64,000 bases of DNA from the NCBI GenBank assembly GCA_012522185.1, contig JAAYKY010000051.1, positions 1-64,000 on the forward strand, in the 5' to 3' direction. Position 1 is the first letter of the stretch. The number at the start of each line of letters is the position of its first letter. Shown here piece after piece: positions 1 through 64,000 of the stretch. A model generated the notes under the pieces. It was not told the origin of the DNA, searched no databases, and saw only the letters and a list, made by a program, of their open reading frames with translations. The position numbers were made by a program, and so were the translations under genes. The stretch is from Flavobacteriaceae bacterium. GTDB taxonomy: Bacteria > Bacteroidota > Bacteroidia > Flavobacteriales > Weeksellaceae.

Positions 1-731
1 AGGGTTTTGTGAGCGGTATGGCGAGCAGTGTAGTCAGCTCGGTCAGCATGGGGATAAACGCAGCTGCAGGTCTTAGCGGCACGGCAGGGGATGTTTCGAC
101 TATGCTTTTTGGTTCTGCCTCCGGTGGTTTATCTTCCAAACTCGCAGGCGGTAACTTCTGGGAAGGAGCAGCTATAGGGTTAACAGTTTCCGGATTGAAT
201 CACGTGGCGCATAAGATGAGCGGACCCGGAGATGATGAGTTAATAAAAAAACTAACACCTGAACAACGAAAACAACTTGAACAAATTAAATCAGGAACTC
301 AACTTACTACAGAAACTCTTCAAAAAACAGGTTTAGATAAAGTTTTGGACAATTGGATAGAAAACACAGCTTTAGGCAAAAATTTAAAAGTAGGTGTAGT
401 AGATTATCTATCTATGGGCGGAGAAATTTATTATGACCATAAGCTGCAGCAGTATAACGGAATCAGTAAGAATGAATTTACATTTAGGTTTGTTACAAAA
501 GCAACGTCGGGTTTAACATCTGCACATTTTGGTTCTCTTGCTGGAGCGGCTATTGGAGCAGAATACGGAGCGACTGTGGGGGGGCTTGTAGGAACTGTTG
601 TTGGAGCTGGTGTTGGTTTTTATATTGAGAACACTTATTGGAGAGGAATAAAATATTTTAATAATTTTATGCAAAGGATGGATGGATACATTCAAAGACA
701 AGTAATTTTTAATGCTAGAAGAGGATTTTAA
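1..731 (+). CDS. C-terminal end of Rhs-like polymorphic toxin (frame open to window start); glycine-zipper-rich toxin domain
   Basis: Frame open upstream of the GTG at 9; pre-toxin motif GGNFWEGAAIGLTVSGLNHVAHK followed by a unique C-terminus containing GSLAGAAIGAEYGATVGGLVGTVVGAGVGFYIE. Confidence 0.75.
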   Translation, partial: GFVSGMASSVVSSVSMGINAAAGLSGTAGDVSTMLFGSASGGLSSKLAGGNFWEGAAIGLTVSGLNHVAHKMSGPGDDELIKKLTPEQRKQLEQIKSGTQLTTETLQKTGLDKVLDNWIENTALGKNLKVGVVDYLSMGGEIYYDHKLQQYNGISKNEFTFRFVTKATSGLTSAHFGSLAGAAIGAEYGATVGGLVGTVVGAGVGFYIENTYWRGIKYFNNFMQRMDGYIQRQVIFNARRGF

Positions 732-732
732 T

Positions 733-1407
733 ATGGAAGTTTCAAAAAAAGTCTTACGAAAAATGCCAACAGATACTCTTAAAGATTATTTAAAAGAAGA
801 TAATCGATATGTATCCCAAGCTGTGGAATATGCATTTGAAATATTACAACAAGAAAGAGGAATTGATTTTTCTCCTGATGAAGTTTTAAGGATACAAAAT
901 TTAATCCAGAAGAAGACAATAGCAGAACAACCAAGCTATGTTCGAAAACAAGAACAAGAAAATAAAAATTCAGATATTAAGCCTGTAACTAATCAAGCTT
1001 CTATATTTTCCAAAAATAACATAATTTTTTTGTCTATAATCCTTAGCCCTTTACTGGGAGGAGCATTATTGTTTTATAATTTGAAAGTTTTAAAAAAAAG
1101 TAATACTAAAAATATAATTTTAATTTTTTCATATCTTGTTGTATCCTTCCTTTTTATTTTTTTGTTTAATATTTTATATACTAATTATTTACAGGGTTTT
1201 ATTAGTTCGATTTTCAATAGTGATTATCTCAATTTTAGATATTCAGCAACAACATTTAAAATTGCATTTAAAACAATGATTAATTTACTTTTTATAAGTT
1301 ATTTATGGGAAATTTTCTTTGGGAAACATTTTTCATATCAATCGAAGGATATTACCTTTCCTGTAATAATCTGTTTAATTATTTATATGGCATTTTTATT
1401 TTTTTAA
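733..1407 (+). CDS. putative immunity protein with about 4 transmembrane segments
   Basis: ATG at 733 directly after the toxin stop at 731; hydrophobic segments NIIFLSIILSPLLGGALLFY, ILIFSYLVVSFLFIFLFNILY, INLLFISYLWEIFF, FPVIICLIIYMAFLFF. Confidence 0.6.
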   Translation: MEVSKKVLRKMPTDTLKDYLKEDNRYVSQAVEYAFEILQQERGIDFSPDEVLRIQNLIQKKTIAEQPSYVRKQEQENKNSDIKPVTNQASIFSKNNIIFLSIILSPLLGGALLFYNLKVLKKSNTKNIILIFSYLVVSFLFIFLFNILYTNYLQGFISSIFNSDYLNFRYSATTFKIAFKTMINLLFISYLWEIFFGKHFSYQSKDITFPVIICLIIYMAFLFF

Positions 1408-1425
1408 TACCAATAGAAAACCACT

Positions 1426-1614
1426 GCAGTGTAGTCAGCTCGGTCAACATGGGGATAAACGCAGCTGCAGGTCTTAGCGGCACCCCCGGGGATATCTCCA
1501 CCATGCTTTTTGGTTCTGCCTCCGGTGGCTTATCTTCCAAACTCGCGGGCGGTAACTTCTGGGAGGGCGCAGCTATAGGGCTTACAGTTTCAGGATTGAA
1601 TCACGTGGCGCATA
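1426..1614 (+). repeat. Second copy of Rhs pre-toxin segment (collinear with 25-213)
   Basis: Near-identical 189-bp collinear match, offset 1401, no indels seen; ends at ...aatcacgtggcgcata in both. Confidence 0.9.
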
Positions 1615-2012
1615 GAAGTACCGCAAAAGATAGTTTTGAAATAACGGAAGAAATAATAGAGCCAACTACTGGGGAATCAGAAGAGGGTTTTCTGCCTCCG
1701 GGAAAAATAAGATTTGAAGGGTTAAAAGATAAGCACTTAAAACAATTTAGAGTAATTCCGGAAAGTAGTTCTGAATTGATATTACCGAATAACGATATAA
1801 CTTACCAAACGGATGGTTTTTATCACCAAAATACGACAGAAGATAAATACTGGTATAAAATAGGTGGTGGAAGAATGGTTCGAGTAACTTATAATGGTAA
1901 GAGTTTTGATTTGTCAAGATCCATCTTTAATCCTTTGGGGCTTGGTAGCTACATTGGATGGAAACCCAAAAGTGAACCACATTGGACGACTAATCCTTTT
2001 TATAAACAATGA
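1449..2012 (+). CDS. orphan polymorphic-toxin C-terminal cassette (unknown toxin domain)
   Basis: Pre-toxin repeat fused to a new C-terminus (...GGGRMVRVTYNGKSFDLSRSIFNPLGLG...); track ORF from 1305 reads through the end of the preceding gene, internal ATG at 1449. Confidence 0.6.
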   Translation: MGINAAAGLSGTPGDISTMLFGSASGGLSSKLAGGNFWEGAAIGLTVSGLNHVAHRSTAKDSFEITEEIIEPTTGESEEGFLPPGKIRFEGLKDKHLKQFRVIPESSSELILPNNDITYQTDGFYHQNTTEDKYWYKIGGGRMVRVTYNGKSFDLSRSIFNPLGLGSYIGWKPKSEPHWTTNPFYKQ

Positions 2013-2314
2013 TGAAAAAGAGGTTTAAACAGATATTGATTGTCATTTTATTGTTAGTGGTAATATCACTCTCGTACATAATTATTAGTGAATATAAGTT
2101 TAAAAATAATATAATAATTGGTATGGAGTTAGTTGAGATACAAAAACTATATGGAAAGGCAGATAAGGTTACTGAAAATGAAAAAGATATTATTTACATA
2201 TATTATTCAACATTTAATAAAACCGTATTTGTGTTTTCTAAAAAAGAGGGCAAACTAAAAACAAAATGGAAAGAAAATTGGTACTTCATTTATGGCAATG
2301 AAGTTAATAACTAA
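2009..2314 (+). CDS. putative immunity protein, N-terminal membrane anchor
   Basis: Overlaps toxin stop; MMKKRFKQILIVILLLVVISLSYIII signal-anchor. Confidence 0.5.
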   Translation: MMKKRFKQILIVILLLVVISLSYIIISEYKFKNNIIIGMELVEIQKLYGKADKVTENEKDIIYIYYSTFNKTVFVFSKKEGKLKTKWKENWYFIYGNEVNN

Positions 2315-2321
2315 AGCACTC

Positions 2322-2358
2322 ACCGTCCGTCAGTGCGTTGAATCATGTGGCGCATAGA
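2322..2358 (+). repeat. Truncated third copy of pre-toxin segment (3' end only)
   Basis: accgtccgtcagtgcgttgaatcatgtggcgcatagaatg matches the 3' end of the repeat at 4661-4699. Confidence 0.7.
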
Positions 2359-2853
2359 ATGCAGGAAAAGAAATTCATTTATAAAGCTAAACAGCATTTA
2401 GATGAAGCTGGTTATGCCCCATATGGAAAGCCTGAAAAGAACACAGGTTATGCTAACAATATGTTGAAAAGGGTTAAAACTTTGAAAAATATGGAAATTC
2501 GTGCAGGTAAAACAATTACGGTTACTGAAATAAATGATGATCCATCCTATAAGGGCGCACACTTGGGAAATGGGAAAATAGCGCTTTCTAAAAATAATAA
2601 CTACACATTCAAAAGTAATATGACTTTATATTTAACTTTATATCATGAATCATTACATGTTGTTTATGATTTCAGTCCAGCTATGAGTATTTACTTAAGA
2701 TCTTCATATAATGATACCAATAAAGCAGGTACCTTAGCAGAGTGGGAGCATTATCTAATTTTTAAAGAAATGAATTCAATATTAGTCAATGGGACAGGTA
2801 CGTTTGGGATAGGAGAAGGATTGAATCCATTAAAAAGATTATTTAGACAATAA
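2338..2853 (+). CDS. orphan toxin cassette, HExxH metallopeptidase-like C-terminal domain
   Basis: LNHVAHRM junction (TTG start), HESLH motif at 2644-2658, downstream EHYLIF; similar to 3422-4021. Confidence 0.65.
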   Translation: MNHVAHRMQEKKFIYKAKQHLDEAGYAPYGKPEKNTGYANNMLKRVKTLKNMEIRAGKTITVTEINDDPSYKGAHLGNGKIALSKNNNYTFKSNMTLYLTLYHESLHVVYDFSPAMSIYLRSSYNDTNKAGTLAEWEHYLIFKEMNSILVNGTGTFGIGEGLNPLKRLFRQ

Positions 2854-2857
2854 AAAT

Positions 2858-3388
2858 ATGGTTATGAAATTAATTATAGTATTAAATATTCTCATTTTAT
2901 TTTCATTTTGCACTTCTACTAAAGATCAAAATGAAGGTATTTCTCCTTATGAAATAGTCTTAGATAATGAATTTCCACGTAGCGATGTTAGAGAGTTAAT
3001 TTTGAATTTCCAACTATTAAATGACGATCGAGTAAAAAAACATGTATGTAAGCAAATGATTGAGGAAGTAAACTCAATAGACTTAGAATTCTTATGCTCA
3101 TTTAAAAATGATAATGCCTTTCAGACAATAGAACAATTAAAGTTAAAACGAAATTACTACGTTTTTGATAAAAAAAATCTATCTGAATTTGAGCCAAATA
3201 ATTATGAAAATATGCCTTATGGAGTAATTAGTTTATCCAATATTTTAACGACAGATGATCCCAACATAATATTAATTTATATTGAAAAATATTTTAGTGG
3301 ATGGGATGGTTTTGGAAAAGTATATGTTTTGAAGAAAAAAGAAAATCGTTGGCATATCAAGAACATATATACTTCATGGAAATCTTAA
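2858..3388 (+). CDS. putative lipoprotein immunity protein (GWDGF family)
   Basis: Lipobox-like LFSFC; C-terminus FSGWDGFGKVYVLKKKENRWHIKNIYTSWKS resembles 4023-4583 product. Confidence 0.6.
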   Translation: MVMKLIIVLNILILFSFCTSTKDQNEGISPYEIVLDNEFPRSDVRELILNFQLLNDDRVKKHVCKQMIEEVNSIDLEFLCSFKNDNAFQTIEQLKLKRNYYVFDKKNLSEFEPNNYENMPYGVISLSNILTTDDPNIILIYIEKYFSGWDGFGKVYVLKKKENRWHIKNIYTSWKS

Positions 3389-3421
3389 TGAGTGTTATCA
3401 GAAGTGTAATAAATAAATAAA

Positions 3422-4021
3422 ATGATATTCTTCGGTACGGTTTCTAATGGTTTATCTTCCAAACTCGCGGGCGGTAACTTCTGGGAAGGTGCAGCGATAG
3501 GTTTAACCGTTTCCGGATTGAATCATACAATGCATAAGATATCATTCAATAGATTTGTTAAAAAATGGACATATAGAGTTCAAGAAGAGCTTGATGCGGC
3601 TGGGTATGACCCTGATGGAATCCCCCAAGCTACAACCAGCTATGGAAATACTATGATCAGCAAATTAAGAACTTTGCAAATAATGAATCGTAGTGCTAAG
3701 GGGAAAATACGTGTTACGGATATTAAAAATGACCCAAAAATTAGGGGAGAAGCAAATTCAGAAGTTGGACTTCGTTTATCCAATGCCAAAGGCTCTTGGA
3801 CTTTTAAATCTAATACGACATATGCATTGGTTTTAATACATGAAGGAGCTCACATCATGTTTGATGTTTTGGGTACTTATTTTCAAACCGGAGATCATGA
3901 GCATTATCAAATTTTTAGGGTTTGGTTGCTCCCTATGATTAATCTAAATACTTCAGCTTATGGATTGTATGATGAATTCAAAACATATGCTGAAAAAACC
4001 CATCAATCCTCAAAATTATAA
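3422..4021 (+). CDS. orphan toxin cassette, HExxH metallopeptidase-like C-terminal domain
   Basis: Pre-toxin repeat SNGLSSKLAGGNFWEGAAIGLTVSGLNH; HEGAH motif at 3839-3853; EHYQIF. Confidence 0.7.
   Translation: MIFFGTVSNGLSSKLAGGNFWEGAAIGLTVSGLNHTMHKISFNRFVKKWTYRVQEELDAAGYDPDGIPQATTSYGNTMISKLRTLQIMNRSAKGKIRVTDIKNDPKIRGEANSEVGLRLSNAKGSWTFKSNTTYALVLIHEGAHIMFDVLGTYFQTGDHEHYQIFRVWLLPMINLNTSAYGLYDEFKTYAEKTHQSSKL
3449..3540 (+). repeat. Fourth copy of pre-toxin segment
   Basis: ggtttatcttccaaactcgcgggcggtaacttctgggaagg... close to 126-217. Confidence 0.85.
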
Positions 4022-4022
4022 A

Positions 4023-4583
4023 ATGAAAAAGACTTTAATATCAACATTGTTTTTTTTAATTCTTTCGTGTCAAACTCAAAAGTTTAATAAGGAAAATGAT
4101 ATTATATATAATCTATTAATTGATAAGATATATCCCAATTCTTCCGATAGCTATTATAAAAAAATTATTATAGGAGAATATACAAAAGCTGGAGAAGAAA
4201 TACATCAAGAAATTAACATTGAAAAATTACAAGACAAATTTCCATCCATACAAAGTGAAACCTATTTGAATTTTATAGAAGTAACAGAGAACACTAAGAG
4301 ATTAACCCTATCACTCAATAGGGAATATCAAATAATTAGTCAGAGAGAAGAAAGTATTATTTTTTATAAACCCGAAAATTGGAATGAGTTTTACATAAAA
4401 TATCCTCAAACAAACGGATTGATGAAATTATCAGCAGTAGGTTTTAATAAAAATATAACACAGGCATTAGTATATTGTGAAAATATTGCAAATGGTTGGG
4501 ACGGATTTGCTTCGATTTTCTTTTTTGAAAGGAAAAATGGAAATTGGACACTTATAGGAATCTATAAGCTTTGGGTCAGCTGA
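4023..4583 (+). CDS. putative lipoprotein immunity protein (GWDGF family)
   Basis: ATG at 4023 right after toxin stop; lipobox LILSC; IANGWDGFASIFFFERKNGNWTLIGIYKLWVS. Confidence 0.6.
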   Translation: MKKTLISTLFFLILSCQTQKFNKENDIIYNLLIDKIYPNSSDSYYKKIIIGEYTKAGEEIHQEINIEKLQDKFPSIQSETYLNFIEVTENTKRLTLSLNREYQIISQREESIIFYKPENWNEFYIKYPQTNGLMKLSAVGFNKNITQALVYCENIANGWDGFASIFFFERKNGNWTLIGIYKLWVS

Positions 4584-4915
4584 TGTTCTTCGGCATGGTT
4601 TCTAGGGGATTATCTGCTGAGCTTACAGGCGGTAACTTCTGGGAAGGTGCAGCGATAGGTTTAACCGTTAGTGCGTTGAATCATGTGATGCATAGGATGA
4701 GTGATCCACAAAAATATAATCTTTTGGAAGCACTTGAAAATAACGGATTTGATGACCCAATGAATACTGATTTAGTGGAAAAAGTTCCCTTAGTCAAAAG
4801 GATGCATAAAAAAGCGAGACGCCCTGAATACTATGCAAAGAATAATCCCGCAAATAGTGATGAGAGGACAAAGCAGTACATAAGACGATTGAGGCAAAGA
4901 CTGCAAAACAAATAA
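4584..4915 (+). CDS. terminal orphan toxin cassette, short C-terminus, no immunity gene seen
   Basis: MFFGMVSRGLSAELTGGNFWEGAAIGLTVSALNHVMHRM plus about 70 aa; track ORF starts at 4571 overlapping upstream stop. Confidence 0.5.
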
Positions 4916-5090
4916 TTACACATCATCAATTATAAAAAAAAAGTTACAATAAAACTTTTAATGCAAGAAGTTAAGCTTAGATAAAAATCAGATTTGAAAT
5001 CATCTTAAAAATTCACCAAAACTCCCCGATTTAAGATTTGCAGGAATGCTTCAGGAAGTTTAATTTAGCAAATCTTAATTAGACAAAACA

Positions 5091-5948
5091 ATGATAGCAA
5101 TTGCAGACAGCGGCTCGACCAAAACGGATTGGGTAATTTTAAATGAAGATTTAACCGAAAATTTCAGAACCAATACCATCGGATTTAATCCTTACCACAT
5201 TGATGCCAAATCCATTGAAGCGGAAATGTTCAAAAACCAAGAGCTGAAAGCCATTGCAGATCAAATCACAAAAGTTTATTTCTACGGCGCCGGTTGTTCG
5301 GCCGATTTTCTGCGTGAAATCGTAAAAAACGGTTTTAAAGATTATTTTACACAAGCCGAAATTCACATCGACCACGATTTATTGGCGGCTTGTTATGCGG
5401 TTTATCGCGGCACTCCTGCCATTGTTTGCATTATGGGAACAGGTTCAAACGCTTGTTATTTTGACGGAGAAAATCTGAAAGAAGCTACTCCTTCCCTCGC
5501 CTATATTTTAGGCGACGAAGGAAGCGGAAGTTATATGGGCAAAAAATTATTGCACGCATATTTTACAAAAAAAATGCCGAAACATATTGCCAATAAATTT
5601 CACGAAACCTATAATCTGACCATCAGTGAAATGAACGTAAATGTTTACCAGAAACCACTTGCAAATGCTTATCTGGCTTCGTTTAGCAAATTCGTTTACG
5701 AATACAAAGATGAGCCATTTATGCAAAATCTGATTTATACTTCGATGGAAGCATTTTTTGAAAATCAGGTTTTACCCAATCCCGAAGCAAGAGTTTCGGA
5801 AGTGAATTTCATTGGTTCTGTGGCGCATTATTACGAAGAAATCATTCGCGCGGTGGCAGCGACTTATCATCTGGAAGTCGGGCATATTGTGCGAAAACCG
5901 ATTGACAATTTAGTGGATTATCATAAAACTTACATTCTTTCGAAATGA
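5091..5948 (+). CDS. BadF/BadG-type ATPase / N-acetylglucosamine kinase family
   Basis: MIAIADSGSTKTDWVIL; GTGSNACYFDG; GDEGSGSYMGKKLL. Confidence 0.8.
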   Translation: MIAIADSGSTKTDWVILNEDLTENFRTNTIGFNPYHIDAKSIEAEMFKNQELKAIADQITKVYFYGAGCSADFLREIVKNGFKDYFTQAEIHIDHDLLAACYAVYRGTPAIVCIMGTGSNACYFDGENLKEATPSLAYILGDEGSGSYMGKKLLHAYFTKKMPKHIANKFHETYNLTISEMNVNVYQKPLANAYLASFSKFVYEYKDEPFMQNLIYTSMEAFFENQVLPNPEARVSEVNFIGSVAHYYEEIIRAVAATYHLEVGHIVRKPIDNLVDYHKTYILSK

Positions 5949-6646
5949 AGCAAGAAGAAATCGTTGTAATTTCCTACAACACGCCGCACCGTAAAACCCA
6001 GGATGTATTGTTTCAACTGAAAGCCAAAGGATATCAGAACGTTACGGTTTTGGCTTTGCCTTTTGTCCTTCGTGAAAATCCATTCAAACCGATTTATGCG
6101 CACCGTCCTTCCACAGCAATTGATGTGATGCCAGAGGTTTTATGTGAACGTCTTCATTTCCGATTTAAAGAAGTAAAAGTGGACGAAATAAATGCTTATC
6201 TGAATCAACATAAAGCCGATTTCATCTTGATTGCAGGTGCCGGATTATTGCCTGATGAATTGGTTGAAAGCCATAAATTGATTAATTCCCATCCGGGTTG
6301 GTTGCCAAAAGTTCGTGGATTGGATTCTTTGAAATGGGCGATTCACAACCAGCAACCTTTGGGTGTGACTTGTCATTTTGTGGATTCGGAAGCCGATGCC
6401 GGTTTCCTGATCGAACAACGAGAAGTTCCAGTTTATGCCAACGATACTTTTCATTCGGTGGCTTATCGTCAATACGAAATTGAAATCGATATGCTGGTAA
6501 GTTCCATTGAAATCATTCCTACCAGAACTGATTTTCCTTCGCTCAGTACAACTGAATTTGAAGCCACTCGCCGAATGCCCAAATCGATTGAGGAGAATTT
6601 AATGGTTGATTTTGAAGTGTATAAAAAGAAATTGCTTCAGAATTAA
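5945..6646 (+). CDS. formyltransferase family protein
   Basis: NSHPGWLPKVRGLDSLKWAIHNQQPLGVTCHFVDSEADAG. Confidence 0.75.
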   Translation: MKQEEIVVISYNTPHRKTQDVLFQLKAKGYQNVTVLALPFVLRENPFKPIYAHRPSTAIDVMPEVLCERLHFRFKEVKVDEINAYLNQHKADFILIAGAGLLPDELVESHKLINSHPGWLPKVRGLDSLKWAIHNQQPLGVTCHFVDSEADAGFLIEQREVPVYANDTFHSVAYRQYEIEIDMLVSSIEIIPTRTDFPSLSTTEFEATRRMPKSIEENLMVDFEVYKKKLLQN

Positions 6647-6812
6647 TCCATAAAATTAGATTATTTGATTATTCTTTTTGGTTTTACTCAAATTAAATCA
6701 CTCCCTTTTGATTTTTTACTCACCTGATAATCAGTCTGTTGGTTGATTATTGTGAGGATTTTATTATTTTTTTTCTAAAACTGTAACAACATAGAATTAA
6801 CTTTCGTCTTTT

Positions 6813-7367
6813 GTGCAGAAACAGATTACCGAATTGAAACTATTTCAATTAAATAAAGAGCATCAATTATTGAAACAATGTCAGAAAGGCGACCGACAGG
6901 CGCAAATGACTTTGTATGAAAAGTATGCGCATGCTATGTATCAGGTAAGTAGAAACATAATAAAAGACGAGATGAAAGCTGAAGAGGCCATGCAAGACGC
7001 CTTTTTGTCGGCATTTGAAAAAATGAATGAATTCAAAGCGGAGGTTACTTTTGGGTCTTGGTTGAAGAAAATTGTCATCAATAAATCCCTCGATTATTTG
7101 AGAAAAGATAAAATGTATCAAAATACAGAATCGGCGGATGAACTTCAATTGGTAGAGGAAACAGAGGAAATTGACTTGAGTGAAAAGATTGAAGCCGTGA
7201 AAAAAGCAATGAATGATTTGCCTGAAAATTATCGTATCATTCTCTCGCTTTATTATTTGGAAGGATATGATTACGAAGAGATTTCCGAAATATTAAATCT
7301 CAGTTATTCGAATTCAAGAGTTATGGTTAATAGAGCTAAAAATAAGTTAATTACACTTTTAAATTAA
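6813..7367 (+). CDS. RNA polymerase sigma-70 factor, ECF type
   Basis: Sigma region 2 and 4 pattern (LYEKYAHAMYQVSRNII..., LPENYRIILSLYYLEGYDYEEISEILNLSYSNSRVMVNRAKNKL). Confidence 0.9.
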   Translation: MQKQITELKLFQLNKEHQLLKQCQKGDRQAQMTLYEKYAHAMYQVSRNIIKDEMKAEEAMQDAFLSAFEKMNEFKAEVTFGSWLKKIVINKSLDYLRKDKMYQNTESADELQLVEETEEIDLSEKIEAVKKAMNDLPENYRIILSLYYLEGYDYEEISEILNLSYSNSRVMVNRAKNKLITLLN

Positions 7368-7368
7368 A

Positions 7369-7932
7369 GTGATGATGCAAGATAATTGGAGAAAAATATT
7401 TGAAGATAACAAGGAGGAATTCAGAGAAGAATTTCAACTTCCTTCTGGTCATGAAAAACGATTTTTAGGGAAACTTGATCGTGAATTTCCAGCAGTTGAA
7501 AAACCAAAATTTAATTATTGGAAAGTAGCTGCGGTTTTGATTCCTTTGATGATGCTTTCGATTTATTATTGGGTAGAAATGCGGCCGGAAAAAATGGAAA
7601 ATCCAACCTTTACATTGGCTGAATTTTCTCCCGAATTGGGCGAAGCTGAAAACCATCTCTCCTATCTCGTGGAGATGAATGTTGAGAAAGTCAAAGCGAT
7701 GGAAACGGGAGAAAATCGTGATTTGGTTGAAAATTCACTCCTTCAAATTCAAAATTTACAATCCGATTATAATTATTTACTCAAAGATTTAAAAGAAAGT
7801 GGCGGTAATCCACAAGTGATGAAATCCGTACTTATGAATTTACAATTACAAGTCGAAGTTTTAGAAAAAGTACTCATGAGAATCCAAACCATTCAAGAAT
7901 TTAAAAACAATCCAAATGAAACGATATTATAG
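7369..7932 (+). CDS. putative anti-sigma / membrane-anchored protein
   Basis: Directly after the sigma gene; single TM (KVAAVLIPLMMLSIYYW). Confidence 0.5.
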   Translation: MMMQDNWRKIFEDNKEEFREEFQLPSGHEKRFLGKLDREFPAVEKPKFNYWKVAAVLIPLMMLSIYYWVEMRPEKMENPTFTLAEFSPELGEAENHLSYLVEMNVEKVKAMETGENRDLVENSLLQIQNLQSDYNYLLKDLKESGGNPQVMKSVLMNLQLQVEVLEKVLMRIQTIQEFKNNPNETIL

Positions 7933-8953
7933 CCTTTTCCTGTTCATTTTCCTTGGATTTCAATTCGCTTCCGCAACGAGCCCTGAGGCGATTGAAACCA
8001 AAGTCATCGATAAATCCTTTACGGTAAATCCCAATGCAGAATTGAGAATCAATAATAAATACGGGAATATCAATATGACCACATGGGATCGAAATACCAT
8101 TGAATTCCATATCGAAATCAAAGTGGACGGCGCAAATGCCGATCGCGTAAAAGATCGAATTAATTCAATTTCAGTTGAGTTTAAAGCTAATCCCAATTTG
8201 GTTTCGGCCGAAACAATCATCAAAAATATTCGGAACAGCAATAATATCAACATTACGATTAATTATTTCGTGAAATTGCCAAAAACCAATAATATCAACA
8301 TCACCAATCGTTATGGAAATATTTCGCTGGATCAGCTCAAAGGGAGCTCAGTTATCCAATTGGATTATGGGAATATGAGTTTGGGTAAAATGGAAAATGC
8401 ACTGAACACTTGGGATTTGGACTATGTGACTTCTGCCAATGTGGATTTTGTGAAATCCGTTCATATGGATTTGGATTATAGTAAAGTCAACATCAAAAAA
8501 TCAGAACTTATCAATTTAACAGCCGATTATAGCGATGCGAGTTTAGGAGAAATCGGTGATTTGCTAAGTCAAATGGAGTACGGAAATCTATTTGTAGAAC
8601 AGGTTAATTCCCTTTCGGGAGTGGTTGCTTATACCAATGTAAAAACAAATACTTTGAACACAAGTTTTGTGATGAATATGCGCTACGGCTCTCTTTCGAT
8701 AGGGAATGTCCGAAAAGGTTTTAATAAAATTTCGATTGGCGCTGATTATTCAGATGTTTCCGTTGGAATTGGCTCCAACGTTGGATATAAACTAAATGGA
8801 AATTTCAAATACGGTGGATTGAAATTCCCTTCACATCTGAGTATGTCCAAACAAATCGAAAAATCTACGGCCAAAACTTACGAAGGCACGGCCGGAGACG
8901 GATCCGGAGAAATATTGATCAATATGAATTACGGAAGCGCAAAAATCAAATAA
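7916..8953 (+). CDS. secreted adhesin-like beta-repeat protein
   Basis: Signal peptide, repeated NxYGNI/DYSD motifs; overlaps the upstream gene. Confidence 0.5.
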   Translation: MKRYYSLFLFIFLGFQFASATSPEAIETKVIDKSFTVNPNAELRINNKYGNINMTTWDRNTIEFHIEIKVDGANADRVKDRINSISVEFKANPNLVSAETIIKNIRNSNNINITINYFVKLPKTNNINITNRYGNISLDQLKGSSVIQLDYGNMSLGKMENALNTWDLDYVTSANVDFVKSVHMDLDYSKVNIKKSELINLTADYSDASLGEIGDLLSQMEYGNLFVEQVNSLSGVVAYTNVKTNTLNTSFVMNMRYGSLSIGNVRKGFNKISIGADYSDVSVGIGSNVGYKLNGNFKYGGLKFPSHLSMSKQIEKSTAKTYEGTAGDGSGEILINMNYGSAKIK

Positions 8954-8984
8954 TCAGAAATCAAATAATCAGAAATCAAATAAT
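8945..8984 (+). repeat. 15-bp direct repeats (ATCAAATAATCAGAA, about 2.7 copies)
   Basis: atcaaataatcagaa|atcaaataatcagaa|atcaaataat directly before ATG 8986. Confidence 0.85.
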
Positions 8985-8985
8985 T

Positions 8986-9702
8986 ATGAAAACATTTATC
9001 ATCACCGCAATTTTCGGTCTTTCTATGATTTCCTGTGCGCAGGAAACAGTCAAAGGAAATGGAAATTTCAGCACGGAAATCAGAAACGTCAGTAAAAACT
9101 TCGAAGCTGTAGGTTCATCAGGAGCTTTTGAAGTCGTTATAAATGATGCGCCACAGGACGGGAAAATTAAACTCGAAGGAGATGCAAATATTTTAGAAAA
9201 AATAATTGTCGAAGTAAAAGGGAATTCCCTCGTTTTGGGAACTAAAAAAGGATTTAATCTAAGCTTTAAAAAGCCGGTAAGAATTATATTTAATGCTCAG
9301 AATTTGAGATACATAGGGCTTTCCGGTTCTGGAAGTATAAAAGCCAAGGGCACTCAAAATGTAGAGGAATTTACAGCGGCTATAAGTGGATCTGGAGATA
9401 TAGAGGCAAAAGTTTCAGCCCATAAAACATCCACCGCTATTTCAGGATCAGGAGATATCACATTGTCTGGTAAAACCAAAGTTTTGAAGGTGGCGACATC
9501 GGGTTCGGGAGACGTTCACGCCTTCGACTTAGATGCAAATGATGTGGAAATTGGAGTTTCGGGTTCAGGCGATACAGAAATTCAGGTTTCCGAATCATTA
9601 ACTGGCGGAGTTTCCGGTTCGGGAGATATTTTTTACAAAGGAAATCCGGCACAAATTAAAATTGCATCGGGCGGATCCGGTGATGTAATCGATGCCAATT
9701 AA
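8986..9702 (+). CDS. head GIN domain-containing protein (DUF2807)
   Basis: Signal peptide and repeated SGSGD motifs (ISGSGDIEA, ISGSGDITL, TSGSGDVHA, VSGSGDTEI, VSGSGDIFY). Confidence 0.85.
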   Translation: MKTFIITAIFGLSMISCAQETVKGNGNFSTEIRNVSKNFEAVGSSGAFEVVINDAPQDGKIKLEGDANILEKIIVEVKGNSLVLGTKKGFNLSFKKPVRIIFNAQNLRYIGLSGSGSIKAKGTQNVEEFTAAISGSGDIEAKVSAHKTSTAISGSGDITLSGKTKVLKVATSGSGDVHAFDLDANDVEIGVSGSGDTEIQVSESLTGGVSGSGDIFYKGNPAQIKIASGGSGDVIDAN

Positions 9703-9740
9703 AGCGAATCTTAACTCAGATACTTTGTTTCAGAAAGAAT

Positions 9741-9775
9741 CCCTGCCGGAATTTTCGGTAGGGATTTTTTATATT
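9741..9775 (+). terminator. intrinsic terminator
   Basis: aatccctgccggaattttcggtagggattttttat. Confidence 0.75.
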
Positions 9776-9852
9776 TGATAAGTTTTAAATTTTGATAAAT
9801 CTTATATTTACCCATAAATTAATTTCACTCCGAGGGTGAACGATTAGAACAT

Positions 9853-10335
9853 TTGGAAGCGGATTTCAGACTTGCTGATCAGCTGATTGCCGATACGGAA
9901 TTTGAAGAAGCAAAAGCAATACTTTTCAGAATTATTGAAGAAGAACCTCGATTTGGAAAGGCTTACAACCATATTGGCTGGATTTACGAAACCAAAGAAA
10001 AAAGATTTCGAGAGGCTGAACGTCTTTACAAACAGGCGATGGAATTCACACCCGATTATCCGGCTCCTTTCATCAATTTATTATATCTCCTCAACACCGA
10101 ACTCCGCGGTGCAGAAGCGGAAGCACACATCGAAAAAGCAAAGGATGTCGTGGGAATCAATAAAATTTCACTTTATACCGAATGGGCTTATATGCTTGAA
10201 TACACGGGAAGATTTGAAGAAGCAATTGCGAAATACAAGGAAATCATTCCCATGCAGAATAACCTCGAAAAATTAGATCAAATCAAAACCGATATTGAGC
10301 GTTGCCGCAAAAAAATGGAATTATTGCAGTTGTAA
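9853..10335 (+). CDS. tetratricopeptide repeat protein
   Basis: TPR-like helices (EEPRFGKAYNHIGWIYETKEKRFREAERLYKQAMEFTPDYPAPF). Confidence 0.7.
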   Translation: MEADFRLADQLIADTEFEEAKAILFRIIEEEPRFGKAYNHIGWIYETKEKRFREAERLYKQAMEFTPDYPAPFINLLYLLNTELRGAEAEAHIEKAKDVVGINKISLYTEWAYMLEYTGRFEEAIAKYKEIIPMQNNLEKLDQIKTDIERCRKKMELLQL

Positions 10336-11541
10336 TCAGCGGTCAAACTTAAAAATCTCCGCTCTTTCATCCTTTTTACCGGACAATTTATTGGCAATAA
10401 TCTGTGCAGCAATCATACTGAATGTGATGCCATTACCGCCATATCCAAGCGCAAAAAACATTCGGTCTTTGCCCGGCCAGGTTCCGATGTAAGGCAACCC
10501 GTCTTCCGTGGAGCTGAAAGTTCCGCACCAGGCCATATCGGTTGTAAACGGAATCTCCGGATAAATTTTATTGAATTTCTTCTCAAGTTTCTGAATTTTC
10601 TCACGAAGCAAACTGTCTCTTCGCACCGGGTCCCTGAAATCCTCGTCTTCTCCTCCAATCATCATTCGATTATCAGACGTGGTTCGCATATAAACATAAG
10701 GAGAATTTGTTTCCCAAATCAGACTTCGTTCCGGCCATAATTCTTTTTCTGCAACCGGATAAGAAACTAAAACATAAGTTGAAATCAGTTTCATCAGATT
10801 TCTTGGAAGAAACTGCCCGGCTTCAAATCCCGCTGCAATCACCACATATTTACATTGAACTTTTTTGCCTTCGTGAGTTTCCAATTCATAACCATTTTTA
10901 ACTTCTTTCCATTTAAGGATTTCGGTATGCGAATAAAGTTCTAATTCCTTTTTGTCCAGATGAAATTTCAGCAGTTTTGTTGCCGCCGAATAAGTATCCA
11001 TCATTGCGGCTTCTTTGTTTTTTAAAGCTGCCGGATAATTCAATTTGTGTTGTGTTTTAAGCTTTTTATCGTCAAGAAATTCCACTGGCAAACCGTGTTT
11101 CTGCCTGATTTCAAATTCTCTTTCCAAGAGTTTAATATCTTTTTTGAATGAAGCCAGCCAAAGACTCGAAACATTTTCAAAACCTGCATCGGCATTGGCT
11201 TCTTTCAGAACTTTTTCGATGTCTTTAATCGATTGCAAACTCGCGTGATAGGCTTTTGCAGCTGTCTCCTCGCCTACTTTCTTTTTCATTTCACAAAGCG
11301 GAACATCGATTTCATATTGAAGCTGAGCACTACTCGCTGCCGTACTTCCGGTTGCAATGGTTCGTTTGTCAAAAACACTGCATTTTATTCCGGCTTTGCA
11401 AAGCTCGTGAGCAACAAGTGCGCCCGTAATGCCAGAACCAATCACTGCAACTTCGGTTTTGTGGTTTTTGCTTAATGGGTTATAATAATTGAAAAGTTCA
11501 TTTTTAACAATCCAAAAAGGCAATCCGGAATGTAAATCCAT
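10336..11541 (-). CDS. FAD-dependent oxidoreductase (DAO family)
   Basis: VAVIGSGITGALVAHELCKAGIKCSVFDKR; GYGGNGITFS. Confidence 0.85.
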   Translation of the reverse strand: MDLHSGLPFWIVKNELFNYYNPLSKNHKTEVAVIGSGITGALVAHELCKAGIKCSVFDKRTIATGSTAASSAQLQYEIDVPLCEMKKKVGEETAAKAYHASLQSIKDIEKVLKEANADAGFENVSSLWLASFKKDIKLLEREFEIRQKHGLPVEFLDDKKLKTQHKLNYPAALKNKEAAMMDTYSAATKLLKFHLDKKELELYSHTEILKWKEVKNGYELETHEGKKVQCKYVVIAAGFEAGQFLPRNLMKLISTYVLVSYPVAEKELWPERSLIWETNSPYVYMRTTSDNRMMIGGEDEDFRDPVRRDSLLREKIQKLEKKFNKIYPEIPFTTDMAWCGTFSSTEDGLPYIGTWPGKDRMFFALGYGGNGITFSMIAAQIIANKLSGKKDERAEIFKFDR

Positions 11542-11632
11542 AAATTTGATTTAGGATTTAAATTTAGTCGAAATTTTCCATAAAAAAACCTCAAAATAAA
11601 TTCTGAGGTTCTTTATGGATGATTTTTTAGTT

Positions 11633-12952
11633 TTAATTTTTCGAAACGACGATGGTTTTGGTATTTACAAATTCGCGAATACCGTCTTCTGAAAGCTCTC
11701 TTCCAAATCCCGATTTCTTAACGCCTCCAAATGGAAGTTTCGGATCGGAACGAACCAATTCATTAAAAAACACAGCGCCTTCTTCAAATAAATGGGCTTT
11801 ATCGGTATATTTATCAACGTTCTCGGAGCAAATGGAAACACCTAATCCAAAAGTAGTTAGATTACTTAATTCAACTGCTTCTTCAAATGACTTTATTTTT
11901 GATACAACTGCAACCGGCCCGAAAGTTTCTTCTTTAAATACAGGCATTTCAGGAGTAACTTCGGTCAAAATACTAGGTTCATAAAAAGCATCTTTACGCT
12001 TTCCGCCCACCAAAATTTTGGCGCCCATTTCTACCGATTTATTTACTTGTTCTTCGAGTTCTTCGGCTAAATCGACTCTTGCAAGCGGTCCGATTTCCGT
12101 GGATTCATTAAAAGGATCACCCATTTTCAAAGCTTTTACTTTGGGTGTGAATTTGGTTAAAAATTCTTCATAAATTCCTTCTTGCACCAGAAAACGTTTG
12201 GCTGCGATGCAACTTTGTCCAGCATTTCGATAACGCGCATTGATGGCTTTATCGATGATTTTATCTAAATCGGCATCGTCCATAATGATGAAAGCATTGC
12301 TTCCCCCTAATTCCAAAACTGATTTTTTGATTTCTTTTCCTGCAATCGATGCCACCGATGAACCTGCTTTTTCACTTCCGGTAAGCGAAACCGCTTTGAT
12401 GAACGGATGTTCAATCAGGGCTTGAATATGTTTGCTTTCCAGAGATAAATTGAAATAAAAACCTTCTTCAAAACCCGCTTCCAAAAAGATTTCTTCAATG
12501 ATTTGAGCTGATTTGGGAACATTGCTCGCATGTTTGACCACAATTGTATTTCCGGCAAGAATGGTAGGAACCGCAAATCGGAATACTTGCCAAAACGGGA
12601 AGTTCCAAGGCATTACACCTAAAATCACACCCAAAGGTTCGTATCGAACGGTTGCCTCGTATCGTTCGGTGGAATATTTTCGGTCTTTCAGGAATTCATC
12701 GGCATGTTCGGCATAGAACTCACAGTTCAGTGCTGATTTTTCAATTTCGGCAATGGATTCAAAAACAGGTTTACCCATTTCTTCTGAAATCACTCTTGCA
12801 TATTCCTGTTTGTTTTTCAGCAAAATTTCGCCGACTTTCCGGATTTTATCCACCGGACGGTTTCTGTAATTTGCTTTGTTTTTGATGAATAAATCATGAG
12901 CTTTTTCAACCTTTTCAAAAGCCTGATTTATTGTTATATATTGTTCTGACAT
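11633..12952 (-). CDS. NAD(P)-dependent aldehyde / succinate-semialdehyde dehydrogenase
   Basis: VMPWNFPFWQ, SVLELGGSNAFIIMDDADL, GQSCIAAKRF, PFGGVKKSGFGREL. Confidence 0.9.
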   Translation of the reverse strand: MSEQYITINQAFEKVEKAHDLFIKNKANYRNRPVDKIRKVGEILLKNKQEYARVISEEMGKPVFESIAEIEKSALNCEFYAEHADEFLKDRKYSTERYEATVRYEPLGVILGVMPWNFPFWQVFRFAVPTILAGNTIVVKHASNVPKSAQIIEEIFLEAGFEEGFYFNLSLESKHIQALIEHPFIKAVSLTGSEKAGSSVASIAGKEIKKSVLELGGSNAFIIMDDADLDKIIDKAINARYRNAGQSCIAAKRFLVQEGIYEEFLTKFTPKVKALKMGDPFNESTEIGPLARVDLAEELEEQVNKSVEMGAKILVGGKRKDAFYEPSILTEVTPEMPVFKEETFGPVAVVSKIKSFEEAVELSNLTTFGLGVSICSENVDKYTDKAHLFEEGAVFFNELVRSDPKLPFGGVKKSGFGRELSEDGIREFVNTKTIVVSKN

Positions 12953-12958
12953 ATCTTT

Positions 12959-14569
12959 TTAAGCAGGTGTAAAATCCTTGATTCTATCCAGGTAAGATCC
13001 TTCTTCAACTTCTGGATATAGTTCATCGTATCGCAAAACATTATTAACATCAACTCTTAAGTTGATATAGGTTCTGTCGATTTCACTATGGTGAACCAGT
13101 CCGGCAGCAGAAATCAGTTCGCCGAAACTCTTCATCGTATTTTTATGGAAGTTATAAGTTCTCATAGCTTTGTCTTCTACATCCAAGCCTTTCATCAAAG
13201 CAGGATCCTGTGTAGCCACTCCGGCGGGACAAGTATTTTTATTACACTGTAATGCTTGGATGCATCCTACTGCCAGCATCATCGCTCTTGCACTGCTGCA
13301 CAAATCTGCACCAATGGCAAGAACTCTTGCGATGTGAAAACTACTGATGATTTTTCCGGAAGCAATCACTTTGATATCTTCTTTCAAACCATATCCTCTT
13401 AAGGAATCTACTGCAAAAGCAAGTCCATCCAAAAGAGGCATTCCCAATGAGTTAGAGAACTCAACAGGCGCAGCCCCGGTTCCTCCTTCTCCACCATCAA
13501 TTGTGATGAAGTCTGGTTTTAATCCGGTTTTAACCATGGCTTCGCAAATATCGATAAATTCTTCTTTTCGTCCGATACACATTTTAAAACCAACGGGTTT
13601 TCCACCTGAAAGTTCACGCATTTGGTGTATGAGTTTCAACAAGCCTTCGGCATCGTTAAAAGCGGAATGTGAAGGTGGGGAATCTACATCTGTATGAGGT
13701 TTAACACCGCGGATTGCTGCAATTTCCGGTGTATTTTTACTTGCTGGTAAAATCCCTCCGTGTCCAGGTTTGGCACCCTGAGAGATTTTTAATTCAATCA
13801 TTTTAATGTTGGGATGCTTGGAAGTTTTTTCAAATTTCTCCGGAGAGAATTTACCATTGTCTGCACGACATCCGAAATATCCTGTTCCTACTTGCCAAAT
13901 CAAATCTCCTCCTGGCTCCAAATGATAAGGGCTTACGCCTCCTTCTCCTGTATTGTGTGCAAATCGCCCTAATTTAGCTCCTTTATTCAAGGCTAAAACG
14001 GCATTTTTACTCAAGGAACCAAAACTCATCGCGGAAATATTCAACAAACTCGCCGAATAAGGTTGAGTACAATGTTCACCCCCAATCATAACGCGTGCGT
14101 CTTCATCTACTTTTACTCTTCCTGCATACATGGAATGATTCATCCACTCATAGCCCGGTTCGTAAATATCCATTTGAGTTCCGAATGGCACCGTATCCGT
14201 TACATTTTTTGCTCGCTGATAGACCATGCTTCTCATCACGCGATCCAATGGTCTTCCATCGCGATCGTTTTCCACGAAATATTGCATGATTTCCGGACGA
14301 ATACTCTCCAGTAAATAACGAAGACGACCAATCACCGGGAAATTTCTACGAATCGCATGTTTGCGCTGCATCACATCACCAATTCCTAATAAAATCAAAG
14401 GAACTACAATCACAAATAACCAAAGAACGGGTTTCCAAAAAAAGGAAATCGCAATCAGTAAAACTGAAATACTGATCGACAATAGGGTAAATAACGGCCT
14501 AACTTTCATCTCAAAATTCATTGAATCCGACACAAAATTAAACATTAACTCCAAACTACCCAATCTCAA
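12959..14569 (-). CDS. FMN-binding glutamate synthase family protein
   Basis: LNISAMSFGSLSKNAVLALNKGAKLG, ISQGAKPGHGGILPA, ITIDGGEGGTGAAP, CNKNTCPAGVATQ. Confidence 0.9.
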   Translation of the reverse strand: MRLGSLELMFNFVSDSMNFEMKVRPLFTLLSISISVLLIAISFFWKPVLWLFVIVVPLILLGIGDVMQRKHAIRRNFPVIGRLRYLLESIRPEIMQYFVENDRDGRPLDRVMRSMVYQRAKNVTDTVPFGTQMDIYEPGYEWMNHSMYAGRVKVDEDARVMIGGEHCTQPYSASLLNISAMSFGSLSKNAVLALNKGAKLGRFAHNTGEGGVSPYHLEPGGDLIWQVGTGYFGCRADNGKFSPEKFEKTSKHPNIKMIELKISQGAKPGHGGILPASKNTPEIAAIRGVKPHTDVDSPPSHSAFNDAEGLLKLIHQMRELSGGKPVGFKMCIGRKEEFIDICEAMVKTGLKPDFITIDGGEGGTGAAPVEFSNSLGMPLLDGLAFAVDSLRGYGLKEDIKVIASGKIISSFHIARVLAIGADLCSSARAMMLAVGCIQALQCNKNTCPAGVATQDPALMKGLDVEDKAMRTYNFHKNTMKSFGELISAAGLVHHSEIDRTYINLRVDVNNVLRYDELYPEVEEGSYLDRIKDFTPA

Positions 14570-14648
14570 TAAAACATTTAAATAAAAACCTCTTTGAAGA
14601 TTAACTTAGATTTAATTAATATTTTTGAACTTTTTATCAGAAACTGCT

Positions 14649-15257
14649 ATGAAAATTATCTGTATTGCAAGAAATTATTCAGAACACGCTAAAGAATTGA
14701 ATAATGAGATTCCGGAAAATCCTGTATTTTTTTTGAAACCCGATACTGCTCTTTTACAAAAAAACAGAGACTTTTATCTGCCGGAATTTAGTCAAAACAT
14801 TCATTATGAAGCGGAAATCGTTTTAAAAGTTTCAAAAACTGGAAAATACATTCAACCTGAGTATGCAGGCAATTATTTTCAAGAAATTTCATTGGGGATC
14901 GATTTTACAGCCAGAGACATTCAATCTCAGCTTAAAGAAAAAGGCCATCCTTGGGAAATCGCCAAAGGTTTTGATAATTCGGCAGTCGTTGGGAATTTTC
15001 TTGACAAAGAAGAATTCGATTTAAATGATTTGAAATTCCGACTTGATAAAAACAATCAAACCGTTCAAATGGGAAATACAAAAGATATGCTTTATGATTT
15101 CTCAAGAATTCTATCGGAAGTTTCGAGATATTTCACGCTCAAAACCGGTGATTTGATTTTCACAGGTACACCTGCCGGTGTGGGACAAGTTCATGAAAAT
15201 GACCTGTTGACCGGATGGATTGAGGAGCAGAAAATTTTTGAGGTTCAAGTGAAATGA
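14649..15257 (+). CDS. fumarylacetoacetate hydrolase family protein
   Basis: NPVFFLKPDTAL, HYEAEIVLKVSKTG, GIDFTARDIQ, LIFTGTPAGVG; ATG at 14649. Confidence 0.9.
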   Translation: MKIICIARNYSEHAKELNNEIPENPVFFLKPDTALLQKNRDFYLPEFSQNIHYEAEIVLKVSKTGKYIQPEYAGNYFQEISLGIDFTARDIQSQLKEKGHPWEIAKGFDNSAVVGNFLDKEEFDLNDLKFRLDKNNQTVQMGNTKDMLYDFSRILSEVSRYFTLKTGDLIFTGTPAGVGQVHENDLLTGWIEEQKIFEVQVK

Positions 15258-15287
15258 TTAACTTTAAAGAAATTTAAAAAAATTGTC

Positions 15288-15728
15288 ATGGCTCAAAAAA
15301 TATTAGTTCCCATCGACTTTTCTGACTTCAACAAAACTGTGATTGAGCACGCCATTGAGCATGCCAAACTTGTAAAAGGTCAAATTTATTTAATTCATGT
15401 CGCTACACTTGACATTGGGGTGATCGTCAGCGAAACGGGCTTTACCTATTTGCCAGAATTAGAGGAAACGGCATTGAACGAAGAAGCCGAGCAGATGAGT
15501 CAATTAAAAGAAGAAATTGAAAGTCAAGGAATTCTTTGCGAAACAATTGTAAAACAGGGAATTCCTGCTGATATAATTGTTCAGGAAGCCAAAGATTTAA
15601 ACGCAGATTTGATTGTCATCGGTTCGCTGGGCCACAATGCTTTGTACAATATGTTCATAGGAAGTGTGGCGAGTGATGTGATAAAACATTCAAGTGTTCC
15701 ATTGTTGGTAGTGCCCAAACAAAAATAA
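15288..15728 (+). CDS. universal stress protein
   Basis: KILVPIDFSDF..., DLIVIGSLGHNALYNMFIGSVASDVIKHSSVPLLVVP. Confidence 0.9.
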   Translation: MAQKILVPIDFSDFNKTVIEHAIEHAKLVKGQIYLIHVATLDIGVIVSETGFTYLPELEETALNEEAEQMSQLKEEIESQGILCETIVKQGIPADIIVQEAKDLNADLIVIGSLGHNALYNMFIGSVASDVIKHSSVPLLVVPKQK

Positions 15729-15733
15729 ATCAA

Positions 15734-15964
15734 ATGGAAACCAAACGATATCCGAAAGATGGATCTTTCACCATACTATGGACGCCGTCCAAATGCATTC
15801 ATGCTGGAATTTGTGTCAAAACATTGTCGCAAGTTTATAATCCCAAAGACCGTCCTTGGATAAAACCTAAAAATGCAAATCAAGAAGAATTGATTAAACA
15901 AATTGACAATTGCCCATCGGGAGCATTGGGATATGAAATTAAAGGGAATTCTACTTCCAAATGA
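15734..15964 (+). CDS. (4Fe-4S) mono-cluster protein, YjdI-like
   Basis: SKCIHAGICVKTLSQVYNPKDRPWIKP...CPSGAL. Confidence 0.75.
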   Translation: METKRYPKDGSFTILWTPSKCIHAGICVKTLSQVYNPKDRPWIKPKNANQEELIKQIDNCPSGALGYEIKGNSTSK

Positions 15965-16086
15965 TTTCAAAATAGATCGAAATAGCAGTCAATTTGAGTG
16001 AAACAAAATAAAAACCGTCCTTCAAGTTTTTTAAACGTTTGAAATGTGCTAAATTTGTAGGCTGATTCTCACAAGAGTTAAAATTA

Positions 16087-18834
16087 ATGATGGAGAGATT
16101 TTCATTTTTAAATGCAGTGCACTCTGAGTACATAAGTGAGCTGTATGAAAAGTACCAAAAATACCCTGACAGTATAGAACCAAGTTGGCGAGCATTTTTT
16201 CAGGGATTTGACTTCGCTAATACATCCTACAACGGACATGCGCTGAATGAAGGAACAAATGAGCAAGTGATTGCTGAAATTCCCGAAAAAGTTCAGAAAG
16301 AATTCAAAGTTATCAATCTGATTGATGCGTACCGCACAAGAGGGCATTTGTTTACGAAGACCAATCCGGTCAGAGAAAGAAGACAACATGCTCCTTCGCT
16401 TGATCTCGAAAATTTTGGTTTGACCGAAAAAGATCTGGACGAAAATTTCGATGCCGGAGCTGTGATTGGAATATCCAAATCCACCTCACTTCGAAACATC
16501 ATCGATTATTTAAAACATATGTATTGCGATTCCATCGGAGTTGAATATATGTACATACGCGATCCGGAAAAACAAAACTGGATCCAAAACTGGTTGAACG
16601 AAAACCTGAACCATCCAAAACTGAGCGTTCAGGAGAAAGAGCGAATTTTGTTGAAATTAAATGAAGCGGTTGCTTTTGAAAATTTCCTTCACACTAAATT
16701 CGTAGGTCAAAAAAGATTCTCACTCGAAGGAAATGAAACCCTGATTCCTGCCCTTGATGCTTTGGTCAACAGAGCCTCCTCAGCAGGAGTAGAAGAAGTG
16801 ATTTTGGGAATGGCCCACCGGGGTCGTTTAAATGTTTTAGCCAATATTTTCAACAAATCTTATTCCCAGATTTTTAGTGAATTTGAAGGAAAAGAATTTG
16901 TAGAAGACTTATTCTCCGGTGATGTGAAATACCATTTAGGTTCTACAACAGAAGCGAAATCCATTTCCGGGAAAAATATCAAAATGAACTTGGCTCCTAA
17001 CCCATCCCACTTGGAAACAGTAAACGCTGTGGTGGAAGGAATTGCAAGAGCCAAAGCCGATAAAGATTATAGCGGCGATTATCGAAAAATATTACCGATT
17101 TTAATTCATGGTGATGCCGCAGTTGCTGCACAAGGTATCGTTTATGAAGTCGTTCAAATGATGAACCTTGACGGATATAAAACCGGAGGGACGATTCATA
17201 TAGTAGTAAATAATCAAGTTGGGTTTACAACGAATTATTTAGACGGAAGGTCTTCGATTTATTGTACCGATGTGGCCAAGGTAAATCACTCGCCCGTTTT
17301 GCATGTAAATGCAGACGATGCCGAAGCTGTGATTCATGCCATTCATTTTGCAGCCGATTATCGAATGCGATATGGAGAAGATGTATTCATCGATTTATTG
17401 GGTTACCGAAAATACGGTCACAACGAAGGAGATGAACCAAGATTTACCCAACCCAAACTTTATAGCATCATTGCTAAACATCCCAATCCCAGAGAGATTT
17501 ACAAGCAACACTTGATCAAAGAAGGAATTATTGGTGATGAAATCTTGGCTGAGAAAGAAAAAGAATTCAAAAAGCTTTTGGATGAAAACTTTGATGCAGC
17601 CAAGGAAATCGAAAAAAACAAACTCGAACCTTTTATGCCAGACGAATGGGAAGGTTATGAAATGGTTTTGGAAGATGAAATGTTGAAGCCGGTGGATACT
17701 AAATATCCTCTTGAAAAACTTCATCAAATCGCTGATACCCTTACCAATATCCCAGAAGGCAAAAAGTTCATTCGAAAAATTCAACGACTATTGGATCAAA
17801 GAAAACAAATGGTCGCTGAAAACCGTTTGGATTGGGCAATGGGTGAGCTTCTCGCCTATGGAACCATTCTTCACGAAGGAAATGACGTAAGAGTTTCGGG
17901 TGAAGACGTGGAAAGAGGAACTTTCTCTCACCGTCATGCAGTCATCAAGACAGAAGACACAGAAGAAGAACTCATTCTTCTCAATCATATAGAAAAAGAA
18001 CAAGGAACTTATACCATTTATAATTCTTTGTTATCCGAATATGCCGTTTTGGGGTTTGATTATGGATACGCCATGGCTGATCCGGATTCACTTGTCATTT
18101 GGGAAGCTCAGTTTGGAGATTTTGCCAACGGAGCACAAATTGTAATCGACCAATATATTTCAGCAGCGGAAGATAAATGGAAAATCCAAAATGGATTGGT
18201 GATGCTTCTGCCTCATGGTTACGAAGGACAGGGTGCCGAACACTCATCGGCACGTATGGAAAGATTCCTGCAACTTTCTGCCCAAGGAAATATGTTTGTT
18301 GCCAATTGTACAACTCCGGCCAACTTCTATCATTTATTGAGAAGACAAATCAAAACCAACTATAGAAAACCATTGGTTGTATTTACACCCAAGAGTTTGT
18401 TGAGACATCCACAAGTAGTTTCAACAATGGATGAATTAGCCAATGGAGAATTCCAAACTTTGATTGATGACCCGGTTGCAGATCCTGCAAAAGTAGATAA
18501 ACTGGTATTCTGTCAAGGGAAATTCTACTATGATTTATTGAAGAAAAAAGAAGAATTAAATGCGGACAACGTAGCTCTTGTACGTTTGGAGCAATTATAT
18601 CCATTGGACAAAGAGAAAATCAATTCCATTCTTGAAAAATATTCTGGAAGAAAACGCCTCATTTGGGCACAAGAAGAACCCGAAAACATGGGAGCTTGGA
18701 CTTTCCTATTGAGAAAATTAAGAGAAGTTCCATTTGAATTGATTTCACCGAGAGAAGCCGCCTCACCGGCAACAGGTTCTCATCAGAAGGCCAATACGAT
18801 ACATAATAACACGATTAACAAAGTTTTTGAATAA
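16087..18834 (+). CDS. sucA: 2-oxoglutarate dehydrogenase E1 component
   Basis: Full-length E1: VEEVILGMAHRGRLNVLANI, HGDAAVAAQGIVYE, LLPHGYEGQGAEHSSARMERFLQL. Confidence 0.95.
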   Translation: MMERFSFLNAVHSEYISELYEKYQKYPDSIEPSWRAFFQGFDFANTSYNGHALNEGTNEQVIAEIPEKVQKEFKVINLIDAYRTRGHLFTKTNPVRERRQHAPSLDLENFGLTEKDLDENFDAGAVIGISKSTSLRNIIDYLKHMYCDSIGVEYMYIRDPEKQNWIQNWLNENLNHPKLSVQEKERILLKLNEAVAFENFLHTKFVGQKRFSLEGNETLIPALDALVNRASSAGVEEVILGMAHRGRLNVLANIFNKSYSQIFSEFEGKEFVEDLFSGDVKYHLGSTTEAKSISGKNIKMNLAPNPSHLETVNAVVEGIARAKADKDYSGDYRKILPILIHGDAAVAAQGIVYEVVQMMNLDGYKTGGTIHIVVNNQVGFTTNYLDGRSSIYCTDVAKVNHSPVLHVNADDAEAVIHAIHFAADYRMRYGEDVFIDLLGYRKYGHNEGDEPRFTQPKLYSIIAKHPNPREIYKQHLIKEGIIGDEILAEKEKEFKKLLDENFDAAKEIEKNKLEPFMPDEWEGYEMVLEDEMLKPVDTKYPLEKLHQIADTLTNIPEGKKFIRKIQRLLDQRKQMVAENRLDWAMGELLAYGTILHEGNDVRVSGEDVERGTFSHRHAVIKTEDTEEELILLNHIEKEQGTYTIYNSLLSEYAVLGFDYGYAMADPDSLVIWEAQFGDFANGAQIVIDQYISAAEDKWKIQNGLVMLLPHGYEGQGAEHSSARMERFLQLSAQGNMFVANCTTPANFYHLLRRQIKTNYRKPLVVFTPKSLLRHPQVVSTMDELANGEFQTLIDDPVADPAKVDKLVFCQGKFYYDLLKKKEELNADNVALVRLEQLYPLDKEKINSILEKYSGRKRLIWAQEEPENMGAWTFLLRKLREVPFELISPREAASPATGSHQKANTIHNNTINKVFE

Positions 18835-18859
18835 ATTAGCAACCAAATACTGAACAGAC

Positions 18860-20077
18860 ATGGTATTAGAAATGAAAGTTCCCTCTCCGGGAGAATCCAT
18901 CACAGAAGTTGAAATTGCAGCATGGCTTGTAAAAGACGGTGACTATGTGGAAAAAGACCAAGCAATTGCTGAAGTTGACTCCGACAAAGCGACACTTGAA
19001 CTTCCGGCCGAAGAAAGCGGAATTATTACACTAAAAGCCGAAGAAGGCGATGCCGTAGAAGTTGGACAAGTCGTTTGTCTGATCGACACTTCTGCTGCAC
19101 GTCCAGAAGGAGGTTCTGCACCGGCCGATGAGAAAAATGAAGAACCAAAGGAAGAAGAGCCAAAAAAAGAAGCCAAACCGGCAGAAAATACAACCTATGC
19201 AACGGGAACTCCATCTCCGGCAGCTAAAAAGATTTTAGATGAAAAAGGGGTGGATGCTTCCACCGTTTCAGGATCTGGAAAAGACGGAAGAATTACCAAA
19301 CAAGACGCTCAAAATGCACAGGTCGCAGCGATGGGTACACCCACCGGAGGAAGCCGTGGCTCAGAAAGAACCAAACTTTCGATGCTTCGTAGAAAAGTAG
19401 CCGAAAGATTGGTGGCCGCCAAAAATGAAACGGCTATGCTGACTACTTTCAACGAAGCCAATATGACGCCTATCAATAAGCTTCGTAGCGAATTCAAAGA
19501 AGAATTCAAAGCCAAACACGGCGTAAGTCTTGGCTTTATGTCATTCTTTACCAAAGCCGTTGTCAGAGCACTTCAACTCTACCCTGACGTGAATTCGATG
19601 ATCGACGGTGATTATAAAATTTCTTACGATTTCTGTGATATTTCAATTGCGGTTTCCGGTCCAAAAGGACTGATGGTCCCAGTAATGCGAAATGCAGAAG
19701 CCTTGACATTTAGAGGAATTGAAAATGAAATCAAACGTTTGGCATTGCGCGCACGTGACGGACAAATCACAGTGGATGAAATGACCGGAGGAACCTTTAC
19801 CATTTCAAACGGTGGGGTTTTTGGCTCGATGTTGAGTACACCGATTATCAATCCGCCACAATCCGGAATTTTGGGAATGCACAACATCATTGAACGTCCG
19901 ATTGCAGTGGATGGAAAAGTGGAAATTCATCCTATGATGTACATCGCTCTATCCTATGACCACCGAATTATCGACGGACGCGAATCCGTTGGATTCTTGG
20001 TTGCCGTAAAAGAAGGACTGGAAGATCCGGTCAATCTTTTGATGGACGGAGACGTGAAAAAAGCCTTGGAATTGTAA
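18860..20077 (+). CDS. sucB: dihydrolipoamide succinyltransferase (2-oxoglutarate dehydrogenase E2)
   Basis: Lipoyl domain [16 protein letters not shown]; catalytic [16 protein letters not shown]; follows sucA. Confidence 0.93.
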
Positions 20078-20098
20078 ATTTAGAAATCCAATAAATAT

Positions 20099-20132
20099 TG
20101 AAAACGGATGCCCAAAGGTGTCCGTTTTTTTT
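20099..20132 (+). terminator. intrinsic terminator after sucB
   Basis: aaaacggatgcccaaaggtgtccgtttttttt. Confidence 0.8.
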
Positions 20133-20136
20133 ATTC

Positions 20137-20214
20137 AAAAACCCCATAAAACTAATAGGTTTATGAGGTTTAGAGAGTTATAAAAAGTATATGTAGAGAG
20201 AGTTGTCTATTATT
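20137..20214 (-). ncRNA. candidate small RNA A (novel family)
   Basis: Minus-strand TAAATTTG (20221-20228); terminator hairpin (minus strand) AACCTCATAAA...TTTATGGGGTTTTT at 20137-20170; no ORF. Confidence 0.5.
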
Positions 20215-20250
20215 CTGATACAAATTTAGTTTTCAAGTTTTAATTATTAT

Positions 20251-20285
20251 CAGGAATTATCCTGATTTTTAAAAGGAAAATCCCT
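20251..20285 (-). promoter_or_regulatory. conserved upstream box A
   Basis: caggaattatcctgatttttaaaaggaaaatccct; starts 22 nt beyond the -7 element. Confidence 0.5.
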
Positions 20286-20295
20286 AGTTGATATC

Positions 20296-20424
20296 AAAAA
20301 AAATCTCACTATCCAGGGGAGGAAGCGTGAGATTTCAATTCACTTAAATTTTAGTTAAGAACATAGTATCAAAAATGTTTAAGTTGGTTAAAACAGTTTA
20401 GGTTAGATTGATTTGACACTTTTG
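20296..20424 (-). ncRNA. candidate small RNA B (novel family)
   Basis: Minus-strand TAAGTTTG (20431-20438); terminator AAATCTCACGC...GTGAGATTTTTTTT at 20296-20335; resembles C. Confidence 0.55.
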
Positions 20425-20460
20425 ATACAGCAAACTTACTCATGATAACTATGAATTTAT

Positions 20461-20500
20461 AAGGGAAAACCCTCATTTTTCAACAGGATTTTTCCCTTTG
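20461..20500 (-). promoter_or_regulatory. conserved upstream box B
   Basis: aagggaaaaccctcatttttcaacaggatttttccctttg; 22 nt from the -7 element. Confidence 0.5.
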
Positions 20501-20643
20501 AAAAAAAAAATCTACTGAAATCAAATTGAATTTTTAATTATAACATACTCATTAAATACAAACATGATATCATCCAAATGCTTTAGAAATCAAATCTATT
20601 TAATTTATTCAATCCGACTTGCCAAACCAACTTTTGGGTAAAT

Positions 20644-20765
20644 AAAAAAATCCCACAATTCCGGGGTTCGAACCGTGAGATTTCAGCACACTTGATTTAG
20701 TAGAGAGTGTCATGTTGAAAATGATTTGGTTGGTTGTAGCTAAGGTTAGCTTTTTTTACATTTTC
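20644..20765 (-). ncRNA. candidate small RNA C (novel family)
   Basis: Minus-strand TTG-N22-TAGATTTG (20772-20779, 20802-20804); terminator AAATCTCACGG...GTGGGATTTTTTT. Confidence 0.55.
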
Positions 20766-20801
20766 TATTTACAAATCTAAGTACTCATTATTAAATAATT
20801 A

Positions 20802-20836
20802 CAAGGAAAAACCCCCATTTTTTTGGAGATATTTCC
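20802..20836 (-). promoter_or_regulatory. conserved upstream box C
   Basis: caaggaaaaacccccatttttttggagatatttcc; 22 nt from the -7 element. Confidence 0.5.
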
Positions 20837-20908
20837 TATAAAATTGATAGGCTATTTCTGTCAAATAAGTGTATTGTTTCTTATTTTAGCAATTTATATA
20901 TAGAAAAT

Positions 20909-22393
20909 ATGCAAGAAATATTAAATCTCGAACCTCAGAATATCTGGAAAAATTTTTATGAGCTCAATCAAGTTCCGCGTCCTTCAAAAAAGGAAGAAAA
21001 AGTAATCCAATTCATGATGGATTTCGGAAATAATTTAGGTCTGGAAACCATTCAGGACAAAGTCGGAAATGTCATCATCAAAAAACCGGCAACAACGGGA
21101 ATGGAAAACAGAAAAACCATCGTTTTGCAATCACACCTCGATATGGTTTGTCAGAAAAATAACGACGTCGATTTCGATTTTGATACCCAAGCCATTCAAA
21201 TGTATGTGGATACAGACGGTTTCCTAAAAGCAAAAGGAACGACTTTGGGCGCGGATAATGGAATTGGAGTAGCAACGATTATGGCCGTTTTGGAGTCGAC
21301 CGATATTCCTCATCCGCCGATTGAAGCACTTTTTACCATTGACGAAGAAACCGGAATGACCGGAGCAATTGGTTTGGATCCGACAATTTTATCGGGCGAA
21401 ATTTTACTGAATCTCGATACCGAAGAAGATGACGAACTTACCATAAGCTGTGCCGGCGGAATGGACGTTACCGCTACCAAAAAGTATAATCCGCAAAATC
21501 TTTCACAACACAGCGAAACCGGCTCTGAAGCCGGAAACTTTGCTTCTTTAAAAGTGGAAATCAAAGGTTTAAAAGGCGGACATTCGGGCGGGGATATTCA
21601 ATTGGGACTTGGGAATTCCAATAAATTATTGGCAAGATTTTTAAATGAATCTTTGAAACATCTGGCTCAAATTTCCAAAATGGAAAGTGGCGGACTTCGA
21701 AATGCAATTCCACGCGAAGGTTACTTTATCATTGCAGTACCTCAAACTGAATTGGAGAAAGCAATTGCTGATTTGGAAAGCTTGAAAAGCGATGTGAAGA
21801 ACGAATTCAAATCCATTGAACCCAATATTTCCATTGAAATTTCAAAAACCAATCATTTAAAAGAAGCGGCTTCATTTGAGGAAACTAAAAAATTGGCACA
21901 AGCTCTGATGTCGGCCTACAACGGGGTTTATCGAATGAGTCCCGATATGGAAGGCGTTACAGAAACTTCCAATAACGTCGCAAATGTTGTAGTTGACAAC
22001 GGCGAAATGAAAATTCTTTGTCTTTCACGTTCAGCAATTGAATCAGGCAAAAAAGCGATGATCGAATCGCTCCAAGCTACGTTTGAACTGGCCGGATTTA
22101 AGGTTGAATTTTCGGGCGGATATCCAGGATGGCGGCCCAATGTGAATTCGGAAATTTTGGATTTGATGAAACCATTGTACAAAGAAATGTTTGGTGAAGA
22201 GCCAAAAATCATCGCAACTCATGGCGGGTTGGAATGTGGAATCATCGGCGGGCATTATCCGGAAATGGATATGATTTCTTTTGGTCCGAATATTTTCGGC
22301 GCCCACTCCCCTGACGAACGTGTGGAAATCAAATCGGTTCAGAAATTCTGGAAGTATTTCTTGGAGGTTCTGAAAAGAATCCCCCAAAAATAA
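20909..22393 (+). CDS. pepD: aminoacyl-histidine dipeptidase
   Basis: VLQSHLDMVCQKN, GTTLGADNGIGVA, NLDTEEDDELTISCAGG, THGGLECGIIG. Confidence 0.92.
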   Translation: MQEILNLEPQNIWKNFYELNQVPRPSKKEEKVIQFMMDFGNNLGLETIQDKVGNVIIKKPATTGMENRKTIVLQSHLDMVCQKNNDVDFDFDTQAIQMYVDTDGFLKAKGTTLGADNGIGVATIMAVLESTDIPHPPIEALFTIDEETGMTGAIGLDPTILSGEILLNLDTEEDDELTISCAGGMDVTATKKYNPQNLSQHSETGSEAGNFASLKVEIKGLKGGHSGGDIQLGLGNSNKLLARFLNESLKHLAQISKMESGGLRNAIPREGYFIIAVPQTELEKAIADLESLKSDVKNEFKSIEPNISIEISKTNHLKEAASFEETKKLAQALMSAYNGVYRMSPDMEGVTETSNNVANVVVDNGEMKILCLSRSAIESGKKAMIESLQATFELAGFKVEFSGGYPGWRPNVNSEILDLMKPLYKEMFGEEPKIIATHGGLECGIIGGHYPEMDMISFGPNIFGAHSPDERVEIKSVQKFWKYFLEVLKRIPQK

Positions 22394-22395
22394 AA

Positions 22396-22523
22396 CAAAA
22401 ACGCGCCACAGAGAGAATTGTGGCGCGTTTTTTTGGAAATAAAGAGTTTAAATAATGAGGATGGTGAAAAATGATTCTTAAATTCATAATTCTAAATCAT
22501 TCCTAGAACGCTTCGTTGAGTTT
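22396..22523 (-). ncRNA. candidate small RNA D (novel family)
   Basis: Minus-strand TTG-N22-TACATTTG (22530-22537, 22560-22562); terminator stem ACGCGCCACA/TGTGGCGCGT at 22401-22428, shared with pepD. Confidence 0.5.
22401..22434. terminator. bidirectional intrinsic terminator
   Basis: caaaaacgcgccacagagagaattgtggcgcgttttttt: 10-bp perfect stem with A-tract and T-tract. Confidence 0.85.
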
Positions 22524-22559
22524 ATATTGCAAATGTACTTATCTCAATTCATTGATTCA

Positions 22560-22595
22560 CAAGGAAAAACCCTGAATTTATTCAAGAGAATTCCT
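22560..22595 (-). promoter_or_regulatory. conserved upstream box D
   Basis: caaggaaaaaccctgaatttattcaagagaattcctg; 22 nt from the -7 element. Confidence 0.5.
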
Positions 22596-22626
22596 GTTTT
22601 TTTTAAGGAAAATCTATTCTGACAAA

Positions 22627-23925
22627 TTAAGAAGTAATTAGTTGAACTAATTTTTGGGTCAGATTTTTACGGGAATATTGATCAATAGTGAAAGAAGGCA
22701 ATTGAATGTCTTCGGTTTTCCATTTTTTAAATTCCTCCAAAATGAAGGATTTTACTTCCTCTTTCTGAAAATGAGTGAAATAACCCCCGCTTTGGGTTGC
22801 TTTTAGGATTTTGGCTACGTCGCCATCTTTCGGTCCGATGGCTAAAACCGGATTTCCGGTTGCCAAGTATTCAAATAATTTTCCGGGAATAATTCCTCTG
22901 GATTTCTCATCGGGGAAATTTGTAAGTAATAGTAAATCAGCGTTTTTAATTCCCTGAATGGCGTCTTTGTGCGAAACATAACCTTTTTTGATCAAATGAT
23001 TTTCCAATCCGTTTTCAAGGATTGAATTTTCCACCTCCTGACTTAAATTTCCATAAAACTCCAATTCAAAATCCGATTTGAATTCTTGATTTTCTCCGAT
23101 TAGTTCTTTCAATGTTTCCCAAACTACAAGCGGATTTCGGGCAAATTCAAGTCCGCCGGAATAAGTGATTTTAAATTTATTTGAAATAAATTTCCCAATT
23201 CGGAAATCCGATTCTTCAAAACCATTTGTGATGACTTCTACTCTTTTCGCTCCGGAATTCCTGAAATTCTCGCCATCGCTGAAGCTCGTCGCAATTACGC
23301 AATCTGCAGATTTTAAAACCAGTTTTTCCAGTTCTAAATGCTTTTTACTTGATTTTTCGGTAAGTTTTAATTCTTTGTGATAACTGATTTGCGTCCAAGG
23401 GTCACGAAAATCGGCAATCCATTTCAAATTGGGATTTTTCTTTTTTAATTTCAATCCGATCAAATGCATACTGTGCGGTGGTCCAGTGGTAATTATGGTT
23501 TCAATTTGATTTTCCAGAAGATAATTTTTTAAAAACTTCACAGAAGGTTTTACCCAAAACTTTCGTCCATCGGGAATGAAATAATTGCCACGTACAAAAA
23601 CCGATAATCGCGTCAGGAACGATTGTTTATCGGATTTTTCAAAGTTCCCGGCTTTGTAATCCTTTGTTTTCGGATTGAGTTTTTCAGCGATTTGGTAGGG
23701 TTCCCAGATTTTGGTTCGCACAACTTTCAAATCAGGAGAAATTTCTGCGGACAATGTTTTATCAATGAGTGGATAAGAGGGATTTTCCGGAGTGTAAATA
23801 ATCGGTTCAATGCCAAATTCGGGAAGGTAATTTGCGAATTTTAACCATCGCTGCACGCCTGGCCCACCGGCCGGCGGCCAATAATAGGTAACGATTAAAA
23901 CTTTATTATTTTTTGACTTACTCAT
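22627..23925 (-). CDS. glycosyltransferase (GT4-like)
   Basis: TYYWPPAGGPGVQRWLKFANYLPEFGIEPIIYTP; LFEYLATGNPVLAIGP. Confidence 0.85.
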   Translation of the reverse strand: MSKSKNNKVLIVTYYWPPAGGPGVQRWLKFANYLPEFGIEPIIYTPENPSYPLIDKTLSAEISPDLKVVRTKIWEPYQIAEKLNPKTKDYKAGNFEKSDKQSFLTRLSVFVRGNYFIPDGRKFWVKPSVKFLKNYLLENQIETIITTGPPHSMHLIGLKLKKKNPNLKWIADFRDPWTQISYHKELKLTEKSSKKHLELEKLVLKSADCVIATSFSDGENFRNSGAKRVEVITNGFEESDFRIGKFISNKFKITYSGGLEFARNPLVVWETLKELIGENQEFKSDFELEFYGNLSQEVENSILENGLENHLIKKGYVSHKDAIQGIKNADLLLLTNFPDEKSRGIIPGKLFEYLATGNPVLAIGPKDGDVAKILKATQSGGYFTHFQKEEVKSFILEEFKKWKTEDIQLPSFTIDQYSRKNLTQKLVQLITS

Positions 23926-24262
23926 TTTCTTCCCCTAAATCCAATTGGCTAATTATCTTATTTAACTCTTTTTCCGTTAAATCTTCTTTTTCAGATTTGT
24001 CATAAATCGTCAAGAGGTAAACAGTTTCACCAGAATGATAAACATAAGTAATAATTCTCGCTCCACCTCTTTTACCCTTTCTTTTTGAAGCGATTGCAAG
24101 TCGTATTTTATAACAATTATTTCCTATGAAAGTACCAAGTTCAGGATTCTCGGAAACCAAAGACAAAAATTCTCTATATTCATTTTTTAAAGAGCTGAAC
24201 TTTTTAGATAAACGCTTCAACTCTTTTTCAAACTTTGAAGTAATGAGAATTTTATAACTCAT
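23918..24262 (-). CDS. type II TA toxin, RelE/ParE-like
   Basis: MSYKILITSKFEKELKRLSKKFSSL...YKIRLAIASKRKGKRGGARIITYV...VYLLTIYDKSEKEDL. Confidence 0.75.
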   Translation of the reverse strand: MSYKILITSKFEKELKRLSKKFSSLKNEYREFLSLVSENPELGTFIGNNCYKIRLAIASKRKGKRGGARIITYVYHSGETVYLLTIYDKSEKEDLTEKELNKIISQLDLGEENE

Positions 24263-24461
24263 TTAAAAGATCCTCTGCAGATTTTAATTTGACTTTGCCT
24301 TCTTTGTGTAATCTGATTTCTTCCGATGAGTCTGTTAATTCATCCCAAATTTCAATTGCTGATTTAGAAAAAGGAACAGCTTTTTTTACAAATGAAAGAC
24401 TTTTCAAAACACGCATTGCGAAAGGAAATTCTTTATCGCTAATTTCAATTAAAACTTTCAT
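24252..24461 (-). CDS. antitoxin of RelE/ParE-like module
   Basis: 69-aa ORF directly upstream, overlapping the toxin by 11 bp. Confidence 0.6.
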   Translation of the reverse strand: MKVLIEISDKEFPFAMRVLKSLSFVKKAVPFSKSAIEIWDELTDSSEEIRLHKEGKVKLKSAEDLLNEL

Positions 24462-24482
24462 TCTTAAATGTTTCTAACAAAT

Positions 24483-27128
24483 TTAATCAATATTTTCTTC
24501 TTTCCTTTTCTTCCACCAAAAATATCCGCCACCCAAAACAATCAAAATGAAAATCACATTAAACGCCAAAGTCATTGTATTTCCGGTTTTTACGCTTTGC
24601 GGATCAAATTCCATTACAATTTCTTTGTCTCCTTGTTCCAATTGGACTGCGCGAAGAAAATAATTGGCTTTCAGAATTTCTCTTTCTTCTCCGTCCACTT
24701 TGACTTTCCATCCATGTGGATAATAAATTTCAGAGAAAACGGCGATTTTCGGCGAAACAATATTGGTTTTATACGTCAAACGATTGGGTTGATAATTGAC
24801 CAATTCAATGGTAGAACCAGATTCCGGCACAAATCCTTTTCCAATCTGATTGTTTAGTTTAGTTTCCAAAACGACAGTTCGTCTCAAATCCACGTCTTTC
24901 AGTGCAAGAATTTCTTCGTCTTCATTTTGTACCCATTTGACATCGGAAACCAACCAAGCATTTCCGTAAGCATCATTGTTTTGCTGAACCATCGGGCTAC
25001 TTGGATTGCCGTGAATGATGTATTTCGTGTTCAATAAATTCAGAATTTTTTGCATATGTGCGGGACTAACCCCCAATTGCTGCGTCTTTTCCGAACCGGA
25101 AAAATACAAATCAATTACATCCTGATAATTGTGCAATTTTGCTCCGTGGTATCCGCCGATTGAATTCACAAAATAGGAAGTCGTGGCATCGTTAAAAGTG
25201 CTGAAAATATTGTCAAAAACCCGGAATTGAGATTTATCGGCCGACCTTAAACTATCCAAAGATTTATTGAACGGAACTTTTTGTGCAATTCCCGCCAGAT
25301 GGTGATTTTCTCTGGCACCTTCCATTAGTTTGGAAGAAAATTGAGTCGGAAAGGGATTGTCCACAAACATTTTATCCACGAAATTTTCATCGTTCAGGTA
25401 ACGTTTATCGACTTGCCATCCGTCAATCAAAGCCAATCCTGCAATCCCTAGAACCACTACGATTGCATTGTTAATTTTCTTTAAATGATAAAGGAAAAGA
25501 AGCGCTAACGTCAATAAAACAAAGATCAAAGTGCGAAGTGTATCGGCTTTGAACATATCGATTCTGTCCTGACGAAGTGCATTGTTTACATTGTTCAGCA
25601 AAGTATCCCAGGTTCCGTAAGCTTGCGGATTGTACTCACGAACTAACTCCAAATATTGTTGTTTATTCATCAAATCGTAATCCGTCGTAAAACTGAACAT
25701 ATTTCCTCCAAATAAATAGAAAATCACAAGCAAAGCCACTACTCCACCTCCGGCATACATCAGGATTTTCTTTTTGTATTCGTCTGTCAGGCTTTCATCT
25801 TTAATGAAAACGTACAAAGTCAAAGCGGCGAGTAAAGGCATTGTGAATTCGGCCATCACGAGCATAGAAGAAACCGCCCGGAATTTGTCATAAAACGGAA
25901 AGTAATCAATCATAAAATTGGTCAGTCCGGCAAAGTTTTTTCCCCAAGCCAAAACGATACTTAAAACCGTTGCGGCAAGAAGCCACCATTTGTAACTTGA
26001 CCAATTATTTCGAACTAAAAATAATCCCAAAAAGAATAGAAAAACAACGACTGCACCTTGATAAGCCGGACCTGAAGTTCCGGGTTGATCACCCCAATAA
26101 GTGGAAACCGGTGAACTCGCAAGATAGTCAAAAGCTTGCGCATTGAATTCATCTTCCAAATTGAGGATGTATTGTTGTTTCTGGAGTTCGGCTATGTAAT
26201 TCTTTAAATTTTCTTCACGTGGCTGGCTAGCACCGCCCATAAAGTCGGGAATGAAAAGATTGAAGGTTTCCAGTTTTCCATAACTCCAATGTGTGATATA
26301 ATCGTGATCCAGACCTTTTTGTTTGTCCTGAAGAATCGTGAGATTTGAGTTGCCTCTAATGGTTTCTTGACTGTATTCGTAAGTGGTTAATAGTTTTGTT
26401 GAATTCAGTCCTACACCTATTAAACAGGCGGCCATCAATAATCCGGTGGAGATGGCAAAGGGTTTGATTTCTTTTGATTTAATGGCCTGAATTAATTCGA
26501 AAATAAAATAAACCAACATCACCAGAAATAAATAATAAGTCATTTGTGGGTGGTTGGCCGATAATTCAAGTCCCATAAAAAGCGCGGTGAGAATAAATCC
26601 TAAAATGAATTTCCGCTGATAAAGCAATAAAATTCCTGCGACCAATGGCGCAAAATAAGCGATGGCGTGCACTTTTGCGTTGTGTCCGGCGCCGATGATG
26701 ATATAGAAATAAGCGCCCATGGCAAAGAAAACCGAACCCGTGAGTGCGTATTTCCAGTTTTTAAACAAGACCATTCCGAGGATGAAAAATCCCGAAAAGA
26801 GAAGAAAAATATAATCGGCCGGGCGCGGCAAAAATCGGATGACGCGGTCAATGCTTTTGATTAAATCATTGTCGTAACGGGCACCGGTTTGATAAGTAGG
26901 CATTCCGCCAAACATAGCATTGGACCAATAAATATTTTCACCGGTTTGTTCTTGAAATTTGTGCATTTCTTCGGCACTTCCCTTGTAATTTACAATGTCG
27001 GGCTGAATGATAGAATTTTCAGAAAGCACAGGTGCGCAATAAACAATCGCCAAAACTGCAAAAGCAATAATGGCGATTATACTGAATATTAGATTTTTAT
27101 TCTTCATTTTTCTTTTTCGGTTCTTCAA
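24483..27128 (-). CDS. YfhO family membrane protein
   Basis: 881 aa, many TM segments, C-terminal YYPHGWKVKVDGEEREILKANYFLRAVQLEQGDKEIVMEF. Confidence 0.85.
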   Translation of the reverse strand: MKNRKRKMKNKNLIFSIIAIIAFAVLAIVYCAPVLSENSIIQPDIVNYKGSAEEMHKFQEQTGENIYWSNAMFGGMPTYQTGARYDNDLIKSIDRVIRFLPRPADYIFLLFSGFFILGMVLFKNWKYALTGSVFFAMGAYFYIIIGAGHNAKVHAIAYFAPLVAGILLLYQRKFILGFILTALFMGLELSANHPQMTYYLFLVMLVYFIFELIQAIKSKEIKPFAISTGLLMAACLIGVGLNSTKLLTTYEYSQETIRGNSNLTILQDKQKGLDHDYITHWSYGKLETFNLFIPDFMGGASQPREENLKNYIAELQKQQYILNLEDEFNAQAFDYLASSPVSTYWGDQPGTSGPAYQGAVVVFLFFLGLFLVRNNWSSYKWWLLAATVLSIVLAWGKNFAGLTNFMIDYFPFYDKFRAVSSMLVMAEFTMPLLAALTLYVFIKDESLTDEYKKKILMYAGGGVVALLVIFYLFGGNMFSFTTDYDLMNKQQYLELVREYNPQAYGTWDTLLNNVNNALRQDRIDMFKADTLRTLIFVLLTLALLFLYHLKKINNAIVVVLGIAGLALIDGWQVDKRYLNDENFVDKMFVDNPFPTQFSSKLMEGARENHHLAGIAQKVPFNKSLDSLRSADKSQFRVFDNIFSTFNDATTSYFVNSIGGYHGAKLHNYQDVIDLYFSGSEKTQQLGVSPAHMQKILNLLNTKYIIHGNPSSPMVQQNNDAYGNAWLVSDVKWVQNEDEEILALKDVDLRRTVVLETKLNNQIGKGFVPESGSTIELVNYQPNRLTYKTNIVSPKIAVFSEIYYPHGWKVKVDGEEREILKANYFLRAVQLEQGDKEIVMEFDPQSVKTGNTMTLAFNVIFILIVLGGGYFWWKKRKEENID

Positions 27129-27327
27129 TTATTTCATAATCCACCGATTCGGCTTCGATGGTGAATTTGGGTTCGTCCAAACTCTGAGCTCCTTTTCTTT
27201 GCGAATTTGAACTTTGAGTCGGATTGGGTCGGGATTGGTTGGGACGTTGCGGTGAAATCAGTCGCATGACAAATCGAATGACCAGAAAAGCGATGAGTGA
27301 ATAAAGTATGAATTTGAGTAAAGACAT
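27097..27327 (-). CDS. small membrane protein, possibly DUF4834
   Basis: MSLLKFILYSLIAFLVIRFVMRLISPQRP; overlaps the yfhO-like gene. Confidence 0.5.
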   Translation of the reverse strand: MSLLKFILYSLIAFLVIRFVMRLISPQRPNQSRPNPTQSSNSQRKGAQSLDEPKFTIEAESVDYEIIEEPKKKNEE

Positions 27328-27329
27328 AA

Positions 27330-28388
27330 TTAATTAACGGTTGTAATAGTTGTTGATGAACCTGTTTCGGTTTGTTTTTGTTCTCCTTGTTGGTAAGTAG
27401 TGGTGGAATTTTCTTTCTTGGTTATGTTTACTTTTTTAATCCATCCGGTTTCCAAATCTAAGTCGATGTGTCCATTCAAAGTTGCATTGTTTTTCATGCT
27501 GATGGTAAGGCCTTGTTGTGTTTCGCTTCCACTTACGGATTGGGTTCCATTTACGGCGATGGTTGCTTTTCCGTCTTTCACGTCTTTGAATGTACGAGTA
27601 ACTTTATTGGTCCCTTTGATTGGTCCCTCGCTTATATTTTGTGTATCTGACCATTCTTCACCGATGGTAAGATTTTTATCGGGAAAAATATTCAAAGTTT
27701 CTTCGAACTGAGATTTAATGGCTTCATTGCTTAAGGAAGCGTTCAATAATTCACGTATCATTGTTTGTTCTTCTGCATTGAAATCATTTTTCAATTTCCC
27801 TTGGACATTTCCAACCACTTTGTCCAATCCGTTTACAGATATAACTTTTCCTTTGTTATCGACTTCCATTTGAAAACTTTCTCCGATAATCGCTTTGTAA
27901 ATTGTCCAACTTTGGGCTACATCCTGATCCGTTGGTTTAGCTGAATTGGTGTCATAGCTAAGGGTTTCACCTGTCGGAGCTTTGAATTTCTCACTAAAAC
28001 CTTTGAAAGTTGCTTTTATTTTGAAATTATTGTTGACCACGTCTTCCACGAAATAATCAAAACCTACGGTTCTTTCAGAGGTCATTGATAAATTTTGTCC
28101 TCCAGAAGCCATGGATTGCTCTTGTTTTGTTTTCAATAAAAAAGGATAAGTTTCGCCTTTTTTCAAATTGTATCGGAAAGTATATGACTCATCGGAATTT
28201 TGAACCAGAGCAGTTTCTTGTGTTTCTAAAGTTAAATTAGTATCTGAATCAAGATTTTCCTCTGTATTTAGATTTGCATTATTCTCTATTAAATTTTCTC
28301 CATTTTCATTTGTTCCTGTGGTTTTGTTTTCATTTTTACAAGCTGTCATTACGGCCAAAACCGATAGGATAATCAATGATTTTTTCAT
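27330..28388 (-). CDS. DUF6263-like lipoprotein
   Basis: Lipobox VMTAC; YNLKKGETYPFLLKTKQEQSM... Confidence 0.6.
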   Translation of the reverse strand: MKKSLIILSVLAVMTACKNENKTTGTNENGENLIENNANLNTEENLDSDTNLTLETQETALVQNSDESYTFRYNLKKGETYPFLLKTKQEQSMASGGQNLSMTSERTVGFDYFVEDVVNNNFKIKATFKGFSEKFKAPTGETLSYDTNSAKPTDQDVAQSWTIYKAIIGESFQMEVDNKGKVISVNGLDKVVGNVQGKLKNDFNAEEQTMIRELLNASLSNEAIKSQFEETLNIFPDKNLTIGEEWSDTQNISEGPIKGTNKVTRTFKDVKDGKATIAVNGTQSVSGSETQQGLTISMKNNATLNGHIDLDLETGWIKKVNITKKENSTTTYQQGEQKQTETGSSTTITTVN

Positions 28389-28568
28389 TTGTTTAAAATT
28401 TTTGGCAAGATAGTTATAAAATCATATTTGTATGAAACAGGAAGGAATAATTCCCTGATTTTTCTGTTGAAAACTTAATTAAATCAAGACCATAAATTGA
28501 ATTTCTTAAAGAAAATTTAAAGAATTTATTACATTTGTTAAACACGTTAACACCGAAAACACAAACAC

Positions 28569-30284
28569 ATGAGTATATTTTCCAGAAAACCTATGTCCAG
28601 TTTGATAGCTGAGGCCAACGAGAGTGGCGAACATGCGCTGAAGAAGACGCTTGGAACTTGGGGATTGATTTCCTTAGGGATTGGTGCTATCATCGGTGCT
28701 GGTTTATTTTCTCTTACGGGTATGGCAGCATCTGATTATGCTGGACCTTCTATTGTAATATCTTTCATCATTGCTGCTAGTGGCTGTGCTCTTGCCGGTT
28801 TATGCTATGCTGAATTCGCGTCGATGATTCCTGTTGCGGGAAGTGCATATACCTATAGTTATGCAACGATGGGCGAATTTGTCGCTTGGATTATAGGGTG
28901 GGATTTGGTGCTGGAATATGCAGTAGGAGCCGCGACTGTCGCTTCGAGTTGGTCTGGATATTTAGATAAATTTCTTCAGACCATGGGAGTCAATTTCCCA
29001 CCTGAATTACTGATGACACCATTTGATACACTCGCTCTCGACAATGGAGACGTGGTAACTGGTGTGATGAATTTGCCGGCAGTTTTTATTGTAAGTGTGA
29101 TGTCACTTGTTTTGATCCGAGGAACTCAAGAGTCTTCTTTTGTAAACACAGTGATTGTCATAATGAAAGTAGCGATTGTTTTGATTTTCATTGCGGTAGG
29201 TTTTCAATACATACGCCCTGAAAATCACATTCCTTTCATTCCTGAAAATACCGGAAAGTTTGGTGAATATGGTTTTTCGGGAATTATACGTGCGGCTGCC
29301 GTCGTCTTTTTTGCTTATATAGGTTTTGATGCGGTGAGTACTGCGGCTCAGGAAACCAAAAATCCAAGAAAATCAATGCCATTAGGGATTTTGGGTTCGC
29401 TTTTAATTTGTACGGTTCTCTATATTTTATTTGCCTATGTAATGACGGGGGTGGCTAATTATAAAGCATATGGAGCGGATCCTACCAATAAACTTGCGCC
29501 TGTTGCTATCGCCATCAGTAATATGGGCGATATGGGGCCGGATGGAGTTATTTATGAAGCTTATCCTTGGTTAAATACATCCATTGTTATTGCCATTTTA
29601 TTGGGATATGCTTCTGTGATTTTAGTTCTTTTATTGGGACAAAGCCGTGTTTTTTATTCGATGAGTAAAGATGGATTGGTACCGAAAGTATTTTCGGCGA
29701 TTCATCCGAAATTCCGTACACCTCATAAATCAAATATATTCTTCCTCTTGTTTGTCAGTATTTTCGCTGCCTTTGTTCCAGGGCGAGTTGTGGGAGAAAT
29801 GACGAGTATCGGGACATTATTTGCATTCATTTTGGTTTGTCTGGGTGTTTTGGTGTTAAGAAAAACCATGCCCGATGCGCCAAGGGCTTTCCGTACGCCT
29901 TTGGTTCCAATTATACCGATTGCAGGAATTCTGGTATGTTTCTTTATGATGGCTTTTTTACCTTTGGATACTTGGATGCGATTGGTTCTATGGATGATTA
30001 TAGGTCTTGATGTTTATTTGTTTTACAGTGTGAAAAACAGTGAAATCACAAGTCAAAAACCTGGAATTCTAAACAATGCCAACAAAATTGTAGGTATCTC
30101 CGGAATTGTATTTTCGGCAGCTCTAATTGGATTGGCTATTGCACATCATCAAGTTTCAGAAATCAATCCTGAAACCGGTAAAATTGCCGATACGGAACTT
30201 TATTATTTCTCATTGATTTTCGGTATTTTACACATACTTCTTTATGGATATAAATATTTAAACCGAAATAAAAAAAACCAATAA
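28569..30284 (+). CDS. APC family amino acid permease
   Basis: LGTWGLISLGIGAIIGAGLFSLTGMAA; 12+ TM segments. Confidence 0.9.
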   Translation: MSIFSRKPMSSLIAEANESGEHALKKTLGTWGLISLGIGAIIGAGLFSLTGMAASDYAGPSIVISFIIAASGCALAGLCYAEFASMIPVAGSAYTYSYATMGEFVAWIIGWDLVLEYAVGAATVASSWSGYLDKFLQTMGVNFPPELLMTPFDTLALDNGDVVTGVMNLPAVFIVSVMSLVLIRGTQESSFVNTVIVIMKVAIVLIFIAVGFQYIRPENHIPFIPENTGKFGEYGFSGIIRAAAVVFFAYIGFDAVSTAAQETKNPRKSMPLGILGSLLICTVLYILFAYVMTGVANYKAYGADPTNKLAPVAIAISNMGDMGPDGVIYEAYPWLNTSIVIAILLGYASVILVLLLGQSRVFYSMSKDGLVPKVFSAIHPKFRTPHKSNIFFLLFVSIFAAFVPGRVVGEMTSIGTLFAFILVCLGVLVLRKTMPDAPRAFRTPLVPIIPIAGILVCFFMMAFLPLDTWMRLVLWMIIGLDVYLFYSVKNSEITSQKPGILNNANKIVGISGIVFSAALIGLAIAHHQVSEINPETGKIADTELYYFSLIFGILHILLYGYKYLNRNKKNQ

Positions 30285-30317
30285 ATCAATTGATTAAATG
30301 AGTTTTAAACAGGCTCA

Positions 30318-30350
30318 AAAAAAAAAGGCGCCCAAACGAGCGCCTTTTTC
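30318..30350. terminator. bidirectional intrinsic terminator
   Basis: aaaaaaaaggcgcccaaacgagcgcctttttc between the permease and tRNA-Leu. Confidence 0.8.
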
Positions 30351-30356
30351 TTTATG

Positions 30357-30439
30357 TGCACACGGCGGGACTCGAACCCGCACATCCATAGGAAACCACC
30401 CCCTCAAGATGGCGTGTCTACCAATTCCACCACGTGTGC
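30357..30439 (-). tRNA. tRNA-Leu (anticodon GAG), CCA not encoded
   Basis: GCACACG...GGAATTGGTAGACACG CCATC TTGAGGG GGTGG...CGGGTTCGAGTCCCGCCGTGTGCA; paired 7-bp acceptor. Confidence 0.93.
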
Positions 30440-30485
30440 TGAATTGGGTGCAAAATTAGAATTATTTTTAAATTAATAGGAATTA

Positions 30486-31043
30486 TTAACCTGCAATTTT
30501 TTTAAACCATTCGATGTATGCATCCACAGCTTTCTGTAAAAATCCCAATGTTCTCTCGTTGATTTTTCCATTTTCATCAAAAACCTCATGAACTTTGGCT
30601 AGATAAACTTCCGGTTGTTGCATCACAGAAACAATGAGAGAAACCAAACTCTGTCGCAAATGATGGTTGGCTCCAAATCCCGAAAGATTTCCGGGCGAAC
30701 TACTAAAAACCGCTCCGGGTTTGCCATTCCAAACGCTTTCTCCCTTTGGACGAGAACCCACATCAATTGCATTTTTCAAAACTCCCGGAATGGAACGATT
30801 GTATTCAGGCGTGATAAAAATTAATCCTTTGAGTGATTTGACTTCGTTTCTAAATTTTATATATTCTTCCGGCACCGGACCATGATCGTCAAAATCTTGG
30901 TTGTAAATCGGCAGATTTCCCAAAGAAATCAGTTTGAATTCAAAACCTTCGGGAGCCATTTCAGCAATTGCTTTTGCTAATTTTTTGGAATATGACTCTT
31001 TTCTCAGACTTCCTGCAAATAATCCTATCGTTTTATTCATCAT
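30486..31043 (-). CDS. NADPH-dependent FMN reductase family protein
   Basis: IGLFAGSLRKESYSKKLAKAI; FITPEYNRSIPGVLKNAIDVGSRP. Confidence 0.9.
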   Translation of the reverse strand: MMNKTIGLFAGSLRKESYSKKLAKAIAEMAPEGFEFKLISLGNLPIYNQDFDDHGPVPEEYIKFRNEVKSLKGLIFITPEYNRSIPGVLKNAIDVGSRPKGESVWNGKPGAVFSSSPGNLSGFGANHHLRQSLVSLIVSVMQQPEVYLAKVHEVFDENGKINERTLGFLQKAVDAYIEWFKKIAG

Positions 31044-31181
31044 TTATCAATTTAATTTGAACTATAAAATTAAGACATATATTTTTGGAATGAATGAGTT
31101 CGACTAAGTTTTAAAAAATTCTGACTTCTAATTTCTAACTTCTCAATTCTAAACTTACCTTTGCAATTAAATTTTTGAAAA

Positions 31182-32930
31182 ATGTTCAGAACACATACTT
31201 GTGGGGAATTAAACCTAAATCATTTAAATCAAAAAGTAACTTTGAGCGGATGGGTTTCCGTCATTCGCGACAAAGGATTTATGATATGGATTGATTTGCG
31301 CGACCGATACGGAATTACACAATTAATCATCGACGAAGAACGTTCCGACAAATCTTTGCTGGAAACGGCCCGTAATCTGGGGCGAGAATTTGTCATTCAA
31401 GCAACCGGAACCGTCATTGAGCGCGCTTCCAAAAACCCAAATATCCCGACAGGTGAAATTGAAATTCTGGTTGAAAATCTAGAAATCCTAAACGAGTCCA
31501 AACTTCCGCCCTTCACTATCGAAGATAAAACCGATGGCGGTGAAGAACTGAGAATGCAATACCGTTACCTGGATTTGAGAAGAAATCCGGTTAAAAATAA
31601 ATTGATTTTCCGACATAAAGTAGCACAGGAAGTGCGTAAATATCTTTCGGATAAAGGATTTATTGAAGTTGAAACTCCGGTTTTGATTAAATCTACGCCC
31701 GAAGGTGCAAGGGATTTTGTGGTTCCTTCGAGAATGAACCCGGGCGAATTCTACGCTTTGCCTCAATCGCCTCAAACTTTTAAACAATTGATGATGGTGG
31801 GCGGATTGGATAAATATTTTCAGATTGTGAAATGTTTCCGTGATGAAGATCTTCGTGCCGACCGTCAGCCGGAATTCACCCAGATCGACTGCGAAATGGC
31901 ATTTGTGGAACAAGAAGATGTGTTGGAAATATTTGAAGGAATGACCAAATACCTTCTCAAAGAAATTCACGGAATAGAAATCGAGAAATTCCCACGAATT
32001 ACGTATGAAGAAGCGATGCGAAAATATGGAAACGACAAACCGGATATTCGTTTCGGAATGGAGTTTCACGAATTAAATGATTTAGCCCAAAACAAAGGTT
32101 TTGAAATATTTGACAAAGAAGAATTGGTGGTGGGCATCTCCGCTCCTACTTTGAATTCTTATACTCGAAAAGACATCGACCGATTGCTTGAATGGATTCA
32201 GCGACCACAAATCGGAGCGCGAGGTTTTGTTTGGGTTCGGGTAAACGAGGACGGAAGTTTTAAATCATCTGCCGATAAATTTTATTCGCAAGAAGATCTT
32301 GCTGCTTTTGCCGAAAGAATGAATGCGCAAAAAGGCGATTTGATGATTATAATGGCAGGTAAAGCCAACGACACAAGAAAACAATTGAGCGCATTGCGAA
32401 TGGAGCTCGCCGAAAGATTGGAACTCAGAAAACCCGATGAATTCGCTCCGTTATGGGTTGTGGATTTTCCGCTTCTGGAATGGGACGAAGAAACCAATCG
32501 CTGGCACGCAATGCACCATCCGTTTACTTCTCCAAAACCGGAAGATATTTCAAAATTGAAAACAAATCCGGGAGAAGTCAGAGCCAACGCTTACGATATG
32601 GTTCTGAACGGAAACGAAATTGGCGGTGGTTCTATTCGTATTCACGATAAAGAATTACAATCCCAAATGTTTGAATTGCTTGGGTTTACACCAGAACAAG
32701 CTGAGGAGCAATTCGGTTTTTTGATGAATGCGTTTCAATACGGAGCGCCTCCTCACGGCGGGCTTGCCTTTGGTTTTGACCGTTTGGTTGCGATTTTGGA
32801 TGGAAGCGAAACCATCAGAGATTATATCGCATTTCCTAAAAACAATTCAGGACGTGATGTGATGATTGATGCGCCCTCACCGATTGATCCTTCGCAATTG
32901 GATGAGTTGGAAATTAGTTTAAAACAATAA
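31182..32930 (+). CDS. aspS: aspartyl-tRNA synthetase
   Basis: [11 protein letters not shown]...; [40 protein letters not shown]. Confidence 0.97.
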
Positions 32931-32938
32931 AAAATTAA

Positions 32939-32968
32939 GAAAAGCGATGAAGGTCGCTTTTTTTTTGT
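32939..32968 (+). terminator. intrinsic terminator after aspS
   Basis: gaaaagcgatgaaggtcgctttttttttg. Confidence 0.75.
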
Positions 32969-32983
32969 GAAAAAAATATTAAT

Positions 32984-33028
32984 ATCGGATAAATAGTTTG
33001 TAGGTCTATCCGATGTTTAGTAAATTTG
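32984..33028 (+). promoter_or_regulatory. Fic gene promoter with inverted-repeat operator
   Basis: ATCGGATA(32984-32991)-N15-TATCCGAT(33007-33014) enclosing TTTG(32997-33000); N20; TAAATTTG(33021-33028). Confidence 0.6.
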
Positions 33029-33042
33029 GAGAAATTATTAAA

Positions 33043-34002
33043 ATGAACTGGTGGGAATATCCATATGATTATGAAGGTTTTGAAAAAACACTCGGGCGAA
33101 TTCAAGAAAAGAAAACCGCTCTGGATAAACTACGGCCACTCCCGACCTACGCTTTACAAAGCATTCAGAAAAGTCTGACGCTGGAGTGGACTTATAATTC
33201 CAACAGTATAGAAGGCAATACGCTTACCCTACAAGAAACCAAAATGGTCATCGAAGAAGGATTCACAGTGAAAGGAAAAAGTTTGCGCGAGCATTTTGAA
33301 GCTGTTAATCATCAGGAAGCCATTGAATTTATCCATAGTTTGGTTTCAGAAGAATATGTTTTGAAAGAAAAGGATATTCTAATGGTTCACGAACTCGTTT
33401 TGAAACAAATTGAAAAGGAATTTGCAGGTCGTTTCAGGAATTCTGGTGTGAGGATTTCAGGTGCGAATTTCGTTCCGCCCAATGCTTTGAAAGTCGATGA
33501 TTATGTTACGGAACTCATTGATTGGGTAAATAACTCCGAATTAGACATCATTATCAAATCCACTATTTTTCATCATCGCTTTGTGTGGATACATCCTTTT
33601 TTTGATGGAAATGGACGTACAGTTCGTTTGGTTTTCAATTTGTTATTGATGAAAGAAGGATATCCGCCTGCAATTATTTTGAAAAATGATCGAAAAAAAT
33701 ATTATGACGCGCTGAACCAAGCCAATAAAGGCGATTACAGCAAACTGTTTTTGTTGGTTTTACAGTCTTTGGAAAGAAGTTTAAATATATATTTGACTTC
33801 GCTGAACAATAATTATGAAGACTACAAACCTATTTCCAATATTGTACAAGAAGAACGAATTCCTTATGGACAGGATTATCTGAGTTTACTTGCACGTCAA
33901 GGAAAAATTGATGCTTTCAAAGAAGGCCGAAACTGGCTTACCACAAAAGAAGCTATTTGGGATTATATAGAGAAAAGAGACCGCAAAAGAAAGCTGGATT
34001 AA
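33043..34002 (+). CDS. Fic family protein
   Basis: HPFFDGNGRTVRL motif; NSNSIEGNTLTLQET; ATG 33043 preferred over the track start 33013, which overlaps the promoter. Confidence 0.9.
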   Translation: MNWWEYPYDYEGFEKTLGRIQEKKTALDKLRPLPTYALQSIQKSLTLEWTYNSNSIEGNTLTLQETKMVIEEGFTVKGKSLREHFEAVNHQEAIEFIHSLVSEEYVLKEKDILMVHELVLKQIEKEFAGRFRNSGVRISGANFVPPNALKVDDYVTELIDWVNNSELDIIIKSTIFHHRFVWIHPFFDGNGRTVRLVFNLLLMKEGYPPAIILKNDRKKYYDALNQANKGDYSKLFLLVLQSLERSLNIYLTSLNNNYEDYKPISNIVQEERIPYGQDYLSLLARQGKIDAFKEGRNWLTTKEAIWDYIEKRDRKRKLD

Positions 34003-34033
34003 TTGTTTTTGATGCGAATTTGAATTTAATTTG

Positions 34034-35077
34034 ATGAAAATTCCGGAATTGAAATTGAATTTCTCCATAATCATCGCTGTTTATAAACGCGAAGACGAAC
34101 TGACTGAATTATTGGAAAGTCTGACAAATCAGAGCGATTCGGATTTTGAAGTCATCGTGGTGGATGATGGTTCGCCGGTTTCTTTGGAGTCGATTGTGGG
34201 TGAATTTAAATCGAAATTAAACATTCAATACCTTCATAAAGAAAATTCAGGGCCTGCAAAATCTAGGAACTTTGGGATGGAAAGGGCTTCCGGGAATTAT
34301 TTTATCTTTTTGGATTCGGATACGATTGCGCCCAAAAATTACATCCAAACCGTGAGGAAAGAGTTGAGTGAAAATTATGTAGATGCTTTTGGTGGGCCGG
34401 ATGCGGCGGATGAAAGTTTCACGGCTTTGCAAAAAGCGATTTCTTATTCCATGACTTCATTTCTGACGACAGGTGGGATTCGTGGTGGGAAAAAACATGT
34501 AGGGAGATTTCAGCCTAGAAGTTTCAATATGGGAATTTCCAAAGCGGCCTTTGAAGCAACAGGCGGATTTGGAAATTTAAGAATTGGTGAAGATCCTGAT
34601 TTGAGTATGACTTTATGGGAAAAAGGTTTTGAGACCCGATTGTTTCCCGATACCAAAGTTTTTCACAAACGCAGGACTTCTTTGGTGAAGTTCGCTCGGC
34701 AAGTGTATCAATTTGGAGTGGCTAGACCGATTTTAAATCAGCGACATCCAGGAAGCGGAAAACTGACATATTGGTTTCCGAGTTTATTCAGTTTAGGTTA
34801 TATTTTTGTCCTATTATCTTTAATTTGTCATTTATTTATTGTGCCTTTTCAATCGGATTGGTTCTTTTTACCTTTTGCGTTTTATGTAATTTATTCTATA
34901 CTTATTAGTTTTGATTCTTTGATTAAAACCAATAGTGTTTTTGTTGCTCAGATTGCGCTACATATCGTAATCATTCAATTTACTGCTTATGGTTTTGGAT
35001 TTTTGAAATCATGGATTTATTTGAATATTTTCAGAATTAAACCTGAAAAAGCATTTCCGGATCATTTTTCAAATTAG
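34034..35077 (+). CDS. glycosyltransferase family 2
   Basis: FSIIIAVYKREDELTELLESLTNQSDSDFEVIVVDDGSP; FLDSDT. Confidence 0.9.
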   Translation: MKIPELKLNFSIIIAVYKREDELTELLESLTNQSDSDFEVIVVDDGSPVSLESIVGEFKSKLNIQYLHKENSGPAKSRNFGMERASGNYFIFLDSDTIAPKNYIQTVRKELSENYVDAFGGPDAADESFTALQKAISYSMTSFLTTGGIRGGKKHVGRFQPRSFNMGISKAAFEATGGFGNLRIGEDPDLSMTLWEKGFETRLFPDTKVFHKRRTSLVKFARQVYQFGVARPILNQRHPGSGKLTYWFPSLFSLGYIFVLLSLICHLFIVPFQSDWFFLPFAFYVIYSILISFDSLIKTNSVFVAQIALHIVIIQFTAYGFGFLKSWIYLNIFRIKPEKAFPDHFSN

Positions 35078-35118
35078 CGATTGTTTTTAGTGAAATTTGT
35101 TTCGTATATTTGAGAATT

Positions 35119-35172
35119 ATGTACAATCGCGTTTTACTTTCCGTTTTACATCGTGCGATGTGGTCTAATTGA
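35119..35172 (+). CDS. possible 17-aa leader peptide upstream of hppD
   Basis: MYNRVLLSVLHRAMWSN*; preceded by TTG-N21-TATATTTG (35105-35112). Confidence 0.3.
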   Translation: MYNRVLLSVLHRAMWSN

Positions 35173-35236
35173 ATAGCTTAAATTCAGCTAATCAATTGGT
35201 AAAATAATTATTCATTCAAAAAAAAAATAAAATAGT

Positions 35237-36397
35237 ATGTCACAAGAGTTAAAAAGTGTCGAATTCGGCTTGGAAAAAATTTTTGAAGGAGCACAGGATT
35301 TCCTTCCGATCCTGGGAACAGATTATGTAGAGTTCTATGTGGGAAATGCCAAACAGGCAGCTCACTATTACAAAACCGCATTTGGTTTTCAGTCAGAAGC
35401 TTATGCCGGTCTTGAAACCGGTTTGAGAGATCGAGCGTCTTATGTTTTGAAACAGGACAAAATTCGTTTGGTATTGACGACTGCACTTAATTCGCAATCA
35501 CCCATCGGAGAGCACGTTAAAAAACACGGTGACGGTGTAAAAGTTGTTGCGATGTGGGTAGAAGATGCACGCAAATCTTTTGAAGAAACTACTTCACGTG
35601 GCGCCAAAGCTTTTATGGAGCCAACAGTAACTTCTGATGAAAATGGAGAAATTGTTCAGGCAGGAATTTATGCCTACGGTGAAACCGTTTTTATGTTTAC
35701 CGAACGTAAAAACTACAAAGGTCTTTTTATGCCCGGCTATGTGAAATGGGAAACTGATTATAACCCTGAGCCAGTAGGTCTTAAATTTATTGATCACATG
35801 GTAGGAAATGTAGGTTGGAATCAGATGAATACTTGGGTGCAATGGTTTGAAGACGTGATGGGATTTGTAAATTTCTTGTCGTTTGATGACAAACAAATTC
35901 ATACCGAATATTCCGCTTTGATGTCAAAAGTTATGGCCAATGGAAACGGGCGAATTAAATTCCCGATCAATGAACCTGCCGAAGGCAAGAAAAAGTCTCA
36001 AATTGAAGAATATTTAGAATTCTACGAAGGCGAAGGCGTTCAGCACATTGCCGTTGCGACGGACGATATCATCCAAACTGTTTCTGATTTGAAATCCAGA
36101 GGCGTTGAATTTTTATCTACGCCCCCTCAGGCCTATTATGATGCAATTCCGGAAAGATTGAAAGAGCATATGCATAAATTCAAAGAAGATATCAATGAGC
36201 TTCAGAAATTGGGGATTATGATCGATGCCGACGAAGAAGGGTATTTGTTGCAAATTTTCACCAAACCGGTAGAAGATCGTCCTACTCTATTCTATGAAAT
36301 CATTCAGCGAATGGGTGCCCGTGGATTTGGTGCCGGGAACTTTAAAGCTTTGTTTGAATCTATTGAAAGAGAACAAGAAAAACGAGGAACACTTTAA
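35237..36397 (+). CDS. hppD: 4-hydroxyphenylpyruvate dioxygenase
   Basis: FYVGNAKQAAHYYKTAFGF; FIDHMVGNV; GVQHIAVATDDI; FYEIIQRMGARGFGAGNFKALFESIEREQEKRGTL. Confidence 0.96.
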   Translation: MSQELKSVEFGLEKIFEGAQDFLPILGTDYVEFYVGNAKQAAHYYKTAFGFQSEAYAGLETGLRDRASYVLKQDKIRLVLTTALNSQSPIGEHVKKHGDGVKVVAMWVEDARKSFEETTSRGAKAFMEPTVTSDENGEIVQAGIYAYGETVFMFTERKNYKGLFMPGYVKWETDYNPEPVGLKFIDHMVGNVGWNQMNTWVQWFEDVMGFVNFLSFDDKQIHTEYSALMSKVMANGNGRIKFPINEPAEGKKKSQIEEYLEFYEGEGVQHIAVATDDIIQTVSDLKSRGVEFLSTPPQAYYDAIPERLKEHMHKFKEDINELQKLGIMIDADEEGYLLQIFTKPVEDRPTLFYEIIQRMGARGFGAGNFKALFESIEREQEKRGTL

Positions 36398-36416
36398 TTT
36401 GAAATTATAATTGAGA

Positions 36417-36445
36417 AACCCCGCCTATGATGGCGGGATTTTTTT
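36417..36445 (+). terminator. intrinsic terminator after hppD
   Basis: aaaccccgcctatgatggcgggatttttttt. Confidence 0.8.
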
Positions 36446-36496
36446 TGGTGTAAAAGATTATGAGTAGATTTATGTTTAGGTAAACAATGGTTCTCT

Positions 36497-36577
36497 AAAA
36501 AACTCCACGGAAACAAAAATTGCTTCCGCGGAAAATTGGGGGAAATATGATTGAAAGTAGAGAGAGTCACTTTTTTA
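36497..36577 (-). ncRNA. candidate small RNA E (related, no box)
   Basis: Minus-strand TACATTTG (36584-36591); terminator stem TCCGCGGAAGC/GTTTCCGTGGA then TTTTTT; shares ACTCTCTCTAC with A. Confidence 0.45.
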
Positions 36578-36761
36578 CATATTCAAATGTATAAGTTTAT
36601 CTGACTAAGTTTTTTCACAAAAAAAATCGTTTTTAAGTCAAATTGAAAGAGTATTTAATGGATATGGATTGAAACCTCAGTATTTAAGCGGAATAAATTA
36701 TTCAAGATTCGTTAAAAATTTGTAAATTTAATCCAGTTTTGATCTCTAAATTTTTGAATAT

Positions 36762-38276
36762 GTGAAACATTTATTTCAATTAATCAAAAAAATGAACGAA
36801 CGTGAAGTTCAGTATTTCAAACAAAAACATTTGTCTGATGCTGGATTTTTGCAACTTTTTGAACTAATTGAGAAACATAGAAAGAAAGATGATGAAGAAA
36901 TTGAAATAATAATAAAAGCACAGGGTTTTAAAAATTTAGCTTATTTAAAACATACTTTATTACAAAAATTATTGGATGCAATTCTCAGTTCGAAACAGTC
37001 CAAAGATGAACAAGCAGAAATTTTATACGAATTAATTTTAATTAAATCGCTTCGAGAAAAAAAGTTAATTCCACTTGCCGTCAAAAAATGGGAAGCAGTT
37101 TATAAACAATGTTTACAAAAGGGTTTTGCTACGCATATTCAATTACTTCTGCATGAAAGATGGCATCTGAGTTTGGAGAAAGAAAAATTTAATTCGGTAA
37201 AGGAATACACAGATTTCATTGAGTTTTACTTGGATCATTCACATAGTTATGAAAAGCTGACGCGCATCCGGCAATTGGAGCGAAAGTCGAGGATGTTGAT
37301 GAAAAAGTCTTATTTTGTCGATGAGAAAGATGATCAGTTATTGAAAGATTTAGCTGTAAATCTGAAATTCCTTTCTGGTGAAATGAAATATTTCGATCAG
37401 GAATACCAGATTTTGTACAATGCTGCTCAGAGTTATATTCATTTTCTTCAACACAACTTCAATGATGCTTATTTTTCGGCTCGGAGTTGTTTTGGATATT
37501 TGAAAGAAAGTAGGAAATCTTTTTGTCGTTTCAACGAAAATTTCACGCTTCAATTTTTGAAATATTATTCCGATTTATTATTTCTGGTTAATAGAAAAGA
37601 AGAAATACCAGAACTACTCTCAACTTTGAAAAAAATCTCCTTTTCGACGGATTATTTCACTGGACAACAACAAATTATCATCTTCCTGATTGATAACCGT
37701 TTAGCGCATAAAGAATATAATTACGATGAAGTAAAAAAACTTTATCTGGAATCCAAGAATCATCTGGATGAATGGTTGGAGAAATGCGCGCTGGAATGGC
37801 GTCCGGTACTGCTCGGAAGCATTTCGATTTCGGCTTATGTTTCCGGTTTGCCGCAAAAAGGTTTGTATTTTTTATACCAATATGAAAAATCTTATGCGAA
37901 ATCTTTTCGAAAAGAAATTCTTTCGTTTTTTTATTTGTTTGGGGTTTTATTGGCTTATGAATCCAAAGATTATGAAGTATTCAACACCACTTACCACAAG
38001 GCTTATATGCATTTTTATCGTAATCCCGAGCATTATCCTATATTTGATGAAATCATGAAACCGATGCGCAAAGCTTTTGAAAAGTACGATAATGAAAGCC
38101 GAGCTAAAATATTTGAAAAAATTCTGAATAGAATCGAAGTTTCAGGTGATTCGGGGTATTATCAGATTTTGTTTTCGTATTTTGATTTTCCTTCTTGGTT
38201 TCGATCCAAAATTGAAAATTTAAGTTATGTCGATTATAAGTTGAAATATGCAAAAAATAAAAATCCCGCTTCCTGA
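36762..38276 (+). CDS. hypothetical protein, helical/TPR-like
   Basis: 504-aa ORF, helix-rich, GTG start. Confidence 0.6.
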   Translation: MKHLFQLIKKMNEREVQYFKQKHLSDAGFLQLFELIEKHRKKDDEEIEIIIKAQGFKNLAYLKHTLLQKLLDAILSSKQSKDEQAEILYELILIKSLREKKLIPLAVKKWEAVYKQCLQKGFATHIQLLLHERWHLSLEKEKFNSVKEYTDFIEFYLDHSHSYEKLTRIRQLERKSRMLMKKSYFVDEKDDQLLKDLAVNLKFLSGEMKYFDQEYQILYNAAQSYIHFLQHNFNDAYFSARSCFGYLKESRKSFCRFNENFTLQFLKYYSDLLFLVNRKEEIPELLSTLKKISFSTDYFTGQQQIIIFLIDNRLAHKEYNYDEVKKLYLESKNHLDEWLEKCALEWRPVLLGSISISAYVSGLPQKGLYFLYQYEKSYAKSFRKEILSFFYLFGVLLAYESKDYEVFNTTYHKAYMHFYRNPEHYPIFDEIMKPMRKAFEKYDNESRAKIFEKILNRIEVSGDSGYYQILFSYFDFPSWFRSKIENLSYVDYKLKYAKNKNPAS

Positions 38277-38292
38277 GAAACGGGATTTTCGT
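38262..38292. terminator. intrinsic terminator between convergent genes
   Basis: aaaatcccgcttcctgagaaacgggatttt. Confidence 0.75.
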
Positions 38293-38310
38293 TTGAATAT
38301 AAATTCGAAA

Positions 38311-40473
38311 TTATTTTACCAAAGTCAATTCATCAATGATGTGTTTTGCTCCCGCGTATTTGTCAATAATAAACAAAATATAGCGAGCGTCAACGGAAAT
38401 TGTTCGCTGCAATTCAGGATCGAAAATTACGTCACCCGCCATTGCTTCGATGTTTCCGTCAAAAGCCAAACCGATTAATTCTCCGTTTCCGTTCAATACC
38501 GGAGAACCAGAATTTCCACCTGTGATATCGTGATCGGTAAGGAAATTCACCCACAATTCACCGTTTTTATCGGCATATTGTCCATAATCTTTTTTGTTGT
38601 ACAGATCGATCAATCTTTGTGGATTGTCAAACTCGGGATCGCCTGCTTTGTGTTTGGCAATTGTTCCTTTCAGCGTTGTATAATAATTGTATTTTGCATC
38701 GTTTACTTTTCCTTTTCCAAGTGGCAAATCAACTACTTTTCCATAAGTCAGACGCAAAGTTGAATTCGCATCAGGATATTCAATCGGGCTCAAACCGGAC
38801 TCTCTCAAACCTTCTACCAACAAACGGAATGCTTTGGAATAAGAATCTTTTAGAGCTTTGTCTTCCGGTGTTTCAGCTCTGTAACGCGTCATCAAATCTG
38901 TTGATAATTTATACAATTCATCGTTTGTGATTTTTGTAGCCACCGGATTGTCCAAATAGTTCAACAATTCTTCTTTTTTTATAAAAATACTATTGTTAAA
39001 AGCCGTTTTCACATAAGATTTGAAATCACCTTTTGTTGGATCACCTATTTGTTTTACATAAGGAGCCAAACCGCCTTTTGCAGCTTTTGTGTAATATAAA
39101 TTCAACTGAGCTGCCAAAACTTCTTCTTCCAATCCCAAATGCGCACCTTCAAAAACATTGTTAATCATATCTTCAATTGCAGGACGCATTTCCGCTCTTT
39201 TTGCTTCGTTTTCATTGGCGTATTGCTCCAAAGCATTTCCAAGATTTGCAGGAAGTCCGGCAAAAGTGCTGGAACGAAGAATGGTCATCAAATAATTATT
39301 GTGTCGCGCGGACTCATTGGTTTTGTTGTAATAATTATTGATGATTTCAACCGCATCACCGTATTTTGCTTTTCGAGTGGGATTTTGATTGGCCCATTTC
39401 TGGAATTCCGCTTCGGTTTTTCGTTTGGAGTCCACGGTTTTATGTTGTTTCAAAGCTTCGATCATTCCGCCACGGTTTTTCCAATAATTGGCCAAACCGG
39501 CATATTTGGACGCATAATCCAATCGAACTTTTTGCTCCTTGTCCATGTATTTTTTCAAAACGTCCATTCCCAATTTTGAACCTTCCACCCAAGCCGGATA
39601 AGCAAAATTGATGTTCTGCTCTACTCCACCTGCCGGCATCCAACGATTCGTTCTACCGGGGTATCCCAGAATCATTGAAAAGTCTCCTGCTTCATATCCT
39701 TTCAAACTAATTGGTAAATGGTGTTTGGGCTTCATTGGGACATTTTCGGGCGAATAATCCGCCGGATTTCCGTTTTTATCGGTATAAACGCGGAACAAAG
39801 AAAAATCTCCGGTATGACGTGGCCATTCCCAGTTGTCGGTATCTCCACCAAAACGTCCAACCATATCGGGAGGCGTTCCCACTAATCGTACATCCTGAAA
39901 ATCCTGATATACGAAATAATAATATTCGTTCCCTTCAAAGAAAGAACGAACCGAAACTACGTATTTTCCACCTTCGTTATTTTCTTGTTCGATTTTTGCA
40001 ATTTCACGGTTGATGGCTGCCATACGCTCATCTTCGGTCATTTCATCGTTTACCTGACTCAAAATGCGTTTGGACACGTCATCCATTCTCACAAAAAACC
40101 GAACTTTTAAGTTTTTGGGTTTTAATTCTTGCGAATAATCCGCTGCCCAGAATCCGTTTGTCAAATGATCGTTTTCAGGCGTTGATAATTCCGCAATCTG
40201 CCCGTAACCACAATGGTGATTAGTCAAAACCAAACCGGTCGAAGAAATGATTTCAGCCGTACATCCGCCACCAAACTGAACGATGGCATCTTTCAAACTG
40301 CTGTTGTTGATACTGTAAATTTCTTCTGCAGTTAATTTCAAACCTTTTTTCTGCATATCATCGATTTTCTTGTCGATGAACATTAAAAACCACATTCCTT
40401 CATCGGCCTTTACTTTTTGCAGAGGCGCAATAAGAAACGTAACGCTCGCAATCAATACGATTAGTTTCTTCAT
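38311..40473 (-). CDS. S46 family peptidase (DPP7/DPP11-like)
   Basis: GGCTAEIISSTGLVLTNHHCGYGQIA; DITGGNSGSPVLNGNGELIGLAFDGNIEAMAGD. Confidence 0.93.
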   Translation of the reverse strand: MKKLIVLIASVTFLIAPLQKVKADEGMWFLMFIDKKIDDMQKKGLKLTAEEIYSINNSSLKDAIVQFGGGCTAEIISSTGLVLTNHHCGYGQIAELSTPENDHLTNGFWAADYSQELKPKNLKVRFFVRMDDVSKRILSQVNDEMTEDERMAAINREIAKIEQENNEGGKYVVSVRSFFEGNEYYYFVYQDFQDVRLVGTPPDMVGRFGGDTDNWEWPRHTGDFSLFRVYTDKNGNPADYSPENVPMKPKHHLPISLKGYEAGDFSMILGYPGRTNRWMPAGGVEQNINFAYPAWVEGSKLGMDVLKKYMDKEQKVRLDYASKYAGLANYWKNRGGMIEALKQHKTVDSKRKTEAEFQKWANQNPTRKAKYGDAVEIINNYYNKTNESARHNNYLMTILRSSTFAGLPANLGNALEQYANENEAKRAEMRPAIEDMINNVFEGAHLGLEEEVLAAQLNLYYTKAAKGGLAPYVKQIGDPTKGDFKSYVKTAFNNSIFIKKEELLNYLDNPVATKITNDELYKLSTDLMTRYRAETPEDKALKDSYSKAFRLLVEGLRESGLSPIEYPDANSTLRLTYGKVVDLPLGKGKVNDAKYNYYTTLKGTIAKHKAGDPEFDNPQRLIDLYNKKDYGQYADKNGELWVNFLTDHDITGGNSGSPVLNGNGELIGLAFDGNIEAMAGDVIFDPELQRTISVDARYILFIIDKYAGAKHIIDELTLVK

Positions 40474-40576
40474 TTTTTATTAATTTTTAATCTGAATATT
40501 TGTTGGACTCCCAATGAAATCGTTACAAACTTAAGTTTTTTTCTTTAAATAAGGGTTTTGTAATTACATTTGCCAA

Positions 40577-41704
40577 ATGGCGGGAATCTATCTACACATC
40601 CCTTTCTGTAAGCAAAAATGCAGTTATTGTAATTTTCACTTTTCCACCGATTTAAAACTAAAATCGCAGATGGTAAACGCCATTTGCAGCGAATTGGAAT
40701 TGAGAAAAAGCGAAATTTTAGAGCCTGTTGAAACCATTTATTTTGGTGGTGGCACTCCTTCCCTGCTCGATTTAAATGGAATCAACCAGATTTTTGAAAG
40801 TATTTTTAAAAATTATTCGGTGATTTCCAATCCGGAAGTTACTTTGGAAGCCAATCCCGACGATCTGACTTTGGATAAAATAAAAGAACTGAAATCTACG
40901 CCTATCAACCGTTTCAGCATTGGAATTCAATCTTTTTTTGACGAAGATTTAAGGCTGATGAACCGTGCTCATAATGCCAATGAAGCGATTTTTTCGGTGA
41001 AATCAGCTCAGGATTTCGGATTTGAAAATATTACAATTGATTTGATTTACGGAAGTCCGAGTACAACCGATGAGATTTGGCGAAAAAATTTGGAAATCGC
41101 ATTGGAATTAGGTGTTCCGCATATTTCTTCTTATGCTTTGACGGTAGAACCAAAAACTGTTTTGGATCATCAGATTCAAAACAAGAAAGTTCCTGAAATC
41201 GATGAGGAAAAGCAAGCGCGGCAATTTCAAATCTTGGTGGATACGCTGACCGCAAATGATTTCATTCATTATGAAATTTCGAATTTTGGAAAAGAAGGAT
41301 TTTTATCGCAACATAATTCCAACTATTGGAAAGGAAAATCTTATCTAGGTATTGGCCCTTCTGCCCATTCGTATGACGGAAAAAACCGAAGCTGGAACAT
41401 TCCCAATAATTCGGTTTACCTGAAAGAAATCGCTCAAAATAGATTGCCTAATGAGGTTGAAGTTTTAAATGAAAATGACCGATTTAATGAGTTGGTTATG
41501 ATTAGATTGAGAATGAAAGAAGGATTGAATTTGGAAGAAATAAAATTGAATTTTCCCCAAGAATTTTATGATGATTTTTTGAGTGAAATCCGGACACATT
41601 TGGACAATGAAACGGTTTATTTAGAGGATAGAAATTTCAGATTGACTGAAAAAGGAAAATTTCTGGCCGATGGAATTGCGTCGAGTTTGTTTCGGGTAGA
41701 CTGA
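40577..41704 (+). CDS. hemW: radical SAM heme chaperone HemW / coproporphyrinogen III oxidase-like
   Basis: GIYLHIPFCKQKCSYCNFHF; YFGGGTPSLL; RFSIGIQSF; YEISNFGKEG. Confidence 0.9.
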   Translation: MAGIYLHIPFCKQKCSYCNFHFSTDLKLKSQMVNAICSELELRKSEILEPVETIYFGGGTPSLLDLNGINQIFESIFKNYSVISNPEVTLEANPDDLTLDKIKELKSTPINRFSIGIQSFFDEDLRLMNRAHNANEAIFSVKSAQDFGFENITIDLIYGSPSTTDEIWRKNLEIALELGVPHISSYALTVEPKTVLDHQIQNKKVPEIDEEKQARQFQILVDTLTANDFIHYEISNFGKEGFLSQHNSNYWKGKSYLGIGPSAHSYDGKNRSWNIPNNSVYLKEIAQNRLPNEVEVLNENDRFNELVMIRLRMKEGLNLEEIKLNFPQEFYDDFLSEIRTHLDNETVYLEDRNFRLTEKGKFLADGIASSLFRVD

Positions 41705-41713
41705 CGCACTCAA

Positions 41714-41744
41714 TTTGTTTAAATGCAGTTTTTAAATACATTTG
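41714..41744 (+). promoter_or_regulatory. murI promoter (TTTG-N19-TACATTTG)
   Basis: TTTG 41714-41717, TACATTTG 41737-41744, ATG at 41749. Confidence 0.7.
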
Positions 41745-41748
41745 CTAA

Positions 41749-42543
41749 ATGAACGACAACAGGCCGATTGGAGTTTTTGACTCAGGGGTAGGTGGATTAA
41801 CCGTTGCAAAAGAAATCAAACGATTATTACCAAATGAAAACATCATTTATTTTGGGGATACCAAACACCTTCCCTACGGAGATAAATCCAAAGAAACCAT
41901 CACAAAATTTTGTAAAAAAATCACCAAATTTCTTGTAAAAGAGGATTGCAAAGCCATTGTGATAGCCTGTAATACCGCAACTGCAAATTCTCTTGAAGAA
42001 ATTAAAGAAGCTGCCGGTGATGTTTTGGTAATCGATGTGATTTCACCGGTTGCCAAAAAAGTTGCTTATGAACTGAACCAAAATATTGGTGTAATTGCCA
42101 CAAAAGCGACGGTGAATTCACATGCGTATAAAAATTGCATCAGAAAACACAACCGACATTTAAAAGTCATCGAGATGGCGACGCCCCTTTTGGTTCCTAT
42201 TATTGAAGAAGGTTTCCGAAATACCTCCATTTCAAAAAGTACAATCGAAACCTATTTGGCCCATAAAAAATTTGAAAACATCGACACCATTATTTTGGGT
42301 TGCACACATTATCCCCTGATTGAAAAAGAAGTTCAGGCAGCATTTCAAGGACGTGTGAAAGTTATTGATTCTCCGTTGATTGTGGTAAACGAACTAATTC
42401 ATCAGATGCAGAAAAATAATCTGATGGGTTTTACCGAAGAACCTAATTATCATTTTTATTTTTCGGATTATACAGAAAACTTCGCCAAACTTGCCAAACA
42501 GTTTTTTGGAAAATCGATAACCCTTGAACTGAAACGACTTTAA
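41749..42543 (+). CDS. murI: glutamate racemase
   Basis: RPIGVFDSGVGGLTVAKEI; VIACNTATA; LGCTHYPLI. Confidence 0.96.
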   Translation: MNDNRPIGVFDSGVGGLTVAKEIKRLLPNENIIYFGDTKHLPYGDKSKETITKFCKKITKFLVKEDCKAIVIACNTATANSLEEIKEAAGDVLVIDVISPVAKKVAYELNQNIGVIATKATVNSHAYKNCIRKHNRHLKVIEMATPLLVPIIEEGFRNTSISKSTIETYLAHKKFENIDTIILGCTHYPLIEKEVQAAFQGRVKVIDSPLIVVNELIHQMQKNNLMGFTEEPNYHFYFSDYTENFAKLAKQFFGKSITLELKRL

Positions 42544-42596
42544 AGAGTATTTTATGGAGTTAAACGAATTTCCTACATTTGCGAAAAATTAGCCAA

Positions 42597-43832
42597 GTGA
42601 ATTTGACATCCAAAGATTTAATTGAATTAGAAAACCAATACGGTGCCCATAATTATCATCCGCTTCCGGTCGTTTTGGATCGAGGTGAAGGTGCATTTGT
42701 GTGGGACATTGAGGGAAGAAAATATTTCGACTTTTTATCGGCTTATTCGGCTGTAAACCAAGGCCACAGCCATCCGAGAATTTTAGATGCGCTTGTTAAG
42801 CAATCCCAAAAACTTACGTTGACTTCACGTGCTTTTTATAATTCCGAACTTGGAAAATACGAGAAATACATCACAGAACTTTTTGGATACGAAAAAGTTT
42901 TGCCGATGAACACCGGAGCTGAAGCTGTGGAAACGGCCATCAAAATCGCTCGTAAATGGGGTTATGAAAAGAAAGGAATTCCTTCCGGTGAAGCAAAAAT
43001 TTTGGTTTGCAGCGGGAATTTCCACGGTCGTACGACTACGATTATTTCTTTTTCAAATGATGAAGATGCAAGAAATAATTTCAATCCCTATACGTCAGGG
43101 TTTATTACAGTGGAATACAATGATGTAGAATCTTTGCGTTTGGCTATCGAAAAAAATAAAGACACAATCTGCGGATTCTTGGTGGAACCCATTCAGGGAG
43201 AAGCCGGTGTAAATGTCCCGGACGAAGGTTATTTGTCGGCTTGCTATGAAATCTGTAAAGCAAACAATGTTTTGTTTATTGCAGACGAAATCCAGACAGG
43301 AATTGCCCGAACCGGAAAAATGCTTGCAGTGGATCACGAAAATCTGAAACCCGATATGTTAATTCTTGGGAAAGCATTGTCCGGCGGAGTTTATCCCGTT
43401 TCAGCTGTTTTGGCAAATGACGAAATTATGGATGTCATCAAACCGGGTCAGCATGGCTCCACATATGGCGGAAATCCGCTTGCATGTGCCGTTGCGATTG
43501 AAGCTTTGGAAGTTGTCATAGATGAAAATCTAGCTGAAAAGGCTGAAAACCTAGGAAAAATCTTCCGTTCGGAAATCGAGAAAATGATTCCTGAATTTTC
43601 ATTTTTGAAATCCGTTCGAGGAAAAGGATTGTTGAATGCTGTTTTGATTAATGATACTCCCGAAAGTTCTACTGCTTGGGATTTATGTGTAGAAATGATG
43701 AATAATGGACTTTTGGCCAAGCCAACTCATGGAAATATTATCCGTTTTGCCCCGCCTCTGGTCATTTCTGAGGCCGATTTACATGCTGCTATTGAAGTTT
43801 TACGCTTAAGTTTTATGAATTTCAAAAAATAA
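42597..43832 (+). CDS. rocD: ornithine aminotransferase
   Basis: [53 protein letters not shown] at 42597 preferred over the TTG at 42579 that sits in the promoter. Confidence 0.93.
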
Positions 43833-43900
43833 TGAATAATTTTACCTCAAAAGTTTAATATTTTTAAACCTGACGGAAATTAAACCCAACCCTTAAAATT

Positions 43901-44827
43901 ATGAAAAAACACTTATTAACTACAGCTTTTACACTATTTAGTTTTTCTTTTATTTGGGCACAAGAGCTCCAATCTATATCGTATACAACCAATTCAATCA
44001 ACGAAAGTGAGATCGAACTTTCTGATAATTGGAGAACGGTTATAGAGGATAATAACGTCTTGATTTACAATGGTAACATAAAGAATGAATCCCAAAAGAA
44101 CGTTCGAAATATTCGAGTTAACTTGTTTTTAACTCCCCAAGTGGCAAATCCAAAAGCCGGAGTTGTCCAGGGATATTCCATCGCAGAGGTTCCATTCAAA
44201 TCCGTAGCTAAAAATTCAAGTTTAGTGGGCGTAAACATTCGAGGTGAAGTTCAAGATATGCCTCCCGTAGGCTTGTATGATCCTGTTTTGGTTTTGACGG
44301 ATCGTGAGGGAAATGTATTGGATATTCACAGAGTAAATGTAACGATTCGATCAGAAGAAAATAGTTTGGCAATTCTGGCAATTAATCCCATGCCTTCTTC
44401 TGAAATGGCTGATCCTAATTTAAATCCAGTTGTCAAAATGACGATTGAAGAAGACAATTCCGTAGCATTTGAAAAAGAATGGAAAGTCGAAGTGGATTTT
44501 AAAAACTTTTTGGTTAAAGTGATGGGTGGAGATGTTTCCAACAAAACTAATAAAGATATGGAGAATGTAATTTTGGATGTTTTCCTAACTAAACAAGATC
44601 AGTCCTTGATTACAAGCAATTTCGAAGCAGTTCACATCGCATCAGCTCAACTTTCTGATAAAATTGAAAGCTATAAAAAATTTGTCGATGCTTCATTGAC
44701 AACAAATATGTCAAGAATTCCAGAAAAAGGAACTTATTATATCTTACTTACCTTGTCTGTGAAAAATGATGAGGGCGAATCGGTAGTAAAATCCAAAAGA
44801 GCTTTTTCAAACACGGTTTCATTCTGA
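43901..44827 (+). CDS. secreted protein with two beta-domains, paralog of 46055-46675
   Basis: Signal peptide; C-terminus GTYYILLTLSVKNDEGESVVKSKRAFSNTVSF. Confidence 0.55.
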   Translation: MKKHLLTTAFTLFSFSFIWAQELQSISYTTNSINESEIELSDNWRTVIEDNNVLIYNGNIKNESQKNVRNIRVNLFLTPQVANPKAGVVQGYSIAEVPFKSVAKNSSLVGVNIRGEVQDMPPVGLYDPVLVLTDREGNVLDIHRVNVTIRSEENSLAILAINPMPSSEMADPNLNPVVKMTIEEDNSVAFEKEWKVEVDFKNFLVKVMGGDVSNKTNKDMENVILDVFLTKQDQSLITSNFEAVHIASAQLSDKIESYKKFVDASLTTNMSRIPEKGTYYILLTLSVKNDEGESVVKSKRAFSNTVSF

Positions 44828-45919
44828 TGCATACTTTCGATTGAACCCAATAAGTAGTTCAACGAAATGACCATAAGACTCCAAGCCTTCCTGATTATTC
44901 ATCCGCAGGAAGGCTTCGTTCATTGCAGAAAAAGCTTCTTCTCCGCTCCCAGTGTATTTTTCATTGATAAATCTTTCGTGTTTGCGATCGCGTTTCATTC
45001 CATCCGAGTAGCGAATGAACATTATCTGAACATAAACCGGATCATACAATAGAATTCGGTTGAGAATGCTTCGCATTGCGCGGTAATTGCTTGCATAATT
45101 TAAATCTGGATTTGAACTTTCGTATCCCAATAAAAACCCTACGAAGTTTGCTTCGTTTTCAGGTGCAAAACCCCATTGGTGTGCTGTTTCATGAAGTTGA
45201 GTGAAAAGAATTTTCGTATCTGGTAAGGTATTTATATATTGAGATTCGGCTGTAAATGGTATATAATATCCGCCAATTCCCAGATAACTAAAGGGAACAC
45301 TAAACAGAGAGCTCTTCAAATTGGGAGGGGTAGAATCGGTCAAGCGAATTTCAGGATATTTGGTTTTAATTTTTTGAGCCGACTTTATGATTTCCGTATT
45401 GATTTCATTTTGCGTTAAATTGATTTTAAATACACCAAATTCATCTTCATTTACTTTTTCACGGTAATAAACCGAGCGATTAAAGTAAAATTCCGCCATC
45501 GATTTCAGCTCATCTAAACTTATTTCCTCCGCAGTGAATTCTTTATTTAATGGATTTTTGTAATAATTAAAACCCCAGAAAATTTGAAAAACCCAATAGA
45601 AAAAAGTCAAAAACCATAAAATTTGAACTATTTTTTTTCGAAATAATTTATAATTTTTCTTCCATACTGCTTCTAGTAATTTGAGTGTAATAAAGAATCC
45701 CAAACCTCCTAAGACGAGATAAAAGAGATCTCCCAGAGAAAAAGAAATAAAGGAACTTATGGAATAGAGAGTTCGAGATATAAAGCTTTGAATATGAGTA
45801 AAAAAACTTTCCGGAATGGAGGTGTGAACTCCAATGAATCGGACGATTATAAATGATAAAAATAGCCCGCTGAAAGCAAGAATTAAATCAAGACATTTAA
45901 CTTTTCTCATACTTGGCAA
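44819..45919 (-). CDS. DUF3810 family membrane protein
   Basis: N-terminal TMs; LFTQLHETAHQWGFAPENEANFVGFL metallopeptidase-like HExxH. Confidence 0.75.
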   Translation of the reverse strand: MPSMRKVKCLDLILAFSGLFLSFIIVRFIGVHTSIPESFFTHIQSFISRTLYSISSFISFSLGDLFYLVLGGLGFFITLKLLEAVWKKNYKLFRKKIVQILWFLTFFYWVFQIFWGFNYYKNPLNKEFTAEEISLDELKSMAEFYFNRSVYYREKVNEDEFGVFKINLTQNEINTEIIKSAQKIKTKYPEIRLTDSTPPNLKSSLFSVPFSYLGIGGYYIPFTAESQYINTLPDTKILFTQLHETAHQWGFAPENEANFVGFLLGYESSNPDLNYASNYRAMRSILNRILLYDPVYVQIMFIRYSDGMKRDRKHERFINEKYTGSGEEAFSAMNEAFLRMNNQEGLESYGHFVELLIGFNRKYASE

Positions 45920-46054
45920 AACTAAACAAACCTATTGTATAATGGATTTCTCGGTTTTAAAATCTTTAATTTTAACAAATCCTTAACGACTCTTGGAATA
46001 GGATTTGTTTTTTCTGGCTTTGTTGAAAAATTAAAACGAAAAAATCAAAAATTT

Positions 46055-46675
46055 ATGAAACGAGTATTTTTAATCGTGGCATTGGCCGGAATCACTTATG
46101 CAAATGGGCAAGAAAAACCATTGGAACCGGAGCAGATTGAGAAAGAAAATGCTGCGACTGCGGTTGAAGAACAAAAAGTAGCTGCAGAAAAAAGTGAAGC
46201 AGAAATCGCTTTGGAACAAGGAAAGGAAATCGTAGTTAGAGACACCACTTTGGTTTATACTGCAACATCTCAGGTTGAGAATTCAGGTTTTCAAAGAACC
46301 GTAGGATTCGATGGTGCTTGGAAATTTGATTTGGATTTGGACAATAGAGAAATTGTTTTGACTGGTGGAACTCTGAGCAACAAAGGCGAAGCAGCTTCCA
46401 ATAATTTGAGGTTAATGGTTTATTTGGCAGAGAAACCTTTTGATTTGAACAATCCGGAATTTGTTGGGAAGGTATATTCAGCCATTGATGTAAATCCGAT
46501 TGGAGCGGGTGAAGTTAAGTCCGGACAGGCATACGTAACTTCTTGGGCTTCTGAAACAAATCCTCCAGCAGGAACCTATTATCCTTATATTTTGTTAGGA
46601 GAAGAAAACCCAGAAAACCAAGAGTTTGAAGTAAGAGATGTAAAAGCTTTCTCCAACTCCATTACAATTCAATAA
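46055..46675 (+). CDS. secreted protein, paralog of 43901-44827
   Basis: Signal peptide from ATG 46055; GTYYPYILLGEENPENQEFEVRDVKAFSNSITIQ. Confidence 0.55.
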   Translation: MKRVFLIVALAGITYANGQEKPLEPEQIEKENAATAVEEQKVAAEKSEAEIALEQGKEIVVRDTTLVYTATSQVENSGFQRTVGFDGAWKFDLDLDNREIVLTGGTLSNKGEAASNNLRLMVYLAEKPFDLNNPEFVGKVYSAIDVNPIGAGEVKSGQAYVTSWASETNPPAGTYYPYILLGEENPENQEFEVRDVKAFSNSITIQ

Positions 46676-46703
46676 AAGCAAAAAATCATTCAGATATAGA
46701 GAA

Positions 46704-46742
46704 TTTCAAAAAGGTTTGACTTCATAAGTCGAACCTTTTTTT
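46704..46742 (+). terminator. intrinsic terminator
   Basis: aaaaaggtttgacttcataagtcgaaccttttttt. Confidence 0.75.
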
Positions 46743-46792
46743 ACTGACGAAAGTTTGAATTTTCATTGTTTCAATTTGATTAACTTTGCACT

Positions 46793-47662
46793 ATGAACAG
46801 GATTTTCTACGGAATACTTTACATGATTTCACTACTGCCGTTGCGAGTCCTTTACGGTTTTTCTTGGCTGATTTATTTAAGTTTAAATTACATTATAGGT
46901 TATCGTCGAAAAGTAATTTATCAAAACCTAAAAAACTCATTTCCTGAAAAGTCCGAAATGGAAATAAAATCCATTCATAAAAAGTTTTATAAAAACTTCG
47001 CGGATTATTTGGTCGAAACTCTGAAAAGTTTCTCCATTACACAAGAAGAATTAGACAAACGTCATACCTATTCTAATTTGGAAGTTTTCAAAGAATGTGA
47101 AAACGAACAAAAAGATGTCATTCTGATGGCTGGACATATGTTTAACTGGGAATGGTTTGTAGGTTTAGCTCCCAATTTATACACTGAAAAAACAGTAGCT
47201 GTTTATCATAAAGTGAAAAATAACTTCTGGAATGATAAGATAAATGGAATTCGGGGCAAGTTCGGGACGATACCATTGGACATGAAAAAAACAGCTCGCT
47301 ACATGATGAGCACTCCAAACAACGGTGAACATGCATATTTATTTGTTGCGGACCAAAGCCCCAAAAAGTCAGCTATTCACTATGACTTAGAATTCCTAAA
47401 TCAAAACACCCCCGTCTTTATAGGATTTGATAAAATTGCCATCAAAAAGGAAATGGCCGTTATTTTTTGTAAAATGGTCAAAGTAAAAAAAGGACATTAC
47501 CATACAAGTTTTGAAAGGATTTTACCGGAAGGAGAAAATTTTGAATCGATGGAAATCGTCCATAAATTTTTTAAAAACTTAGAAGAAACGATCCAAGAAA
47601 ATCCTGATAACTGGCTTTGGAGTCACAAACGTTGGAAATACAAAAAAGGAATCGACTATTGA
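46793..47662 (+). CDS. lysophospholipid / lipid A acyltransferase (HtrB/LpxL-like)
   Basis: LAGHMFNWEWF-type motif (MAGHMFNWEWFVG), FVADQSPKKS, NPDNWLWSHKRWKYKKG. Confidence 0.88.
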   Translation: MNRIFYGILYMISLLPLRVLYGFSWLIYLSLNYIIGYRRKVIYQNLKNSFPEKSEMEIKSIHKKFYKNFADYLVETLKSFSITQEELDKRHTYSNLEVFKECENEQKDVILMAGHMFNWEWFVGLAPNLYTEKTVAVYHKVKNNFWNDKINGIRGKFGTIPLDMKKTARYMMSTPNNGEHAYLFVADQSPKKSAIHYDLEFLNQNTPVFIGFDKIAIKKEMAVIFCKMVKVKKGHYHTSFERILPEGENFESMEIVHKFFKNLEETIQENPDNWLWSHKRWKYKKGIDY

Positions 47663-48651
47663 AAACAGCCATCGCCATATTAAACTGGAATGGAAGGAAA
47701 TTATTAGAAGAATTTTTACCTTCGGTCGTTGAGTTTTCAGAAAATGCAGCTATTTTTGTTATCGACAATGCTTCGACAGATGATTCCATCGATTATCTGA
47801 AAACTAATTTCCCTCAAATAAAAATCATCCAAAACCAAGGGAACTTTGGTTATGCTAAAGGTTACAATGAAGGGATCAAGCATATTCTCCAGCACTCACC
47901 CGATCTTTTGTGCTTATTGAATTCCGATGTCAAAGTTACGAGAAATTGGTTGCAACCGATTGAAAATCTATTCCAATCCAATCCTGAAATTGCAGCTATT
48001 CAACCCAAAATACTGGACTATAAAAAACCGACTCATTTCGAATACGCTGGAGCGGGCGGCGGTTTCATCGATAATTTCGGGTATCCTTTTTGCCGCGGAC
48101 GAATTTTTTGGACTTTGGAAGAAGATAAAGGACAATTCAACGATACGATTCAAACTTTCTGGGCAAGTGGAGCTTGTTTATTTATTCGTACGAAAGACTT
48201 TGTCGATTCTGGTGGATTTGATGAAGGTTTTTTTGCACATATGGAAGAAATCGATTTGTGTTGGCGACTCAATAATTCGGGACGAAAAATATTTTATTGT
48301 GGTGCGTCCACAATTTACCATTTGGGAGGTGGAACTTTGAGGAGCAATAGCCCAAGGAAAACTTATTTAAATTTTCGAAACAGCCTTTGGATGCTGGTTA
48401 AAAACTTACCCACGGGCAGAGTATTTCCCTTCGTTTTTACAAGATTATCACTTGATGGTATTACCGGAATTATATTCTGGATTTACGAAGGATTTCCACA
48501 CCTATGGGCGGTGGTGGACTCGCATTTCGGTTTTTACAAAAGATTATTGCATTACCGAAATTTACGAAAACCGGGGATGAAAAATAACTACACCAATAAA
48601 CTAATACCTTTTCAATATTTCATTTTGAAAAGAAAATTTTACAAGGAATAA
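47659..48651 (+). CDS. glycosyltransferase family 2
   Basis: TAIAILNWNGRKLLEEFLPSV, NQGNFGYAKGYNEGI, FFAHMEEIDLCWRL. Confidence 0.9.
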   Translation: MKTAIAILNWNGRKLLEEFLPSVVEFSENAAIFVIDNASTDDSIDYLKTNFPQIKIIQNQGNFGYAKGYNEGIKHILQHSPDLLCLLNSDVKVTRNWLQPIENLFQSNPEIAAIQPKILDYKKPTHFEYAGAGGGFIDNFGYPFCRGRIFWTLEEDKGQFNDTIQTFWASGACLFIRTKDFVDSGGFDEGFFAHMEEIDLCWRLNNSGRKIFYCGASTIYHLGGGTLRSNSPRKTYLNFRNSLWMLVKNLPTGRVFPFVFTRLSLDGITGIIFWIYEGFPHLWAVVDSHFGFYKRLLHYRNLRKPGMKNNYTNKLIPFQYFILKRKFYKE

Positions 48652-48658
48652 AAAGAGA

Positions 48659-49093
48659 TTAAATATTTCCGAACTTCATGGAAATTGTTTGGATGAATTT
48701 GGTCAGTGGAGCTTTTGCCATCATTTCAATCATCATATTGAATTTTCCTTCGAAATTTAAACTCACGTCGGAATTCGATTCGTCAAAAGCTTCGATGTCG
48801 ATGGTCAGATAATATTCAAAATTAGGTGAAGGAGATTCGAAAACCAATTTCGAAGGATTGGTACTTTCTTTTAGTTTCATTCCTACTTTTGGGAGGTTTC
48901 CAATCTGCACAGCAAAACCATTTCCCGATTCATGGATTTCAAAGGATTTAGTATCATCCGGCATCAATTGTTCATAATTTTCCATATGGGATAGAAACTC
49001 AAAAGCTTCCTGCTGATTTTTTGAGAATCGGGTTTTTTCTGTTACATTCATTTCCGTTGAATTTTTGATTATATTTGTTAGCAAACGATCCAA
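48659..49093 (-). CDS. SRPBCC family protein
   Basis: FLSHMENYEQLMPDDTKSFEIHESG...; START/SRPBCC-like layout. Confidence 0.6.
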   Translation of the reverse strand: MDRLLTNIIKNSTEMNVTEKTRFSKNQQEAFEFLSHMENYEQLMPDDTKSFEIHESGNGFAVQIGNLPKVGMKLKESTNPSKLVFESPSPNFEYYLTIDIEAFDESNSDVSLNFEGKFNMMIEMMAKAPLTKFIQTISMKFGNI

Positions 49094-49684
49094 ATGTACA
49101 AAGTTTTTTACAATGAAAAACCTCTAATCTTAACTGAAAAACCACTTTTAACATCTAAATCTTTACAATTCGTTACAATTAGCCAGTTCGCCGAAGCTCT
49201 TGACTTATTGCGCAGTATTTCTGTCAACGAGGTAAACGTATATCACCATAATTTGGGAAAGCTTTGGGCGGAATTTCAATCTTATTTTGATTATTTGGAA
49301 GCGGCCGGAGGTCTTGTGAGAAATCAAAAAGATGAGATTCTTTTCATTCATCGTTTGGACAAATGGGATTTACCCAAAGGAAAAGTTGAAGAAGGTGAGA
49401 CAACTGAAATTGCTGCGGTGCGTGAGGTGGAAGAAGAATGCGGAATTACCGAAGTAAAATTAAAAGACTTCATCACTAAGACGTATCATATTTATTTTCA
49501 AGAAAACTTAAAACTCAAAGCAACTTTTTGGTACAATATGTCCTATGATGGAAATGAGGAATTAATCCCTCAGGAAGACGAAGGAATTGGACGTGCGGAA
49601 TGGAAACGCAAAACGGATTTGTCTGAAATTATGACAAATACCTATGAAAATATAAAGATTGTGTTGGAAGCAAGCGGTTTTTAA
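49094..49684 (+). CDS. NUDIX hydrolase
   Basis: GKVEEGETTEIAAVREVEEECGI Nudix box. Confidence 0.92.
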   Translation: MYKVFYNEKPLILTEKPLLTSKSLQFVTISQFAEALDLLRSISVNEVNVYHHNLGKLWAEFQSYFDYLEAAGGLVRNQKDEILFIHRLDKWDLPKGKVEEGETTEIAAVREVEEECGITEVKLKDFITKTYHIYFQENLKLKATFWYNMSYDGNEELIPQEDEGIGRAEWKRKTDLSEIMTNTYENIKIVLEASGF

Positions 49685-50139
49685 TTGGATTTAGATGGAA
49701 TCAATAACTTTCCAATTCTTGATACCGGTCCGATGCACCCGGCGTCCGATCGATGGCAAGTTATGCAACTTTTTACGGTATTATTGAAATAAGTGGCTCG
49801 ATGCGGGTCATTCACATCCGCATCATAAAGTTGATTTAAACTTTGCAAATACAAATCCGCCAAACGTTTAAATTCTTCGGTTCGCTCAAAGGTTTCTGTC
49901 ATCTTGCCGGTATGGATTTGGTTAAATTTTTCAGGAAATTCCCCCAATGTTTTTCCTTCTTCCACCAATGCACGGTCTTTCTCCAACGAACTGTACATAT
50001 CTTCCATGAGCAAAGCCATTTCCGACATTTGATACATCTGCTGAAAAGAACTGCCGGTTTCGTTTTCCTTTGTTTGCTTTTGTGAACAACTTAGAAAAAC
50101 GAAACCCAACAGAATATAAATAAATGAACCGTAACGCAT
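49681..50139 (-). CDS. lipoprotein with c-type heme motif CxxCH
   Basis: Lipobox FLSC; CITCH. Confidence 0.6.
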   Translation of the reverse strand: MRYGSFIYILLGFVFLSCSQKQTKENETGSSFQQMYQMSEMALLMEDMYSSLEKDRALVEEGKTLGEFPEKFNQIHTGKMTETFERTEEFKRLADLYLQSLNQLYDADVNDPHRATYFNNTVKSCITCHRSDAGCIGPVSRIGKLLIPSKSN

Positions 50140-50657
50140 TAAGCTTTTTTCTTCAATAAAACTCCATCTGCCAAGAAAGTATATTCAACTTTTGGTTGAG
50201 TGATTTTCGCAATTTCTTCTTCAGATTTTCCAGCATCTTCAGCGTAGTGTTTCAATTCTGCTACAGAAGTTTCTTCTTTTTTGGCGATACCTTTTAGAAT
50301 CGCTTCTGCACCAGAAGCATCCATAGGTACAAAAAATCCATAATCTTTGAATCTCACAAAGGATTCCGTTTCAGAATCGCCCAAATCCAGTTTCATCCAG
50401 CAACCTTTTGCCTGACAAACGGATTTTACGGATCCGGTAAATTTCACCTCAATGGAATCTCCAACTTCCAAAGTTTCATAGATTTTTTTCATTTCCTCGG
50501 TCGAAAGCGCAGCCTCCGGTGAGATTTCTTCGCCAAATGATTCATACATAGAAGCATCCGTTATTTCAACTTCTGTTTGTGATTCTTCTTTTGCTTCTTG
50601 TTTGCAAGAAAGAATTGCCATGGAAATGGCCATGGAGAATAATATTTTTTTCATCAT
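50139..50657 (-). CDS. DUF4920-like lipoprotein
   Basis: SVCQAKGCWMKLDLGDSETESFVRFKDYGFFVPMDASG. Confidence 0.75.
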   Translation of the reverse strand: MMKKILFSMAISMAILSCKQEAKEESQTEVEITDASMYESFGEEISPEAALSTEEMKKIYETLEVGDSIEVKFTGSVKSVCQAKGCWMKLDLGDSETESFVRFKDYGFFVPMDASGAEAILKGIAKKEETSVAELKHYAEDAGKSEEEIAKITQPKVEYTFLADGVLLKKKA

Positions 50658-50723
50658 TAATTTTGTTTGAACCGTACAAATATAAACTTATAATTGAAAA
50701 TTATTTCTTTCACAATTGGAAAT

Positions 50724-50758
50724 AAAAAAACCTGTCAAGTTTCTAATTTGACAGGTTT
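50724..50758. terminator. intrinsic terminator
   Basis: aaaaaaacctgtcaagtttctaatttgacaggttt. Confidence 0.75.
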
Positions 50759-50779
50759 GAATTATTTATTCAAAATTTA

Positions 50780-51469
50780 TTAATCTCGTCCTCTCATGGC
50801 AATCATCACGAAATAAAGTAATTGTGCCAAAGAACCGATTGCGGCAACCAAATAAGTTCTTGCTGCCCATTTCAGTGCGTCTTTTGCGCCATCGTATTCG
50901 TTGGGCATCACCATATTTCGATCTTTTAACCAAGCCAATGCACGGTTACTTGCGTCGTATTCTACCGGTAAGGTGACGAAGGCGAAAGCTGTTGTAATTG
51001 CAAATAAAACAATCCCAATCCAAAGTACAGATGTGATTCCGGACGAAGCATAAAGGATGATTCCTCCCATCAGAACCCATTGCAAAAGGTTACTTGATAT
51101 ACTTACCATCGGCACCATTTTGGAGCGCATTTCCAGCCAGGAATAGCCTTTTGCATGTTGCACAGCATGCCCTACTTCGTGTGCGGCCACTGCTGCTGCG
51201 GCTGCATTTCTTTCGTGGTAAACTACTTCGGAAAGATTGACAGTTTTGTTTGCTGGATTATAATGGTCGGTCAATTGTCCCGCAGTTGAAATCACTTTCA
51301 CATCATAAATTCCATTATCGCTCAGCATTTTTTCAGCAATTTCCTTCCCACTCATTCCGTTTGCCAAATGGACTTTTGAATAATGTTTAAATTTGCTTTT
51401 CAATTGGTAACTGATGTACATGCTCAAAAGCATGGGTACACCTACAACAATCAAATAGATTGGATCCAT
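50780..51469 (-). CDS. zinc metallopeptidase, YugP-like
   Basis: AAAAVAAHEVGHAVQHAKGYSWLEMRSKMVP. Confidence 0.88.
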   Translation of the reverse strand: MDPIYLIVVGVPMLLSMYISYQLKSKFKHYSKVHLANGMSGKEIAEKMLSDNGIYDVKVISTAGQLTDHYNPANKTVNLSEVVYHERNAAAAAVAAHEVGHAVQHAKGYSWLEMRSKMVPMVSISSNLLQWVLMGGIILYASSGITSVLWIGIVLFAITTAFAFVTLPVEYDASNRALAWLKDRNMVMPNEYDGAKDALKWAARTYLVAAIGSLAQLLYFVMIAMRGRD

Positions 51470-51481
51470 AATTTTATTTGT

Positions 51482-51871
51482 TTATTTAAGTTTAAATTCA
51501 ATTTCGTAAAAATACACTTTTCCGTTTGTTTCAAAAATTATACCGTCAGGACGTTTGTCAGTTTTCGGTGATTCAAAATTCTGGATTATTTGGGAATGAA
51601 CCGGAAAGTAATGGTCAATTAAATAACAACAATCACTCTCAATTCCTTTTTCTTTGAATGGAAATAATTTATTTCTCAACACAATGGCTTCTATATCAAT
51701 TTCTTTATTCATTTTGAACTCGAGAAATATTTTGTAACCTCTCTCCGACTCTGTTTGATTCAGAATTTCATATTCGGCTGTCAAAATTTCAGGTTGAACG
51801 GGGAGTTTGTTTTGTTGGCAGCTCAAAAGGATTATTGATGAGAGAATTACTGTTAATTTTAAAAAATTCAT
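51482..51871 (-). CDS. hypothetical lipoprotein
   Basis: Lipobox ILLSC; 129 aa. Confidence 0.5.
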   Translation of the reverse strand: MNFLKLTVILSSIILLSCQQNKLPVQPEILTAEYEILNQTESERGYKIFLEFKMNKEIDIEAIVLRNKLFPFKEKGIESDCCYLIDHYFPVHSQIIQNFESPKTDKRPDGIIFETNGKVYFYEIEFKLK

Positions 51872-51929
51872 ACCTTTAAATTATTAATTCATTATTATTT
51901 TTAAAAATACAATTAATTTCTCTCAAAAA

Positions 51930-53378
51930 ATGAAATACAAAATATTTTCAGTTGCAGTTTTATTTTTATTGGTTCTTTCCTGTAAAAATGACGATGACAA
52001 CGGTATGCCGCCTTCTGCTTCCGCCAATGATTTTGTGTGGAAAGCTTTGAATTTATGGTATTATTGGCAGGAAAACTCAGCTGATTTGGCCGATAACCGA
52101 TTTTCGTCCGATAATGAATATCATAATTTCATCAATTCAAAACAGACCGATGAGCTTTTCTTTCACTTACTTTATGATTATGGGAATACCGACCGTTTTT
52201 CTTGGATTGTAGATGATTATCATGATTTACAAAATACCTTTGCGAGTATCAATAAAAGCTTTGGAATGAAGTATGGTTTGGTATATATTAACCCAAATTC
52301 CAATCAAGTTTTTGGGTACATCCAATATGTTTTGCCTAGTTCTCCTGCTTCTATTTCGGGTTTAAAAAGAGGAGATATTTTTACTCGAATCAATGGAGTG
52401 ACGCTGACGGATCAGAACTACATGGAATTACTTGGTGAAGACACTGCTACATTTGGTTTGGGTTATATTGAGGACGGTCAAGTTTTGAATTCTGATACGG
52501 AAGTTTCAATTACCAAAGTTCTGCTTCAGGAAAATCCGGTTTTGCATAGCGAAGTTCTCACGATTGATTCTCATAAAATCGGTTATTTGGTTTACAATGG
52601 TTTCCGAGCGAATTTTAACGATGAATTAAACGATGCAATCGGTGAATTGAAATCCCAAGGTATCACAGATTTAGTTTTGGATTTGAGATACAATGGAGGT
52701 GGTTCGGTTTTGACTTCGGCTTATCTTGGCAGTATGGTTACGGGACAATTTAATCAGGAATTGTTTACACAACTTACTTTTAATTCAAAAACTTCCAATA
52801 ATAATCGTCAATATAAGTTTGAGACGGAAGGGAAAATTTACGATAATAATTTAGAGGAAACGGGAAGTTTTCCAATTCATCATTTGAACTTGACCAAAGT
52901 TTATGTGCTGACGACTGGGAATTCGGCTTCGGCTTCTGAGATGTTAATCAGTTGTTTAGCTCCCTATATTGAAGTCATCACGATTGGAACCAAAACCTAT
53001 GGTAAGACGGTTGGTTCAATTACTTTGTATGATTCTCCACAAGATTATTATACATCTACGGATCATTTAAATCCTTCCCATACTTGGGCGATGCAGCCGA
53101 TCGTTTTTGATTATAAAAACTCTCAAAGTCAATCCAGTCCGGGAATGGGAATTGAGCCGGATCATTTGATCAATGAAATCCATTATTTGGAAAATTTGCC
53201 CCAATTAGGCGATCCGGAAGAACCTTTGTTGGATATGGCCATTTCTCAGATTACGAATTCCGCTCCTCGATTCAATCCTCAGACTTCCGCTCAGGCTCGA
53301 CTTTTCAAAACATCGCAAAGCTTTGAAAGATTTGGCACAGAAATGTATTTGGAAAAAGGGGTTCATTTAAATCCATAG
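51930..53378 (+). CDS. S41 family peptidase (PDZ-containing)
   Basis: Lipobox VLSC; PDZ SPASISGLKRGDIFTRINGV; DLVLDLRYNGGGSV; TGNSASASEMLI. Confidence 0.92.
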   Translation: MKYKIFSVAVLFLLVLSCKNDDDNGMPPSASANDFVWKALNLWYYWQENSADLADNRFSSDNEYHNFINSKQTDELFFHLLYDYGNTDRFSWIVDDYHDLQNTFASINKSFGMKYGLVYINPNSNQVFGYIQYVLPSSPASISGLKRGDIFTRINGVTLTDQNYMELLGEDTATFGLGYIEDGQVLNSDTEVSITKVLLQENPVLHSEVLTIDSHKIGYLVYNGFRANFNDELNDAIGELKSQGITDLVLDLRYNGGGSVLTSAYLGSMVTGQFNQELFTQLTFNSKTSNNNRQYKFETEGKIYDNNLEETGSFPIHHLNLTKVYVLTTGNSASASEMLISCLAPYIEVITIGTKTYGKTVGSITLYDSPQDYYTSTDHLNPSHTWAMQPIVFDYKNSQSQSSPGMGIEPDHLINEIHYLENLPQLGDPEEPLLDMAISQITNSAPRFNPQTSAQARLFKTSQSFERFGTEMYLEKGVHLNP

Positions 53379-53402
53379 TTTGCACTATCTTTGCCGACCA
53401 TT

Positions 53403-54527
53403 ATGAGTATTGAAATCAAAGAAATTCATTCACAAAGAGAATTAAGAACGTTTGTGAAATTCCAGTTGGACTTATACAAGGACAATCCCTATTTTGTTCC
53501 GGGATTGCTTGTGGACGAAGTAAACAGTTTGGACACTTCCAAAAATCCTGCTTTTAAACATGCCACAGCTCGTTATTTCCTAGCTTACAAAGACGGTAAA
53601 CTTGCCGGTAGAATTGCAACACTTATCAATAAAGTTGAAACTCAAGAGCTAAATATCAAGAAGTTGAGATTTGGTTGGTTCGATGTAATTGATGATTTGG
53701 AAGTCACCCAAGCGCTTTTCAAAAAAGTGGAAGAAGTAGGAAAGGAAAATGAGCTTGAATTTATAGAAGGCCCTATGGGCGCTACCAATCTCGAAAAGGC
53801 CGGAATGCTCACCTATGGTTTTGATCGTCTTGCAACAGCTGTTGGACAATACAATTATGAGTATTATCCCCAACATCTGGAAGCATTAGGATTTGTAAAG
53901 GAAAAAGAATGGGTTGAACAATTTTTGACTGTTCCTCAATCTATACCTAATAAAATCTATGAATTCGCCGAATTGGTTACCAAGCGTTATGATTTGAAAT
54001 TATTGCATTTCAAAAATTCAAAAGAAATGCAACCTTATATTAAACCTGTTTTTGATTTACTTGAAGAGACTTACAATGAATTAGAAACTTTTGTACCGAT
54101 TACAGAAGAGCAAAAATCTTTTTATGCCAAAAAGTATTCGACGATTTTAAATCCAGATTTTATCTCTTTTATTGAGGACGGAAATGGGGATTTATGTGCC
54201 TTCGCGATTACGATGCCTTCCTACGCCAAAGCGCTTCAAAAAGCCAAAGGAAAATTTCTTCCGTTTGGATGGTACCATTTGCTGAAAGCTCAAAAGAAAA
54301 ATGATACTGTGGAATTTGTTTTGATTGGTGTTCACCCGAAATACCAGAAAAAGGGCATCACTTCCATTATTTTCAAAGATATGTTTGAAACTTTTACGAG
54401 TCATAATATCAAGTATTTAGAAACAAACCCCGAACTAGAAGATAATCAAAGTGTCCAAGCTCTTTGGAATGATTACAATCCGATCATCCACAAAAGAAGA
54501 AAAACATTTCGAAAGGATTTGAAATGA
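53403..54527 (+). CDS. GNAT-like acetyltransferase family protein
   Basis: LIGVHPKYQKKGITSIIFKDMFETF. Confidence 0.65.
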   Translation: MSIEIKEIHSQRELRTFVKFQLDLYKDNPYFVPGLLVDEVNSLDTSKNPAFKHATARYFLAYKDGKLAGRIATLINKVETQELNIKKLRFGWFDVIDDLEVTQALFKKVEEVGKENELEFIEGPMGATNLEKAGMLTYGFDRLATAVGQYNYEYYPQHLEALGFVKEKEWVEQFLTVPQSIPNKIYEFAELVTKRYDLKLLHFKNSKEMQPYIKPVFDLLEETYNELETFVPITEEQKSFYAKKYSTILNPDFISFIEDGNGDLCAFAITMPSYAKALQKAKGKFLPFGWYHLLKAQKKNDTVEFVLIGVHPKYQKKGITSIIFKDMFETFTSHNIKYLETNPELEDNQSVQALWNDYNPIIHKRRKTFRKDLK

Positions 54528-55058
54528 TTAATAACTGACAAGGCTTTGAATTTCGGGAGTAAATTCCAGAAGTTTATCTTTTCCATTTAGAAATTCCAAT
54601 TCAGCGATGAAACTAAACTGAGAAGGAATTCCACCGCATTTTTGAATTAATTTTGCGGTTGCTTCTGCGGTTCCTCCTGTTGCCAAAACATCGTCATGAA
54701 TCAAGAAACGCATTCCTTTTTCTATGTATTGCGGCTGTACTTCAATGGTCGCTGTTCCATATTCCAAAGCGTAAGATTGCGCCACTGTTGGTGGTGGTAA
54801 TTTTCCTTGCTTTCTGATTAATACAAAGGGAAGGTTTAGTTTTTTGGCAATCATAATTCCAAAAAGAAATCCTCTACTTTCGATTCCGCAAACTGCATCT
54901 ATTTTGCCAGCTGAAAATTTAGCAAAGACCTCCAGAATTTCGTCACAAAGTTCAGGATTTTGGAATAAAGTCGTGATGTCTTTGTATTGAATTCCAGTTT
55001 GTGGAAAATCAGGAACTCGGGCTATGTTTTGGTCGATTCTTTGGGCTAATGCGTTCAT
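54528..55058 (-). CDS. apt: adenine phosphoribosyltransferase
   Basis: FPQTGIQYKDITTLFQNPELC; GIESRGFLFG; FLIHDDVLATGGTAEA. Confidence 0.95.
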   Translation of the reverse strand: MNALAQRIDQNIARVPDFPQTGIQYKDITTLFQNPELCDEILEVFAKFSAGKIDAVCGIESRGFLFGIMIAKKLNLPFVLIRKQGKLPPPTVAQSYALEYGTATIEVQPQYIEKGMRFLIHDDVLATGGTAEATAKLIQKCGGIPSQFSFIAELEFLNGKDKLLEFTPEIQSLVSY

Positions 55059-55104
55059 GAGTTGAGAGTTGTGGGTTTTGAGTTTTATGTTATTTTTCTC
55101 GAAA

Positions 55105-56295
55105 TCAAATTTCGTTTAAAGTTTCAAGGATAATTTGGCATCCTTCTTTTATTTCTTCGGGAGAAATAGTCAAAGGAGGTGTGATTCTGAGGTTTTGGAT
55201 GCTGTACATCAACCAAAATAAAATCAATCCTTTTTCCATGCATCGTGCGGCTACTTTTAAGGAATATTCTTCGGATTCCAATTCGGGTGCCAGCATCAAA
55301 CCGCGTCCATGAACGGTTTTTATTTTTGGATGAACCAATAAATCCCGGAATAATTTTTCTTTTTCATCGATTTGATTCATCAAATCCGATTCCATAAGCT
55401 CCTCCAAGGTTGCTAAAGCTGCGGCAGCAATCACTGGATTTCCACCAAAGGTGGTGATATGACCCAAACTTGGATTGTGCGAAAGGCAGTCCATGATTTC
55501 TCCACTCGCTGTAAAGGCACCAATCGGCATGCCACTCGCCATCCCCTTCCCCATTACCAAAACGTCGGGAACCATATCATAATGTTCAAATGCGAACAAT
55601 TTACCCGTTCGTCCAAATCCAGGTTGAATTTCATCTAAAATCAATAAAGCCCCTACTGCTTGGCAGCGATCTTTTAGTTTTTTCAGGTAATTGTTTTCGG
55701 GTAATCGAAATCCGGAAGCGCCCTGAATGGTTTCCAGAATTACACCTGCTGTTTTTGGAGTAATTTTTTCTAAATCCTTTTCGGAATTAAATCCAATGAA
55801 ATTAATCATCGGCAACAAAGGTCGAAATGCACGTTTCTTTTCTTCTCTTCCTGCCAAACTCAGGGATCCTTGGGTATTGCCATGGTAGGCATTTTTACAG
55901 GCGATGATTTCTTCTCGACCCGTATAACGTTTGGCGAGTTTCATGGAAGCTTCAATGGCTTCGGTTCCTGAATTCACCAAATAGGTGGTGTCCAAAGGGG
56001 CGGGTAAAACTTCGGCTAAACGCTTGCAGAGTTGCACAGGTTTTTCTTGGGCATATTCACCATAAACCATCACGTGAAGATGTTTTTCGGCTTGTTGAAT
56101 TATTTCTTTGATTACCCTTGGATGTGAATGTCCAAGGGTATTGGCTGAAACGCCAGCTGCAAAATCCAGATAGGCTTTTCTATCTTTTCCGTAGATATAA
56201 GATCCTTTTGCATAATCTACTTCAAATCCGGAAGCAAATTGAGTTGTTTTTGCTTGGTATTTGAAAAAGTCTTTCTGTAGCTTTTTTGAATTCAT
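55105..56295 (-). CDS. aspartate aminotransferase family / class III aminotransferase
   Basis: AGVSANTLGHSHPRV; NSGTEAIEASMKLAKRYTGR; LILDEIQPGFGRTGKLFAFEHY; GKGMASGMPIGAF. Confidence 0.9.
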   Translation of the reverse strand: MNSKKLQKDFFKYQAKTTQFASGFEVDYAKGSYIYGKDRKAYLDFAAGVSANTLGHSHPRVIKEIIQQAEKHLHVMVYGEYAQEKPVQLCKRLAEVLPAPLDTTYLVNSGTEAIEASMKLAKRYTGREEIIACKNAYHGNTQGSLSLAGREEKKRAFRPLLPMINFIGFNSEKDLEKITPKTAGVILETIQGASGFRLPENNYLKKLKDRCQAVGALLILDEIQPGFGRTGKLFAFEHYDMVPDVLVMGKGMASGMPIGAFTASGEIMDCLSHNPSLGHITTFGGNPVIAAAALATLEELMESDLMNQIDEKEKLFRDLLVHPKIKTVHGRGLMLAPELESEEYSLKVAARCMEKGLILFWLMYSIQNLRITPPLTISPEEIKEGCQIILETLNEI

Positions 56296-56921
56296 TATAA
56301 TACAAGCAATAAAACCGCTACACCTCCTACCACATAAGCTCCTACTGTAATCAAGTCAGAGAAAGGTTTGGAAAATCTTCTTTCCATTAGTAATTCTTCC
56401 TCGATTTGGTTGCTGTGGAACCTCAAAACTTTTTCGGGTTTACGCAGAATATGCGAAACCAATGTATCGCCTTCCCACTGATCGGCTTGTATTTTATATT
56501 GTTTTCCCTCCGCCGATATCTTGTAATATTTATTGGGTTGAATTTTAATTTTTAGGCTATCGGTTGATTCTGGTGTTGATTTGTTTGAAATGATTTCATT
56601 GTTTACAGCTTCGCTTTCATTGTTTCCCTCGTTTGTTTGAGTTTTTGAACTGAGAAATGTTGCGGATTGATCGTTGCTATTGCGCATTTCTTCTTTCATT
56701 TTTCTTGCTTCTTCTTTCTCGTTTATTTCTGTGTTTCTTCTATCAATTTGTGAGCCTCCTGAAAATTGACTTTGATCGGCAATACTTCTTTCGGAATTTA
56801 ATCGGTTGGAAGTTTGAGCGACCTTCTCATCTTCTTTGAAGTCATAAGGTTTATAGATATAGCAACTCGATGCGACAAATAGTAAAAGCAATAAAAAGTA
56901 GGTTTGTTTTTTCATTTGCAT
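56295..56921 (-). CDS. hypothetical lipoprotein with C-terminal TM
   Basis: ASSCYIYKPYDF; C-terminal VGAYVVGGVAVLLLVL. Confidence 0.5.
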   Translation of the reverse strand: MQMKKQTYFLLLLLFVASSCYIYKPYDFKEDEKVAQTSNRLNSERSIADQSQFSGGSQIDRRNTEINEKEEARKMKEEMRNSNDQSATFLSSKTQTNEGNNESEAVNNEIISNKSTPESTDSLKIKIQPNKYYKISAEGKQYKIQADQWEGDTLVSHILRKPEKVLRFHSNQIEEELLMERRFSKPFSDLITVGAYVVGGVAVLLLVL

Positions 56922-56970
56922 TGGGTTTTCAATCCTGTTTTGATGGGTAAAAATACTAATCTAAAACGGA

Positions 56971-58830
56971 TTATTCTTTATTTTCTTGCAATTGTTCTTC
57001 TGAACTATTCTGATTTGAATCCAAGGTTTCTTCAGTTCCAGTTTCATTTGGAATCAAGGTTTCAACTTCAGATTTGAATACTTCATCGATGTCAATTATT
57101 TTATTCTCAACGGTTTCCGATTGATTTTCCTTTATTTTAACCTCTAAATATTCGGGAGGATCATCAAAAATATCCTGCCATTTTCTCATTTTTTCCTCGC
57201 CTCTCCATTTGAAATCTTTGAGATATCGGGCGGTTTCGGGCAGTTTAGATTCGGGATATAATTTGGAAGAAGCTTGAATTCTACAGGCCAGAACTTCGAC
57301 TTCGTTTCCGTTGATTTCTGCTTCGATGATGCCACAGTCCGAAGTATTGATCCCGATTCTTTCTTTGGTTTGGGTTTTTTCGTCTTCGTCATCTACGTAG
57401 TTGATGGCTTGCGCATTTTCATGCACTTCGACCAGATTTAATTTATTGTTGAGAAAGTATCCGGTCATAAATTTTCCTTTTACCTGATTGAAATCTTTCT
57501 CATTTAAAGAATCTACTTTTGAGATGGCGAATGAATTATTGAAGACCCGCACCGAGTCCAAAACTTCAAGTTGCGGGTTATTGTACATATAAATTGTATC
57601 GCCGGTAATTTGTTGTTCTCCTGACCACATGATCGGATCTCGGAATGATTTCAAAAGTCCGATGGTTTCGTTGTAAAATATGGAATCTGATTTTCCTTGT
57701 GCGTTGCTTTTAAAAAATCTCGCATTGAAATAAGCTTTTAAAACACGTGTTGAATCTTTTCTCTGAACGGCCATGATGGTGTCGGCGTGAAAATAAAGGG
57801 AATCGACTGTAAACGCTTTGACAGCATAAGCATTTCCGGTTACGAAAGCTGAGTCTAAATCCCGATGCGCTTCGGCGTATTGACCTCGGATGAATCGTTT
57901 TTCTTCCGGATCGTCGATTAATACGTCGCCTTTCGCCCATCCAAATCCCGTTTTATCATTGAAATACATATCATCGCCATGTAATTCTTTTCCATCACGA
58001 TAGATGATGGAGCGTTTTCTCAGGAAGGCTTCTCCAGTTCTTTTATTGAAAGTTCCGCCTCCTTCAGGCATAAGAATATAATTTCTTGGATTTTTTCGGT
58101 CGGTAATCACGGTTCTTCCGATGAAGTCCGTAATATCCGTTGCCTGATTCATAATCATTTTATCGGAATTAATGCGATAATCTGGTGTTTCAATGGTCGT
58201 ATTTCGGTCGAAATCTATAGTTTTTGTTTGGGTGTTGTACACGAGTATTTGGGTGTGTGTCACGGTTCCATCCGACCCGCGAATGATAGCTCCCTGGTCA
58301 GTACTTGCAATTCCTGATTTCCGGTCATACACCATATAGGAAGTTTCCACTCGTTGTCCGGGATCAATCATAACGACATTTCCGGAGGCAATTGCTACAT
58401 CGGTTACTCGGTTGTATTCTACATAATCTGCAAATAGTTCCGATTTTGAGTCGCGCATATGCACATTGTTAAAAGCTTTGACGATGCTGGTGTTTCCATC
58501 GTATTCCAAACTATCGGCTGTGATGCTAACGGTGTCATTGATAACTCTTACACGTGACCAAGCTCGGAAAAAATTTTCTTTTTGATAATAAACGGCACTA
58601 TCGCTAAATAGTTTGGTACCATCGTGTTCAAAAATGACATTTCCATAGGCAAATGGATTGCCTTCGAACTTTTCGGGTGTGACGCGAAGTACTTCGGAAT
58701 TCAGGTGTTTGATTTTTTTTATAGGTGGATTTTGGCTTCCAGGGTTGGTTTGTCCCAAAGCGAGAGTTCCCATAAAAAGGATTAGAAATACCGATAAGAA
58801 TTTCAGTCGTTTATTGATTTCTCCTTCCAT
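56971..58830 (-). CDS. OstA-like (LptA-type) outer membrane protein
   Basis: Repeated beta-strand organic-solvent-tolerance style domain, e.g. [43 protein letters not shown]. Confidence 0.85.
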
Positions 58831-59254
58831 AAAAATAAAGGGAATGGCTATCTACTTTTATGCCAAAAACTTCTTCGATTGTAGCTTTGATGGTTTGAAT
58901 TCGAGGATCGCAAAACTCAATCACTTCCCCAGTATCGGAAAGAATGATGTGGTCATGTTGTTTATCGAAATATGATTTTTCGTAATGCGCCTGCTGGTCT
59001 CCGAACTGATGTTTACGTACCAATTTGGCATCAAGCAAAAGTTCAATGGTATTGTACAAAGTAGCGCGGCTGACACGGTATTTTTTGTCTTTCATCATGA
59101 TGTAAAGACGGTCAATGTCAAAATGCTCATCGGTGGAATAAATTTCTTCCAGAATTGCATAACGCTCAGGGGTTTTTCGGTGTCCATGTTCTTCTAGAAA
59201 ATGGGTGAAAACCTGTTTTACTACTTCGTAATTTTTTTGTTTTACATCATCCAT
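58811..59254 (-). CDS. Fur family transcriptional regulator
   Basis: [72 protein letters not shown]. Confidence 0.9.
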
Positions 59255-59383
59255 AACCTTTCAACAAAGTTTTGGTAAAGATAGTTCTAAATTTAGAGAT
59301 TTGAAAATTCCTATAGAGAGGTTTCGGTTTAAAGTTCAATCCTCCTACGGCGGACAACTTTGTAGAGTTCATTTTTTTGAACT

Positions 59384-59427
59384 ACTTTGACAAAGTTTTC
59401 ATCGTAGCTCAAGGACTTTGTCAAAGT
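59384..59427. repeat. Two 13-nt palindromes ACTTTGaCAAAGT and ACTTTGtCAAAGT
   Basis: 59384-59396 and 59415-59427, 31 nt apart start to start. Confidence 0.85.
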
Positions 59428-59538
59428 TTAAATCTAAATCTTTGGTGGAATGGTTGCTTGCTCTGTCTTTCTCCGATAATTCAAATCAATAGAGTATATT
59501 TGGTGAATCCGAGTTTCGGTTCATCAAACACTAACGAA

Positions 59539-60117
59539 ATGCTAAAAAATGAATTAAATAACTTAAAGTCAATCATCAAAGAAAGGTATCCGAATGCTAA
59601 GTTTGAAAACGGGCTGAGTCGCAAGGATATAAAATTATTTGAAACTGAAAAGAAGTTGAAAATCCCACAGGATTTGTTTGATTTTTATCATTGGCACAAT
59701 GGCGTTAAGATGTCAGAATTTTATTATATCCCCTCATTGAATGAGGCTTATGAAATTTCCAAGCAGCATCCTCTACCCTTTTTATATAAATCAAGATTAG
59801 CTGAATTTCAGCCATCTTCTGAAGAGGAAATTGATAGGTTTTTGCAAAGTCCGAATGAGAACATTGCATGGTTTCCACTATTAGTAGATAAATCCAAAGT
59901 AAAAACATATATGAATTCGAGAGTCGAAATGCCATTGAATTCTGTTCCAAGTTTTTATAATTACGATGAGAATTTAACTATATTCTTTTTCAATTCGCTT
60001 CATGATATTCTCGAATTGTTGAAATTAAACATGACAAATGACGCCTCTGAAATGGGTTTGAAAGGTAAGTTTAAAAAATTTCTCAGCGATGTAAATAGTT
60101 TATTGAATTCACTGTAA
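59539..60117 (+). CDS. SMI1/KNR4 family protein
   Basis: LSRKDIKLFETEKKLKIPQDLFDFYHWHNGVKM...IPSLNEAYE; ATG at 59539. Confidence 0.75.
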   Translation: MLKNELNNLKSIIKERYPNAKFENGLSRKDIKLFETEKKLKIPQDLFDFYHWHNGVKMSEFYYIPSLNEAYEISKQHPLPFLYKSRLAEFQPSSEEEIDRFLQSPNENIAWFPLLVDKSKVKTYMNSRVEMPLNSVPSFYNYDENLTIFFFNSLHDILELLKLNMTNDASEMGLKGKFKKFLSDVNSLLNSL

Positions 60118-60318
60118 ATCCGTGGATTTGACTTTTTTGTTTTCGTGGATTAATTAATGGTTTTGAGGAAATGGGTCAAAACTTAAATTCAGAAGAGCTC
60201 TCTCGTAAATATTTCGGTTTCAATTGGGCTTAATCCTTATATTAGTAATTAGAAAATATTGAAGTTTTAACTATCGCCAATCCCTAAAATGCTGATTATT
60301 CTTTGAAATGAAGAAGAT

Positions 60319-60435
60319 TTGATAATCATAGCGCCCATATTACTCTATCTGATTCTCGTAATTGGCCTGATTTTGATTGTCAAGTATTTATTTAAGAATA
60401 GTTCTGATTCGGTTCAAAAGAGAATAAATAAGTGA
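60319..60435 (+). CDS. possible 38-aa single-TM protein or gene remnant
   Basis: IIIAPILLYLILVIGLILIVKYLFKNSSDSVQKRINK*; TTG start, not in the track. Confidence 0.25.
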   Translation: MIIIAPILLYLILVIGLILIVKYLFKNSSDSVQKRINK

Positions 60436-60649
60436 ATCATAGGTTCTAGGATTTGCTAATACAAAATCAAGTCGATGGAACGATCAGAATTAAATGCAGA
60501 ATTGTTTAATAAAAAACAAAAAGCCCACACCCGATAAAAAACAGGAATAGAAAGTTTTACGAAGAAAATTATTGCTTTTTTTATACCGAAACAGCAAAAA
60601 TAACGCTCCGCTTAAAATTAACCTTGAATAACAAACAAAGAATAAAACA

Positions 60650-61123
60650 ATGAAAAAATATCTGATTTTATTTGCCGTCATTTTGGCAACGGCATTGAGT
60701 GCAAACGCACAAATAAACGTTTACAAAGGTACATCTACCTTTAGTGGAGATATAATTTGCAACCTCTCAAACGGAAAGGTGTACGAAGGCACATCTTCAT
60801 TTAGTGGAAACGTAATTTGTAACGTTAAAGGAAACACCATTTACGAAGGAACTTCCACCTTTAGCGGAAATGTTTTATACACTGTTTCAGAGGGTAAGGT
60901 TTACAAAGGTACATCAACCTTTAGTGGAAACATCGCTTTCACCATCAAGGATAACAAAGTCTATAAAGGTACTTCTACATTTAGCGGAGATGTATTGGCA
61001 ACCATCAGATGCGGAAAGGTTTACAAAGGGACTTCTTCTTTTTCGGGAGATATACTTTTCACCATTGACGGCTCTGTAACCACAGAAGAATTTGTAGCCA
61101 TTTGGATGGCTGTTATAAATTGA
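60650..61123 (+). CDS. secreted protein of six 20-residue repeats (VYKGTSTFSGD...)
   Basis: Signal peptide then six 60-bp units starting 60719, 60779, 60839, 60899, 60959, 61019. Confidence 0.85.
   Translation: MKKYLILFAVILATALSANAQINVYKGTSTFSGDIICNLSNGKVYEGTSSFSGNVICNVKGNTIYEGTSTFSGNVLYTVSEGKVYKGTSTFSGNIAFTIKDNKVYKGTSTFSGDVLATIRCGKVYKGTSSFSGDILFTIDGSVTTEEFVAIWMAVIN
60719..61078 (+). repeat. Six in-frame tandem 60-bp repeats
   Basis: gtttacaaaggtacatctacctttagtggagat... period exactly 60. Confidence 0.9.
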
Positions 61124-61248
61124 GGAACCGATGAAAAGATTTGTTTTTTTTTTGATACAAAAATCAAAAATAATTCAATTTTGTTTGTTGCGATAAACAA
61201 TATTTAGAATTTCACAATATAACCAAAATCAAATTTATAGAAATAATT

Positions 61249-62322
61249 CTAAGTAAAATCCTCCCTCACACCGCCATCGCCGATTACTACTTCCATATTT
61301 TTTGGGCGAATGAAAAACTGCCTTCCGGGTTTTGAATGTTTGGAGATGATTTCCAGCAAATCTTTATGACTAAAAACTTGACCGTCCAAAAGAATTTCTT
61401 TCGAAGAATCTTTTATATCGGAAACCGATTGAATCCCTTCGGGAGAGATTGACTTCACCTCTGCCCTTTTCCTTTTGTCTTCGGGCTTGAAAGCGCCGTT
61501 CAGTTTGGCCCATTGATACCGAAGTTTAAGTCCGGTTTGGAAAAGGAAGTATTGAAAAGGTTTTTCTTTGTAATATTTTCCAATGAAAATTTCCATCGCA
61601 CCAAAAAATATTTTCAAATATTTCCCGTCCTTGCGAGTGCTTTCGCCTTTGTAATGAATCACAGAAATCCCTCCGAAATAATAATTCGTATAGCCTTTTA
61701 ATTCAAGCGTATAACTCAAATCAATATCTTCTCCGTACATAAAATATTGCGGATCAAATCCACCGACTTCCCGGTAAACCTCGCGGCGCATCAGCATAAA
61801 AGCTCCTACCAAAATTTCGGCCGGCGCAATTTCAAATTCTCCCACTTCGGTTTTATAATAACCTTTTGAATTCTTTTTACTGATCAGGGTTCCGAAGAGT
61901 TTTCCAAAGGTATTCTGAAGCGTGGGAATGTTTCTCTTACTTTCGGGATGGAAATTCCCGTTGGCATCGATGAGCCGAACGCCAAGAGCACCCATTTTTT
62001 CATGCGCATCGGCAAAGGGAAGAATTTCCTCAAATAAATTTTCAGGAATCAGCGTATCGGGATTTAGGATCAAGACATATTCGCCTTTTGCTTTTTCCAC
62101 GCCTAAATTATTGGCTTTGGCAAATCCTAGATTTATTTTGGATTCAATGAAATGAACTTTTGGAAATTTATCACGAATAAAACCGATGGGTTTTTCGGGC
62201 GAATCATTGTCCACCACGATGATTTCTCCGTCCAGATTTCGCAAAGCCGCTTCCACACTGTGCAGGCATTGTTCCAGATAATAACGGGCATTGTAACTTA
62301 CGATAACGACGGAAATTTTCAT
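61249..62322 (-). CDS. glycosyltransferase family 2
   Basis: MKISVVIVSYNARYYLEQCLHSVEAAL...VVDNDSP; ATG at 62322 rather than the track start 62427, which overlaps recR. Confidence 0.9.
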   Translation of the reverse strand: MKISVVIVSYNARYYLEQCLHSVEAALRNLDGEIIVVDNDSPEKPIGFIRDKFPKVHFIESKINLGFAKANNLGVEKAKGEYVLILNPDTLIPENLFEEILPFADAHEKMGALGVRLIDANGNFHPESKRNIPTLQNTFGKLFGTLISKKNSKGYYKTEVGEFEIAPAEILVGAFMLMRREVYREVGGFDPQYFMYGEDIDLSYTLELKGYTNYYFGGISVIHYKGESTRKDGKYLKIFFGAMEIFIGKYYKEKPFQYFLFQTGLKLRYQWAKLNGAFKPEDKRKRAEVKSISPEGIQSVSDIKDSSKEILLDGQVFSHKDLLEIISKHSKPGRQFFIRPKNMEVVIGDGGVREDFT

Positions 62323-62326
62323 TTTT

Positions 62327-62938
62327 TTAATTTGATTCAACATAAGGAATTCGGTTCTGAATCGAACGCACGAGCGTGGCTTCATCGGCATATTCGAGTT
62401 CATCACCCACCCCGATTCCTCTTGCAATGGTAGAGAAATTAACCGGTGTATTTTTCAATACTTTGTACAAATAAAAAGCGGTGGTATCGCCTTCCATGGT
62501 TGAACTAAGTGCGAAGATAATCTCCGCAACGTCTTCGTTTTTAATTCTTTTCAAAAGCGAATCAATGTAAAGTTGCCCTGGGCCGATCCCATCCATTGGA
62601 GAGATTCTTCCGCCCAATACATGGTACACACCTTTGTATTGTCCGGTATTTTCAATCGCCATCACATCGCGCACATCTTCCACTACGCAAATCAACGAGG
62701 TATCCCGAAGCGGGTTGGCACAAATCTGACAAATTGGTGCATCGGAAATGGTATGACATTTTTCGCAATATTCTATGTCCTGAACCAAATGCTGGAGTGC
62801 ATCTGCGAGGTTTTCGGTTTGAGAAGCGGGCCGATGAAGCATATGAAGCACAAGCCGTAAAGCAGTTCGCTTTCCCACACCTGGCAAATTGGACATTTCT
62901 TCTACTGCACGCTCTAAAACTTTGCTTGGATAATTCAT
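62327..62938 (-). CDS. recR: recombination mediator RecR
   Basis: [33 protein letters not shown]; toprim [28 protein letters not shown]. Confidence 0.97.
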
Positions 62939-63001
62939 CGGATTAAAATATTCTACTTTTTCTCTCTTTTAGGAAACTTTGTATATGAGTCTTTCATTTT
63001 G

Positions 63002-63022
63002 CCCAAAAATACTATTTTTGGG
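63002..63022. promoter_or_regulatory. 21-bp perfect palindrome in the divergent recR/symporter intergenic region
   Basis: CCCAAAAATA-C-TATTTTTGGG; TATTTTTG fits TAnnTTTG on both strands. Confidence 0.55.
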
Positions 63023-63039
63023 TGAAATTAAAACGAGAT

Positions 63040-64000
63040 ATGAACTCAAACATCATCCTGATTTGTGTAGTTGTCTATTTTTTAGGGCTTCTTTTCATCG
63101 CATTTCGCACAAGTAGAAATTCTGATAATCAATCTTTTTTCATTGGAAACCGAAAGAGTAAATGGTGGCTGGTGGCCTTTGGGATGATTGGGACGAGCCT
63201 GAGTGGAGTAACTTTCATATCGGTTCCGGGAACGGTGGGAAAGCTGACCGGAACGGAATATGTCTATGGCGGATTTGAATATTATATGATGGTCATCGGG
63301 TTTTTTCTCGGTTATTTCATCGTGGCTTTTGTGCTTCTGCCACTTTATTACAAAATGAATCTGACCTCTATCTATACGTATTTAGGCCGAAGGTTCAACC
63401 TCGAAGCGCATAAAACAGGTTCTATATTTTTCATCATTTCCCGAAGCATCGGTGCCACGGCCCGATTGTTTCTCGTAATCAATGTTTTGCAAATATTTTT
63501 ATTGGATCAGATTGGAATTCCTTTCTGGCTGACCACTTTGGTTATTCTCCTAATGATCGTGCTTTATACTTATGAAGGCGGTGTAAAAACCATTGTGGTT
63601 ACCGATATGTTGCAGACTACATTTATGCTTTTGAGTCTTGTGATTTGTATCGTTTATGTTTTGACGCAATTGGATATGTCCGCTTCGGAAGGTTATGCCA
63701 AATTAGCCGAATACAATTATACACATCTGATGAATTTTGACGGGAATTCGGCCACCTTTTTCCTGAAAACCTTGGTGGGCGGTATGTTTATAACGATTGC
63801 GATGACGGGATTGGATCAGGAAATGATGCAGAAAAACATCAGCGTGGATAATTTGTACAATTCCAAAAAAAATATGCTGACGTTTGCCAGCACGCTTTTG
63901 ATTGTGAATTTTGCCTTTTTGTTTTTAGGTGGATTGCTTTACCTCTATGCGATGCAAAACGGTGCGGTTTATGGCGATGGCGTATTTGGATTTTTAAATG
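63040..64000 (+). CDS. sodium:solute symporter family protein (truncated by window end)
   Basis: MNSNIILICVVVYFLGLLFIAFRTSRNSDNQSFFIGNRKSKWWLVAFGMIGTSLSGVTFISVPG...; open to the end. Confidence 0.9.
   Translation, partial: MNSNIILICVVVYFLGLLFIAFRTSRNSDNQSFFIGNRKSKWWLVAFGMIGTSLSGVTFISVPGTVGKLTGTEYVYGGFEYYMMVIGFFLGYFIVAFVLLPLYYKMNLTSIYTYLGRRFNLEAHKTGSIFFIISRSIGATARLFLVINVLQIFLLDQIGIPFWLTTLVILLMIVLYTYEGGVKTIVVTDMLQTTFMLLSLVICIVYVLTQLDMSASEGYAKLAEYNYTHLMNFDGNSATFFLKTLVGGMFITIAMTGLDQEMMQKNISVDNLYNSKKNMLTFASTLLIVNFAFLFLGGLLYLYAMQNGAVYGDGVFGFLN

Follow-up and report, generated by a model that had tools for sequence, protein, structure and literature searches.

Small-RNA gene candidates around sucB and pepD in a Flavobacteriaceae genome and a double promoter element shared with a two-component regulator operon

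Five units in the genome of a Flavobacteriaceae bacterium (G000), here called A to E, are probably small-RNA genes switched on by an autoregulated two-component system, as judged from sequence comparison. By computation, a common double element precedes the units, it recurs out of sample, the RNA genes are conserved together with their synteny within the genus, and the same element is found at the regulator operons across genera. Because the element is common to the unit promoters and to the operon of one histidine kinase and response regulator, this pair is the likely controller. We infer transcription of the units, binding of the regulator of the C58 operon to the element, and base-pairing by the RNAs.

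Units, promoters and terminators

The gap between sucB, which ends at 20077, and pepD, which starts at 20909, spans 831 bp (20078-20908) of the window, i.e., the whole analysed stretch of 64,000 nucleotides. An earlier note on this DNA had described three ordered promoter-to-terminator units on the minus strand of the gap, and A, B and C are indeed present there (Table 1). Unit D (22595-22396) lies downstream of pepD, converging on the pepD 3' end, and unit E is found between surA and ftsY (G000:C10:117332). The gap was also said to hold no credible ORF, and none of at least 50 aa starts inside it, the minus-strand ATG ORFs being of 23–35 aa (the longest 34-35 aa), with reading frames that are broken by indels in the alignable relatives. 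That the transcripts encode very small proteins is thus given scarcely any weight: ATG ORFs, 31-35 aa long, do overlap units B, C and D, and ACTATGAA is seen again among relatives of A, but the frames differ between species and paralogues, the indels are not multiples of three, the ORF of B begins upstream of the predicted transcription start, and those of C and D overrun the terminator. Across the units' relatives, no conserved coding frame was found.

The -7 boxes of A and B are exactly as claimed, and unit C has one of its own. As promoter evidence the motif TAnnTTTG alone is nevertheless weak, because the window contains 98 copies of it on both strands, with one stray in the gap at 20598. 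The TTTG element at -33, which the earlier note had also invoked, did not stand, since neither TTG nor TTTG occurs at the -33 spacing in A or B; in C and D a TTG is located 25 bp upstream of the -7 box. The -33 region of the units is taken up by a double GG-(A/T)n-CC element. The ends by stem-loop and T-run were as described for A and B, and C ends likewise. A strict terminator scanner detected six terminator-like sites in 2.75 kb vs. 1.8 expected, including those of C and D, while B and A fail its rule.

Table 1. Features of units A-D in the window (all minus strand; fold z-scores of the four transcripts are against dinucleotide shuffles, leave-genome-out E values are from model R2)
Unit	Feature	Sequence	Position	Strand	Evidence
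A	operator	AGGGATTTTCC ... AGGATAATTCCT	20252..20285	-	aligned with 12 other units
A	leave-genome-out model match		20211-20289	-	E 1.7e-10
A	-7 box	TAAATTTG	20221..20228	-	direct reading
A	candidate small RNA, ~78 nt, 5' end inferred		20137..20215	-	fold z -2.7
A	terminator		20172-20137	-	stem-loop and T-run
B	operator	GGGAAAAATCC ... GGGTTTTCCCTT	20461..20496	-	unit alignment; leave-genome-out E 9.4e-10
B	-7 box	TAAGTTTG	20431..20438	-	direct reading
B	candidate small RNA, ~130 nt, 5' end inferred		20296..20425	-	fold z -3.2; paralogue of C
B	terminator, C-rich loop		20336-20296	-	stem-loop and T-run
C	operator	AGGAAATATCTCC ... GGGGGTTTTTCCTT	20802..20837	-	unit alignment; leave-genome-out E 1.2e-7
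C	-7 box	TAGATTTG	20772..20779	-	direct reading
C	candidate small RNA, ~122 nt, 5' end inferred		20644..20766	-	terminator scan; fold z -4.6
C	terminator		20684-20647 (stem-loop with T-run, 20684-20644)	-	terminator scan
D	operator	AGGAATTCTC ... AGGGTTTTTCCTT	22560..22595	-	unit alignment; leave-genome-out E 2.4e-12, best match
D	-7 box	TACATTTG	22530..22537	-	direct reading
D	candidate small RNA, ~128 nt, 5' end inferred		22396..22524	-	terminator scan; fold z -5.1
D	terminator		22432-22397	-	terminator scan

Units B and C are sequence paralogues (repeats D1 and D2; alignment), and A is a different RNA behind the same promoter. Of the proposal that the units form one small-RNA family, the part on discrete, self-terminating genes is supported and is the best reading of the units, whereas their common feature is a regulated promoter and not the RNA sequence. 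In the comparison with Rfam, for which Flavo-1 had been suggested, no family reached its gathering score in the window except a tRNA; the units gave sub-threshold chance matches only at relaxed E, and there was no match at the homologous units, the sole match elsewhere being a fluoride riboswitch. No description of the unit family was found in the searched literature on flavobacteria, with most subscription journals outside the coverage.

Two other regions of the window were recorded apart from the units. Consecutive ORFs at 9-4021 repeat GGLSSKLAGGNFWEGAAIGLTVSGLNH and then differ in their C-terminal ends, resembling truncated RHS-like/polymorphic-toxin-like gene copies, and a 157-aa ORF at 60650-61123 has a signal-peptide-like start followed by (V/I)YKGTSTFSGN-type repeats.

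The double element and its recurrence within the genus

Units A, B, C and D carry a tandem near-palindromic element, AGGAATTTTCC–N10–AGGGTTTTTCCTT, with the boxes 21 bp apart, that ends ~23 bp upstream of TAnnTTTG. The proximal box, GGG(T/A)TTTTCC(T) or a variant, keeps a fixed distance from the -7 box, and a similar box is located two helical turns upstream; unit A has a variant rather than the strict form. By sequence, this is a shared activator-type site at a fixed distance from the core promoter. In the alignment of 13 promoters from three genomes, the positions G33, G34, C41, C42 and T43 and the TTTG of the -7 box are invariant. The strict form, GGNTTTTYCC-N21–28-TANNTTTG, has five matches in the 2.55-Mb genome, three of them in the window (B, C and D), and one match outside the window, C10:117362, is that of unit E; the reversed control of the strict form gave 0 matches in the same genome. 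Across the family the strict operator pattern gave many chance matches, and a profile model was used instead.

A position matrix and the profile model R2 were trained on eight promoters from two other genomes of the genus, G001 and G005, only. Over all positions of the window, the top four places of the matrix were D (55.5), C (31.7), B (14.0) and A (11.5), with the next-best place at -10 when the shifted and reverse-strand echoes of A-D are set aside. Model R2 likewise recovered the four units (Table 1) and also unit E (E = 6.5e-9).

The earlier note had named the lack of the units in related genomes as one of two findings that would count against them; in G001 and G005, the promoter, terminator and body are kept together. 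In both genomes a D unit stands beside pepD, C- and A-type units occupy the opposite flank of that gene, in the direction of sucB, and units of type E adjoin ftsY, with the surA/ftsY synteny; units C and D have syntenic homologues in both. The 5' block of unit A, CUCUCUCU, is kept in G001 (two copies) and G005, the second A copy of G001 being located at C1:1302682, and the same genome has an additional F unit at C6:199695. Thus, several promoter-to-terminator units per genome are present without a conserved ORF (A-E in G000 and at least four each in G001 and G005), and in the three species the RNA bodies align within the types A, B/C, D and E, with the terminator kept in each. In G002, where the regulator operon described below and the element are both present, an RNA unit was not recognised, nor does pepD have a comparable gap. 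There is, accordingly, only a very slight probability that the units are not functional, being chance -7 boxes by terminator-like repeats or remnants of spacers or 3'-UTRs; the commonness of TAnnTTTG in the window fits such an origin, but all four units were recovered out of sample, and their bodies, terminators and synteny are kept in three species.

A candidate regulator operon and its relatives across the family

A genus-wide scan with a profile model, R1, was compared with a scan for response regulators, and in G000, G001, G002 and G005 R1 matches proved to lie ~2 kb ahead of the gene of a particular NarL/LuxR-type regulator (G000:C58:17990-18622 in the window's genome). The operon has a shared order of a small protein, mostly lipoprotein-like, a membrane protein, a HisKA_3 kinase and the response regulator, and its R1 match is located directly upstream of the first part in all four genomes. 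The Pfam domains are Response_reg and GerE for the regulator and HisKA_3 and HATPase_c for the kinase; the closest solved structures to the regulator are NarL, VraR, DevR and EvgA, and its orthologues retain the SxKTxDGYR recognition helix. A different pair of a TPR-kinase and a LuxR-type regulator is located directly upstream of D in G005 (L064:4190-7085). Its regulator (L064:6447–7082) was the first candidate but gave way to that of C58, because its best G000 match is only 35% identical and no such gene adjoins D in G000 or G001.

The surroundings of the C58 operon contain two further features. A C92 (YaeF/YiiX) permuted papain-like, lipoprotein-like gene (L239:5298-5918) is divergent from the kinase-regulator operon and shares the operator region with it, with a similar neighbour in G001, G002 and G005, and a fluoride riboswitch (L239:5936-6002; 48.5 bits), adjoining the operon, is situated just upstream of a crcB-like gene.

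The regulator subfamily was fetched by protein similarity alone from 110 family genomes, which resulted in 38 genomes of 14 out of 34 genera. Among the 33 regulator loci, G002 aside, the top R1 matches (L338, L337, L319 and L323, of the genera g5, g12 and g19) stand on the strand of the first operon gene, 8-35 bp ahead of it. In g5, g19 and g30, direct inspection showed AAAAGGGTGTTTTTCCT, or a form close to it, with the same spacing to TAnnTTTG; other genera have variants. A simple rule, a GG-(A/T)n-C(C/T) box 32-38 nt before TAnnTTTG, held for nine of the 33 operon upstream regions vs. a mean of 0.08 (max 2) in 500 shuffles, and for 0/33 on the reverse strand; one of the nine, L317, looks spurious, and the related GGTGTTTTTACT is present there at the right spacing. 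Many of the operon promoters have the proximal box alone, and some in g20 and g11 are without a clear box. G000 also has a paralogue of the C58 operon (L315; G000:C52:16500-20911), again made up of a small protein, a membrane protein, a kinase and a regulator, whose promoter carries GGTGAATTCCC, so that the C58 and C52 promoters are both box-like.

Beyond the genus, the double box was also found before RNA units. In g32 (two genomes), it precedes a ~75-nt unit that ends AGAGACTACC…GATAGTCTCTTTC, is nearly identical in both species, and is divergent from the kinase–regulator pair, and in g20 (eight genomes), behind a pepP-like gene, it precedes a different unit that is likewise conserved and terminated. 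By eye, the g20 and g32 RNAs are unlike those of Moheibacter, i.e., different RNAs follow a conserved promoter. Some R1 sites are upstream of protein genes, such as that of a T9SS-tail protein in G001 and others in g20, and the regulon would therefore not consist of RNAs alone. Separately, R1 matches in four g20 loci (L252, L254, L266 and L269) are located upstream of genes that, by eye, resemble those of contractile-tail sheath or similar proteins; Pfam gave no match for the tested genes of these loci.

The units could be real and the double box be read by some other factor, the C52 paralogue or an unrelated one, with the C58 operon merely a part of its regulon, which we regard as rather unlikely. 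The box before protein genes unrelated to the kinase, the box-like promoter of the C52 paralogue and the regulator operons without a clear box are in its favour. However, the box recurs before the operon of this regulator subfamily itself over a wider range of taxa than anywhere else, in g32 the RNA unit and the kinase–regulator pair are divergent, and such a pattern is usually explained by autoregulation. The C58 two-component system is retained as the likely controller of A-E; the C52 regulator may act in its place.

Proposed mechanism and known systems

The units would be transcribed from primary-sigma promoters (TAnnTTTG), which have no good -33 element at A and B and carry instead a putative double activator site, a pair of near-palindromic GG-(A/T)n-CC boxes spaced by two helical turns. 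That the double site is near −35, that A and B have a poor −33 region, and that the element is present at the regulator's own operon together fit activation by that regulator, the NarL/LuxR-type protein of the C58 HisKA_3-kinase operon being the likely activator; since the same element is in the operon's own promoter, the regulator would also autoregulate. As the operon opens with a small lipoprotein-like and a membrane protein, the signal is probably received at the envelope, and the phosphorylated regulator would then turn on several small RNAs simultaneously. The small RNAs may act in trans, most likely with their unstructured loop and 5' segments pairing to mRNAs, base-pairing being assumed by default; a 9-nt seed-complement search with TAGAGAGAG in three genomes gave few matches, none conserved at a translation start.

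A small probability is assigned to the RNAs mainly titrating a protein, Gac/Rsm-like, instead of base-pairing; this bears on the last step alone and would leave the two-component control intact. The 5' segments and the terminator loops repeatedly contain single-stranded CUCUCU tracts, which are present in four of the five G000 units (A, C, D and E) and several homologues and are usually predicted unpaired, and the arrangement of one LuxR-type regulator, an upstream palindrome and several RNAs is similar to that of GacA-RsmXYZ (for BarA-UvrY, the available part of PMC4682653). On the other hand, the 7-mer count of 7/15 is at the edge of the range, with a shuffle maximum of 7, so that the tracts are suggestive but short of significance; CUCUCU is absent from B and F and was not seen in the RNAs of g20 and g32, and no partner protein is known.

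Small-RNA regulation in this phylum is thinly known outside Bacteroides. If the proposed control is true, it provides a named kinase–regulator switch, an operator that can be read from sequence and, for several genera, a set of RNA genes, and a whole post-transcriptional regulon would become testable via the deletion of one gene. It also suggests that the small RNAs of the phylum may be findable via an activator site that they have in common, even where the RNAs themselves lack sequence conservation.

Several small-RNA genes under one regulator are known in other bacteria. The csRNAs and Qrr sRNAs have a regulator class and a binding site that differ from those here, and the sRNA genes controlled by GacA/UvrY have a palindromic upstream site. 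The units resemble the CiaR-dependent csRNAs and the Qrr sRNAs, cited as sibling sRNAs (PMC11697453), in being multiple sRNA genes with one regulator. In Listeria monocytogenes, LhrC is a multicopy sRNA controlled by LisRK and tied to cell-envelope stress, according to the available part of PMC4132741; as proposed here, several sRNA genes belong there to one two-component system, but the phylum is another one, and the LhrC copies are mutually homologous, whereas the present units have a shared promoter and distinct RNA types. The GacA/UvrY-controlled RsmX/Y/Z and CsrB/C, which titrate CsrA, are likewise several sRNA genes for a LuxR-type response regulator, the class of the candidate here, as far as the available part of PMC4682653 describes them; unlike these targets, the units have no known CsrA-like partner, and their element consists of tandem AGGAWWTTTCC-like boxes. 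Rfp18 of Flavobacterium psychrophilum is described in the available part of PMC9723704 as a single flavobacterial sRNA linked to proteases, with no shared operator reported there, unlike the units here. Within the same phylum, FopS and GibS are comparable as a multicopy sRNA family; FopS of Bacteroides thetaiotaomicron comprises 14 RNA-sequence paralogues with a shared R1/R1' 5' seed and a canonical sigma-ABfr promoter (PMC11697453). By this description, FopS differs from the units, to which a defined upstream site is common, and the FopS paper names no transcriptional activator (PMC11697453). As a tentative wider reading, to which we give somewhat less than an even chance, the two-component system may keep its operator and autoregulation across many genera while the small RNAs driven by it are replaced lineage by lineage, with A-E in Moheibacter, the unit on the kinase side in g32 and the unit after the pepP-like gene in g20 as possible cases, and it would then be a Bacteroidota counterpart of Gac/Rsm or LisRK/LhrC.

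Follow-up and report, generated by a model that had tools for sequence, protein, structure and literature searches.

In the GacS/GacA-RsmX/Y/Z system, a response regulator activates several small RNAs (sRNAs) from an upstream palindrome. LhrC1-5 of Listeria monocytogenes are five sRNA copies, with lhrC1-4 clustered and one apart, and all are under the control of LisRK (PMC4132741). The csRNAs of Streptococcus are two to six sibling sRNAs, partly in tandem, that are driven by CiaRH (PMC4211561). In the Bacteroidota, the FopS sRNAs of Bacteroides thetaiotaomicron form a multicopy family whose members are alike in sequence and have canonical promoters of the TAnnTTTG type (PMC11697453). A search of the open-licence literature found no two-component-controlled sRNA cluster in this phylum.

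The locus compared with these systems lies in a 64,000-nucleotide stretch of a Flavobacteriaceae genome of the genus Moheibacter (contig JAAYKY010000051.1), called the window. It holds four units, A to D, that look like small RNA genes judging by their sequence. A fifth, E, lies on another contig. Several predicted sRNA genes in this genome share one common operator, since all five units have the same dyads and spacing. With moderate confidence, the boxes upstream of A to D and of E can be read as tandem operators of one activator, for which the candidate is the NarL/FixJ response regulator P0004.

P0004 resembles GacA at the domain level, in having a receiver and a LuxR-type helix-turn-helix. 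It is not a GacA equivalog, scoring 113.3 bits against the NCBIfam UvrY/SirA/GacA cutoff of 280, and the units are likened to RsmX/Y/Z by the regulator domains and the upstream palindrome, not by a protein-sequestering repeat. As with LhrC, which has pyrimidine-rich target-recognition motifs, there are five units, four clustered and one apart. LhrC differs in belonging to the Firmicutes, in its regulator and operator, and in having near-identical copies, whereas A, D and E have unrelated bodies and the units are known from sequence alone. The csRNAs share with the units the presence of several sRNAs, partly in tandem, under one two-component system (here a candidate), but they belong to another phylum, have other RNA sequences and are mutually alike, which the units are only in part. 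The units therefore seem to work like LhrC/LisRK and csRNA/CiaRH in design, and membership in neither is claimed. FopS is likewise a set of multicopy sRNAs in the Bacteroidota with TAnnTTTG-type promoters. It is set apart by the likeness of its members and by their canonical promoters, for which the available part of the description gives no common activator box (PMC11697453).

Architecture of the units

All four units at the locus lie on the minus strand (Table 1), so that TAnnTTTG reads CAAANNTA on the plus strand. Along the transcribed strand, each consists of a distal dyad, a proximal dyad, a spacer, TAnnTTTG, a predicted RNA body and a predicted intrinsic terminator 80-150 nt downstream, with the box 22 nt upstream of TAnnTTTG. 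A sequence-only reading of this DNA had reported the boxes, the CAAANNTA elements and the 22-nt gaps, and all were found in place, with boxes starting at 20251 (A), 20461 (B), 20802 (C) and 22560 (D). Its gap of exactly 22 nt holds for the letters chosen. Measured from the edge of the dyad, A and B have a gap of 23 nt and C and D one of 24 nt; the value appeared invariant because the box start had been set one base apart between units.

The core of the box is an RGG-N6-CCY dyad, present as a tandem pair in every unit. What had been described as a second, GGAnATTTCC-like half does exist and proves to be a complete second dyad of this form, at a dyad-to-dyad distance of 22 bp in A, C and D and 23 bp in B. 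The sRNA-like downstream genes, the tandem dyad, the fifth unit and the dyads before a two-component operon go beyond the earlier reading.

Table 1. Predicted features of units A to D, in positions of the window.
Feature	Position	Strand	Basis
sRNA A (predicted; +1 at 20216, terminator hairpin ~20140-20171)	20136..20216	-	sequence, fold, orthologues in G001 and G005
-7 element of A, TAAATTTG	20221..20228	-	sequence
Proximal dyad of A, AGGATAATTCCT	20252..20263	-	sequence
Distal dyad of A, AGGGATTTTCCT	20274..20285	-	sequence
sRNA B (predicted), paralogue of C	20296..20426	-	sequence
-7 element of B, TAAGTTTG	20431..20438	-	sequence
Proximal dyad of B, AGGGTTTTCCCT	20462..20473	-	sequence
Distal dyad of B, GGGAAAAATCCT	20485..20496	-	sequence
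sRNA C (predicted; terminator hairpin 20647-20684)	20644..20767	-	orthologues in G001 and G005
-7 element of C, TAGATTTG	20772..20779	-	sequence
Proximal dyad of C, GGGGTTTTTCCT	20804..20815	-	sequence
Distal dyad of C, AGGAAATATCTC	20826..20837	-	sequence
sRNA D (predicted; terminator hairpin 22397-22432)	22391..22525	-	orthologues in G001 and G005
-7 element of D, TACATTTG	22530..22537	-	sequence
Proximal dyad of D, AGGGTTTTTCCT	22562..22573	-	sequence
Distal dyad of D, AGGAATTCTCTT	22584..22595	-	sequence

Between their predicted promoters and terminators, the bodies of A to E are 80-150 nt long, and each closes with a hairpin followed by a T run. Compared by eye, orthologous units keep no reading frame. 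B and C are paralogues along their length, and A, D and E have bodies of unrelated sequence. The best Rfam matches over the units fall under the gathering threshold, so that no known family is found. CTCTCT or TCTCTC occurs in four of the five RNAs, which none of 2000 shuffles equalled for that motif. At least one six-letter word reaches the same spread among the RNAs in 79 of 2000 shuffles, and once all words are considered the shared CUCUCU is weak and only a hint.

Promoter geometry

TAnnTTTG, the -7 element of Bacteroidota promoters for the primary sigma factor (sigma-ABfr type), is present in all four units. In Flavobacterium psychrophilum it occupies -12 to -5 (PMC9723704). If it does so here as well, the centre of the proximal dyad falls at -41.5 in A and B and at -42.5 in C and D. 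The distal dyad lies two helical turns above, which places the pair at about -42 and -64.

A TTTG at about -33 is absent from the units: there is none in A or B, for which the earlier reading had noted the lack of TTG, and in C and D the box includes a TTG at about -37 to -35. A centre near -42 is a classic activator position, and the layout would be that of an activator contacting the polymerase from just upstream, a reading based on established promoter classes. The earlier proposal of regulator-dependent promoters, with the box as an operator or activator site near -33, is supported by this dyad centre and by conservation in two sister species, and the genome scan, in which a chance frequency of the motif would have counted against it, did not refute it.

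Genome scan and the fifth unit

The scan that the sequence-only reading had proposed was made with the composite pattern CAAANNTA-N22-MARGRAWWWHCCY. With no mismatch it matches the 2.55-Mb genome four times, at units A to D, and its reversed control never does. Allowing one mismatch adds two matches, one of them a genuine fifth unit; with two, forward and reversed-control counts are similar. Since the pattern was derived from A to D themselves, the informative results are the lack of extra exact matches, the zero control, the fifth unit and the conservation in genomes not used for the pattern. The genome was searched by pattern and by model and read in stretches. Five box-like matches elsewhere in it (L002, L003, L005-L007) have no -7 element 22 nt away.

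Unit E, one of the two one-mismatch matches, lies beside ftsY on contig C10 and has the same dyads, a 22-nt box gap and its own predicted terminator. Its orthologue in G005 also adjoins ftsY, and the two terminators are closely similar.

Conservation in Moheibacter

A search with unit C finds relatives in two other Moheibacter genomes, one of them that of Moheibacter lacus. Both sister genomes have units at the same locus, around a peptidase gene. Five of the six units there have CCT and 24 nt before TAnnTTTG, with unrelated spacers. The sixth, unit A of M. lacus, has a spacing one nucleotide shorter, with GAAATTTG. Two further genomes of the genus, G002 and G003, have no units next to the peptidase gene. 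Conservation of dyads and spacing across two other species despite spacer divergence favours an activator site.

In G005, a pair consisting of a TPR histidine kinase and a LuxR regulator is inserted directly beside unit D (L052:191-3086) and is absent in the other two species. This pair was considered as the regulator and rejected: it has no close homologue in G000 or G001, and its recognition helix differs.

Candidate regulator

P0004 is encoded on contig C58 in a four-gene operon of a lipoprotein, a membrane protein, a HisKA_3 kinase and the regulator itself. Its receiver (PF00072, 89 bits) and GerE/LuxR helix-turn-helix (PF00196, 38.5 bits) both score above cutoff. P0004 and the units are on different contigs, and the common site is the sole link between them.

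The operon is conserved in this genome, in M. lacus and in G005, with a dyad pair in each promoter region, weak in M. lacus. The same dyads occur in the operon's own promoter region both in Moheibacter and in unrelated Bacteroidota. In G002 they precede an operon of lipoprotein, membrane protein, kinase and regulator, and in Lutibacter a dyad array precedes the module. A distant member of the Bacteroidia found in the GTDB pattern scan (L177) has the same operon type with three dyad pairs around the module. A model of ten units, run against 298 family genomes, gives weaker relatives outside Moheibacter. Two of these genomes (G052 and G071), from one other genus, have the promoter driving an sRNA-like unit divergent from a HisKA_3 kinase and a LuxR-type regulator. 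A search with the membrane protein of the module found only five genomes because this protein diverges fast.

Regulators at these loci have the recognition helix KT[IV][DE]GYR in common. All nine modules with this helix that were first examined, those of Lutibacter and L177 among them, have a dyad pair in the promoter region (eight scoring at least 15 of 16, M. lacus 13), in a set biased by coming mostly from genomes reached through box matches. The module background count is unusable, its loci having mostly been chosen for boxes.

A less biased test takes modules by regulator similarity alone. Scored over 400 bp, dyad pairs have a high background, so these modules were judged by the geometry relative to TAnnTTTG instead. 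KTIDGYR modules have good dyads 22-26 nt before the -7 element, and sister-class modules have them at 23-25 and 33-35 nt, the latter one helical turn further. No good dyads were found at any other distance between 8 and 69 nt from the -7 element. Only four of the ten KTIDGYR modules have a dyad pair of at least 14.5, or a proximal dyad of at least 7 with evidence of a pair by eye. In this genome, the promoter of a second, paralogous module, on contig C52, lacks a good dyad pair. The promoters of three sister modules (L284, L288, L290), whose regulator has the helix SPRTVESYR, contain another dyad, CCGTAAAATCACGG, as though a change of helix went with a change of operator.

A broader generalization is possible but tentative. 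Four-gene sensor modules of the Bacteroidota, consisting of a variable exported protein, a membrane protein, a HisKA_3 kinase and a KTIDGYR-type regulator, may have a single operator in common, a tandem pair of RGG-N6-CCY dyads that lies 23-24 nt before TAnnTTTG. Their main output in Moheibacter and some other lineages would be sRNAs, a Gac-like design of independent origin.

Similar promoters across the Bacteroidota

A pattern scan of 85,488 GTDB genomes, from which records of the own genome were possibly left out, gives 43 stretches. All are of Bacteroidota type; one metagenome-assembled genome (MAG) labelled Clostridium carries Prevotella-type genes. About half of the matches are one Prevotella/Bacteroidaceae promoter ahead of an outer-membrane-protein operon. 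In Prevotella and relatives (L174-L211), this promoter is strongly conserved and sits between prmA and the two-gene operon. In five of six Prevotella/Bacteroidaceae genomes with the promoter pattern, no homologue of P0004 is found at E<1e-12; the remaining genome has only a weak one. Either a similar site is read by another protein in these genomes, or a regulator of wider scope is responsible for it.

Five other GTDB matches, in Bacteroidota MAGs (L169, L171, L195, L199, L207), have the composite pattern ahead of V-type ATPase operons. At 3053-3119 in a Flavobacterium MAG (L173), an apparent tracrRNA beside cas9 has this dyad pair and -7 element in front of it. In Chryseobacterium-like genomes (L101, L107, L108, L118, L120, L122; L102, L112), related but weaker promoters are found ahead of RebB-like (R-body) genes and of contractile tail-sheath (extracellular injection system) operons. 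Kinase-regulator modules lie a few kb from RebB-like genes at L137 and L138. In the window itself (9-4915), successive short open reading frames have a common MLFGSASGGLSSKLAGGNFWEGAAIGLTVSGLNH followed by differing C-termini, like orphan C-terminal modules of a polymorphic toxin.

Alternative explanations

Another activator, conserved more widely in the Bacteroidota, could read the dyads, with the response regulator operons merely among its targets. Proteins of the Crp/Fnr family, for example, likewise favour N6 dyads near -41.5, and the pattern stands before the Prevotella outer-membrane-protein operon and the V-ATPase operons, in the former case in genomes with no P0004 homologue or only a weak one. 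Such an activator is nevertheless unlikely, given that the dyads follow the regulator modules across lineages and retain their geometry to the -7 element. The Prevotella matches, moreover, are one orthologous promoter chosen for its resemblance and count as a single event.

Response regulators can also act as repressors. A regulator bound at -36 to -70 might hold the sRNA promoters off, and the proximal site does adjoin the -33 region. There is no TTTG at -33 to block, however, and dyads in helical phase at about -42 and -64 cover neither the -7 element nor the start, which leaves a repressor operator improbable. Finally, the likeness of the boxes might be a functionless remnant of recent tandem duplication, as the adjacency of A to C and the paralogy of B and C along their length could suggest. 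This is very hard to credit: it would need equal divergence of box and spacer between orthologues, and the opposite is seen. The spacers differ but the dyads and their spacing persist, A, D and E have unrelated bodies, E lies on a different contig, and the architecture is retained in two other species.

Proposed mechanism and significance

If P0004 is the activator of the five units, two dimers of the phosphorylated regulator would occupy the dyad pair along one face of the DNA. Of these, the one centred near -42 would touch RNA polymerase and substitute for the absent -33 element, and the dyads before the regulator's own operon would provide autoregulation. In the least certain step, the RNAs would pair with mRNAs through unpaired pyrimidine-rich stretches, such as the CUCUCU of four of the five. 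One environmental sensor would then probably switch on a whole set of regulatory RNAs.

Few regulator operators and sRNA circuits have been described in Bacteroidota outside Bacteroides. With an operator, its geometry relative to the unusual promoter of the phylum, P0004 as the candidate regulator and five RNAs as its predicted targets, a whole circuit from sensor to sRNA becomes testable.
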